27,282 nucleotides of DNA, taken from positions 1 to 27,282 of IMG/VR virus record IMGVR_UViG_3300026097_000082. One strand, written 5' to 3'. The translations under genes were made by a program, and so were the position numbers. The notes under the pieces are model-generated. The model did not search any database and had not been told where the DNA came from. It worked only from the letters and a program-made list of their open reading frames with translations. This document shows, one piece after another, positions 1-27,282 of this stretch (positions are counted from its first letter, which is position 1; every line of letters begins with the position of its first letter). The DNA comes from a virus.

Positions 1-221
1 AGCTTCAAAGCGCATCTCCGTATTTCTTATCGGCATCCAACAGCGGTGGTTCATCAACCACCTATGTCACTGACGAGCATTACGCCAAGCCGGATTCCAA
101 CCGCGTGGTTCTTGTCGGCGGTAACGCATTTAATGGCGCGGCTGCGGGCGCGTTCTGCTTGGGTTCGGCTTATGCCTCTTCGCTTCGGTTTCGTTATTTC
201 GGCGCGCGGCTCGCCTTTTAA
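1..221 (+). CDS. DGR variable protein, C-terminal end (5' partial)
   Basis: The frame is open from base 3 and stops with TAA at 219-221, giving 72 residues of a protein that begins outside the window. The last 38 codons hold the variable repeat. They are rich in Gly/Ala/Ser/Phe/Tyr and end in a Gly-Ala-Arg-Leu-Ala-Phe tail, like the C-type-lectin-fold ends of known DGR target proteins such as Bordetella phage Mtd. In phages these targets are usually tail-tip or fibre receptor-binding proteins, and the nearby tail-fibre-like gene and lysis genes fit that. The role is inferred from the VR/TR relationship, because the N-terminal domain that would identify the structural class is missing. Codons that are AAY in the template read here as Phe, Ala, Gly, Ala, Tyr, Leu, Phe and Tyr, which is what adenine mutagenesis would give. 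Confidence 0.85.
   Translation, partial: LQSASPYFLSASNSGGSSTTYVTDEHYAKPDSNRVVLVGGNAFNGAAAGAFCLGSAYASSLRFRYFGARLAF
102..214 (+). repeat. DGR variable repeat (VR)
   Basis: This 113-bp segment at the 3' end of the variable protein gene aligns without gaps to 264-376. There are 27 mismatches. 26 lie where the template copy has A (changed to G, T or C) and one is a silent T-to-A at an Ala codon. The two copies diverge at once on both sides, so the boundaries are sharp. The VR ends five codons... more exactly seven bases, including the TAA, before base 222. A-specific substitution is the hallmark of retroelement mutagenic homing. Confidence 0.95.
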
Positions 222-235
222 TTTAAGGAGTACCA

Positions 236-404
236 AGGGGTGATTGACCATTTTGTCGTTCCACACGTGGTTCATGTCAGCAGTAACGCTAATAATGGCA
301 CGAATGCAGGCACGTTCTACTTGAATTCGAATAATGCCTCATCGAATCGGAATCGTAATATCGGCACGCAGCTCGCTGGTCGTAGTGCGCGGCCAATCAC
401 CCCT
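236..404 (+). ncRNA. Putative DGR template RNA core closed by a basal stem
   Basis: Bases 236-246 are perfectly complementary to 394-404 (11 bp). After one A-C mismatch, 248-249 pair with 391-392. The two arms stop 14 nt before the template repeat starts and 14 nt after it ends, so the TR sits centrally in a loop of about 140 nt. The stem is directly visible. That it folds in the template RNA and helps present or delimit the template is inference. The true transcript ends are unknown and the RNA probably continues into the spacer before the reverse transcriptase gene. Confidence 0.6.
264..376 (+). repeat. DGR template repeat (TR)
   Basis: This is the invariant template copy of the VR, 162 bp downstream of it. 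It has 32 adenines in 113 bp, and 26 of them differ in the VR. In the VR reading frame it contains nine AAT codons and one AAC codon. AAY codons are typical of templates because randomising the two adenines reaches many amino acids with no stop codon. It would be transcribed as the RNA copied error-prone by the downstream reverse transcriptase. The same frame is open from a GTG at 240 to a TGA at 477-479. Confidence 0.95.
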
Positions 405-475
405 GCTCGAAAGGGCGAATATGTCTACCCAATACAGGCTAGTAGCGGTTGCGAGCGTCTGGGGGAACATCAGCG

Positions 476-1489
476 ATGAAACGTAAAGGCAACCTTTTCG
501 AGAAGATCGTCAGCCTAGACAACATCCGTCTGGCTCATAAACAGGCGCGCAAGGGCAAGGCTTTCTATACCGAAGTCAAAATGGTCGATGCCGATGTTGA
601 CCACTACTGCGGTGAGATTCAGAAGATGCTTACCAACCAGACTTTCAATACCAGCGCCTACACGCTTGAAGATCGCTATGACGGGCGCAAGATGCGCACC
701 ATCTACAAACTGCCGTACTACCCTGACCGTATCGTGCAGCATGCGCTTCTCAATGTGGCAGGGCCAGTGCTGACCAACGCACTTATCCGTGACACCTACC
801 AGTCGATCACGGGGCGCGGCACAAGCGATGCCATGAGGCGTGTCAAGCGTCTGGTGCGCAGCGAGAATTGCCCCAAATACGCGCTGAAGATTGATGTGGC
901 CAAGTACTACCCCTCAGTCGATAACCGCCTTCTCAAAGCCGCTGTACGACGCAAGATCAAATGTGAGAAAACACTGTGGCTGCTCGACAATATCATCGAC
1001 AGTATGCCGGGCCTGCCCATTGGCAACTACACGTCTCAAATACTGGGCAATGTGTACCTGAACGAATTTGATTGGAAGGTCAAGCAAGAAATCAAGCCTA
1101 CTGGTTACTTCCGTTACTGCGACGATATCGTCTTCATGGCCGACGCGCCTGGCGATCTGATGGCCATGAAGACTTGGGCTGAAAAAGAACTGTCCAAACT
1201 CAAGCTGTCTATCAAGCCTTCATGGAACATCTACAACGTGGCCGCGCAAGGTATCGACTTCGTGGGCTACGTCTTTAAGCCTGAGCGCACTCGGTTGCGT
1301 AGGGGAATAAAGCAAAGTTTTGTAAACGCTTGTCGTTCATTGAAAGAAATGCCAAAAACGACACGCAACCTAAGCCGCGTCATGGCCTACAAAGGGTGGG
1401 TCAAGTCATGTAATGGCAAAACCCTGTGGCGCAAACACACTCACCAAATCCGTCCGATTTACCCCACTCAAATCAGAGGTGCATTATGA
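476..1489 (+). CDS. DGR reverse transcriptase
   Basis: A 337-aa reverse transcriptase that should copy the TR RNA into mutagenised cDNA for homing into the VR. Visible motifs are the first catalytic aspartate region (Lys-Ile-Asp-Val-Ala-Lys-Tyr-Tyr, about residues 138-145), the motif LPIGNYTSQ (about 180-188), in which Ser-Gln replaces the Gln-Gly common in other RTs as in DGR enzymes, and the active site YCDD (214-217). Length matches known DGR RTs. ATG at 476 is preferred over an in-frame TTG at 449 because GGGGGA precedes it at a good distance. This ATG overlaps the TGA that ends the open frame running through the template. No avd-like accessory gene lies between VR and RT or just downstream. 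The 3' end overlaps the next gene (ATGA). Confidence 0.95.
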   Translation: MKRKGNLFEKIVSLDNIRLAHKQARKGKAFYTEVKMVDADVDHYCGEIQKMLTNQTFNTSAYTLEDRYDGRKMRTIYKLPYYPDRIVQHALLNVAGPVLTNALIRDTYQSITGRGTSDAMRRVKRLVRSENCPKYALKIDVAKYYPSVDNRLLKAAVRRKIKCEKTLWLLDNIIDSMPGLPIGNYTSQILGNVYLNEFDWKVKQEIKPTGYFRYCDDIVFMADAPGDLMAMKTWAEKELSKLKLSIKPSWNIYNVAAQGIDFVGYVFKPERTRLRRGIKQSFVNACRSLKEMPKTTRNLSRVMAYKGWVKSCNGKTLWRKHTHQIRPIYPTQIRGAL

Positions 1490-1824
1490 AAACCTACTCA
1501 CAGACCCAACCCGATACTTATGTCATCTCTGGCAACGAGGTGCGTATCCACTGGGACGTTCAAGAACAGACCACGCAGGACATGGATGGCCAAGACCAGA
1601 CGCAATGGGTGGCTAACGAGGCCGTGGCTTTTGTCCACGACACCCGTGAAATCCTAATTGAAAAGATCATCGGCTCGGTCTACTCGGTTCAGCAAGAGAT
1701 TGCCACGATTAACAACCGAGATGAAAAGCCTGATACCTACGATGATTACCAGAGCTTGCGCGCAACCGCCAAGCAATTGGCTGATAACTGGCTGTCTCAA
1801 AAAGCCGCTTTGCTGGAGGGCTAA
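1486..1824 (+). CDS. Hypothetical protein (112 aa) downstream of DGR RT
   Basis: ATG at 1486 overlaps the reverse transcriptase stop (ATGA) and has an AGAGGT ribosome site, so it is probably translationally coupled to the RT. The protein is acidic, Gln/Asp/Thr-rich in its first 45 residues, then has a predicted helical half with a Tyr-Asp-Asp-Tyr-Gln-x-Leu-Arg-x-x-Ala stretch and a Trp near the end. It has no signal peptide or membrane segment. The helical second half and its place between the RT and a fibre-like gene recall small tail-fibre assembly proteins, but I do not recognise a family. It is too acidic to be an obvious Avd, which is a small basic helical-bundle protein. Confidence 0.75.
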   Translation: MKTYSQTQPDTYVISGNEVRIHWDVQEQTTQDMDGQDQTQWVANEAVAFVHDTREILIEKIIGSVYSVQQEIATINNRDEKPDTYDDYQSLRATAKQLADNWLSQKAALLEG

Positions 1825-1826
1825 TC

Positions 1827-2606
1827 ATGGCTGACGTAACCATCGACGACCTGCCATCAGGCGCAGCACTGCAAGACTCTGACTCTCTGGTGGTCGAGCA
1901 GGGCAGTAGCGGCTCACGGCGCACAGTCAAGCTGACCGCTGACGCTATCAAGTCCTATGTGCCGAACATCAACCAGAAATACATCTGGGACAGGCTTGGC
2001 TATGTGCCTGCCAATCTGGATGGTTCAAACGCCACGGGGCTGTGGAACATCAACATCAATGGCTTTGCCACGAAGTTGTTCAAAAACGCAACGTATGAGG
2101 TCAGTGGGCTGACAACTGATTCACTGACTGTCACTGACATGGTGGTCAAGGGCGAGGTGGATTTAACGCAAGCCACTGCGCTGCGCTTCCCAGAGGACAC
2201 CATCGCAGTCAAGGACACCATCCGCGCTGAGAACAAAGTCATCTGTGAAGGTCAAATCGAGACCGACACGTTCAAGGCCGATGGCGCTGCCGATGCCTAC
2301 CGCTTTGTGGCAGGCACGTACTGTGAAGGCACTCGCTGGCGCGCGCGTCCGACCAATCAGCCCGCGCAGTCTGCCTATCCTGAGATTTACTACGACGTGG
2401 ACTTAAACGTGTGGCGTGGCTACGTCAAAACGGCTACAGGCGGCTACTGGCAAGACCTGTCACTGCGACGCATTAAGGATGACCCAAACAACGAAGTCAA
2501 CGAGCCTTACAACGGCATGCAGGTCATGAACCAGTACGACCGTTTGTGGCGCTACCTCGGCGACGAGTGGAAAATTGTGGACTATCCGGGGAAGACGTTT
2601 GTTTGA
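1827..2606 (+). CDS. Tail-fibre-like structural protein
   Basis: A 259-aa protein starting two bases after the previous stop, with a ribosome site (GGAGG) inside the end of that gene. The middle carries the Gly-Ser-Asn-Ala-Thr-Gly-Leu-Trp-Asn-Ile-Asn-Ile stretch (about residues 65-80), a pattern common in tail-fibre and spike repeats. The rest is Thr/Val/Asp-rich and looks beta-structured, with Trp/Tyr-rich segments toward the C-terminus. It probably forms part of the host-contact apparatus with the DGR-diversified protein. The family call rests on composition and one motif. A base-plate or tail-needle accessory role is equally possible. Confidence 0.6.
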   Translation: MADVTIDDLPSGAALQDSDSLVVEQGSSGSRRTVKLTADAIKSYVPNINQKYIWDRLGYVPANLDGSNATGLWNININGFATKLFKNATYEVSGLTTDSLTVTDMVVKGEVDLTQATALRFPEDTIAVKDTIRAENKVICEGQIETDTFKADGAADAYRFVAGTYCEGTRWRARPTNQPAQSAYPEIYYDVDLNVWRGYVKTATGGYWQDLSLRRIKDDPNNEVNEPYNGMQVMNQYDRLWRYLGDEWKIVDYPGKTFV

Positions 2607-2937
2607 TTGCTGCATAGATATATCGCACCTACTGACGCACTTTGCCAGCGCAGGTGCGGCTGCTTTGGGTGGTGGGTCAATGATGGTCTACATGCAGCCT
2701 GCCACGGTCAAAGAGGCTGCAATGCGCCTCATCGTCTCGGTGGGCGCAGGAACCATGTTGGCTCCTACTATCACGCGCAAGATTTTTGATGACCCTGTGA
2801 CCGATATCCATGTGGTGGCAGGCATATCGTTTGCGCTAGGTTTCATAGCATGGTCGGCGCTTGGCAGTGTCGCACGATACTTTGAACATCGCCGCCAAGA
2901 CGATGCCGTTCAACTTTTTCAAGGCATAAAAAAATGA
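2599..2937 (+). CDS. Small membrane protein, holin candidate
   Basis: With a TTG start at 2599 the protein is 112 aa. GGGGAAG at 2588-2594 is a well-placed ribosome site; an earlier TTG at 2575 has none as good. Three hydrophobic segments are visible, near residues 14-34, 45-62 and 72-95, followed by a charged, Arg/Gln-rich tail. A short protein with several membrane segments just before an endolysin fits a holin, which releases the endolysin by permeabilising the inner membrane. The assignment comes from topology and position. The next small membrane protein is a competing candidate and the two may act as holin and antiholin. Confidence 0.6.
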   Translation: MFDCCIDISHLLTHFASAGAAALGGGSMMVYMQPATVKEAAMRLIVSVGAGTMLAPTITRKIFDDPVTDIHVVAGISFALGFIAWSALGSVARYFEHRRQDDAVQLFQGIKK

Positions 2938-3248
2938 TTCACGGGTTTCTTTACGGCATCCAGTTTGCCATCACATTTGCCATCGGCACACTGGTATTGG
3001 TCGGTCTTTTCAGGGGCGTTTGGGAAACAGCATCCCAGAGCAAAGGGCTGTTTTGGGCTATCGGGTGGTCATCGTACTTGGTCAGCTACTCGTCTTTTGT
3101 CAAAGCCATTGACGGGCCTCCATCGCCAGTTTTTGAGGTGTTCGCCACGGTGTCTCAATTAGTTTTCTACGCATTCGTTTTGACCTACATCCTCGTTTAC
3201 TTAATCACCAAGTGGAGCGACCATGAAGATTTCACAGCAGGGCATTGA
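2934..3248 (+). CDS. Small membrane protein in lysis cassette
   Basis: A 104-aa protein whose ATG overlaps the previous stop (ATGA) and whose 3' end overlaps the endolysin start by 26 bases, so all three are tightly coupled. Three hydrophobic stretches are seen, near residues 8-30, 38-58 and 68-93, rich in Phe, Tyr and Leu, with a short charged tail. It could be the true holin, an antiholin or another lysis regulator. No family is recognised. Overlaps on both sides argue that it is a genuine gene. Confidence 0.65.
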   Translation: MIHGFLYGIQFAITFAIGTLVLVGLFRGVWETASQSKGLFWAIGWSSYLVSYSSFVKAIDGPPSPVFEVFATVSQLVFYAFVLTYILVYLITKWSDHEDFTAGH

Positions 3249-3666
3249 CCTTATCAAAGACTTAGAGGGGTTTCGCTCTAAAGCCTATGCCGACCCTGCT
3301 AGTCGCACTGGACTGCCCATTACCATTGGATACGGCAGGGCGCATGGTGTGGTGTTGGGCGATGTCTGTACCCCCGCCCAAGCCGAGGAGTGGCTGAAGG
3401 AAGATTTGGAAGCAGTTGAGGACTGCATCAACTCTTATGTCAAAGTGCCACTGTCTCAGCATGCGTTCGATGCACTGGCATCCTTTACCTACAACCTTGG
3501 TTGTCACGACCTAGAGAAAAGCACCCTTTTGCGACTCTTAAATGCAGGTGATCGCAAAGCCGCTGCTGACGAATTCCATCGGTGGGTCTACAGCGGTGGG
3601 CGAATCGTCAACGGTTTAGTCAACCGCAGACAAAAGGAAGCTGATGTTTTTAAGCACGGTTATTGA
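3223..3666 (+). CDS. Endolysin, GH24 (T4/P22-type) lysozyme
   Basis: A 147-aa muramidase that hydrolyses the beta-1,4 bond between N-acetylmuramic acid and N-acetylglucosamine. The N-terminus holds the Glu-Gly-Phe-Arg catalytic segment (E15), the aspartate of Tyr-Ala-Asp-Pro (D24) and the Thr-Ile-Gly-Tyr-Gly motif (T34), the E-D-T triad of glycoside hydrolase family 24. The Asp-to-Thr spacing is a few residues longer than in T4 lysozyme. There is no signal peptide or signal-anchor segment, so it should be a cytoplasmic endolysin needing a holin. The C-terminal Asn-Arg-Arg-Gln-Lys-Glu motif is also typical. Its end overlaps the Rz-like gene. Confidence 0.93.
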   Translation: MKISQQGIDLIKDLEGFRSKAYADPASRTGLPITIGYGRAHGVVLGDVCTPAQAEEWLKEDLEAVEDCINSYVKVPLSQHAFDALASFTYNLGCHDLEKSTLLRLLNAGDRKAAADEFHRWVYSGGRIVNGLVNRRQKEADVFKHGY

Positions 3667-4084
3667 ATTCCTGCGTTCTCGTGCGCTAACGCTGGTAGGC
3701 ATTGGTATAACTTTCGTTGCTGGTGCTGCCGTGGGATGGCTACACGAACACGACAAGCTAGTTGCGTACCGTGCGTCCGTGGAATCAATTGCCGCCGAAC
3801 AGGAGATTAAAAACCGTGAAACAATTGCCAAGCATAATCAAACCACTCGCGACATCCATAAGGAATATGCGAACGCCCTTGATCGTCTGCATCAGTACTA
3901 TAATGGTAGGCTGCGGGACAACAAAAATACCCGTGGAATGCCCGCCAATTCCACAGCCGCCAGCAGAACTTCTAACCCCTCCCCCAACCAACCTCTTACC
4001 ACCACAGAACGACTAGAGTGCGCTGAGTCCGTACTCAAGTTGATCGAACTACAGAAATGGGTGCGTGAAATCACGTCCCAGTAG
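3644..4084 (+). CDS. Rz: Rz-like i-spanin
   Basis: A 146-aa inner-membrane spanin candidate. It has one N-terminal membrane segment (about residues 14-33) followed by a long charged, helix-prone periplasmic region (about 38-92) and a low-complexity Ser/Asn/Pro stretch. Start ATG 3644 has an AAGGAAG site and overlaps the endolysin gene by 23 bases, the usual arrangement. In Gram-negative hosts i-spanin and o-spanin fuse the inner and outer membranes as the last lysis step. An Rz1-type lipoprotein is encoded inside it in another frame, which strongly supports the call. Confidence 0.88.
   Translation: MFLSTVIEFLRSRALTLVGIGITFVAGAAVGWLHEHDKLVAYRASVESIAAEQEIKNRETIAKHNQTTRDIHKEYANALDRLHQYYNGRLRDNKNTRGMPANSTAASRTSNPSPNQPLTTTERLECAESVLKLIELQKWVREITSQ
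3867..4016 (+). CDS. Rz1: Rz1-like o-spanin lipoprotein, nested in Rz
   Basis: A 49-aa protein in the +1 frame relative to Rz and entirely inside it. ATG 3867 has AAGGA just upstream. The frame is open earlier (from 3762), but starting at 3867 puts a proper lipoprotein signal at the N-terminus: a short hydrophobic stretch ending in the lipobox Met-Val-Gly-Cys. The mature part is short and very proline-rich (Cys-Pro-Pro-Ile-Pro-Gln-Pro-Pro and further Pro-Pro pairs), exactly as in Rz1 proteins. It should be anchored in the outer membrane and bind the Rz periplasmic domain. Confidence 0.9.
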   Translation: MRTPLIVCISTIMVGCGTTKIPVECPPIPQPPAELLTPPPTNLLPPQND

Positions 4085-4088
4085 GTCT

Positions 4089-4141
4089 TGACCGTGTTGG
4101 TCAGGATGTGGCTACGACATTTCGTAGTATTGGTAAGGAGG
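4089..4141 (+). promoter_or_regulatory. Two small hairpins and a strong ribosome site before the secreted trio
   Basis: Between Rz and the first secreted protein are two inverted repeats: TGACC/GGTCA (4089-4093 with 4099-4103) and CTACGA/TCGTAG (4112-4117 with 4122-4127, 4-nt loop). A near-perfect Shine-Dalgarno AAGGAGG follows at 4135-4141, seven bases before the ATG. No convincing sigma70 promoter is seen. The hairpins may terminate weakly, stabilise the mRNA 5' end or bind a regulator. Confidence 0.5.
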
Positions 4142-4147
4142 TTTCTG

Positions 4148-4615
4148 ATGAAGAAATCACTTTTAGCCGTTGCGCTGTCTTTCGGGGCAGTGAGCGCGGC
4201 ACATGCCTTTAGCGTGGATACTACCGGGCGCGTTGAAAACGCCTGCGTGTTCACCGAGGTGTCAGCGGGTGACTTTGGCTCTAACGCCATCGACCCAACC
4301 GCGCTGTCAACGTCTCACGTTGGCGGATCGGGTCCAGTCGTGTCGTTTACCTTTACGGGTCAACCCACTTTGGCCATCACTGGCCCAACCTCGTTTAGCA
4401 CTGCGCCAGAATTGGGCGAGATCGTGCCAGTTTTCACGACTCTCGCTTCAACCACGGCAAAAGGCTCGCTCACCTTTTCGGGCAACTCGGCCTCGACTGT
4501 CTACACGACAGGTTCTGGTGACACTGTGAACCTCGGTTTGCAAGTGTCTACTGGCTCAGAGACCAACTTCCCGGCTGGTGACTACGCCGCAGCCACTACG
4601 CTTACTTGCTCGTAA
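4148..4615 (+). CDS. Secreted pilin-like (fimbrial-subunit-like) protein
   Basis: A 155-aa protein with a clear Sec signal peptide (Met-Lys-Lys, hydrophobic core, Ala-His-Ala cleavage site near residue 20). The mature part is Thr/Ser/Gly/Val-rich and beta-type. It has Cys near its start (Val-Glu-Asn-Ala-Cys-Val-Phe) and a second Cys in the C-terminal Ala-Gly-Asp-Tyr-Ala-Ala-Ala-Thr-Thr-Leu-Thr-Cys-Ser, a terminal beta-strand pattern like fimbrial subunits and spore-coat-U/DUF4402-like proteins. ATG 4148 is fixed by AAGGAGG and the signal peptide. It heads a three-gene run in which every product is exported. Such a protein is not a standard phage virion part. A conversion factor or surface-modifying protein is inferred, not shown. 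Confidence 0.7.
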   Translation: MKKSLLAVALSFGAVSAAHAFSVDTTGRVENACVFTEVSAGDFGSNAIDPTALSTSHVGGSGPVVSFTFTGQPTLAITGPTSFSTAPELGEIVPVFTTLASTTAKGSLTFSGNSASTVYTTGSGDTVNLGLQVSTGSETNFPAGDYAAATTLTCS

Positions 4616-4618
4616 GCC

Positions 4619-5029
4619 ATGGCTAAGTCCAACATCCTAGTTGGGCTTCTGTGCGCTCTCACGGTTTCGGCTGTGGGGGCGCATGGAATCTCCCCAACCC
4701 GCTTACAAGCCCCGTCTGGGTCTAAAGTCATCGGCTTCCAATTCAAAGCCATGAACTTCTTGAGTCGGGCGGCCACTTATCGGGTCGAGTGCTACCGAAA
4801 TGCGCTTGCTTTTCCAGTCCCATGTTTGGCCATGCCAAAGCAATTCAGGCTATCAGCCAATGGTTCTAGACCCTTTCGAGTGCGTCTAGATACCAATGGC
4901 AAGGACGGTCTGTATTACGTTTGTACAGCCTACATACCGGAGCCGGGTGAGGCATCAGTTATTACCCGGACGTGCGCCAGATTCGGTGTCGGTGTTGACC
5001 CTGAAACCAGAGGGGCAGAACCAGAATGA
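4619..5029 (+). CDS. Secreted protein resembling a PapD-like chaperone N-domain
   Basis: A 136-aa protein with an N-terminal signal peptide (cleavage after Val-Gly-Ala near residue 21). The mature start Ile-Ser-Pro-Thr-Arg-Leu and the segment Pro-Lys-Gln-Phe-Arg-Leu-Ser-Ala-Asn-Gly-Ser-Arg-Pro-Phe-Arg-Val-Arg resemble the first Ig-like domain of periplasmic pilus chaperones (a Pro-x-x-Phe-x-Leu strand followed by a conserved Arg strand). Four cysteines are present. It is about half the length of a full two-domain chaperone. It begins three bases after the pilin-like gene and overlaps the next gene (ATGA), so the three are one operon. The resemblance is by pattern only and could be wrong. Confidence 0.6.
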   Translation: MAKSNILVGLLCALTVSAVGAHGISPTRLQAPSGSKVIGFQFKAMNFLSRAATYRVECYRNALAFPVPCLAMPKQFRLSANGSRPFRVRLDTNGKDGLYYVCTAYIPEPGEASVITRTCARFGVGVDPETRGAEPE

Positions 5030-5451
5030 GATTGCTCTACGCGCTCGCATTCGCTCCATGTGTGGCAATGGCAGACTTGGGACAACTGAGCCTGCCTGCG
5101 CCCCCGTCATGGCCAACAGGTAACGACAAGGTTCGCAGTGCCGATGGTGTGCAGTGCGAGACAAGCACGACCCCACGCGACTGGTACATGGACATTGGGA
5201 TTGTAGGTGGCCGAGGCAATGGCCTTGGGTCAAACTCCAACCCGACAATCATTGATGTCAACAGCACGTTCGTGAACAACAATTTTGAGCGCAACACGAT
5301 GGCTATCTATGCGCGGGTGGTCATCAACCTCGACAAACCCAAACCGCACATTGATTGTGGTCGTCTGTATCAACTAGAAATTGATCGCCTCAAGATGGAA
5401 ATTGAGTACCTGCAAATGGGTCAGGGCGTGGCAGGTGGGGTAGTGGAGTAA
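5026..5451 (+). CDS. Secreted protein of unknown function (141 aa)
   Basis: Starts on an ATGA overlap with the chaperone-like gene. It has a signal peptide (Ala-Met-Ala cleavage site near residue 16), a Gly/Asn-rich middle (Gly-Gly-Arg-Gly-Asn-Gly), two cysteines that could pair, and a C-terminal helix with heptad-like Leu/Ile spacing (about residues 115-132). No family is recognised. Being the third exported product in a coupled operon, it may partner with the pilin-like and chaperone-like proteins. Its stop codon lies directly against the first structured RNA element. Confidence 0.7.
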   Translation: MRLLYALAFAPCVAMADLGQLSLPAPPSWPTGNDKVRSADGVQCETSTTPRDWYMDIGIVGGRGNGLGSNSNPTIIDVNSTFVNNNFERNTMAIYARVVINLDKPKPHIDCGRLYQLEIDRLKMEIEYLQMGQGVAGGVVE

Positions 5452-5543
5452 GCGGGGTTGGATGAAGCACCATTCAGCCCGAAGTAGCGGGGCGGGATTG
5501 CCCGTAACTTCACAGGCGGCTAAGACCTGCTCCCCGCTTTTTT
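5452..5543 (+). ncRNA. Structured RNA element, copy A, ending in a terminator
   Basis: The outer stem GCGGGG/CCCCGC (5452-5457 with 5532-5537) is followed by six T residues, so it doubles as an intrinsic terminator for the secreted operon. Inside are GGATGAAGCACC (5460-5471), a middle hairpin (GAAGT 5481-5485 with ACTTC 5507-5511, plus inner CGGG/CCCG) and a hairpin CAGG/CCTG (5513-5516 with 5526-5529) whose 9-nt loop is CGGCTAAGA. The same plan, with the same 5' element and an identical 9-nt loop, recurs at 5582-5675. AGC of the 5' element could pair with GCT of the loop. I do not recognise the class. Confidence 0.7.
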
Positions 5544-5581
5544 CCATTGTAAATAAAATCATCGACACGACTTAATAAGTC

Positions 5582-5675
5582 GCGGGCCGGGATATAGCAC
5601 CCTTTCGTTTAACGAACGGTCGTGACCTCGTTCGCAACTTTATCCTCGGCGGCTAAGACCGAGCGCCCGCTTTTT
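5582..5675 (+). ncRNA. Structured RNA element, copy B, ending in a terminator
   Basis: The outer stem GCGGGC/GCCCGC (5582-5587 with 5665-5670) is followed by TTTTT. It contains GGATATAGCACC (5590-5601), a middle hairpin (CGAACG 5613-5618 with CGTTCG 5629-5634) and a hairpin CTCGG/CCGAG (5645-5649 with 5659-5663) with loop CGGCTAAGA, identical to copy A. Compared with A, the sixth outer pair is C-G instead of G-C and two pairs of the last hairpin are changed on both sides. Structure is therefore kept while sequence drifts. A small inverted repeat (5568-5573 with 5577-5582) sits just upstream. Confidence 0.7.
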
Positions 5676-5831
5676 ATTCCAGTTCTCCAGGTGTGGCGTA
5701 AATTTGCCATAAATGCTTTTCGCTCCCCCTGTATAGATGTCAAAACGCATAAACAGATTTCGATGATGCTGTCAGTGCGAAACCTAGTGTTTATGCGGCT
5801 TTCCAGCTATTTGTACCCACTTTTAACGTGC
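5676..5831. other. Non-coding attP flank with a 10-bp inverted repeat
   Basis: No convincing gene lies between the second RNA element and the tRNA fragment. An inverted repeat CGCATAAACA (5746-5755) / TGTTTATGCG (5788-5797) is present, with a related CATAAA at 5709-5714. Their place beside the attachment core makes them candidate integrase arm-type or excisionase binding sites. That is inference from position only. Confidence 0.4.
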
Positions 5832-5878
5832 GACTGTTAATCCGTAGGTCACTGGTTCGAGCCCAGTTTGGGGAGCCA
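5832..5878 (+). other. attP core: 3' half of a tRNA-Asn(GTT) gene
   Basis: These 47 bases match the anticodon loop (CTGTTAA, anticodon GTT at 5836-5838), the 3' anticodon stem strand, variable loop, T-arm (GGTTCGAGCCC) and acceptor end with CCA of a bacterial tRNA-Asn. The 5' half is absent: bases before 5832 do not form the D-arm or the 5' acceptor strand, so it is not a working tRNA. Tyrosine integrases commonly insert at tRNA 3' ends, with the phage carrying this segment to restore the gene. The integrase gene ends 17 bases away. The expected attB is a host tRNA-Asn gene. Confidence 0.88.
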
Positions 5879-5894
5879 AAAAACTCCAAGTAAA

Positions 5895-6962
5895 TCAACC
5901 GTTTACCACACGAAGTGCAGGACGGTTGGGTAAGTTCGGTTCAGGGTGTGGCGTGATTTTGACGTTGCCAGTGTAGCGCGCCAAGTCATCGGCACTCAGG
6001 TGGGCGTAGCGATTCAACATCGACAACGTTTTCCACCCGCCCAAGCGCTGCAACGTCAGCATCGGGGTACCTGCCTGGGCGTGCCACGAAGCCCATGAGT
6101 GCCTGAGATCGTGAAACCTAAAGCCCTCTGGCAACCCCGCGGCCTGTACCGCTTTGGCAAACGGCCGTCTGTCGATTTCTCTGGTCTGCCTGCCCGCCCG
6201 CGCAAAGACATACTGACTATGTAAATCTTTACGCCGCATGACCACAGTCAAAGCCTCATCGTTTAACGGCACAGCTCTACCAGACTTTGACTTTGCCTTG
6301 GAACCCAAGACCGACACCAAACCTCTGTCCACGTTTACTTGCGCCCACTCCAGGCTCAGGATTTCTCCTGCCCTCATGCCTGTTGCCAACGCAAACGTGC
6401 AGACATCACGCATCCAACCTTCTGGCAGTGCTTCTAAAAAGATGACTGCCTGTTCCTTGGTCATGAAGTCCTCACGCAATGGGGACTCGGCAAACTTTTG
6501 GATGTAGGGTGTCTTGGCCAACCATCCCCGCTTGTGGGCGTCGTTAAGCAGCTTGCTTAACGTGGCCAGGTAGCGGTTCTTGGTGGCACCGGACAATGGT
6601 TGCGATTTGCCATAGCGATTGCGTTTGTGCGTGGGCAACGCGTTATGTATCACTTCCGTTGTTAAAGAACAAATCGTATTGCCGCTAAACTGCTCGCACC
6701 AAAACTTTACGTGCTGCACTTTCGAGCCGTAGTCACGTGTGTGAGCGTGTTGCTTTAAGAACTCCAACGCCGCCTCGTCAAACGTGTACTGCCGCTGCTC
6801 GCCTAAGTGCCTAGTGCGCCACAACTGGGCTTTCACCCGGTCGTGGTACTCCTGAGCCTCTACTTTGTCGAACGTCCCAGTAGAGCGTCTAACTCTTTTT
6901 GAACCATCAACTGCGATGTCGATGTAGTAGAAGCCTGATTTTGGGTGCTTGTAGATTGACAT
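5895..6962 (-). CDS. int: Tyrosine-family phage integrase
   Basis: A 355-aa site-specific recombinase for insertion at attP. The N-terminal arm-type/AP2-like segment (about residues 1-50) and core-binding domain (about 58-155) precede the catalytic domain. Catalytic residues seen are Arg197 (Thr-Gly-Met-Arg-Ala-Gly-Glu), His284-x-x-Arg287-His288, Trp310 (Gly-Gly-Trp) and nucleophile Tyr319. The start ATG has a good GGAGAC site, though it lies inside the upstream gene (103-base overlap). It is the last gene of the leftward operon and adjoins the attachment site. All catalytic residues are intact, so it should be active. Confidence 0.95.
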   Translation of the reverse strand: MSIYKHPKSGFYYIDIAVDGSKRVRRSTGTFDKVEAQEYHDRVKAQLWRTRHLGEQRQYTFDEAALEFLKQHAHTRDYGSKVQHVKFWCEQFSGNTICSLTTEVIHNALPTHKRNRYGKSQPLSGATKNRYLATLSKLLNDAHKRGWLAKTPYIQKFAESPLREDFMTKEQAVIFLEALPEGWMRDVCTFALATGMRAGEILSLEWAQVNVDRGLVSVLGSKAKSKSGRAVPLNDEALTVVMRRKDLHSQYVFARAGRQTREIDRRPFAKAVQAAGLPEGFRFHDLRHSWASWHAQAGTPMLTLQRLGGWKTLSMLNRYAHLSADDLARYTGNVKITPHPEPNLPNRPALRVVNG

Positions 6963-7168
6963 GTTTCGTCTCCGTCTCGCACCGACAGCGAGACAACTTT
7001 ACTATGAGTGGCAGATTTTTGAAACTCTTTCAGTGTCGAGGGCCATACGCGCCAGATGCGAGAACCAGGTAGCCGAAAGGCTAAGTCTTTGCGCTTGGCA
7101 AAGATGGTCTGGTAATGCACCCCTAGCATGTCAGCAGCCTGTTGCAAGGTCAGTGCTTTTTCATCCAT
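6860..7168 (-). CDS. Helix-turn-helix protein, excisionase candidate
   Basis: A 102-aa protein starting with GGAG before ATG. Residues about 5-50 form a winged-helix/MerR-like DNA-binding unit (Leu-Thr-Leu-Gln-Gln-Ala-Ala-Asp-Met-Leu-Gly-Val-His then Ile-Trp-Arg-Val), the pattern of excisionase-family DNA-binding domains. The second half is Ser/Thr/Gln-rich and probably disordered. Its position directly before, and overlapping, the integrase gene suggests a recombination directionality factor. A simple regulator cannot be excluded. Confidence 0.7.
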   Translation of the reverse strand: MDEKALTLQQAADMLGVHYQTIFAKRKDLAFRLPGSRIWRVWPSTLKEFQKSATHSKVVSLSVRDGDETCQSTSTQNQASTTSTSQLMVQKELDALLGRSTK

Positions 7169-7448
7169 GTTGATTCTCCAATCTTGCGATCTCTCGGTTG
7201 ATGTACCAAACTGCTTTTTCTAAATCTTGAATGGGGTTGTTCGACTTCAACCCAGCTCGCCAGACGTATTTCGTAGCGTTTCCTAAACAGAAATTCATGT
7301 GTTCGGTGATCTGTATGCACTCCACACCAGACGGATGTTGGGTGTAGTGCGGTGGGCGGTTAACCATGTCATCGTTCGGTACTTCATTTTCGGACAGGTA
7401 TAGTCGAAGTTCATTTTCCAAAAAATAATTACTGGTTGTATCGTTCAT
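7161..7448 (-). CDS. DUF3310 family protein
   Basis: A 95-aa protein with the DUF3310 signature: Val-Asn-Arg-Pro-Pro-His-Tyr, His-Pro-Ser-Gly-Val-Glu-Cys-Ile, then Gly-Asn-Ala-Thr-Lys-Tyr-Val-Trp-Arg-Ala-Gly and a final helix Asp-Leu-Glu-Lys-Ala-x-Trp-Tyr. The family is widespread in phages next to replication genes and is related to T7 gp1.7-type nucleotide-metabolism proteins, but the reaction is not certain here. The leader (AAGGAGAACCAA before ATG) is identical to that of the next upstream gene, suggesting similar translation rates. Confidence 0.88.
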   Translation of the reverse strand: MNDTTSNYFLENELRLYLSENEVPNDDMVNRPPHYTQHPSGVECIQITEHMNFCLGNATKYVWRAGLKSNNPIQDLEKAVWYINREIARLENQHG

Positions 7449-7459
7449 TTGGTTCTCCT

Positions 7460-7846
7460 TTAATCTTTAGGTACAAACCAACTTATTTCAGTTTGGCCTT
7501 TATGCTGCCCTATAGCTAAATACAGCATGGGCTGCCCGTCTAAACCGGCTTGGCAAATCTCGCACCAAAAACCTATCAACACCCCGTTGCGTCTTTCGCT
7601 TGGATTGTCAGTTTGTACGTCACCGCCTGAATGCAGGTTTACGGCTTCCCCGTTGACGCTCAAAATCAATCCTCTTTCCCAATCTTCTTTTGGCCGATTA
7701 AAAACATATACAGACTCATGGTGCAAACACCCTTCATGACCTCCGTAGGGAGCACAAACGGGGCAAGTTAAAAGGCCTTTCAAACCGTAGCCTGCCCGTT
7801 CAATATGCGTTTGCACTTCTTCGTAATCAAGGTTAAATAGTTTCAT
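7460..7846 (-). CDS. Hypothetical protein with two Cys pairs (128 aa)
   Basis: No family is recognised. The protein has Cys-Pro-Val-Cys near residue 28 with nearby His residues, and Cys-Glu-Ile-Cys near residue 95. Such paired CxxC motifs often bind zinc. It has no signal peptide or membrane segment. It shares the AAGGAGAACCAA leader with the DUF3310 gene and overlaps the helicase stop by four bases, so it is co-translated in the replication operon. Confidence 0.75.
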   Translation of the reverse strand: MKLFNLDYEEVQTHIERAGYGLKGLLTCPVCAPYGGHEGCLHHESVYVFNRPKEDWERGLILSVNGEAVNLHSGGDVQTDNPSERRNGVLIGFWCEICQAGLDGQPMLYLAIGQHKGQTEISWFVPKD

Positions 7847-9222
7847 TTGGTTCTCCTTTTCATCGCTTCTAGTAAGACGTCCTGAACCGCCCGCTTGGTG
7901 CGCAACCGATTCATGACCAATTCATCAATAGAGTCCGGCACCACTAAGTGGTGCACAAACACCGGGCGGTCGTATCCCGATTGCTTTTGCCGTGCTGGGC
8001 CGATGCGCTCGATAATCTGCAAGTAGTTCTCTAGGCTCCAGTCCATGCTGAAAAACACCAAGATGTTGCCGCCGTGCTGCAACGACAACCCGTGGCCGGC
8101 ACTCTGGGGGTGCGCGAGCATCACCGGGATTTCTCCGGCGTTCCAGCGCTCAATGGTCTGCGGGTTTTGGTCCATGGCGACTGCTTGGGGGAAAGCCTTG
8201 AGAAGTCGAGCCAAGTCGGACTTGAACTTGTACGCAACCAGTACCGGCGAGCCGCTGGCCTCTTCAATAATTGAATCCAGTGCATGAATCTTCTCATCGT
8301 GTATGACCTCCCAGTCGGTGTTGCCGCCGTCCAAATACACGGCGCCACTGCAAATTTGTAAGCATTTCATAGACTTAGCCGCTGCGTTTGCCGCTTCCAC
8401 GCCTTCGTCCTTTAGCTCGGCAAAGAAATAATCTTCCATGTCCTGATACGTCTTGCGTGCGGATTGCGGCAACGGCACTGACAGAACATTGACCACGGGC
8501 TCATCAATGTTCAGGTGATCCTTGGCGTCGATGGTCAGGCAAATGTCAGACAGCTTTTCCTGAATCTCGGTTCTGGCATGAGGCAGCGCAATCAGTTTCT
8601 TGGCGTGAGCGTTTGGGCCGACTTGCTCGGATCGAAACCAACGTTTCTCAAATCCGTTAAAGGATTGCCCCAAACGCCAACCGCGATCCAAAAACCAAAT
8701 CTGCCCCCACAAATCCGTTAAACCTTGCGGACTTGGGGTGCCAGTCAGCAACACCATGCGATCGACCTTGGTGTGCGCCACCTTAGCCAAAAACCGAGCA
8801 CGCTTTGACCCGCCGTTTAATCGGTAAGACTTCAGCCTGGTCGATTCGTCAATCACCACCGTCCTAAACGGCCACGCATCACCCAGCTCTTTGACCAACT
8901 GAGGTAGCAGCTCGAAATTGATGGTATTGATGTCGGCCAAGTTGACAAACGCCTTGGCACGCTGCGCCACCGTGCCGCCAATAAACTTGCAACTTAGGTG
9001 TTGGGTAATAGGCCACTTGGCCACCTCACTGGGCCACGTGTGCTTGGCCACTCGCAAGGGGGCGACTACTAGCACTGGCAACACGTCTTCCATTAAGTCA
9101 AGCGTGCTGATGGCGTGCAACGTGGCCAAGCTTTTGCCCATGCCCATGGACGCCCAAATTGCGCACCGTGGGGTGTCCATGATGTGCCTAGCAATGTCGT
9201 GCTGGTAGCTATGCAGTTTCAT
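7843..9222 (-). CDS. SNF2/DEAD-like phage helicase (superfamily 2)
   Basis: A 459-aa ATPase with the order of superfamily 2 motifs: Q-like Ser-Tyr-Gln at the N-terminus, Walker A ASMGMGKS (about 24-31), motif Ia Val-Val-Ala-Pro-Leu, motif II Asp-Glu-Ser-Thr (125-128), motif III Leu-Thr-Gly-Thr-Pro (159-163), and in the C-terminal half Ala-His-Pro-x-Ser-Ala-Gly-His-Gly and Gln-Ile-Ile-Glu-Arg-Ile-Gly-x-Ala-Arg-Gln (motifs V and VI). Phage proteins of this type sit in replication modules with a VRR-NUC nuclease and DNA polymerase, as here. They probably remodel DNA or unwind branched forms. It overlaps the nuclease gene by 14 bases. Confidence 0.9.
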   Translation of the reverse strand: MKLHSYQHDIARHIMDTPRCAIWASMGMGKSLATLHAISTLDLMEDVLPVLVVAPLRVAKHTWPSEVAKWPITQHLSCKFIGGTVAQRAKAFVNLADINTINFELLPQLVKELGDAWPFRTVVIDESTRLKSYRLNGGSKRARFLAKVAHTKVDRMVLLTGTPSPQGLTDLWGQIWFLDRGWRLGQSFNGFEKRWFRSEQVGPNAHAKKLIALPHARTEIQEKLSDICLTIDAKDHLNIDEPVVNVLSVPLPQSARKTYQDMEDYFFAELKDEGVEAANAAAKSMKCLQICSGAVYLDGGNTDWEVIHDEKIHALDSIIEEASGSPVLVAYKFKSDLARLLKAFPQAVAMDQNPQTIERWNAGEIPVMLAHPQSAGHGLSLQHGGNILVFFSMDWSLENYLQIIERIGPARQKQSGYDRPVFVHHLVVPDSIDELVMNRLRTKRAVQDVLLEAMKRRTK

Positions 9223-9484
9223 TTAAAAATTCATCCACTTGTTCTTTGCTATCGATAACTAAAACCCTGACACCTAGACTGCGTAACTTCTGATGCAATC
9301 GTGCTTGGTGCGGTTTTGCTTTTTGGTTTGGCGCTTTCAGTTCCACAAACACCATCACGCCTTGGGGCAGAATCACTAGCCGGTCGGGTGCGCCTCTGAT
9401 GCTGACCCAATCCTGCTTGACTGCCATGCCGCCTCTGGCTTGAACCTGGCGACGCAAGTACGCCTCAATGGTGCGTTCGCGCAA
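9209..9484 (-). CDS. VRR-NUC domain nuclease
   Basis: A 91-aa protein that is essentially one VRR-NUC domain of the PD-(D/E)XK nuclease superfamily. Visible features are Gly-Ala-Pro-Asp-Arg (D about 34), Val-Phe-Val-Glu-Leu-Lys (E and K as catalytic pair, about 47-51), then Gln-x-x-Leu-His-Gln-Lys-Leu and a final Val-Leu-Val-Ile-Asp strand. It likely cuts structured or branched DNA. TTG at 9484 is the start: the sequence AAGGAG, formed from the last codons of the polymerase gene, lies at the right distance and no suitable ATG exists near the N-terminus. Confidence 0.9.
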   Translation of the reverse strand: MRERTIEAYLRRQVQARGGMAVKQDWVSIRGAPDRLVILPQGVMVFVELKAPNQKAKPHQARLHQKLRSLGVRVLVIDSKEQVDEFLNETA

Positions 9485-9487
9485 GCT

Positions 9488-11548
9488 CTACTCCTTCCGA
9501 TAACGTGTTGTTTCGTAACCGGCTGCCGCTAACGGCAAACCTTTGGCCCAGTCTGGTGGCGTAGCCATGATCGCTGACAGCTCTTCGTGAGTGAAACGGT
9601 CGTTGTCAGGTACTTCACAAATCAATTCATCGTGAACAGACGAAACGATGGCGTAACCGCCAAACTCTGCCATGGCTAGGCCATTTGTAAGCACGTCTCT
9701 GGCCACGGCTTGGCACAGGTTTTCGAAAATCTTGCCGCCATACGTGCTGATGCGCCCCCACTTACGGGTGTACTGATTCAGTCCTGCGTAACTGACTTTG
9801 CCTTCATCATCGACTCGGGGCTGTGGGTAACACAGCAACCGACCCGATGGCATCTTGATACGCAACCAACCGCGCACAGCGTTAAACACCAACTTGCCCG
9901 CTTTAAATTTTTCATTGGGGTGTTGAATGGCTAAAACGGCCGACTCTTCCAACTCTTTCCACAGCCGCGTAATGTTTGGATGCGCTTTGCGCCAAGCACG
10001 TTTAACGCCGTCACACGCCACGAACGTGTCGCGCTCAAGTCCAAAGGTGTTGCTGCCTTCTTCCTTGCAATAGTTCCAATACCGCTGCGCTTGTTCCAGT
10101 AACTCATCTGGCAAGGTCGGTAGCACCTTGTCGGCCATGTCGTTTAAATCAATACGGTAGATAGCTGCAAAACTTTTAAACGCACCTACCGCACCCTGGT
10201 ACCCTAATGCCAGTTCTTGAACCTTGCCCACGGATCTCTCATCTGGCCCCACCGTATCGACACTCACGCCAAACGACTTGGCATAGGCCATCTTGTACAG
10301 GTCAGGCCCCGTGCCGGCGTCAAACTCTCGAAACGCCTGCACCTTCCAGTCTTCGCCAGCCAACCACGCAGCGACCCGTCCTTCAATGTTGCTCAGGTCA
10401 CTGACCACTAGCTTCTTGCCTTCGGGGGCGATTAGGCACCCACGCACCGCTGAACTGGTTAACGCCGACACGTTGTCAAACATCAAATCCGCGCAACCGA
10501 GCTTGAGCGCCGCAATACCATGTTCAAGCTCAGTGCCTTTGACGCTGCCTCGCGGCAAGTTTTGCAACTGAACTAAGCGGCCTGCGAACCTTCCGGTTCG
10601 GCTAGCACCGCAGTACTGCAACGTGCCACGTAGCCGGCCGTCTTCGTTGGTACAGTGCTGAAACTTGGGGTACTTGGCATTGCTTGACATGCTGGCTTCG
10701 AGTCGGATGCGCAACAGCTCTTTAACCGGCTCTGGCAAGTCAGGGTCTTCGAGCCTGCGTTCCAACGTGCTGGTACGCAAATCAGGCAGGCTCACGCCGT
10801 ACTCTTTCAGTATGTGTGCCAGTAACGCATCGCGCTGACTAGCCGAGTTGACGTCGCCCCCAGTCTTGTCTTGTGTTTCTTTAGACAAACGAGCCTTTTC
10901 TTTTTTGACCGCATCAATAGCCGCTTGAACCAAGTCAAGGTCAACGGCCACGCCTCGGTCATTGATGCGCTGGTCTAAGTGCCACAGCGCAAGCTCGGCG
11001 TCTTTGTAGTTCCACTTGGGCAACTTGCCGTGCAATACGCGCATGGCCTGCACGTCTTGGCGAGCGTAGTGAACAAACTGCGCCCACTCGTCTGGATGCG
11101 TCTCTTTGTTGGCTCGACGCAATTTTCGATTAGCAGGCTGCGGCTTGCAAAAAAGCTGAATGAGTTTCTGCCCATCAGCATCTTTGGCTTCGTCTGCGTC
11201 TAGTCCGTACACTTGGCACAGCACACCAAGCGCACCGGGCAGGGAATGTGCCAAAGCCTGTGCCATGGTGCAACGCCAACGTTCAATTTCGGTTTCCATT
11301 TGCCACGCATGGCGCAGCACCACTCGGTCAAACTGAGCGTTATGTGCAACCAGGGTCACGTTGGGGTCAAGTAGCGCTTTGGTAAGCTCATCGTTTGCCG
11401 TCTCGACCACGTGCACTGGCCCATCGTCAAGGGCGTAAGCCGCAAGCAAAATCTCAGACTCTGGCGCATACCGATACACGCCAGACTGTTTAAGATTGAC
11501 CTCGCTATAAACCTCTAAATCAAAATATAGAATTTTGGGATTTGACAT
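9488..11548 (-). CDS. Family A DNA polymerase with 3'-5' exonuclease
   Basis: A 686-aa replicative phage polymerase. The N-terminal DnaQ-like exonuclease has Phe-Asp-Leu-Glu (D10, E12), Ala-His-Asn-x-x-Phe-Asp (D74) and Tyr-x-x-x-Asp (D165), so proofreading residues are present. The polymerase domain has motif A Asp-Leu-Ser-Asn-Ile-Glu-Gly-Arg (about 384-391), motif B with Lys...Leu-Gly-Tyr-Gln-Gly (about 442-452) and motif C Val-His-Asp-Glu (638-641). Motif A carries Gly where many relatives have Leu or Ala. It stops four bases before the nuclease start. Its leader contains a small upstream reading frame. Confidence 0.95.
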   Translation of the reverse strand: MSNPKILYFDLEVYSEVNLKQSGVYRYAPESEILLAAYALDDGPVHVVETANDELTKALLDPNVTLVAHNAQFDRVVLRHAWQMETEIERWRCTMAQALAHSLPGALGVLCQVYGLDADEAKDADGQKLIQLFCKPQPANRKLRRANKETHPDEWAQFVHYARQDVQAMRVLHGKLPKWNYKDAELALWHLDQRINDRGVAVDLDLVQAAIDAVKKEKARLSKETQDKTGGDVNSASQRDALLAHILKEYGVSLPDLRTSTLERRLEDPDLPEPVKELLRIRLEASMSSNAKYPKFQHCTNEDGRLRGTLQYCGASRTGRFAGRLVQLQNLPRGSVKGTELEHGIAALKLGCADLMFDNVSALTSSAVRGCLIAPEGKKLVVSDLSNIEGRVAAWLAGEDWKVQAFREFDAGTGPDLYKMAYAKSFGVSVDTVGPDERSVGKVQELALGYQGAVGAFKSFAAIYRIDLNDMADKVLPTLPDELLEQAQRYWNYCKEEGSNTFGLERDTFVACDGVKRAWRKAHPNITRLWKELEESAVLAIQHPNEKFKAGKLVFNAVRGWLRIKMPSGRLLCYPQPRVDDEGKVSYAGLNQYTRKWGRISTYGGKIFENLCQAVARDVLTNGLAMAEFGGYAIVSSVHDELICEVPDNDRFTHEELSAIMATPPDWAKGLPLAAAGYETTRYRKE

Positions 11549-11598
11549 GGTATGATTTCCATCAGGAATGACATGATTCCTATGCGTTTACAGACTTA

Positions 11599-11630
11599 CC
11601 CCGGTGTGGCAGCACCGGGGTTTTCTTTTT
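11599..11630 (+). terminator. Rightward intrinsic terminator inside the leftward operon
   Basis: An 8-bp stem CCCCGGTG/CACCGGGG (11599-11606 with 11613-11620, 6-nt loop) is followed by TTTTCTTTTT. The T run follows the hairpin only on the plus strand. In the leftward mRNA the same stem lies between the DUF2815 gene and the polymerase gene without a T run, so leftward transcription should pass. It may block antisense transcription or act as an mRNA processing or stability element. Confidence 0.7.
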
Positions 11631-12189
11631 AGAGCAGGTCATCTTCGGTCTCTTCGACCGCTTCAATGGCCTCAAACTCGTCGCCGTTAGACTTCACGGG
11701 GCCTCCTCCAAACGCATCGCCGTCACCGGCAAACTGCACCGCAATCAACGTGCAACGAATGCCGCTGTACTGGCCGTCTTGCGCCCAAATGTCTACGGAC
11801 GCGTTAACAAAACACCCTGCGTAAACGCGACCGTTGTCTGCATGAATTGGGGTCTTGTCTGCGTCAAATACTGCGACTGGACCGTCTTTGTCTTTACGGT
11901 TGCCAGACAAAATGAACATGCCCTCATTCTCTTCACGCCCAGTCAGTTCACCGTCCACGTAGCAGCAGGTCTGCTTACTTGAGCGCAGTTTTTTAAGCGT
12001 GGTGGCAGCCTTGCCGCCCCACTTGGCTTTGGCAACTTCAGCGATCGCATCTTCCAATGCTTTATGCGCATCGGTGCCGGGGTCAACCATGAACTGCGCC
12101 TCGTAGCGCAAGGGGCCGGTGCCTTTGAACTGAGAAGGTTCAAAGAGTTTGGGGAAAGACAAACGAACGTTCTTAATCACTACTTTCAT
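11629..12189 (-). CDS. DUF2815 family single-stranded DNA-binding protein
   Basis: A 186-aa protein starting Met-Lys-Val-Val-Ile-Lys-Asn-Val-Arg-Leu-Ser-Phe-Pro-Lys-Leu-Phe, typical of DUF2815, a phage ssDNA-binding family with an OB-like fold. The C-terminus is strongly acidic (Glu-Ala-Val-Glu-Glu-Thr-Glu-Asp-Asp-Leu-Leu), as in SSB proteins, where the acidic tail recruits partners. It lies between the polymerase and the DUF2800 nuclease-like protein, the usual neighbourhood. AAGGAAA precedes the start. A tiny ATG-TCA-TGA frame overlaps the start codon. Confidence 0.87.
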   Translation of the reverse strand: MKVVIKNVRLSFPKLFEPSQFKGTGPLRYEAQFMVDPGTDAHKALEDAIAEVAKAKWGGKAATTLKKLRSSKQTCCYVDGELTGREENEGMFILSGNRKDKDGPVAVFDADKTPIHADNGRVYAGCFVNASVDIWAQDGQYSGIRCTLIAVQFAGDGDAFGGGPVKSNGDEFEAIEAVEETEDDLL

Positions 12190-12203
12190 GACATGTTTCC
12201 TTT

Positions 12204-13388
12204 TTAAAGATGTGCAGCAAAATCGGCTGCGGGGTCAGTCACCAAGGCGTTCCTTGGATCAGATTCGGGGGCGACGGTTGGCGCACCGGGTGCCTGCGAC
12301 ATCATGTCGGCAAGCTTTCGCCACTGGGTGGGGCCAAGCTTTTTGGCCTTGTAAAGTTTCTCCACGTCGGTGGGTGAAACCAGACTGGTCTTGAACATGG
12401 CATCACGTTTTAGACGCATCTGACGCATCAACTCTTCGACTTCAGCGGCATCGACCCACTTGCGTGCGCCTTTGCGACCTTCAACCACTTTGAAGCCTGG
12501 CACCTGCTGACCAGACAACAGTCGCTTGCGTGATTCTTCTTCGACCGCGCCAATCCACGTCTTAATCATGCCAATGGCAGACAGCTTCTTAGCCAACTCA
12601 AAGTTGTCCATCATCTTGGGTTCGCTCTCGCCAGTGAGGTCTTCAAAATCTAAGTCACATGCTTCAAACACAGACGCCGACAGTGCGTCGCACGATGGCG
12701 CATTAGCGCACCACTTGCACTGCACTTCGCCCGGCTCCTTTCTAACCAAGCCGTGCTCGATCTTGTCGATCATGATCGACAGACGCACACCGAACGCTTC
12801 CAAGTCAAAACGGCTTGCACGCCATTCGCTTACGTGGTTTAACCGAGGCTGGATGATGACCAGATCCACGTGATCGACGGGACCTGTCGCTGCTTCGTAG
12901 GCGTGAATGGCAGCCAAGGCGTAGGCCATCAGTTGATCGTTATCTTGCGCATCAACTTTGACGCCCATGCCATACTTCAAATCCACAATCGTGATAGCGC
13001 GGTCTTTCAAAATCACCGCATCGGCTGTGCCTTCTGAATCTTCACCAGTCACACCGGACAGGGGCAACTTTTGTTCAACCATGAGCCTGTGGCCTGCGGC
13101 CATCGATAGCACAGGGTCAACGTATCCCGTTTGAATGTGGCGAGCCATATCGAGCGTGACTTCAATCAGTTCATCGTCTACGTCATAGACGGTGCCGATC
13201 AAGTCGTAAGCTTCAATGCCGCGCTCCAAGCAATCTTGCGCTAACTGATGGGCAGCCGTGCCTTCGTTCGCGTAACTGCTTGAGCCTTCGGAAGGTCGGT
13301 ACCCGTTGCAAAGCCTGATCGCTTTAAGACTAGAAGGGGGGTATTTCTTGGCGTGCGTGCTCGCTTGAATGGGTATGACTTTAGCCAT
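12204..13388 (-). CDS. DUF2800 family protein, Cas4/RecB-like nuclease
   Basis: A 394-aa protein of the phage DUF2800 family, distantly PD-(D/E)XK. The core has Glu-Gly-Thr-Ala-Asp-Ala-Val-Ile followed by Ile-Val-Asp-Leu-Lys-Tyr-Gly (the D...DxK metal site, about residues 119-140) and Asp-Asn-Asp-Gln-Leu-Met-Ala-Tyr-Ala (QxxxY motif). Near residues 223-232 is a cluster Cys-x-x-Cys-Ala-Asn-Ala-Pro-x-Cys, recalling the Fe-S cysteines of Cas4/AddB nucleases. A role in recombination or DNA-end processing is likely. The C-terminal third is helical and charged. It overlaps the upstream gene by 8 bases. Confidence 0.85.
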   Translation of the reverse strand: MAKVIPIQASTHAKKYPPSSLKAIRLCNGYRPSEGSSSYANEGTAAHQLAQDCLERGIEAYDLIGTVYDVDDELIEVTLDMARHIQTGYVDPVLSMAAGHRLMVEQKLPLSGVTGEDSEGTADAVILKDRAITIVDLKYGMGVKVDAQDNDQLMAYALAAIHAYEAATGPVDHVDLVIIQPRLNHVSEWRASRFDLEAFGVRLSIMIDKIEHGLVRKEPGEVQCKWCANAPSCDALSASVFEACDLDFEDLTGESEPKMMDNFELAKKLSAIGMIKTWIGAVEEESRKRLLSGQQVPGFKVVEGRKGARKWVDAAEVEELMRQMRLKRDAMFKTSLVSPTDVEKLYKAKKLGPTQWRKLADMMSQAPGAPTVAPESDPRNALVTDPAADFAAHL

Positions 13389-13782
13389 TGCGAGCCTCCA
13401 TCAACATGTTGCCCACCACTTCCACGACCAGGCCGTGCTGCTCGGGTTCAATGTCTGACAGCTTCTTGGCATTGAATTCGGCTAGCACGTCTACCTGAGC
13501 ATCGCGCCCACATACTTCACCTAACTCGATGAACATCTGGCGCACATCGTCAGGAGAAACCGCAGTCGAGGTGGCAGCCTCGATCTCAGCGGCTACGTCT
13601 GCCTTCTCTTGAAGGCTGTCTGTGGTGGTGGTAGGGGGTGCAACTGCAACATTTGCCAGATTTGGAAAACGCTCGGCCAATCGATCTGCTACTTGGTCGG
13701 CTACCAGTTCGGCAATGATTTCGATGATGCGCCGGTTCTGGTCTTGTTGAAATGCGTCACGGATAGTATCTTTCTTTGTCAT
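13381..13782 (-). CDS. Hypothetical first gene of the replication operon (133 aa)
   Basis: An acidic, Ala/Glu/Val-rich protein, mostly helical by composition, with a Thr-rich linker in the middle (Pro-Pro-Thr-Thr-Thr-Thr near residue 50). No family is recognised. Start ATG has GAGGAAA upstream; the leader resembles the one before the polymerase gene (TAAACGCA, then AGGAA, then ATG). As the first gene after the probable leftward promoter it may have an early role. Confidence 0.7.
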   Translation of the reverse strand: MTKKDTIRDAFQQDQNRRIIEIIAELVADQVADRLAERFPNLANVAVAPPTTTTDSLQEKADVAAEIEAATSTAVSPDDVRQMFIELGEVCGRDAQVDVLAEFNAKKLSDIEPEQHGLVVEVVGNMLMEARNG

Positions 13783-13827
13783 GATTTCCTCTTGCGTTTA
13801 TGCGTGTTTGAATAAACAACAAGACGA

Positions 13828-13856
13828 ATACTATCTAAGAAAATCCGCTACCGCAA
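13828..13856 (-). promoter_or_regulatory. Candidate promoter for the leftward replication operon
   Basis: On the minus strand, TTGCGG (13851-13856) and TAGTAT (13828-13833) are separated by 17 bp. Agreement with sigma70 consensus is moderate (3/6 and 4/6). The repressor transcript appears to end upstream at 13934-13955, so a promoter is needed here. The rest of the 13783-13978 gap is AT-rich and holds no gene. Confidence 0.4.
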
Positions 13857-13933
13857 CCCAAAAATGAGAAATTACTACGAAAATTTTATGCGGGTTTTCC
13901 CTATGTTTTGCGTAAGCCTATGATTGCAAACAA

Positions 13934-13955
13934 TAAAAAAGACCCCGAAGGGTCT
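13934..13955 (-). terminator. Terminator downstream of the repressor gene
   Basis: Read on the minus strand: stem AGACCC/GGGTCT with a TTCG loop, followed by TTTTTTA. The UUCG tetraloop closed by C-G and the U tract make a strong intrinsic terminator. It lies 24 bases past the repressor stop and should insulate the replication operon from repressor transcription in the lysogen. Confidence 0.85.
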
Positions 13956-13978
13956 GGTTGGTAGGCGATGTAAGCGTT

Positions 13979-14611
13979 TTATATCTGTCGCACCGTTTGG
14001 ATTTCGCTCACCACGCCAATAAGTTGTACGTCTTCAGTCACCCGTATCATTTCCATGTCGGCTCTTAAAGGCACCAAGTACTGATCGATTCCGTCAGTGG
14101 CTAAGCGTCTGAGCAGCGGTGCAGTGCTTGGCGCTGCCAGGGCGACCACAATATCGCCGTCTTTAGGCTTGCGTGACGCTTGAACAATGACCACGCTGTT
14201 GGCTGGAATCTCTGGCTCGAACAGCGTGCTTTTGACTCTAAACGCAAAACCTTCTTCTTGCGGCTTCAAATGGATCGATGGCCACAGCTCGTATTCCCCT
14301 TCCCGAATAAAGTTTTGCAAATCACGCACGCGATTGGCAGGCACCATGGGTACCTGCGCTCTAGCAGTTACCTTGGGTCTGGACACCTTCTCGCCAGTGC
14401 TCAAGTCTTTCTCTAACAAGTCCACTAACCCCACGCCAAAGTAATCCGCTAGCAGTTGCAACTTGCTGTGCCTTGGTTCCCGGGCGTCTGCGGCCAACCA
14501 CCTAAATAACGTAGGCTGCGCCACGCCGCATCGCCGGGATAACTCAGTAGCCGTGGCAATGCCTGAGCTAGCCATCAAGTGGCGTATGTTGCTTGCTAAT
14601 ACTGGGTTCAT
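13979..14611 (-). CDS. CI-like phage repressor with degenerate S24 domain
   Basis: A 210-aa protein with an N-terminal XRE helix-turn-helix (about residues 5-65: Ala-Thr-Glu-Leu-Ser-Arg-Arg-Cys-Gly-Val-Ala-Gln-Pro-Thr) and a C-terminal domain like LexA/CI S24 peptidases (about 120-208, with Pro-Lys-Asp-Gly-Asp-Ile-Val-Val-Ala). The autocleavage residues look absent. Where CI has Gly-Asn-Ser-Met this has Ser-Thr-Leu-Phe, the catalytic Lys position reads Arg-Arg, and the Ala-Gly cleavage pair appears as Ala-Asn. It likely maintains lysogeny by binding the divergent promoter region to its right, but may not be RecA-inducible. GGAG precedes the start. Confidence 0.9.
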   Translation of the reverse strand: MNPVLASNIRHLMASSGIATATELSRRCGVAQPTLFRWLAADAREPRHSKLQLLADYFGVGLVDLLEKDLSTGEKVSRPKVTARAQVPMVPANRVRDLQNFIREGEYELWPSIHLKPQEEGFAFRVKSTLFEPEIPANSVVIVQASRKPKDGDIVVALAAPSTAPLLRRLATDGIDQYLVPLRADMEMIRVTEDVQLIGVVSEIQTVRQI

Positions 14612-14645
14612 GGTTGTCTCCTAAATCGTGTTCCCCGTGTCTTTA

Positions 14646-14651
14646 ATTATA
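14646..14651 (-). promoter_or_regulatory. Repressor promoter -10 element
   Basis: TATAAT on the minus strand, a perfect -10 hexamer 35 bases before the repressor ATG. No good -35 is seen at 16-18 bp upstream, so it may be weak or activated, as with repressor maintenance promoters. Confidence 0.5.
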
Positions 14652-14703
14652 CACCTATGAATATCTTAAAGCACTTGATTTTCACCGCCCCACGCAAATC
14701 TCC

Positions 14704-14732
14704 TTGCTTTCAATAATTCTGATAAGTATCAT
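14704..14732 (+). promoter_or_regulatory. Rightward early promoter with overlapping operator
   Basis: TTGCTT (14704-14709) and TATCAT (14727-14732) are 17 bp apart, facing the Cro-like gene. An inverted repeat TGATA-AG-TATCA (14720-14731) overlaps the -10, well placed for a repressor or Cro operator. The -10 matches 5/6 and the -35 3/6 of consensus positions. Confidence 0.6.
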
Positions 14733-14770
14733 TTAAGTCCCTTCAACTAACTCATAAGAGAATAAACGCC

Positions 14771-14980
14771 ATGTCCACTTTATTAGAACCCGCTGACCTG
14801 ATCGACGCCTTGCAGGCTCGTGGCATGACCCAAGCCGAGATCGCCGAGATGACTGGCTCCACGCAAGCTACTATCTGCCGCATCCGTACCCAACGTATTA
14901 AGAAGACCAGCTACCAAGTCGGTCGCGCCTTGCATCAGCTCTATGAAGCCACGATGCAAAAGGACGCCGACCATGAGTAA
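14771..14980 (+). CDS. Cro-like helix-turn-helix regulator
   Basis: A 69-aa protein that is little more than one HTH: Met-Thr-Gln-Ala-Glu-Ile-Ala-Glu-Met-Thr-Gly-Ser-Thr-Gln-Ala-Thr-Ile-Cys-Arg-Ile (about residues 19-38) is a canonical helix-turn-helix. It is the first gene rightward, divergent from the repressor, and overlaps the primase-helicase start by 8 bases. Position and size suggest Cro function, that is, repression of the repressor promoter. It could instead be a CII-like activator. Confidence 0.8.
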   Translation: MSTLLEPADLIDALQARGMTQAEIAEMTGSTQATICRIRTQRIKKTSYQVGRALHQLYEATMQKDADHE

Positions 14981-17015
14981 TGTTCACCCCATTAACCCTT
15001 CTTTAAAGCTGCTTAACGCCCCCTCTTTAATGCGCGACCTTAAAGGCTGGCTGGTGTGGCGCTACGAGCCAAACCCCAACGGTGGCAAACAATTAAAGGT
15101 GCCGTATTACGTCAGCGGCTTGGCTCGCCAGGGCGAGCAGGGGTCGGCTGAGGATCGCAGCCGTTTGACCGACTTTGACACGGCCAAAGAGATCGCCATC
15201 AAACGCAATTACTCAGGTGTGGGGTTTTGTCTCATGCCCGAGTTCAACATCGTGGCAGGCGACTTTGATAACTGCGTCCAAGGCGAGCCGCAAGACGATG
15301 ACGCCACCGTGCACCCTGATGTCATGACCCTGGTTCACGGCACCTACGCTGAGTACTCGCCTTCGACCAATGGCGTTAGAGCCTTTTGGCGTGGCACCTC
15401 GCGTGGCAATATGAAAGATCCTCACGGCAAGCCCTTTGGCTTTGAAGTATTTTCCACCAAGGGCTTTGTTACTTTCACCGGCGCGGCCTTACACCAGACT
15501 GAGCTTGTGGGATGTGAAGATCACGTGGCCACTGTGAGCGATAAGCTTGACGCTTACATCAAGTCGCGCCTAATCGACGCGCCATCCAAGCACGATGACA
15601 CCGACCCGTCTGACCCGGCAAGCATCCTATCGACCTACAAGCCGTCAACGTTTACGCCCGCATCATCGGCCACCGCACTGCTTAACACCTTAAACCCGGA
15701 CATGTCTTACCCTGAGTGGGTCAAAGTCGGCATGGCGCTGCACCATGAGTACCAGGCAAGCGATGACGGGTTCACGCTCTGGGATACGTGGTCGTCTAAT
15801 GGCGAGAAGTACACCAGTGAAGACGATCTGCGTGCCAAGTGGGACAGCTTTAGCTCCAACCCAGAGCGCTATAACGTGACGTTCGGCACACTGCGCCACA
15901 TGGCCGCTAAAGCCACAAAAACGCCCGTGTCTGCATTGACGCAATCTAAGCCCGATACCGACAAGCCCGACCCGTTAGAGCCGTTTACCGTGTCAGAGTT
16001 TGCCGCGCAGTCCATTGACATCGAATGGCTCATTCATAACACGTTGCCCGTGGGTAACTTGTCGGTGCTGTACGGGGCGCCGGGTAGCGGCAAGACATTC
16101 ATGGCCATGGACATGTGCATGGCCGTTGCGTCTGGCACCAGGTGGCGCAATGACAGCTTAAAAGTCAAACAAGGTGCCGTGCTTTACGTGGCCTGCGAAG
16201 GGGGCGCGGGTTTGCGTAAACGGTTTCGCGGCTACGCTCAACAATTTAACGTCAACCTTGACGACATACCGCTTAAAGTCATTAACGCCAGTCCGAACCT
16301 ATTAGACGCCGCCACGGTTAACAATTTGCTGTACCACGCCTCTCAAATCGACAACTTGCAACTGATTGTCATTGATACGCTATCGCGTAGCCTCATTGGG
16401 GGCGATGAGAATTCCAGTCAAGACTTAGGCGCTTACCTCGATAACTGCCTTCACCTGTACCGTGAACTCGATGCTGGCGTGCTGCTCGTGCACCACAGCG
16501 GCAAGTCCAAGGCCGCTGGCATGCGTGGCCACTCCATGCTGCAAGGCACCGCTTACGCCGTTTTGGAATGTGAGTACGCTGCCGCTGGGCGCAGCGTTTT
16601 CATTGAGAAACAAAAAGACGGGGAAGCTGGGCAGAAGTACCCGTTCCAGCTATTTCCGGTCAGTCTTGGTGTGAACCGTGATGGCGATGAGATAACCACC
16701 TGCGTGGTTCAGCATATGGATCAAGTGACAGCGCCCAAAATGACAAAGGCAGGTGACGCTGCCAGGCAAGCTTTGTGCACCGCTGTCGAAGACGGCCAGT
16801 CTTTGAAGGTTGATGACTTGGTTAGCGACATCTTGCGTGAAAAGGACAAAGCTTTGAAAGCGGACGGCAAAGCGCCCATGTCGGAGAACACAAAACGCAA
16901 AGCCAAGCAAAGGTATAAAGACGGGCTGTTAGAAGTGGCCGAAACCTATCCCCACGCGGTCAAGATTGAAAAGGATGCCGCCATTATCCTAGACGAAAGC
17001 TTCTTTACCATTTAG
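14973..17015 (+). CDS. Primase-helicase (PrimPol-like, PriCT_2, RepA-type ATPase)
   Basis: A 680-aa replication initiator/helicase. The N-terminal part resembles phage prim-pol domains: a strand-loop Gly-Asp-Phe-Asp (about residues 96-99) with the acidic metal site, and Ser-Pro-Ser-Thr-Asn-Gly-Val-Arg-Ala-Phe-Trp. A PriCT_2-like helical segment follows (about 225-300). The C-terminal half is a RecA-fold RepA/AAA_25 ATPase: Walker A Gly-Ala-Pro-Gly-Ser-Gly-Lys-Thr (about 358-365), Walker B Leu-Ile-Val-Ile-Asp (about 454-458) and Val-His-His-Ser-Gly (about 496-500). ATG 14973 is preferred over the in-frame 14943 because the latter sits deep in the Cro-like gene. The iteron region starts just after its stop. 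Confidence 0.9.
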   Translation: MSNVHPINPSLKLLNAPSLMRDLKGWLVWRYEPNPNGGKQLKVPYYVSGLARQGEQGSAEDRSRLTDFDTAKEIAIKRNYSGVGFCLMPEFNIVAGDFDNCVQGEPQDDDATVHPDVMTLVHGTYAEYSPSTNGVRAFWRGTSRGNMKDPHGKPFGFEVFSTKGFVTFTGAALHQTELVGCEDHVATVSDKLDAYIKSRLIDAPSKHDDTDPSDPASILSTYKPSTFTPASSATALLNTLNPDMSYPEWVKVGMALHHEYQASDDGFTLWDTWSSNGEKYTSEDDLRAKWDSFSSNPERYNVTFGTLRHMAAKATKTPVSALTQSKPDTDKPDPLEPFTVSEFAAQSIDIEWLIHNTLPVGNLSVLYGAPGSGKTFMAMDMCMAVASGTRWRNDSLKVKQGAVLYVACEGGAGLRKRFRGYAQQFNVNLDDIPLKVINASPNLLDAATVNNLLYHASQIDNLQLIVIDTLSRSLIGGDENSSQDLGAYLDNCLHLYRELDAGVLLVHHSGKSKAAGMRGHSMLQGTAYAVLECEYAAAGRSVFIEKQKDGEAGQKYPFQLFPVSLGVNRDGDEITTCVVQHMDQVTAPKMTKAGDAARQALCTAVEDGQSLKVDDLVSDILREKDKALKADGKAPMSENTKRKAKQRYKDGLLEVAETYPHAVKIEKDAAIILDESFFTI

Positions 17016-17129
17016 TACAAATCTGCATTGTTATGCAAGATTTAGCTGTGACCAAAGCGTGACAAAGCGTGACAAAGCGTGACAAAAGCGTGACAAAAGC
17101 GTGACATTTTGTGACCAAACGTGACATTT

Positions 17130-17168
17130 ACCCCTAAAAAAGGCTCTTTTTTGGGGGTCAAAACCCCC
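17130..17168 (+). terminator. Overlapping alternative hairpins after the primase-helicase gene
   Basis: A 12-bp stem (17130-17141 with 17147-17158, one T-G pair, 5-nt loop) combines C4/G5 and A6/T6 blocks and resembles a terminator whose U tract lies within the stem. Its 3' arm GGGGGT (17153-17158) can instead pair with ACCCCC (17163-17168) across a 4-nt loop. The two structures exclude each other. It may terminate the rightward operon or shape the origin. Confidence 0.55.
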
Positions 17169-17333
17169 CTATAGTTGCCAGTTTGGTAACGTGTTGTGAC
17201 AAGCGTGACATCGGTGTGACATTTTTGAAAGCCTTATTCCATGCGGGTTTGCGGGCAGGTATGTCACAAAATGTCACGCTTTTGTCACAGCCAGGGTGAT
17301 TTTGGGACATGACTGACCAGTGTGACAGTACAA

Positions 17334-17358
17334 ACCCCCCCCTTTAGGGGGGTGTTTT
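17334..17358 (+). terminator. GC hairpin within the iteron region
   Basis: Stem ACCCCCC/GGGGGGT (17334-17340 with 17347-17353), 6-nt loop, followed by GTTTT. It lies between the last forward GTGAC and the inverted GTCAC cluster. It could terminate rightward transcripts or be part of the origin. Confidence 0.45.
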
Positions 17359-17447
17359 GTCACGCTTGTCACGTCACAGATTTCGGTCACGGTTTGATGA
17401 TAGAAATTTATCGTGGAAAGCGTGGCGAGAAATTAGGGGTGGGGTGT

Positions 17448-17522
17448 TTGAAATGCGCCTTACTGGGGTCAATTGAAATGCGCCTTACTGGGGTCAATTG
17501 AAATGCGCCTTATTGGGGTGAA
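17448..17522. repeat. Three tandem 25-bp repeats
   Basis: Units at 17448-17472, 17473-17497 and 17498-17522. The first two are identical and the third differs at two bases. Each begins TTGA and ends TCAA (TGAA in the third), so junctions read TCAATTGA, a palindrome. The last copy overlaps the 3' end of the minus-strand HTH gene. They look like direct binding sites or a recent slippage expansion next to the iterons. Confidence 0.85.
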
Positions 17523-17842
17523 AAATTATCCGTGGGGAAAGGTGCCGGGTTCTGGGTAGCATCAGGTGCCGGGTTCTGGGTAGCATCAGGTGCCGGGTTC
17601 TGGGTAGCATCAGGTGCCGGGTTCTGAGTAGCATCAGGTGCCGGGTTCTCGGTTCTGGGTTCTGGTTGGTTGGTTTTCAACAAGAACAACTCCCACGTGG
17701 CTAAAGGCATTTTGTACCGGCCTAGTTCCCATTTACGCCAGGCAGCAGAATCAGAAAGGTGCACCAGTAAGGCCGCCTGGTGCTGGGTAAGCTTGGCATT
17801 AAGGCGAGCTGTTCGGATCTGTTCAGGTGTCGGGTTAGTCAT
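17510..17842 (-). CDS. HTH protein with octapeptide-repeat tail
   Basis: A 110-aa protein. The first 58 residues look like a phage XRE-type HTH (Leu-Thr-Gln-His-Gln-Ala-Ala, then Ala-Ala-Trp-Arg-Lys-Trp-Glu-Leu-Gly-Arg-Tyr-Lys-Met-Pro-Leu). The tail is a chain of Asn-Pro-Ala-Pro-Asp-Ala-Thr-Gln repeats, four full units. ATG 17842 overlaps the upstream stop by 8 bases and has GGAAG. Proximity to the iterons suggests it may bind there, but that is a guess. Confidence 0.75.
   Translation of the reverse strand: MTNPTPEQIRTARLNAKLTQHQAALLVHLSDSAAWRKWELGRYKMPLATWELFLLKTNQPEPRTENPAPDATQNPAPDATQNPAPDATQNPAPDATQNPAPFPTDNFSPQ
17541..17650. repeat. Tandem 24-bp coding repeats
   Basis: Four full 24-bp units (17541-17564, 17565-17588, 17589-17612, 17613-17636, the last with one change) plus a partial fifth. 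On the minus strand they encode the octapeptide repeat of the HTH protein tail. Near-identity at DNA level points to recent slippage, and copy number is likely to vary between relatives. Confidence 0.9.
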
Positions 17843-18095
17843 TGGGCATGCTTCCATAGTAGAGATGCAAAGGCGTGGCGATGATGAAGCATAGTGTCCA
17901 GTAGGCAACGGCCACGAAAGGCGATATTGCGAACATGGCCACGATTAGCAGTAGCGGGTAGAGTATCTGGCCTGATAGCATCAATCGGGCCATGACGATA
18001 CCAATTATCAGCAGTAAGGCGGCAATCACTAGGACGATAGGCAGCACAATGGCGCCGCCTATGACAAGGCCTAGTTGTGTGTAGTCGATAGACAT
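17835..18095 (-). CDS. Small membrane protein (86 aa)
   Basis: Almost wholly hydrophobic, with membrane segments near residues 8-34, 36-58 and 60-75 and a short polar end. GGGGAC precedes the ATG. It overlaps the HTH gene start. No family is recognised. Its place among accessory genes, away from the lysis cassette, suggests a lysogen or host-membrane function such as exclusion, but nothing in the sequence proves it. Confidence 0.7.
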   Translation of the reverse strand: MSIDYTQLGLVIGGAIVLPIVLVIAALLLIIGIVMARLMLSGQILYPLLLIVAMFAISPFVAVAYWTLCFIIATPLHLYYGSMPND

Positions 18096-18109
18096 GTTTT
18101 GTTGTCCCC

Positions 18110-18137
18110 AAAAAGAAGGCCGCAGCTTAGGCGGCCT
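18110..18137 (-). terminator. Leftward terminator between small accessory genes
   Basis: On the minus strand, a 7-bp stem AGGCCGC/GCGGCCT with a 7-nt loop followed by TCTTTTT. It separates the three upstream small genes from the membrane and HTH genes, so the latter depend on readthrough or their own promoter. Confidence 0.8.
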
Positions 18138-18172
18138 GATAGGTTAGCAGATAGGGTTTTAGTCACCAATGG

Positions 18173-18433
18173 CTAGCATTGCTGGCGATAAATAACCTGG
18201 GTAACGGTTACGCAATCCGCATATAAATCGAGAATCTCGCAGCGCCTAAAATCGGTCTCACAGTCACTGGGTGCGTTCCAATGATGAGGGCCGGGTTCGC
18301 TTACACAATCAAGCCAGTCATTAAAGCGTGTTTCTTCTTCGTCCGACAGTCCCGTGTAATCGCCATTAATCAAAGCGCATAAAAAATGCTTTGCTATCGT
18401 GTAATCGCGTAGTTCTACTTTTCTCTTGTCCAT
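18173..18433 (-). CDS. Hypothetical protein (86 aa)
   Basis: An acidic soluble protein with Tyr-Thr-Gly-Leu-Ser-Asp-Glu-Glu-Glu-x-Arg-Phe-Asn-Asp-Trp in the middle and five cysteines, with no signal peptide. The frame extends upstream, but ATG 18433 is chosen because AAGGGG lies just before it and the leader (AAGGGGCTAATC then ATG) nearly matches that of the next upstream gene. No family is recognised. Confidence 0.7.
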   Translation of the reverse strand: MDKRKVELRDYTIAKHFLCALINGDYTGLSDEEETRFNDWLDCVSEPGPHHWNAPSDCETDFRRCEILDLYADCVTVTQVIYRQQC

Positions 18434-18443
18434 GATTAGCCCC

Positions 18444-18659
18444 TTAGTGTGTAGGATATGTAAAGCGAAAACGGTCGCCTTGAATTTCAAAATAACCCTT
18501 ACGTGCTAGGTTTTTAATAGCGCGTTTTTCAGCAGGGCCGCGCATGGTTATGTAATGCCAGCATTTGTGCTCATACGCGAAGCGAAGCAATTTAACCTCA
18601 TGTTTACCCGATGCGGTAATGGGTTTTTCTTTACCGTAATAAATCTCAAAAATAGCCAT
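18444..18659 (-). CDS. Hypothetical small basic protein (71 aa)
   Basis: Start ATG 18659 follows AAGGGGTTAATC, almost the same leader as the following gene. The protein is Lys/Tyr/Phe-rich with a helical middle (Ala-Glu-Lys-Arg-Ala-Ile-Lys-Asn-Leu-Ala-Arg-Lys-Gly-Tyr-Phe) ending in a short strand-like Phe-Arg-Phe-Thr-Tyr. The helix-then-wing look suggests a small winged-helix DNA-binding fold, but this is weak evidence. Confidence 0.7.
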   Translation of the reverse strand: MAIFEIYYGKEKPITASGKHEVKLLRFAYEHKCWHYITMRGPAEKRAIKNLARKGYFEIQGDRFRFTYPTH

Positions 18660-18669
18660 GATTAACCCC

Positions 18670-18996
18670 TTAACAGTTCCAAAGTGTTTCCACGGCCTCA
18701 TCAAGGCCTATTTCATCGCGTGAATAAGATTCGATGAATTTATCTTGCCACCAATAACCCTCTACGGTTTGCGAGCGAGTGTTAATCCATATATTCGGGC
18801 CACCAAAGGCCACCAAAATCCGCGCGCCTAAAACCTCACGGTTTCCATTCACGATGTATTCAATCGCTAGCGCGTCGCTGAGATATTCGAGGCCATCCAT
18901 TGGGTACTGGCCTTCATCCTCACGCTCGACAGAATCGAGGCCGTTTTCGATTGTTTGCACAATGTGCTGTACGTGTTCTCTAACTTCGTTAGTCAT
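18670..18996 (-). CDS. Hypothetical protein (108 aa), first of the leftward accessory operon
   Basis: Soluble and acidic, with a helical N-terminal half and an Ala-Ile-Glu-Tyr-Ile-Val-Asn-Gly-Asn-Arg-Glu-Val-Leu-Gly-Ala-Arg segment followed by Trp-Ile-Asn-Thr-Arg and Gly-Tyr-Trp-Trp. TAGGAGT precedes the ATG. It is first behind the palindrome-regulated promoter at 19043-19071. No family is recognised. Confidence 0.75.
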   Translation of the reverse strand: MTNEVREHVQHIVQTIENGLDSVEREDEGQYPMDGLEYLSDALAIEYIVNGNREVLGARILVAFGGPNIWINTRSQTVEGYWWQDKFIESYSRDEIGLDEAVETLWNC

Positions 18997-19042
18997 GGCA
19001 GTGACTCCTAGTAAAAATGCATCAATCGATGCGTTAAGTAGA

Positions 19043-19071
19043 ATTGTATAGGTTGATTCAACCTATTACAA
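19043..19071 (-). promoter_or_regulatory. Leftward promoter with a 19-bp palindromic operator in its spacer
   Basis: On the minus strand, TTGTAA (19066-19071) and TACAAT (19043-19048) are 17 bp apart, a good sigma70 promoter (4/6 and 5/6). A perfect inverted repeat, ATAGGTTGA and TCAACCTAT around one central base (19048-19066), fills the spacer and touches both hexamers. A protein bound there would block RNA polymerase. Confidence 0.7.
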
Positions 19072-19142
19072 GCACCAAACCCCTTAAAATCAACAAAAAA
19101 TCGCGTCTTTAGCGTAACTCCTTGATTTATAACGACAAATAG

Positions 19143-19171
19143 TTGCATCAGGCCGTGCCCTTAGTTATGAT
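19143..19171 (+). promoter_or_regulatory. Rightward promoter for the packaging/head genes
   Basis: TTGCAT (19143-19148) and TATGAT (19166-19171) with a 17-bp spacer, 36 bases before the small terminase ATG. The -10 matches 5/6. It is the best rightward promoter seen in this gap and is divergent from the accessory operon promoter. Confidence 0.55.
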
Positions 19172-19207
19172 TCGTTAATGAAATCAATGACTTAGCGCAA
19201 AGGCGAC

Positions 19208-19681
19208 ATGTCAGAAGTCGAAAATCGCAAAAAATCAGCAGGCTCCGAGCTTGAAGGGGTTTCTGAAGGCCAGAAACCTATTCCTAGATCCCCCTTGTCC
19301 GGCGCGCCTACACCACAAGGCCGCCCCAAAGGCGTTCCCAACAAAATAACTAGGACATTCAAGAAAGCAGCCGAGCAGGCCTTTGAGAAAGGCGGCGGCG
19401 TCGACTGGCTAGTTAGCATGATGAAAGGCACGGCCAGTGACAGGGCCGCTGTGTTGCAGCTTTACGGCCGGTTGATACCCGCGCAACTGCAAGGTGAAGT
19501 CAATCACCAGGTGAGGGTCGAGTTAGCCTGGCTACAAGGCCGCGCAATTGCACAGTCGGATTTACAATCTGTCGGTCATGACAACAAAGGCGTTAAGAAT
19601 CAAGATGTTATAGACGTTGATGTAAAGGGTGTGGCTAATGATTGCCAGCCAGAGCCACGCGAGCGCAGCGATGACGACTAA
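19208..19681 (+). CDS. Terminase small subunit-like protein
   Basis: A 157-aa protein. Residues about 33-56 hold Pro-Gln-Gly-Arg-Pro-Lys-Gly-Val-Pro-Asn-Lys-Ile-Thr-Arg, the Gly-Arg-Pro-Lys-Gly start typical of DUF5681-type proteins that precede large terminases. A helical region with Trp-Leu-Val follows, then an acidic tail. Small terminases recognise packaging sites on the concatemer and load the large subunit. Location just before the large terminase supports the call. The 90-base gap after it contains no gene. Confidence 0.75.
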   Translation: MSEVENRKKSAGSELEGVSEGQKPIPRSPLSGAPTPQGRPKGVPNKITRTFKKAAEQAFEKGGGVDWLVSMMKGTASDRAAVLQLYGRLIPAQLQGEVNHQVRVELAWLQGRAIAQSDLQSVGHDNKGVKNQDVIDVDVKGVANDCQPEPRERSDDD

Positions 19682-19771
19682 GCAGACCCCCACGCCCCAT
19701 GCAAACCGAAGGGGGGTAGCTGTTCCCAGCTCCGGAGTCGTCCATGGAAAATTGTCGTTCTAGGTCGCACC

Positions 19772-21109
19772 ATGAATAGCATCCAACAATACCAACCCAG
19801 AACCCAGCTCCTGCCATTCCACAAGCGCGACAAGCGCTGGACAGTGATCGTGGCACACCGGCGGTTCGGTAAGACCTATGGCGCGTGTGCAGACCTTGTG
19901 ATCGGCGCACTGGAGACCGGTCTTCCGAGACCCCAATTCGCCTACCTCGCCCCCATGCGAGATCAGGCAAAAAAGGTGGCCTGGGCATACCTCAAAGAGT
20001 TAACCGAGCCGCTGTGGAACAAAAAGCCCAACGAGGCTGAGTTGAAAATTACCATCGACAACGCATACGGAAACGTATCGACCATCTATGTCGGTGGCGC
20101 AGACAACCCCGACAGTTTGCGGGGTCTGTATTTCGATGGCGTGATCCTTGACGAGTTTGGTGACATGAGACCCACCGCGTGGCTATCCGTTCTACGCCCG
20201 GCCTTGTCCGACCGCATGGGGTGGGCGGTGTTTATGGGAACGCCCAAAGGCAGAAACATGTTCTGGACGATGCGTGAAGAGGCACGCATGAACCCTGACA
20301 CGCATTTGCTGTTGGAGTTTCCTGCCAGCAAAACCGGCATCATCAACAGCAACGAGCTGGAGCAGGCACGCGCTCAGATGACAGCGGAAACATACGCCAT
20401 CGAGTACGAGTGCAGTTTCGACGCATCGATACCGGGCAGCTATTTCGCTCGCGACATCGGGCTGCTGACCGAACAGGGACGTATTGGCACTGGCGACATT
20501 TTCCAGCGCGACCCGGAGTTTCCCGTCAACGTGGTAGGCGACTTGGGATTTACCGACAGTTGCGCGTGGTGGGTGTGGCAACAAGCACCGGGTGGCTTTC
20601 GCATCGTTGGGTATTACGAGAACCACGGACGCGAAATCGAGCACTACATTGAATGGATACGGTCATTGGGTAATGTCGATGAGGTGTGGTTGCCCCACGA
20701 TGCTAGAGCAAAGTCTTTGCAAACCGGACGCTCGATCGTTGAGACGTTTCTATCGGCCGGCGTGGTGCCAAAGATCGTGCCCAGAATGAAGTTGCAAGAC
20801 TCCATTGAAGCGGCACGTCAGGTGCTGGCTGCGTGTTGGTTTGATGAAGAGAAGTGCTACGAGGGGTTAGAGCACCTGCGGGCGTACTGCCGCATCTGGG
20901 ACGAAAAGACGGGGGCGTTTAGAAACCAGCCCAACCACGATGCGCACTCTCACGGCGCAGACAGTTTTCGGTATTTGGCCGCAGCGTGCGGCAGGGTGGC
21001 GCAGCCAGAGGCGGCTGTGGCTAGCGATGAGGTTAATCAACGTGCGACTTACGGGTTTTGCTTAGAAGATCTGTACGCCGCGCAACCACAAACAAGGGCG
21101 CGGATATGA
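19772..21109 (+). CDS. terL: Terminase large subunit
   Basis: A 445-aa DNA-packaging motor. The ATPase half has a Walker A variant Ala-His-Arg-Arg-Phe-Gly-Lys-Thr (28-35), Walker B Val-Ile-Leu-Asp-Glu (124-128) and the coupling motif Met-Gly-Thr-Pro-Lys-Gly. The nuclease half has Val-Val-Gly-Asp-Leu-Gly-Phe (D257), Leu-Pro-His-Asp-Ala-Arg-Ala-Lys and a final Asp-Ala-His-Ser-His-Gly-Ala-Asp-Ser-Phe-Arg-Tyr, an RNaseH-like metal site. It cuts concatemers and drives DNA into the procapsid through the portal. Its stop overlaps the portal start. Confidence 0.95.
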   Translation: MNSIQQYQPRTQLLPFHKRDKRWTVIVAHRRFGKTYGACADLVIGALETGLPRPQFAYLAPMRDQAKKVAWAYLKELTEPLWNKKPNEAELKITIDNAYGNVSTIYVGGADNPDSLRGLYFDGVILDEFGDMRPTAWLSVLRPALSDRMGWAVFMGTPKGRNMFWTMREEARMNPDTHLLLEFPASKTGIINSNELEQARAQMTAETYAIEYECSFDASIPGSYFARDIGLLTEQGRIGTGDIFQRDPEFPVNVVGDLGFTDSCAWWVWQQAPGGFRIVGYYENHGREIEHYIEWIRSLGNVDEVWLPHDARAKSLQTGRSIVETFLSAGVVPKIVPRMKLQDSIEAARQVLAACWFDEEKCYEGLEHLRAYCRIWDEKTGAFRNQPNHDAHSHGADSFRYLAAACGRVAQPEAAVASDEVNQRATYGFCLEDLYAAQPQTRARI

Positions 21110-23235
21110 GTACGACAGAGATGGAATCGGTAGAAGACGCACAGACGCCGGTCAAGATGTGGGCACAAGAGATTGAATCGGCCAAGGAGTTCATGAAGCC
21201 GTTTCAAAAAGAGGCCAAGAAAATCAATCGGCGGTACTTGGACAAGCGAGAAGCTACAGAAAACACCGAGTACCGGGTCAATTTGTTCTGGTCCACGATC
21301 AAAGTCATCATGTCCATGCTCTACGCCAGACCGCCCAAGGTGGCCGTGGGGCGTGAATTTACGGACTACAACGATGACGTGGCACGTGTGGCCGCAGAGA
21401 TCTTAGAGCGATTGCTTAACAACGACGTGCAGGCCGATGGCGCTACGTCTCGCTCCAGTATTCGCTTGGCGTTGCAGGACTGGGCCACGTTAGGTCTTGG
21501 TCAGGTCTGGTCACGCTATGACGTGAAAACGCAGACCCAGTACATCGACCCGGTCATCGACCCCATGACGGGCATGGAGTTGTCACCGGCCACCGAGTAC
21601 GAGCGCATCGTGGGCGAAGACGTCATTACCGACTACGTGTTCTGGGATGATTTTCTGTACTCCCCGTGCCGGGTGTGGGCAGACGTGCGCTGGGTAGCAA
21701 GGCGCGTGTACATGACCAAAGCTGAGTTGGTGTCTCGATTTGGCGAAGAGGTGGGCAACCGAGTGCCCATGGCCAAGAGCCGACCCAAGGCTGAGCAATC
21801 GCCAAACGGCGCGCAGATGCCGCCCCCAAAAGACCCATGGTCACGAGCCAAGGTGTGGGAAATTTGGGACAAGGCAAGCCGGTCGGTGGTGTTTTACGCT
21901 GAAGGGTGCGATTTTTTGCTAGACCAAGTGCAAGACCCGTTGCAGTTAACGGATTTCTTTCCGTGTCCTGAGCCGTTGCTTGAGAACACCACAACGGCTG
22001 AATTCATTCCGCGCAGTGACTACGTCATGGCGCAAGATCAGTTTGACCAGCTTGACGAGATCAACACTCGAATTTCGTGGCTCACCCGCGGTATGAAGTT
22101 GGTTGGCGTGTACGACAAGTCAGCCGACGGCGTGCAACGGATGCTCAATCAAGCAACGGAAAACCAGCTAATTCCCATTGATAATTGGGCGCTTTTTGCA
22201 GAATCTGGCGGGTTAAAGGGCAAGATCGAATGGATGCCCATCCAAGACGTGGCAGCGGTGCTTGAAAGGCTGGTGATGTTGCGTGACCAGGTTAAGGGTC
22301 AGATTTATGAAGTGCTTGGCATTAGCGACATCATGCGCGGCTCGACCAAGGCCAGCGAGACGGCATCGGCTCAGCAGTTAAAGGCGCAGTTTGGTTCGAC
22401 GCGCATTTCGGAGAAGCAACAAGCCGTGGCCATGTTTGTGCAGCGCACGTTAAGCATCAAAGCTGAGATCATCGAAAAGCACTTTCAACCACAGATCATC
22501 GCTGAACGATCCAACATCATGATGACGCCTGACGCGCAGCTAGCACAACCGGCTATCCAGTTGCTGAAGTCGCCACAGGCGCTTGCATACAAGGTCAAAG
22601 TGCAAGCTGAGACGATGGCCTACCAAGACCAGCAGCAGATGATTAAGCAACGTACCGAGGCTTTGACCGCCATGGGGCAGTTCTTGCAACAAGCCCATCA
22701 GGCCGCACAGGCGTTGCCACAGACAGGCCCTATGTTCTTAGAGATGGTCAAGTGGTACATGGCAAGTTTTCACGGATTCCAAAGCATCGAGGGCGTGTTG
22801 GACAAAGCTATCATGCAGGCCAACCAAGCACTGGCGCAGCCTAAGCAGCCTGACCCGAAAGAGGCGGCTGAGGTTCAGCGTGATTACGCTGAGATTGAAG
22901 AAAAGAAAGCGGGTGCGCTTGAGCGTCGTGCAGGTGCGGCCAAAGATTTGGCTGAGACCGCACTCAAAGCCCGTGAGGCTGGGATGCCGTTCCCGCCGAT
23001 CCCGCCAGAACCATTATTGCCACCCATGGGCGCAGGCGGTCCGCCGATGATGCCGGGTGGGCCACCAGTTTCACCGGGGCAGGGAGGTATGTCTCCGTCT
23101 CCGTCTCCGTCTCCGCAACCCCCCGCGCAGCCTTCTCCTGTTGCGCCGCCCCCGGTGAATCCTAATCAACCACCACAAGCGCAAATGCCCCGGCCGGTGC
23201 AGTTACCGCCGGGCACACCAGGAGGACAGCCATGA
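21106..23235 (+). CDS. Portal protein
   Basis: A 709-aa protein directly after the large terminase (ATGA overlap). Features expected of large podovirus-type portals are present: an N-terminal helical wing, Tyr-Val-Phe-Trp-Asp-Asp-Phe-Leu-Tyr-Ser-Pro near residue 190, and a long helical stem region Ile-Tyr-Glu-Val-Leu-Gly-Ile-Ser-Asp-Ile-Met-Arg-Gly then Ala-Ser-Glu-Thr-Ala-Ser-Ala-Gln-Gln-Leu-Lys. The last 80 residues are Pro/Gly/Gln-rich and include a Ser-Pro run from four TCTCCG units (23092-23115). It forms the dodecameric ring through which DNA enters. The earlier in-frame start (21058) has no ribosome site. Confidence 0.9.
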   Translation: MSTTEMESVEDAQTPVKMWAQEIESAKEFMKPFQKEAKKINRRYLDKREATENTEYRVNLFWSTIKVIMSMLYARPPKVAVGREFTDYNDDVARVAAEILERLLNNDVQADGATSRSSIRLALQDWATLGLGQVWSRYDVKTQTQYIDPVIDPMTGMELSPATEYERIVGEDVITDYVFWDDFLYSPCRVWADVRWVARRVYMTKAELVSRFGEEVGNRVPMAKSRPKAEQSPNGAQMPPPKDPWSRAKVWEIWDKASRSVVFYAEGCDFLLDQVQDPLQLTDFFPCPEPLLENTTTAEFIPRSDYVMAQDQFDQLDEINTRISWLTRGMKLVGVYDKSADGVQRMLNQATENQLIPIDNWALFAESGGLKGKIEWMPIQDVAAVLERLVMLRDQVKGQIYEVLGISDIMRGSTKASETASAQQLKAQFGSTRISEKQQAVAMFVQRTLSIKAEIIEKHFQPQIIAERSNIMMTPDAQLAQPAIQLLKSPQALAYKVKVQAETMAYQDQQQMIKQRTEALTAMGQFLQQAHQAAQALPQTGPMFLEMVKWYMASFHGFQSIEGVLDKAIMQANQALAQPKQPDPKEAAEVQRDYAEIEEKKAGALERRAGAAKDLAETALKAREAGMPFPPIPPEPLLPPMGAGGPPMMPGGPPVSPGQGGMSPSPSPSPQPPAQPSPVAPPPVNPNQPPQAQMPRPVQLPPGTPGGQP

Positions 23236-23561
23236 CACGCAGACGTTGGCGACAGATGCCAGACGGCACGTTAGTAGAGGTAGACATCCACAGCTCAGGC
23301 AGCCCACGTAACGGCAACGGCGATGATGCGCTATGGGGAGACCGCCACTACGACGGGCTGCAAGCCCCCGATGGCACTGATATTTCCAGCAGGTCAAAGC
23401 ATCGTGAATACATGAAACGCAACGACTTGACCACGTATGACGATTACGCGGGCGAGTTTGCCAAGAAACGTCAGCAAAGGGACGAGTATCACCTTGGCCA
23501 GCGCGGCTCTGTTTCTAAGAACGACATCAACGAAGCAATCGAGTACCTTAAATCCCGATAG
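23232..23561 (+). CDS. Small head-region protein (109 aa), unknown function
   Basis: Starts on an overlap with the portal stop and has an AGGAGGA ribosome site. The N-terminus is Arg/Trp-rich, the middle carries Arg-Ser-Lys-His-Arg-Glu-Tyr-Met-Lys then Tyr-Asp-Asp-Tyr-Ala, and the end is helical and charged. Its conserved place between portal and scaffold suggests a minor head protein or assembly factor. No domain name is assigned. Confidence 0.75.
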   Translation: MTRRRWRQMPDGTLVEVDIHSSGSPRNGNGDDALWGDRHYDGLQAPDGTDISSRSKHREYMKRNDLTTYDDYAGEFAKKRQQRDEYHLGQRGSVSKNDINEAIEYLKSR

Positions 23562-23570
23562 GAGCATAAA

Positions 23571-24761
23571 ATGCCACCCGAAAACACCACCACAGCGACC
23601 CCTGAAGACGATTTACGCAGCAGTTTGGAAGAGGCTTTTGAACAAAAAGCGTCTGAAACCGAAGATCAAGCGCCTGAACCTGAAACACCGGCCCAAGAAT
23701 CGACTGTTGAAGACGAAAAACCGTCTGAAACGGATGAAAATGCCGCCAAAACAGAAGAAAAAACGTCTTTAAAAGACGAAATTGACAAAAATTCGTCAAA
23801 AACGGACGAAGAAAGCGAAAAAAAGCCTTTTGTAGAGGTCAAAAAGCCAAATCAGCCTCCACAAACCAAAGAAGACGCGCCTGCGCCCGATCAAGAAAAC
23901 GAAAACCAACAGTACAATGTGGAAAAAGCCCCCGCTGGCTGGAAACCGTCGGTTAGGGAGCATTGGGAAGGCTTGCCAGACGACGTTAAGCAAGAAGTGG
24001 TCAAACGTGAGCGTGAGATTGACGAAAAACTGCGCGAGACGGCTCAAGCGCGTCAATTTGCTCAAGCAGTGAACCAAACTATCCAGCCTTACCAGCATTT
24101 CATCAAAGCTGAAGGCGGCAATCCCATATCGGCCATTGATAATCTGTTCAGCACCGCAGCCATGCTGCGTACCGGTAATGCCGAGCAGGTGGCCAACCTG
24201 GTGGCGCAAATCACCAATCAATTTGGCATCCATCGGTTTGGAAAGCAGTCGTTTATTCAAACACTTGACCGTTCGTTGGCCGGCGTGGCGCCCAAAGAGG
24301 ATACGCCCGAAATCGCTGCATTGAAACAGCAGTATGAGCAGGAACTTACTCCGTTACGCCAAATGCGGGAGCAATTCCAACAGCAGCAGCATTACCAGCA
24401 ACAGCAGGCTCAACAAGCCACGCAAGCGGAGTTGCAGCAGTTTGCCAGCCAAGCCGAGTTCATGGAAGACGTACGCGCTGATATGGCCGACCTTTTGGAC
24501 CTGGCTGCGCAAAAAGGTCAATCCATGACGCTACAAGAGGCGTACGATCGTGCCTGCTGGGCTAATCCAGAAATTCGCACGGTATTGACCAAGCGTCAGC
24601 AGGCTGAGCAGGCCCAGCAGGTCAATGAAACCACGCAAAAGGCCAAGCGGGCTGCGGTGAGCGTGCACGGCTCAGCGCCCCCGGCACACACCCAAGCACC
24701 CGCTGGCACCGGCAGTATTCGAGATGATTTGGAATTTGCCATCAGTCGTTTGTCTAACTAA
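23571..24761 (+). CDS. Scaffolding protein candidate
   Basis: A 396-aa protein between portal and capsid. The first 130 residues are extremely Glu/Lys/Asp/Thr-rich and low complexity, the middle is helical (Glu-His-Trp-Glu-Gly-Leu-Pro-Asp-Asp-Val then Val-Lys-Arg-Glu-Arg-Glu-Ile), and residues about 260-290 are glutamine-rich and likely coiled coil. This charge pattern, helix content and position match phage scaffolding proteins, which guide capsid assembly and then leave. AGGAG precedes the start. No protease domain is seen. Confidence 0.8.
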   Translation: MPPENTTTATPEDDLRSSLEEAFEQKASETEDQAPEPETPAQESTVEDEKPSETDENAAKTEEKTSLKDEIDKNSSKTDEESEKKPFVEVKKPNQPPQTKEDAPAPDQENENQQYNVEKAPAGWKPSVREHWEGLPDDVKQEVVKREREIDEKLRETAQARQFAQAVNQTIQPYQHFIKAEGGNPISAIDNLFSTAAMLRTGNAEQVANLVAQITNQFGIHRFGKQSFIQTLDRSLAGVAPKEDTPEIAALKQQYEQELTPLRQMREQFQQQQHYQQQQAQQATQAELQQFASQAEFMEDVRADMADLLDLAAQKGQSMTLQEAYDRACWANPEIRTVLTKRQQAEQAQQVNETTQKAKRAAVSVHGSAPPAHTQAPAGTGSIRDDLEFAISRLSN

Positions 24762-24917
24762 TTGATTTAATTGAAAAAATTGTCTACACTGTAATTACAC
24801 GGGAGGCGTAAGCCCCACCCAAGCACATTGGGTTGTCAGTGAGCCATCCTTGACGGAACTCCGCAGAAAAGACGGCCAAGAAGATCGTTTTCTTGTCACA
24901 TTTCTAGGAGTTTCATC
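24762..24917 (+). promoter_or_regulatory. Capsid gene promoter and structured 5' leader
   Basis: A promoter candidate TTGATT (24762-24767) with 17-bp spacer and TACACT (24785-24790). The leader after it folds into several hairpins: a GNRA-capped stem (GGC-GTAA-GCC, 24805-24814), ACCCAA/TTGGGT (24817-24822 with 24828-24833), GTCA/TGAC (24835-24838 with 24851-24854) and CAAGAA/TTCTTG (24877-24882 with 24890-24895). TAGGAG precedes the ATG. Such leaders often stabilise the abundant capsid mRNA. Confidence 0.55.
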
Positions 24918-25898
24918 ATGAGCATGAACATTAGCGACATTGTCGCAACCACTATTCAAAATCGTTCTCGGCGCATCGCTGATAACGTTACCGCCAACAA
25001 CGCACTATTGACGCGCTTAAACAGCGCTGGCGGCATTCGAGAAATCACCGGCGGTAACGTGATCTTTGAAGAGATCAGCTACCAAGAGAATTCCAACTTC
25101 GGTTTCTATTCAGGCTTTGACCTTTTGCCGGTTGCTGCTCAAAGCGTTATTACCGCTGCTGAGTACCAATTAAAACAGGCTGCGGTGCCGGTCACAGTCT
25201 CCGGTCTTGAGTACCTGCAAAACGCTGGCAAAGAGCGCATGATTGATTTGCTTGAAGCCCGTTTAAACGTGGCTGAATCAACAATGGCCAACAAGCTAGC
25301 TAGTGCCATTTATGGTGACGGCACCGCTGATGGCGGCAAGAGCATTACCGGTTTGAACGCTGCCGTTCCTGCCGATCCAAGCTCAGGTACTTACGGCGGT
25401 ATTGATCGCGCAACGTGGCAGTTCTGGCGCAGTCAGAAGTTTGATGCCAATGTTGACGGCGGTTCTACCACGGGCATCACGTCTGCCAACGTGCAGACCT
25501 TTATGAACGCGTTGTGGACCAAGCTCATTCGTGGCTCTGATCGTCCTGACCTGATTGTCTGCGACAACCAGTTCTGGAACGCGTTTATGGGCAGCTTGCA
25601 GCCTCAGCAGCGTTTTACCGATTCTCGTTCGGCCACACTCGGTTTCGATTCGATCAAGTTCATGTCTGCGGACGTGGTGCTTGATGGCGGCATCGGCGGT
25701 GCATGTCCTGCTAACACGGCGTTTTTCTTAAACAGCAAATATCTGTTCTGGCGTCCTCATCGTGATCGCAACATGACCACGATTGGCCCAGAGCGTCGTT
25801 TCTCGGTTAACCAGGACGCTGAGGTGCAGGTCATGGGCTGGGCAGGCAACATGACATGCTCAGGCTCCCAGTTCCAAGGTCGGTTGTTTACGACCTAA
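24918..25898 (+). CDS. Major capsid protein
   Basis: A 326-aa protein with a full helical N-arm (Ile-Ser-Asp-Ile-Val-Ala-Thr-Thr-Ile-Gln-Asn-Arg), then a long E-loop/P-domain-like region: Val-Ser-Gly-Leu-Glu-Tyr-Leu-Gln-Asn-Ala-Gly, Leu-Leu-Glu-Ala-Arg-Leu-Asn-Val-Ala-Glu, Asp-Gly-Thr-Ala-Asp-Gly-Gly-Lys and, toward the end, Phe-Trp-Arg-Pro-His-Arg-Asp-Arg-Asn. Size and position after the scaffold match HK97-fold capsid proteins of podovirus-like phages. It has its own promoter, structured leader and downstream terminator, as expected of a highly expressed gene. Confidence 0.88.
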   Translation: MSMNISDIVATTIQNRSRRIADNVTANNALLTRLNSAGGIREITGGNVIFEEISYQENSNFGFYSGFDLLPVAAQSVITAAEYQLKQAAVPVTVSGLEYLQNAGKERMIDLLEARLNVAESTMANKLASAIYGDGTADGGKSITGLNAAVPADPSSGTYGGIDRATWQFWRSQKFDANVDGGSTTGITSANVQTFMNALWTKLIRGSDRPDLIVCDNQFWNAFMGSLQPQQRFTDSRSATLGFDSIKFMSADVVLDGGIGGACPANTAFFLNSKYLFWRPHRDRNMTTIGPERRFSVNQDAEVQVMGWAGNMTCSGSQFQGRLFTT

Positions 25899-25929
25899 TC
25901 GGTTGTTCGCTGTGGTGGTGAGCAACTTC

Positions 25930-25966
25930 GGGAGTCTCGGGCACTTGCCTGAGATTCCCCCTTTTT
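25930..25966 (+). terminator. Terminator after the capsid gene
   Basis: A 13-bp stem with two G-T pairs (25930-25942 with 25947-25959), loop ACTT, followed by CCTTTTT. It lies just before the next gene, so it probably reduces downstream transcription and gives the capsid gene a higher mRNA level. Confidence 0.88.
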
Positions 25967-25976
25967 GGAGAAAGAC

Positions 25977-26210
25977 ATGCCTACGTTCGCATCTTCCAAA
26001 GCCCCGATTGCCTATCTTGACGACCCTACTCAACCCTTGGGCGGCTTGAATCAGGGCATGGGCTATTCACCTGACATTGACCCGGCAACGGTCACTACGG
26101 GTTCGTTTATGGGTGGCGCAGCCGCGACCATCAAGTACCAAGCAGGCGCACAAGTGGCTCCAGAAGTTTCCGAGCCAGAAGCGCCCGTTAAGAAAACCAC
26201 AAAGAAGTAA
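25977..26210 (+). CDS. Small head-region protein (77 aa)
   Basis: Starts at ATG 25977 behind TGGAG; an upstream in-frame TTG at 25965 lies in the terminator and is not used. The protein is Pro/Gly/Thr-rich (Asp-Asp-Pro-Thr-Gln-Pro-Leu-Gly-Gly-Leu-Asn-Gln) with a lysine-rich end. It could be a capsid decoration or head-completion protein; no family is recognised. Confidence 0.65.
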   Translation: MPTFASSKAPIAYLDDPTQPLGGLNQGMGYSPDIDPATVTTGSFMGGAAATIKYQAGAQVAPEVSEPEAPVKKTTKK

Positions 26211-26215
26211 TCCAC

Positions 26216-26231
26216 GGGGGCTACGGCCCCC
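26216..26231 (+). other. UACG-capped hairpin between head genes
   Basis: A 6-bp stem GGGGGC/GCCCCC closes a TACG loop (C-UACG-G, an exceptionally stable tetraloop). It lacks a full U tract downstream, so it is more likely an mRNA stability or attenuation element than a strong terminator. Confidence 0.6.
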
Positions 26232-26252
26232 ATTTCTCATGGAGTAATAAAA

Positions 26253-26900
26253 ATGATTGAAGACACCACCACGATCCCAAGCGAAGGTCTGACACTCGAC
26301 GAGTTGCAGCGCAACCCGTTTGCTGAAGACCAAAATGCGGGCGAGCACGATCCGGAAGAGGACAAGAAACTGATGGTGCGTTTTTACATGCATCCGGTTG
26401 AGCAGACGGCTAAATCAATCAAAGCCGGACGCAAGATTTTCAAAGACACCGAGTACATCGAAATATTGGTGCCAGGCGATAAGCACAGCATCATCAAGCG
26501 TCCTGCGTTTGGCATGGACAAGCGTCGTTTTGCCGATGCTTACAAGCGTTTTCAAGCCGGTCAACAGCAACAAGTCGTTGGCACCCCCTTGTCGTCTTTG
26601 GTGTGGATGTCAGAGTCCAAGATCAAAGAGTATGAGTTTTTGAACCTGGTCACGGTGGAACAGTTGGCCAGTGCATCGGACGGCTCTCAAGCGGCTGGCG
26701 TCATGGGTTTTGTGGAAGACAAGCGCAAAGCTCAATTGTTCTTGGACACCGCAAACGGCAAAGCACCTATTGCTGATCTGCAATCGCAACTGGCGCAGCG
26801 CGACTTGGAGCTAGAGGGCTTAAAGCAACAAATGCAAGAACTGATGAGCCGCACCGCAAAAGCGGAAGAAAAACCCGCAACCGGAACGCGAGGCAAGTAA
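26253..26900 (+). CDS. Head-region protein with C-terminal coiled coil
   Basis: A 215-aa protein with GGAG before the ATG. The N-terminal 35 residues are acidic. The middle is a beta-rich domain (Leu-Met-Val-Arg-Phe-Tyr-Met-His-Pro, then Tyr-Ile-Glu-Ile-Leu-Val-Pro-Gly-Asp-Lys), and from about residue 170 a coiled coil (Leu-Gln-Ser-Gln-Leu-Ala-Gln-Arg-Asp-Leu-Glu-Leu-Glu-Gly-Leu) leads to a basic end. Similar proteins occur next to capsid genes in related phages. The role is unknown; a second assembly or head-completion factor is plausible. Confidence 0.75.
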   Translation: MIEDTTTIPSEGLTLDELQRNPFAEDQNAGEHDPEEDKKLMVRFYMHPVEQTAKSIKAGRKIFKDTEYIEILVPGDKHSIIKRPAFGMDKRRFADAYKRFQAGQQQQVVGTPLSSLVWMSESKIKEYEFLNLVTVEQLASASDGSQAAGVMGFVEDKRKAQLFLDTANGKAPIADLQSQLAQRDLELEGLKQQMQELMSRTAKAEEKPATGTRGK

Positions 26901-27282
26901 ATGACTGCTTATGAGATCAACCAATACGCTACTTTGTACGACATCACTCGCGAAGTCGCGACTATGGTTGGTCTTAATAAGCCTCAAGACCCGGCCGGGT
27001 CGTCTGATGCCAATATTCAGCAAATAGTGTCGGCAGTTAACCAAGCTGCGCAAGACATGTTCAACCTCTACGACTGGCAGCAGCTAGTCAAGAAGTACGA
27101 GGTCGAAATTAAAGCAGACGAACCCGGTCAGCGCGAAAAATCGTTTGATTTGCCGCCGGACTTCTGGTGTTTTATCGACCAGACGCAGTGGAACAAAGAC
27201 ACGCGCCTGCCTGCCATTGGCCCCATCAGCCCGCAAATGTGGATGCAAATTAACGTCCGAATGCCGATGGTTGTGTTGACGT
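26901..27282 (+). CDS. Head-tail connector-type protein (3' partial)
   Basis: Open from ATG 26901, which follows the previous stop directly, to the window end (127 codons visible). It has an N-terminal helix, Asn-Leu-Tyr-Asp-Trp-Gln-Gln-Leu, then Phe-Asp-Leu-Pro-Pro-Asp-Phe-Trp and Leu-Pro-Ala-Ile-Gly-Pro-Ile-Ser-Pro-Gln-Met-Trp. The pattern of Trp-Gln, Leu-Pro-Pro-Asp-Phe and Gly-Pro is seen in podovirus connector/adaptor proteins that dock on the portal. The C-terminus lies outside the window. Confidence 0.7.
   Translation, partial: MTAYEINQYATLYDITREVATMVGLNKPQDPAGSSDANIQQIVSAVNQAAQDMFNLYDWQQLVKKYEVEIKADEPGQREKSFDLPPDFWCFIDQTQWNKDTRLPAIGPISPQMWMQINVRMPMVVLT

Follow-up and report, generated by a model that had tools for sequence, protein, structure and literature searches.

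An operon of three exported proteins, carried by the virus contig analysed here and by many other phages, probably represents a chaperone-subunit system that operates in the envelope of the infected cell without an usher. The predicted fold of its second product, F2, is firmly that of a PapD-family chaperone N-domain standing alone, while the model of the first, F1, is suggestive of a pilin; the third, F3, is a new family.

Operon layout and exported products

The window, i.e., the whole stretch of DNA analysed, is a linear IMG/VR virus record of 27,282 bases. It contains the following features:

3223..3666, plus strand: phage lysozyme, context (Pfam PF00959, E 2.6e-44)
3644..4084, plus strand: Rz-like spanin, context (phrog_2466, E 2.6e-4)
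3762..4016, plus strand: embedded Rz1-like spanin, context (phrog_3198, E 1.8e-4)
4135..4141, plus strand: ribosome binding site of F1, AAGGAGG (sequence)
4148..4615, plus strand: F1, exported subunit of 155 aa, suggestively pilin-like (sequence, alignment, fold model)
4619..5029, plus strand: F2, exported single-domain chaperone of 136 aa, PapD-type by predicted fold (sequence, alignment, fold model)
5026..5451, plus strand: F3, exported protein of 141 aa, new family (sequence, alignment)
5448..5545, plus strand: terminator-like structured element 1 (fold against shuffles)
5576..5684, plus strand: terminator-like element 2, which has GGCGGCTAAGACC in common with element 1 (fold not above shuffles)

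A first-pass annotation of this DNA had described three coupled genes, each with a signal peptide, behind a very strong ribosome site, and this observation holds: F1 and F2 are separated by 3 nt, F2 and F3 overlap by ATGA, the AAGGAGG motif ends 6 nt before the F1 start, and all three products are positive by a simple custom signal-peptide rule. The genes for F1 and F2 and those for F2 and F3 overlap in most of the 145 IMG/VR loci that carry the trio. The upstream neighbours in the window are the lysozyme gene and two overlapping Rz/Rz1-like spanin genes; downstream, beyond the two terminator-like elements, an integrase gene is located on the opposite strand (by eye). At a greater distance, positions 449-1489 encode a reverse transcriptase (PF00078, 7e-11; phrog_1423, 2.8e-93), which is preceded by an Asn-rich frame, as in diversity-generating retroelements (240-1489, by eye).

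The operon was also said to end in a structured RNA. Element 1 agrees with this description (-40.5 kcal/mol, z -2.0, with 5 of 200 shuffles as good), but element 2 does not stand out from its shuffles (z -0.53, 52 of 200 as good), and Rfam holds no family for the window elements. The ends of both resemble intrinsic terminators. The GGCTAAGAC motif of these tandem elements is present in both window copies and near position 2487 of the related locus L133, and a similar motif was seen by eye near 500-620 of L005.

Across the relatives collected, the signal-peptide rule was positive for 96 of 101 F1, 86 of 93 F2 and 91 of 93 F3 sequences, compared to 193 of 860 other ORFs from the same loci, counts that are biased because a hydrophobic N-terminus was one of the criteria by which start codons were picked. 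Each family carries an invariant pair of cysteines in its non-redundant alignment, namely Cys33 and Cys154 in F1 (31/31), Cys102 and Cys119 in F2 (38/38) and Cys44 and Cys111 in F3 (34/34). When all distinct sequences collected are considered, the part beyond residue 22 contains exactly two cysteines in 95/101 F1, 89/93 F2 and 92/93 F3; the window F2 is one of four F2 sequences with four cysteines. By eye, no lipobox cysteine follows the signal peptide in the window F1, F2 or F3, and the F3 C-terminus appears charged and helix-like.

Predicted folds of F2 and F1

The structure prediction and fold search proposed by the first-pass annotation yielded neither folds unrelated to pilins and PapD nor clear homology to virion proteins, the two outcomes named beforehand as speaking against its reading. 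For F2, which had been likened to the N-domain of a PapD-like chaperone, model, Foldseek and VIA agree. The AlphaFold2 model (pLDDT 89.0, pTM 0.78) gave 187 Foldseek matches in the PDB at E<=0.001, the best 50 of which are all chaperones of chaperone-usher systems; Caf1M is the top match (E 2.7e-8), and DraB and SafB are also among the matches listed. In the VIA structure comparison, DraB ranks highest (Z 11.3, rmsd 3.2, 109 aligned), and major sperm protein domains reach Z 9.3-9.7. The single Ig domain of F2 (136 aa) is accompanied by no second chaperone domain, and its relatives span 84-150 aa, the 84-aa one being a cut-off sequence.

Sequence comparisons did not retrieve this relationship. 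The alignment of the F2 profile with four ordinary PapD-family chaperones was collinear and not significant (prob 1.3, E 0.038), none of the 38 F2 sequences matched Pfam PapD models at E<=0.1, and PDB sequence searches retrieved no chaperone or pilin. A fold search of F2 in BFVD was uninformative: most of its 12 matches at E<=0.001 are Ig-like proteins whose names say little.

In all 38 sequences, the invariant cysteines of F2 are located on the two final strands of the predicted model (97-106 and 117-124). The last strand is hydrophobic at positions 114 (97%), 118 (87%) and 122 (92%) and basic at 117 (92%, 35/38) and 121 (95%, 36/38). In the PapD chaperone, R8 and K112 are the cleft-anchoring residues. 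In the sequence alignment, F2 residue 28 is Arg in 7/38 and Tyr in 28/38 sequences, so that an equivalent of PapD Arg8 looks to be absent from most F2.

The fimbrial likeness proposed for F1 was upheld in part. Its AlphaFold2 model (pLDDT 84.7, pTM 0.71) is closest to pilin domains, with the PapG pilin domain as best Foldseek match (E 2.2e-3), followed by FimF (1.6e-2) and Csu pilins (2.6e-2 to 4e-2), but the list mixes pilins with other beta-sandwiches and contains none at E<=0.001. VIA Z values do not exceed 6.9, and FimG (6.4) is tied with integrins, toxins and adhesins. It is because of these unequal Foldseek and VIA results that the chaperone fold is regarded as firm and the pilin-like fold as suggestive. 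Here too, profile searches were negative: the F1 profile showed no significant match to SCPU pilins (E 0.061, 18 columns), Pfam pilin models matched none of the 31 F1 sequences at E<=0.1, and the cut-off of the SCPU model PF05229 was reached by 0/31.

Behind a conserved Ala20, F1 is hydrophobic at positions 23 (90%), 25 (87%) and 29 (97%) and has Gly27 in 26/31 sequences; the P4 site of Pap is described in PMC3960871 as accepting glycine only. As judged from the alignment, the F1 N-terminus thus fits the alternating pattern of pilin N-terminal donor strands, and this pattern, together with that of the last F2 strand, would strengthen the case for a chaperone-pilin pair.

Distribution in phages, marine contigs and bacterial chromosomes

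Chaperone-usher-like parts had been called abnormal for phages, a statement that is not supported, since hundreds of phage contigs carry the trio. Among 50,697 phage records, tblastn with the window F1 and F2 found nothing at E<=1, and marine-type F1 and F2 found nothing in phage records at E<=0.01. A weak match (E 7e-3) was obtained with the window F3 in 181 Vibrio phage records, where F3 occupies the third position of a trio that agrees with that of the window in order and sizes. The Vibrio F1 and F2 were each found in 179 records, all from Vibrio phages. The trio-bearing records that were read span unrelated phages, including T5-like Demerecviridae (pVp-1, Thalassa, VPG01), Queuovirinae (BP15) and further Vibrio phages of 58-61 kb and 79-83 kb; for BP15 the reading covered F2 and its surroundings, because the match sits at the start of the record, and in D93 F3 is not annotated as such. 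Cultured Vibrio phages with the trio include pVp-1, Thalassa and 252E42.2. The Vibrio phage F1, F2 and F3 correspond to PHROG 25895, 25455 and 37374, all of "unknown function," and are "hypothetical proteins" in GenBank. The F3 of the window (1.5e-6), L027 (1.3e-7) and L025 (7e-5) match phrog_37374, which was the sole match of the window trio in Pfam, NCBIfam and PHROGs, F1 and F2 staying below their own families. Comparison of window and Vibrio profiles gave prob 82 and E 1e-5 for F2 and prob 47.5 and E 1.9e-4 for F1, both single-comparison E-values.

Scans of IMG/VR with F3 profiles returned 379 and 405 relatives, 80 of each being kept. F1, F2 and F3 occur in that order in 145 of 156 loci (L049-L204), some of which are overlapping stretches of one contig, and the order is complete in 132 of the 133 loci in which F3 is present and the upstream sequence exceeds 1.3 kb. 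Since the same families recur in the same order in 145/156 loci, the arrangement is more than chance. After removal of identical cores and loci shorter than 6 kb, 81 loci were left, mostly of the marine type. Upstream of the marine trio, conserved, exported-looking proteins of ~184 aa (66/81) and ~290 aa (75/81) are encoded; downstream lie a coiled membrane protein (72/81), a second membrane protein (58/81) and lysozyme-like genes (43 and 16 of 81, labeled by eye). In L027 (3607-4963), the ~184-aa protein is phrog_20531 and the ~290-aa protein has no family.

L006, L005, L131-L133 and L017 are the loci nearest to the window. The order in L131 and L017 is fibre, two small membrane proteins, lysozyme, Rz, F1, F2 and F3; L017 also has a 348-aa Ntn hydrolase-like protein (4826-5872, by eye) between phage fibre and lysis genes. 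In a Vibrio cassette common to unrelated phages (L007-L015), the trio is accompanied by two large fibre-like genes, by the lipobox-like phrog_16916 and by a gene encoding 70 aa. Throughout, the labels holin, endolysin, collagen-like fibre, ribokinase and citrate synthase (for neighbours), Ntn hydrolase and repressor were assigned by eye without a family search. No description of the trio was found in the literature searched, which comprised titles and the beginnings of abstracts, most subscription papers being outside its scope; term searches within PMC13320782, PMC10272388 and PMC11332146 gave nothing relevant to it.

The trio also resides in bacterial chromosomes. A genome scan with F3 identified two Comamonadaceae MAGs with the order F2-F3-F1 adjoining citrate-cycle genes, and one phage contig inside a Rhodobacteraceae bin. 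Overall, F3 was present in 2/299 Comamonadaceae genomes, 9/398 genomes of a phylum sample and 20/151 genomes of the family of G353, which we guess to be alphaproteobacterial. In all six loci read from the 20 positive genomes of this family, F1-F2-F3 is followed by a second F1-like gene (F1'). Of three other chromosomal loci, L236 and L237 show F2-F3-F1 and L238 shows F1-F2-F3, the F1 match being weak in L236 (E 8e-3) and also in L237. Since its flanking genes differ between loci, the chromosomal operon can be regarded as an independent unit. One genome of the Comamonadaceae sample, G291, contains two F3 copies, one of which carries an internal stop.

In agreement with the first-pass annotation, no usher gene was found: PF00577 matched 0 of 18 phage records including the window, several of them fragments, with a positive E. 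coli control. The usher test covered 11 chromosomal carriers (G704, G769, G745, G835 and G801 lie outside this set), eight of which had no match at E<=0.001 and three of which had matches elsewhere in the genome.

Possible roles and comparison with known systems

Export by the Sec pathway and disulphide formation of F1, F2 and F3 may be assumed because of their signal peptides and invariant cysteine pairs. In the proposed mechanism, the last strand of F2 would complete the open Ig fold of F1 by donor-strand complementation, a step suggested by the fold and the sequence pattern. The N-terminal donor strand of F1 might next allow its transfer to F3 or to a further copy of F1; with no usher available, F1 would remain in the periplasm or the outer membrane. 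In the least certain step, the late-made trio would alter or mask surface receptors and thereby keep other phages as well as the phage's own progeny off the dying cell or its debris. Judged by position, late lytic expression is likely, because the neighbours are fibre and lysis genes. For the same reason, the action in a lysogen envisaged earlier finds no support in the window or its relatives, and the first-pass interpretation is thus sustained in its structural guess rather than in the oddity or the lysogenic role it ascribed to the trio.

Masking of receptors is the preferred function because small periplasmic phage proteins can act in this way, PMC9586334 and PMC12685063 describing T5 Llp and Rtp45, respectively, as excluding superinfection from the periplasm. 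Taken as the role of the trio, it is nevertheless doubtful. Superinfection exclusion proteins are usually early, according to PMC9586334, and the position of the trio, which suggests late expression, counts against it. In addition, the fibre-like proteins of D93 and pVp-1 are 78% identical, while F1 (48%) and F2 (52%) are no closer than in other pairs; in this one informative pair, fibre and trio sequences would seem not to co-vary, which also argues against receptor masking. The full explanation, a late, receptor-masking chaperone-subunit system of the envelope, is accordingly put forward as a tentative one, with somewhat less than an even chance of being right.

An involvement in lysis, by weakening the envelope or linking outer membrane and cell wall beside holin, endolysin and spanins, would account for the position of the trio directly after lysozyme and Rz/Rz1 in the window and, by eye, in L017, L131 and L133. 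Annotated holin and endolysin genes follow it in pVp-1 and Thalassa, as do membrane proteins and lysozyme-like genes (by eye) in marine phages. However, the window already encodes both spanins, no lysis genes adjoin the chromosomal copies (by eye), and a chaperone fold suits assembly rather than membrane attack, which leaves this role improbable. Somewhat less is to be said for cargo derived from bacteria, an adhesin or thin fibre on the surface that changes the adhesion of the infected cell. The F1-F2-F3-F1' operons in 6/6 loci of G353's family and the presence of F3 in all three genome samples (20/151, 2/299 and 9/398) are in line with such an origin, but host adhesion would be of little gain to strictly lytic Vibrio phages, and the strong retention of the trio in phages suggests a use in the phage cycle. 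It is still less probable that F1 is a virion part that folds in the periplasm and joins the tail fibres after lysis: two large fibre-like proteins are encoded directly upstream in the six Vibrio cassettes compared, yet virion proteins that assemble in the cytoplasm would not be expected to have signal peptides and disulphides, the fibre-trio comparison of D93 and pVp-1 speaks against it, and no virion proteome was found in the literature searched. Finally, the absence of significant profile matches, the weak F1 fold match and the scores of major sperm protein domains against F2 could indicate a mere common Ig-like fold and some other periplasmic mode of the trio, an explanation of lower probability again, given that the best 50 of the 187 F2 matches all come from the chaperone-usher pathway and that a pilin-like partner invariably accompanies F2.

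The envelope chaperone-subunit system would be a minimal set, kept without usher or two-domain chaperone in T5-like phages, Queuovirinae, other Vibrio phages, marine contigs and chromosomes. If true, phages would gain an envelope machine and bacteria an unrecognised subunit system. To our knowledge, all described donor-strand assembly involves ushers and two-domain chaperones. A bolder version, rather unlikely as a whole, is an usher-independent donor-strand machine of three small proteins, widespread in ocean phages and present in bacteria as the four-gene chromosomal operon, which would exclude other phages late in infection by forming a short fibre, cap or plug within the outer envelope.

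Compared to known systems, the trio would be a variant chaperone-subunit system and not a chaperone-usher system, because the usher and the two-domain chaperone were searched for and not found, while the PapD-type N-domain fold of that pathway is present in the predicted F2 model. FGL systems (Caf1M/Caf1, DraB, SafB/SafA) are among the closest known ones and have in common with it the F2 fold, two cysteines placed on the final two strands of the N-domain, a small number of subunit types and donor strands with alternating hydrophobic residues; PMC4133393 describes a disulphide between strands F1 and G1 of FGL chaperones. FGL systems differ in having a two-domain chaperone and an usher, whereas the trio has one domain, no usher and an additional F3, and is phage-borne; their long loop between strands F1 and G1 (average 24) contrasts with ~10 residues (107-116) in F2. 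Archaic Csu pili and spore coat U (SCPU) pilins resemble F1 in its C-terminal G-x-Y pattern and appear in its Foldseek list, but F1 has no SCPU Pfam match and carries invariant cysteines at strand 1 and at the extreme C-terminus. T5 Llp and Rtp45 are small phage proteins of the outer membrane that act from the periplasm, as the trio may do; they are lipoproteins with unrelated folds, whereas the trio comprises three proteins without a lipobox (by eye). In T5-like Vibrio phages, the trio is joined by a lipobox-like fourth gene (by eye), which invites comparison with T5 Llp.

Follow-up and report, generated by a model that had tools for sequence, protein, structure and literature searches.

M2, a compact two-hairpin RNA family between the genes of uncultivated phages

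Introduction

The stretch of viral DNA analysed here (IMG/VR record IMGVR_UViG_3300026097_000082, 27,282 nucleotides, hereafter the window) carries two neighboring elements of similar layout. An earlier note on this DNA proposed that they are structured RNAs of one family, more than a pair of terminators, and of no known class. The locus raises the question of whether such a family exists, which strand it is read from, and what it could do for a phage. To our knowledge, few phage-specific RNA classes are known, and the best known of them, GOLLD and ROOL, are without an assigned function. The RNA family of the two window elements is named M2 here.

Two Elements in the Window

Both elements are present in the sequence and share one plan (Table 1). 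Each has an outer stem, a GGATnnAGCACC segment, and a CGGCTAAGA loop, and the compensatory pairs and T-runs of the earlier note were likewise seen. A GC-rich hairpin followed by a T-run can be recognized by eye on the plus strand of both copies, and the stem and T-run of copy 1 could double as a rightward terminator on that strand. This arrangement is not a family-wide feature. The RNA folding energy on the strand first read is only mildly unusual, with z values of -2.0 and -0.8 for the two elements, so the case for M2 rests on comparison.

Table 1. Positions of M2 features and of the adjoining operon in the window. Copy 1 is the 3' copy and copy 2 the 5' copy on the transcribed minus strand.
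Feature	Position	Strand	Basis or content
M2 RNA domain, copy 1	5450..5539	(-)	R3 match 5448-5540, 39.5 bits, E 5.8e-10; R2 53.2 bits (R2 training member)
Copy 1 P1 5' arm AAGCGGGG	5532..5539	(-)	Sequence; 8 Watson-Crick pairs with 5450-5457
Copy 1 P2 hairpin GCAGGU-CUUAGCC-GCCUGU	5512..5530	(-)	Sequence; loop 5518-5524
Copy 1 P3 hairpin UGG-UGCUUCAU-CCA	5459..5472	(-)	Sequence; loop 5462-5469
Copy 1 P1 3' arm CCCCGCTT	5450..5457	(-)	Sequence
T-run past copy 1 stem	5538..5543	(+)	Sequence
M2 RNA domain, copy 2	5582..5670	(-)	R3 match 5578-5673, 31.0 bits, E 2.9e-7; R2 47.5 bits (R2 training member)
Copy 2 P1 5' arm GCGGGC	5665..5670	(-)	Sequence; 6 Watson-Crick pairs with 5582-5587
Copy 2 P2 hairpin CUCGGU-CUUAGCC-GCCGAG	5645..5663	(-)	Sequence; 7-nt loop 5651-5657 with UUAGC core
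Copy 2 P3 hairpin GGG-UGCUAUAU-CCC	5589..5602	(-)	Sequence; loop 5592-5599
Copy 2 P1 3' arm GCCCGC	5582..5587	(-)	Sequence
T-run past copy 2 stem	5671..5675	(+)	Sequence
Leftward operon running towards the M2 copies	5895..13388	(-)	DUF2800-like, Enc34-type ssDNA-binding protein, polA, VRR-NUC-like, SNF2 helicase, DUF3310-like, excisionase-like HTH, integrase (Pfam for integrase, SNF2, DNA_pol_A, and Enc34_ssDNA-bd; other names inferred from ORFs)

Homologues of the Window Elements

An exact pattern, in which GGATNNAGCACC and CGGCTAAGA are separated by 30 to 60 nucleotides, matched eight further IMG/VR contigs. In all eight, the unrelated outer stems still pair and the last hairpin carries compensatory changes. 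The family was widened by relaxed pattern scans and by searching for the second hairpin on its own. A structural filter left 78 placements in 75 loci, about five of them coding-sequence noise, and clustering of the filtered placements gave 41 non-redundant groups. With the loop words permuted, the structural filter gave a mean of 0.7 placements against the 78, for loci that had themselves been picked by those loop words. Extra members (L068, L070, L120, L133, L145, L163, and L176) score 37 to 50 bits with a model that was blind to them. M2 amounts to about 45 to 50 distinct groups, all of them uncultivated phage contigs. The member records are about 10 to 99 kb long as a whole and carry one copy, rarely two.

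The covariance model R3 rests on 32 sequences, with the window excluded as a hold-out. In the 27-kb window it matches only the two sites of Table 1, both on the minus strand, and the elements go far beyond chance.

Strand and Fold

M2 is transcribed, by two lines of evidence, from the strand opposite to the one first read. Nearly all genes that flank M2 in the first loci lie opposite to that strand, and the homologous replication, structural, and integrase genes that tblastn found near M2 are all on the M2 strand. When G-U and A-C wobbles are scored alike, P1 on the reverse strand has 24 G-U against 7 A-C. With P1 and the outer P2 pairs taken together, the minus strand has 34 G-U against 8 A-C (one-sided binomial p = 3e-5). 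The G-U excess and the orientation of homologous genes place the RNA on the window minus strand, and the plus strand was rejected on the same counts. The strand given in the earlier note was thus wrong.

From 5' to 3' on the transcribed strand, M2 consists of a P1 arm, the P2 hairpin, a variable middle, the P3 hairpin, and the second P1 arm. The closing stem P1 is present in all members and is 6 to 22 base pairs long (median 12), with no conserved sequence. P2 has mostly 5 to 8 base pairs and a 7-nucleotide loop, N-UUAGC-N. The P2 loop sorts the members into class 1, to which the window belongs (CUUAGCC closed by U-G), class 2 (GUUAGCG closed by G-C), and rarer forms (UUUAGCU, AUUAGCC, and others). 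The middle segment is about 23 to 50 nucleotides long, or 57 to 86 in longer subclasses, one of which has a GGCAGGCACUUGCACUC-like sequence. P3 has 3 to 4 base pairs that close the loop UGCUUUAU, with variants UGCUUCAU, UGCUAUAU, and UGCUGUAU, and is flanked by conserved A-A and A-G (A·A/A·G). Both window copies have the three features that define M2, namely P1, P2 with an N-UUAGC-N loop, and P3 with a UGCUnnAU loop. Because the search patterns fix part of the loops, each single set exaggerates how conserved the loops are. The two conserved segments of the earlier note are both present, and they are in fact two hairpin loops, GUCUUAGCCGC on the 5' side and GGUGCUnnAUCC on the 3' side of the minus strand.

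Pair covariation across the family is overwhelming. It is 0.576 in alignment A2 against 0.205 when shuffled, and 0.621 in alignment A3 against 0.202, with 0 of 500 shuffles reaching the observed value in either case. Displacing the partners by one column lowers the A3 value to 0.15-0.28. All 126 cells of P3 are Watson-Crick (42 sequences from 41 non-redundant groups), with swaps of CG/GC, GC/CG/AU, and CG/UA/GC. The inner three pairs of P2 are about 99% paired across the family and include double changes.

The triplets AGC in loop A and GCU in loop B are invariant and mutually complementary. Sets picked on loop A alone retain GCU in loop B, and sets picked on loop B alone retain AGC in loop A even though the preceding UU varies, as expected for kissing loops. 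The P2 and P3 loops therefore probably kiss, AGC with GCU. The pairs of this contact never vary and so lie outside the reach of covariation; we infer them from the retained triplets. An AGC/GCT pseudoknot had been suggested before; the contact remains plausible, and it is recast here as one between two hairpin loops. Kissing of the two loops would lock M2 into a compact fold with parallel helices.

Homologues that keep the loop and the 5' segment, their covariation, and the hold-out matches together bear out the proposal of a family that is more than two terminators. As far as comparison of sequences can establish it, the M2 family is solid.

Comparison with Known RNAs and Distribution

Rfam 15 (4227 covariance models) gave no match in the window up to an E value of 5. 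Against 20 member loci it gave none that was convincing, and no shared family matched at M2. The view that the elements belong to no known class agrees with this comparison. Judged on these alignments, M2 is a real and previously undescribed RNA family; the RNA class appears categorically new, and its function may prove familiar in kind.

GOLLD and ROOL are ornate RNAs of phages and prophages, of unknown function, often near tRNAs and with kissing loops (PMC12286853). They differ from M2 in length (600-800 nucleotides, against 60-140 for M2) and form Rfam families of their own, while M2 often stands alone and sometimes in arrays. Their family models matched neither the window nor the member loci. 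The int-alpA RNA (RF02996) resembles M2 in being an intergenic phage RNA whose outer stem encloses two hairpins, but its conserved sequence differs and the window has no match to it. Sub-threshold int-alpA matches lie about 2 kb upstream of M2 in L004 (1336-1402, 33.1 bits) and L006 (3344-3410, 32.5 bits), where the cutoff is 35.8 bits.

Purine-riboswitch-like three-way junctions consist of a P1 and two hairpins with kissing loops. M2 shares this layout, as far as its predicted kissing contact goes, but has no visible conserved junction or ligand pocket and no constant downstream gene. A tRNA likewise has a closing stem, two arms, and loops of 7-8 nucleotides able to touch, whereas M2 lacks a T-loop sequence, the anticodon-arm constraint, and any ARAGORN or Rfam tRNA match. 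No tRNA was found in the window, and the Rfam tRNA model misses M2.

The class 1 exact pattern, searched in 85k species, gave chance matches only, most of them coding-like. In bacterial genomes, models R1 (399 genomes) and R2 (369 genomes) returned only noise of 24-26 bits, and the class 2 pattern occurred in 0 of 399. A prophage or bacterial distribution of M2 was rejected on these scans. Among isolated phages, no M2 was found by blastn, nor with R2 in eight related reference records, and no member was found on plasmids. The human gut record MT835534 was rejected as a member, its P2 hairpin alone matching at 21 bits.

Genomic Setting

M2 is intercistronic. It lies between co-directional genes, often in a DNA-replication operon, and it shares the strand of the upstream gene in every case where this gene can be clearly recognized. 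In homologous polA-SNF2-Gam-like-SSB-primase operons it occupies at least five different gaps: after polA (L140), before SNF2 (L156, L180, and L167), between SNF2 and the Gam-like gene (L147, L183, and L001), between the Gam-like gene and SSB (L005), and between SSB and primase (L103). A regulator of a single gene is unlikely because M2 wanders among the gaps of homologous operons. In other phages it comes after a small Cro-like gene (L061 and L110) or lies among head genes (L004 and L006), with gene names inferred from ORFs.

The window copies are located at the 3' end of the replication-integrase operon, by a probable attP, and are convergent with rightward lysis genes. In this position their expression would need read-through or an unseen promoter. 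A role as an attachment-site element, which the earlier note had raised, is not borne out, since an integrase is close to only a few M2 members, and the window copies lie at the operon end, beside the probable attP.

Two other features of the window are recorded here. Between the integrase and the M2 copies, a stretch at about 5826-5878 resembles the 3' half of tRNA-Asn and is the probable attP core. ARAGORN makes no call there because the tRNA-like stretch is incomplete. A phage reverse transcriptase is encoded at 449-1489 (+) (Pfam RVT_1). It shares about 40% identity with many reverse transcriptases of phages and is likely of the diversity-generating type. Template and variable repeats were not identified, there being no direct repeat of at least 40 nucleotides within window positions 1-2600. 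A retron or diversity-generating retroelement RNA was rejected for M2, as no homologue of this reverse transcriptase was found near other members.

Possible Functions

The reading we favor, with a probability of roughly 40%, is that M2 is an autonomous RNA domain of phage transcripts that would act at the RNA level, probably in trans or through a general host factor. Its place on the coding strand, its varying gaps in homologous operons, and its usual single occurrence per genome speak against a regulator of one fixed neighbor. M2 would be transcribed from the minus strand within phage messages and would form a stable noncoding domain that either stays in early or replication transcripts or is cut out of them. 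Through its conserved loops it would bind some general partner, for instance a protein or RNA of the host.

It is unlikely that M2 is instead a cis-regulator, a riboswitch or protein-binding leader whose fold or ligand alters access to the ribosome-binding site of the next gene. Many members do sit just 5' of a ribosome-binding site (L059, L060, L069, L140, and L183), which would suit a cis-regulator too, and in these loci and L124 the next gene starts within tens of nucleotides of P1. The downstream gene nevertheless varies even inside one homologous operon, where a riboswitch or leader of a fixed gene would have a constant downstream gene or pathway, and M2 faces a convergent next gene in the window, L062/L067/L087, and L142/L172. 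Some middles hold an anti-Shine-Dalgarno-like CUCCUU, with a mean longest match of 4.17 against 3.49 in shuffles, but the match is confined to a minority and pyrimidine-rich control words are enriched too. The sequence, which resembles the 16S rRNA 3' end, occurs in L069, L082, L103, L129, L143, and L156. An anti-Shine-Dalgarno mimic was dropped as a candidate, being statistically weak and limited to a minority of members.

A further alternative, also rather doubtful, is an operon-wide signal for transcription or processing, either a read-through RNA or a site of RNase cleavage. A signal of this kind can sit in any gap of an operon on the transcribed strand and still work. The model for it is the put RNA of phage HK022, a nascent RNA of two stem-loops that promotes read-through over at least 10 kb (PMC9378689). 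Like M2 it is a phage RNA, about 70 nucleotides long, with two stem-loops and independent of the adjacent gene (PMC9378689), an action that for M2 is proposed. Terminator-like hairpins occur up to 300 nucleotides past M2 in L003, L006, L159, and L187. In the two bins that span 100-300 nucleotides, 79 bins contain 4 terminators, where the background is 0.013 per 100 nucleotides. Most members, however, have no terminator nearby. Suppression of termination by put goes through the zinc-binding domain of the RNA polymerase beta-prime subunit. The put RNAs lie downstream of early promoters and have no closing stem, whereas M2 has P1, occupies many gaps, and often lies midway along an operon or at its end, in the window after the integrase.

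Phages are known to carry ribozymes, and the size, docking loops, and free placement of M2 in messages would suit a small self-cleaving ribozyme that cuts polycistronic phage transcripts. We consider this improbable. No Rfam ribozyme family (hammerhead, HDV-like, twister, pistol, or hatchet) matches the window or the 20 member loci, and the conserved bases are only those of the two hairpin loops and the flanking purines, with no conserved strand for a cleavage site. Very improbable, and largely refuted, is the reading of M2 as a DNA site (an attachment region or a replication or recombination site) or a mere pair of intrinsic terminators: the probable attP nearby and the plus-strand T-runs after both stems fit it, but the asymmetry of G-U over A-C and the fixed orientation to genes show selection on one RNA strand, and terminators have no need of loops conserved in about 45 groups.

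Arrays and Neighboring RNA Modules

In some phages M2 is one of several structured RNA hairpin modules in a tandem row; on the reading as an autonomous domain, it would be built into larger arrays there. In L129, 22-nucleotide boundary repeats occur four times at a spacing of about 135 nucleotides, and in L131 a 72-nucleotide module is repeated about 300 nucleotides apart. A separate hairpin, C, is found upstream of M2 with the loop GAAAGA or GAGAGA (CCTCGGAAAGACGAGG and covarying forms). It occurs eight times within the 150 nucleotides 5' of M2 (6 kb in all) and not once in 329 kb lying more than 1 kb away. The two window copies share GCGGG/CCCGC stems, which look like a small-scale version of the boundary logic of the arrays.

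Beyond the domain itself, M2 is possibly, though doubtfully, one exchangeable unit of a modular RNA system of phages. Tandem arrays of autonomously folding hairpins, each bounded by phage-specific complementary repeats, would assemble into large structured RNAs during infection and act on a general host target. Being compact, with near-perfect covariation and conserved loops, spread over many phage groups, and mobile within replication operons, M2 offers a tractable handle on structured phage RNA that acts against or with host machinery. It also reveals that modular RNA arrays, overlooked by current annotation, are present between phage genes.

In several loci, a P1 arm is able to pair alternatively with an upstream arm, the two pairings being mutually exclusive. 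A switch was considered for this and set aside, since the pattern can equally be read as adjacent hairpins that share boundary sequence.

Several observations were made next to M2. Hairpin C has a stem of 5-6 base pairs and a loop of the GAAAGA, GAGAGA, or TGAAAGT type, and is present in L005, L059, L064, L082, L088, L103, L122, and L161. Arrays of differing hairpin modules with phage-specific complementary repeats between them lie in L129 (3750-4520, minus strand), L143 (about 6500-7100), L131 (1-620), and L004 (3245-4000). The motifs AGGGCTGTGACAAGGCCAGCCACGGGAT, AATGCGTAGGCTGATGCG...GATCAGCAC, AATCGGGAGAG, and AGCGAGTAGCC recur in these arrays, which probably hold further new RNA modules. 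Degenerate tRNA-like structures stand beside M2 in L004 (3559-3666, 24.8 bits) and L121 (13148-13221, 25.1 bits), both below the tRNA cutoff, and the one in L004 carries a large insert. On the 3' side of the arrays in L129 and L143, there is a possible separate small RNA, CGAACCCTTACTGAAGGAGCGGGC...CAGTAAGGGTTTTTT, with a promoter-like TATACT and a terminator.

What the first reader, a model, noticed from the sequence alone, without database searches (positions are those of the whole stretch)
17048..17390. Helically phased GTGAC iterons and inverted GTCAC cluster
Eight GTGAC motifs occur at alternating 10 and 11 bp steps (about 10.4 on average), so the same face of the helix is presented eight times. 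More copies continue forward and then inverted to the right, with hairpins between blocks. Together with the adjacent primase-helicase this is a likely replication origin with a cooperative initiator filament.
Basis: partly seen in the sequence, partly recalled or inferred. Interest (0 to 1): 0.7.

Follow-up and report, generated by a model that had tools for sequence, protein, structure and literature searches.

The report
Phage replication origin with repeated boxes
Right behind its primase-helicase gene this phage carries a cluster of 19 copies of a 5-letter DNA word, which is most likely the place where copying of its genome starts; related phages have a similar cluster in the same area but built from their own words, some of them around one short stretch that is the same.

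Summary
In detail: 19 GTGAC boxes (12 forward, 7 inverted) lie in the 495-bp intergenic stretch between the primase-helicase stop and a convergent gene, against a shuffle mean of 1.2 and maximum of 6. The first eight step by 11,10,10,11,11,10,10 bp.

None of 34 relatives of the primase-helicase (33-46% identical in the best segment) has a GTGAC array. Instead, 14 of 46 unique family loci, the window included, have six or more copies of one 7-mer in both orientations (shuffle maximum 4). In 12 of these 14 the cluster lies on the 3' side of the primase gene, and nearly every phage has its own word. So position and layout recur while the word changes, as expected of replication-origin iterons that follow their own initiator.

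The window's cluster encloses CCATGCGGGTTTGCGG. It belongs to a sharply bounded ~22-bp core (CCAGYAACCATGCGGGTTTGCG) found in 70 viral contigs. Of 60 core windows, 20 carry five or more copies of one 7-mer, against 9 of 582 control windows.

Best reading: an iteron-type phage origin, with the primase-helicase as the likeliest initiator. Binding and origin function are inferred, not shown. The precedent is the pRN1 origin, 3' of its primase-helicase gene.

The parts
14943..17015 (+). Primase-helicase gene (690 aa): NrS-1-like primase-polymerase fold, PriCT_2, RSF1010 RepA-like AAA_25 helicase, C-terminal three-helix plus hairpin domain
   Evidence: Pfam AAA_25 1.4e-39, PriCT_2 7.6e-22; Foldseek 1nlf and NrS-1 7rr4/6jon; RepA Z 23.7; AlphaFold2
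17048..17125 (+). Block 1: eight GTGAC boxes at 10/11-bp steps
17130..17158 (.). Hairpin between blocks
   Evidence: DNA fold of 17128-17195, z -2.9
17196..17220 (+). Block 2: three GTGAC boxes (steps 9, 11)
17237..17254 (+). Core TTCCATGCGGGTTTGCGG; its last 16 nt match the conserved core
17263..17288 (-). Block 3: three inverted boxes; perfect inverted repeat of 17090-17115
17322..17326 (+). Single forward box
17330..17360 (.). C/G-rich hairpin, terminator-like on both strands
17359..17390 (-). Block 4: four inverted boxes (steps 9, 5, 13)
17448..17522 (+). Three 25-bp direct repeats TTGAAATGCGCCTTACTGGGGTCAA; belonging to the origin is uncertain
17510..17842 (-). Convergent gene, weakly repressor-like (MTNPTPEQ...), with QNPAPDAT-type repeats; a possible partner protein
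   Evidence: phrog_7950 E 8e-4

Best explanation
The region 17016-17390 is the phage's origin of theta replication. The GTGAC boxes are iterons: an initiator binds them one per helical turn in block 1 and on the inverted blocks around the central core, opens the duplex nearby, and the primase-helicase is loaded there to unwind and prime, with the phage PolA and the ssDNA-binding protein then extending. The likeliest initiator is the primase-helicase itself through its C-terminal domain, acting on sites just behind its own gene, as proposed for pRN1. Shown here: boxes, layout, position, recurrence of such clusters with other words in relatives, and a conserved core. Inferred: binding, melting, loading, direction and which protein binds.
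For: Local excess and helical step of boxes. Array between convergent genes, so not a promoter or operator of either neighbour. 12 of 14 strong both-orientation clusters among 46 unique family loci lie on the 3' side of the primase, with mostly phage-specific words. In a separate sample chosen by GTGACA spacing, the nearest genes (96 of 120 loci) are led by initiators, helicase loaders and primases, against scattered families at 13/14-bp spacing (27 of 42 loci). Core shared with L322, L323, L047, L091, L448. GC-skew sign change near 16.5 kb. Replication genes in the same genome: PolA, Enc34-type ssDNA-binding protein and DUF2800. Published precedent: pRN1 origin 3' of its primase-helicase gene (PMC4234260, passages and section 18).
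Against: No experiment on this phage. 32 of 46 unique family loci show no strong cluster within the fetched flanks; Caulobacter phage GB2A has none. Of the 12 on the 3' side, 4 start 1.25-2.1 kb behind the called stop, beyond other genes or a cut gene call. GTGAC itself is not conserved with the protein. The GC-skew change also sits near gene-strand switches. The C-terminal domain model is weak (mean pLDDT 69) and has no significant PDB match.
Confidence: 0.66

Rival explanations
1. Still an origin, but the boxes are read by a separate small protein (the Cro-like 14771-14980 or the repressor-like 17510-17842 protein) or by a host factor, and the primase-helicase is recruited afterwards, as RepC does for RepA in RSF1010.
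For: The helicase half is closest to RSF1010 RepA (Z 23.7), which works with a separate iteron binder (PMC4234260 section 18). Relatives with the same C-terminal domain type lack arrays. Similar GTGAC arrays occur with unrelated helicases: VapE (L054), D5/DUF5906 (L124, L038, L066), Toprim-AAA_25 (L025).
Against: No homologous small gene was found common to the array loci beyond the enterobacterial group; relatives of the 17510-17842 protein were not found. Other explanations for absent arrays (origin elsewhere) remain.
Confidence: 0.2
2. The boxes are template recognition sites for primer synthesis: GTGA is a start site for the primase-polymerase domain, and the array offers many priming sites on both strands.
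For: NrS-1 primase-polymerase, a Foldseek match of the N-domain, uses 5'-GTGA-3'/GTGG as an efficient primase recognition site (PMC8718748, passages). All 19 boxes contain GTGA.
Against: Of the 11 cluster words on the 3' side in relatives and window, 3 contain GTG on either strand (CGTGACA, TGCACCA, GTGCAAC). A 3-4 nt site needs no helical spacing.
Confidence: 0.07
3. A centromere-like partition site: direct repeats one turn apart bound by a ribbon-helix-helix protein, as in ParR/parC (recalled).
For: Repeat step of 10-11 bp; a core-bearing repeat region on a plasmid lies in the same stretch as a ParM/StbA gene.
Against: The phage has an integrase and S24 repressor, so no need of partition is evident. 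None of the 16 window proteins scanned with Pfam matched ParM or ParR, but not all genes were scanned.
Confidence: 0.04
4. Neutral repeat expansion of a 10/11-bp unit next to a bidirectional terminator, without function.
For: Near-identical spacers in boxes 2-5; pure 10-bp GTGAC tandem repeats exist in many bacterial genomes.
Against: Inverted blocks, divergent spacers with conserved boxes, recurrence of other words at the 3' side of relatives' primase genes and the shared core.
Confidence: 0.03

Closest known systems
Origin of crenarchaeal plasmid pRN1, 3' of the orf904 primase-helicase gene (PMC4234260)
   Same: Position directly behind a primase-polymerase-helicase gene; place kept while sequence varies; authors extend the idea to phages with PriCT_2 primases (BIP-1/BPP-1).
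   Different: pRN1 uses a ~100-bp stem-loop and an SF3 helicase; the authors found no origin iterons in BIP-1. Here there are 19 iterons and a RepA-like helicase; BPP-1 has four inverted AACGAGGCA boxes on the 3' side of its primase gene.
Satellite phage P4 alpha protein and its repeats (as told in PMC4234260; details recalled)
   Same: One protein with primase, helicase and a C-terminal winged helix that binds short repeats.
   Different: P4 alpha has a Toprim primase (PMC4234260) and an SF3 helicase (recalled); its iteron differs from GTGAC (recalled).
RSF1010 oriV with RepA, RepB', RepC (PMC4234260 section 18; details recalled)
   Same: Helicase half is closest in fold to RepA; origin of iterons plus priming elements.
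   Different: Three separate proteins, 20-bp iterons (recalled), hairpin priming sites; the core here does not fold better than shuffles.
Origins inside replisome organizer or O-like genes (Tuc2009 annotation; enterobacterial phages)
   Same: GTGAC arrays at 10/11-bp steps occur inside such genes; Tuc2009 rep, annotated as containing the origin, has CAACCA at 11-bp steps.
   Different: There the array lies inside the initiator gene; here it lies behind it. Tuc2009 and TP901-1 rep have no GTGAC array.

Membership tests
Iteron-type theta origin | Multiple short repeats beside the initiator gene | tested here: met
   19 boxes, shuffle maximum 6, starting 33 bp behind the primase-helicase stop; that this gene is the initiator is inferred
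Iteron-type theta origin | Nucleotide skew changes sign at the site | tested here: inconclusive
   Cumulative GC skew minimum about 15-16.7 kb, positive at 16.5-18.2 kb, but gene strands switch nearby
Iteron-type theta origin | Initiator binds the repeats and replication starts there | not testable with these tools
   needs footprint and marker-frequency experiments
Iteron-type theta origin | AT-rich unwinding element | not tested
   only 1-kb composition windows were run
pRN1/P4-type origin behind a primase-helicase gene | Archaeo-eukaryotic primase-polymerase N-domain | tested here: met
   Foldseek to NrS-1 primase-polymerase, E 4e-10; PriCT_2
pRN1/P4-type origin behind a primase-helicase gene | SF3 helicase domain | tested here: not met
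   AAA_25; RepA of RSF1010 Z 23.7
pRN1/P4-type origin behind a primase-helicase gene | C-terminal winged-helix DNA-binding domain | tested here: inconclusive
   Three helices plus hairpin, mean pLDDT 69; no PDB match at E 0.001 or better
pRN1/P4-type origin behind a primase-helicase gene | Origin 3' of the gene | tested here: inconclusive
   Position fits here and in 12 of 14 clusters; origin function not shown
RSF1010-type origin | Hairpin priming sites (ssi) | tested here: inconclusive
   Core folds no better than shuffles; two other hairpins exist
Replisome-organizer-type origin | Array inside the initiator gene | tested here: not met
   Array lies in the intergenic stretch 17016-17509
MatP matS site GTGACRNYGTCAC (recalled) | GTGAC and GTCAC three bases apart | tested here: not met
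   No + box of the array is followed by a - box 8 bp on (positions)
ParR/parC centromere (recalled) | ParM/ParR genes beside 10-11-bp direct repeats | tested here: inconclusive
   No ParM/ParR among the window proteins scanned with Pfam; not all genes scanned

The most novel reading that the evidence does not exclude
A ~22-bp element CCAGYAACCATGCGGGTTTGCG is an undescribed origin core shared by phages and some plasmids with different initiators. It is sharply bounded, set among box clusters whose word is particular to each element, and may be read by a host replication factor, so that the boxes act as swappable specificity parts around a common start site.
Probability: 0.3. Interest if true: 0.8.

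Novelty: new variant of a known kind. Interest (0 to 1): 0.55.

Why it matters
If right, it gives a way to find replication origins of many uncultured phages from sequence: look on the 3' side of a PriCT_2 primase-helicase gene for a both-orientation cluster of one 6-7 bp word, and in a subset for the CCATGCGGGTTTGCG core. It makes a model phage testable (Bordetella BPP-1: four inverted AACGAGGCA boxes), where the printed account found no origin iterons in its near-identical relative BIP-1 (PMC4234260 section 18). And it raises a question: why does one short core stay constant while the words around it change?

Tried and rejected
GTGAC as a universal origin code: considered, not supported as stated. 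Collapsed, 81 groups, 50 with five or more copies. The reversed word ACAGTG with the same spacing gave 82 contigs in a complete scan; the 80 loci analysed make 55 groups, 22 with five or more copies. So GTGACA is favoured by an unknown, perhaps small factor; the totals cannot be compared. Spacing 13/14 gave 42 contigs.

RNA family: none over the window. TP901-1 rep has no GTGAC. No close relative by the primase-helicase or by the 17510-17842 protein. An early idea that all words end in RCA failed on the wider set. Inverted or direct 6-mers within 60 nt on both sides of the core were little or no more common than in controls: 35 of 57 vs 514 of 1011, 39 of 57 vs 660 of 1011. The core as a hairpin: not supported (the fourth sequence folded there, from L526, was off the core by my coordinates). 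Exact core in bacterial genomes: 0 of 7 and 0 of 398; this is weak, since at the contig density only about two would be expected (estimate). Pseudomonas phages PAJU2 and Marin have 85% core matches (E 7) between small, mostly hypothetical genes, not beside a named replication gene. Core matches in IncU/IncP KPC plasmids are 18 nt (E 2), one lineage as far as looked at, and not convincing. Plasmid p47S has a one-mismatch core about 40 bp before its replication gene (E 6). Papers: no paper in the held library contains ACCATGCGGGTT or AACCCGCATGGTT as text; the other searches showed nothing on this array in their listings. A winged-helix match for the C-terminal domain was not found.

Full report
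What was checked. The window is a 27,282-bp virus record held alone. GTGAC occurs 61 times in it, as expected by chance (57.3), but 19 copies lie in the 495-bp gap between the primase-helicase stop (17015) and the convergent gene at 17510. Shuffles of that gap give a mean of 1.24 and a maximum of 6 in 2000. Block 1 has eight forward boxes with steps 11,10,10,11,11,10,10. Random placement of eight boxes in 78 bp gives all gaps of 5 or 6 with P about 1e-5. Spacers 2-5 are near copies, so some of this may be duplication. A 26-nt perfect inverted repeat links blocks 1 and 3. Two hairpins separate blocks.

Neighbourhood. On the minus strand to the left lie integrase, VRR-NUC, SNF2-type helicase, PolA, Enc34-type ssDNA-binding protein, DUF2800 and an S24 repressor; then Cro-like and primase-helicase on the plus strand. 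The array sits between convergent gene ends, so it is not a promoter of either. GC skew is negative from about 5.3 kb to 16 kb and positive at 16.5-18.2 kb; gene strand also switches near there.

The protein. Pfam gives PriCT_2 and AAA_25. The AlphaFold2 model (mean pLDDT 79.2) matches RSF1010 RepA in the middle (Foldseek E 1.4e-10; Z 23.7, rmsd 2.6, 218 aligned) and NrS-1 primase-polymerase (E 4e-10). The last 100 residues, modelled alone, show three helices and a hairpin (pLDDT 69) with no significant PDB match.

Test by relatives. A two-sequence profile found 80 relatives in viral contigs. In the 34 best-ranked (L294-L327; 33-46% identity in the best segment; L322/L323 share the N half only) no GTGAC cluster occurs near the gene. 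But directly behind the stop, several have clusters of another word in both orientations: L298 TGGGACA (from +281), L320 GCATCCC, L321 TGCACCA, L322 and L323 TAGGGCA/AGGTAGG, and L296 TGCAAC-type some 600 bp on. Systematically, 46 unique loci were scored for the densest 7-mer in 350 bp with both orientations. Shuffled sequence never passed 4; 14 loci reached 6 or more. Twelve of the 14 lie on the 3' side of the gene, starting from -148 to about +2100 of the stop; the two others (L326 a 15-bp tandem, L299) lie on the 5' side of the stop. The remaining 32 loci show none in the fetched flanks. L007 is Curvibacter phage PCA1 (AGGTTCC, shared with L368). In BPP-1 four AACGAGGCA boxes form two inverted 9-bp pairs about 0.5 kb behind the primase, below the threshold. 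L322 is informative: it keeps the N-terminal half of the window protein (45% identity in the best segment), has a VapE-like second half, and has another word.

The core. Between block 2 and block 3 the window has TTCCATGCGGGTTTGCGG. A search of all sequences held then, allowing 3 mismatches in 18, gave 10 hits with 2.6 expected, which alone is weak; exact CCATGCGGGTTT gave 7 with 0.46 expected: window, L322, L323, L047, L091, L448 and L401, the first six in repeat contexts. L448 came from the reversed-word control scan. An independent scan for GYARCCATGCGGGTTTGCG found 70 viral contigs (complete); about two would be expected if the collection holds some 60 Gb (my estimate). The window itself carries a divergent left end (TTATTCC for AGYAACC). 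Conservation stops abruptly: CCAG through GCGG, then nothing (54 loci). Of 60 core windows, 20 have five or more copies of one 7-mer, against 9 of 582 random windows of the same loci (near-identical pairs remain among the 60, and controls were not limited to intergenic DNA). Nearest long genes of these loci (80 proteins) hit PHROGs families led by an unknown family (7 members) and then primases, primase/helicases and helicases, with resolvases and others. In Pseudomonas phages USP_18 and USP_25 a 22-nt match lies in a gene named replication initiation protein (E 0.01). A P. aeruginosa plasmid carries four tandem units of 128 bp, each with the core between inverted TTAGAACG boxes. Function of the core is unknown; it does not fold better than shuffles.

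GTGAC elsewhere. One near-identical group of 23 weighs heavily. In 40 of the 43 loci with the commonest protein group the array lies inside the gene. Arrays also lie at the 3' end of primase-helicases of other types. The sequence of one enterobacterial array region is in 1721 of 5426 E. coli genomes. The control word ACAGTG also gives clusters, so this is not a universal code.

How it probably works. An initiator binds the boxes, one per turn in block 1, and the inverted blocks around the core; DNA opens; the RepA-like helicase half is loaded and the primase half primes. Only sequence facts are shown; binding, melting and loading are inferred. Literature: pRN1's presumed origin is a stem-loop behind its primase-helicase gene and its authors point to PriCT_2 phages (PMC4234260; passages and section 18 part 1). 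NrS-1 primase-polymerase starts at GTGA or GTGG (PMC8718748; passages), which makes the priming-site rival worth a test. PMC5862659 groups NrS-1-like with pRN1-like primases (passages). PMC7145576 (passages) describes a satellite origin with iterons.

Verdict. The origin reading is likely but unproven. The proposed N-domain binder is not supported. The array is a new variant of a known kind; the shared core among changing boxes is the part most worth following.

Noticed in passing
window 99-208, 261-370, 449-1489: Diversity-generating retroelement: template 261-370 and variable repeat 99-208 differ only or nearly only at template A (all 19 mismatches in the best 70-nt pair), next to a reverse transcriptase gene.
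   Followed up: partly
window 17540-17659: 24-bp tandem repeat inside the minus-strand gene 17510-17842, giving QNPAPDAT repeats in the protein.
   Followed up: no
window 17448-17522: Three 25-bp direct repeats, two of them with TTGA...TCAA ends, just right of the array; possible second iteron set.
   Followed up: no
window 4148-5448: Three genes for small secreted-looking proteins between lysis genes and integrase, without Pfam match; possibly cargo genes.
   Followed up: partly
L015 3908-4055; L128 about 3200-3360: Enterobacterial prophages carry a GTGAC array inside the O-like/DnaT-like gene next to YdaT; 1720 of 5426 E. coli genomes hold at least 80% of the region.
   Followed up: partly
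L526 2700-3230: P. aeruginosa plasmid pPae-WC20-001-02: four tandem units of 128 bp with the core between inverted TTAGAACG boxes, between mobI and a hypothetical gene.
   Followed up: partly
L296 about +690 and L320 about +90 from the primase stop: Both share CGGGTCTATAGAC amid different box words; perhaps a second core type.
   Followed up: no
L174 7437-7476: Tuc2009 rep, annotated as containing the origin, has CAACCA four times at 11-bp steps.
   Followed up: no
L182, L184, L207: A Dehalococcoidia chromosome has GTGAC arrays with mixed 10/11 steps and varied spacers in three fetched stretches.
   Followed up: no
L100 2167-2247: A GTGAC array of 11 boxes lies between genes that look structural, away from replication genes.
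   Followed up: no
L374 1109-1211: BPP-1: two inverted pairs of AACGAGGCA boxes at 9-bp steps, about 0.5 kb behind the primase gene.
   Followed up: partly
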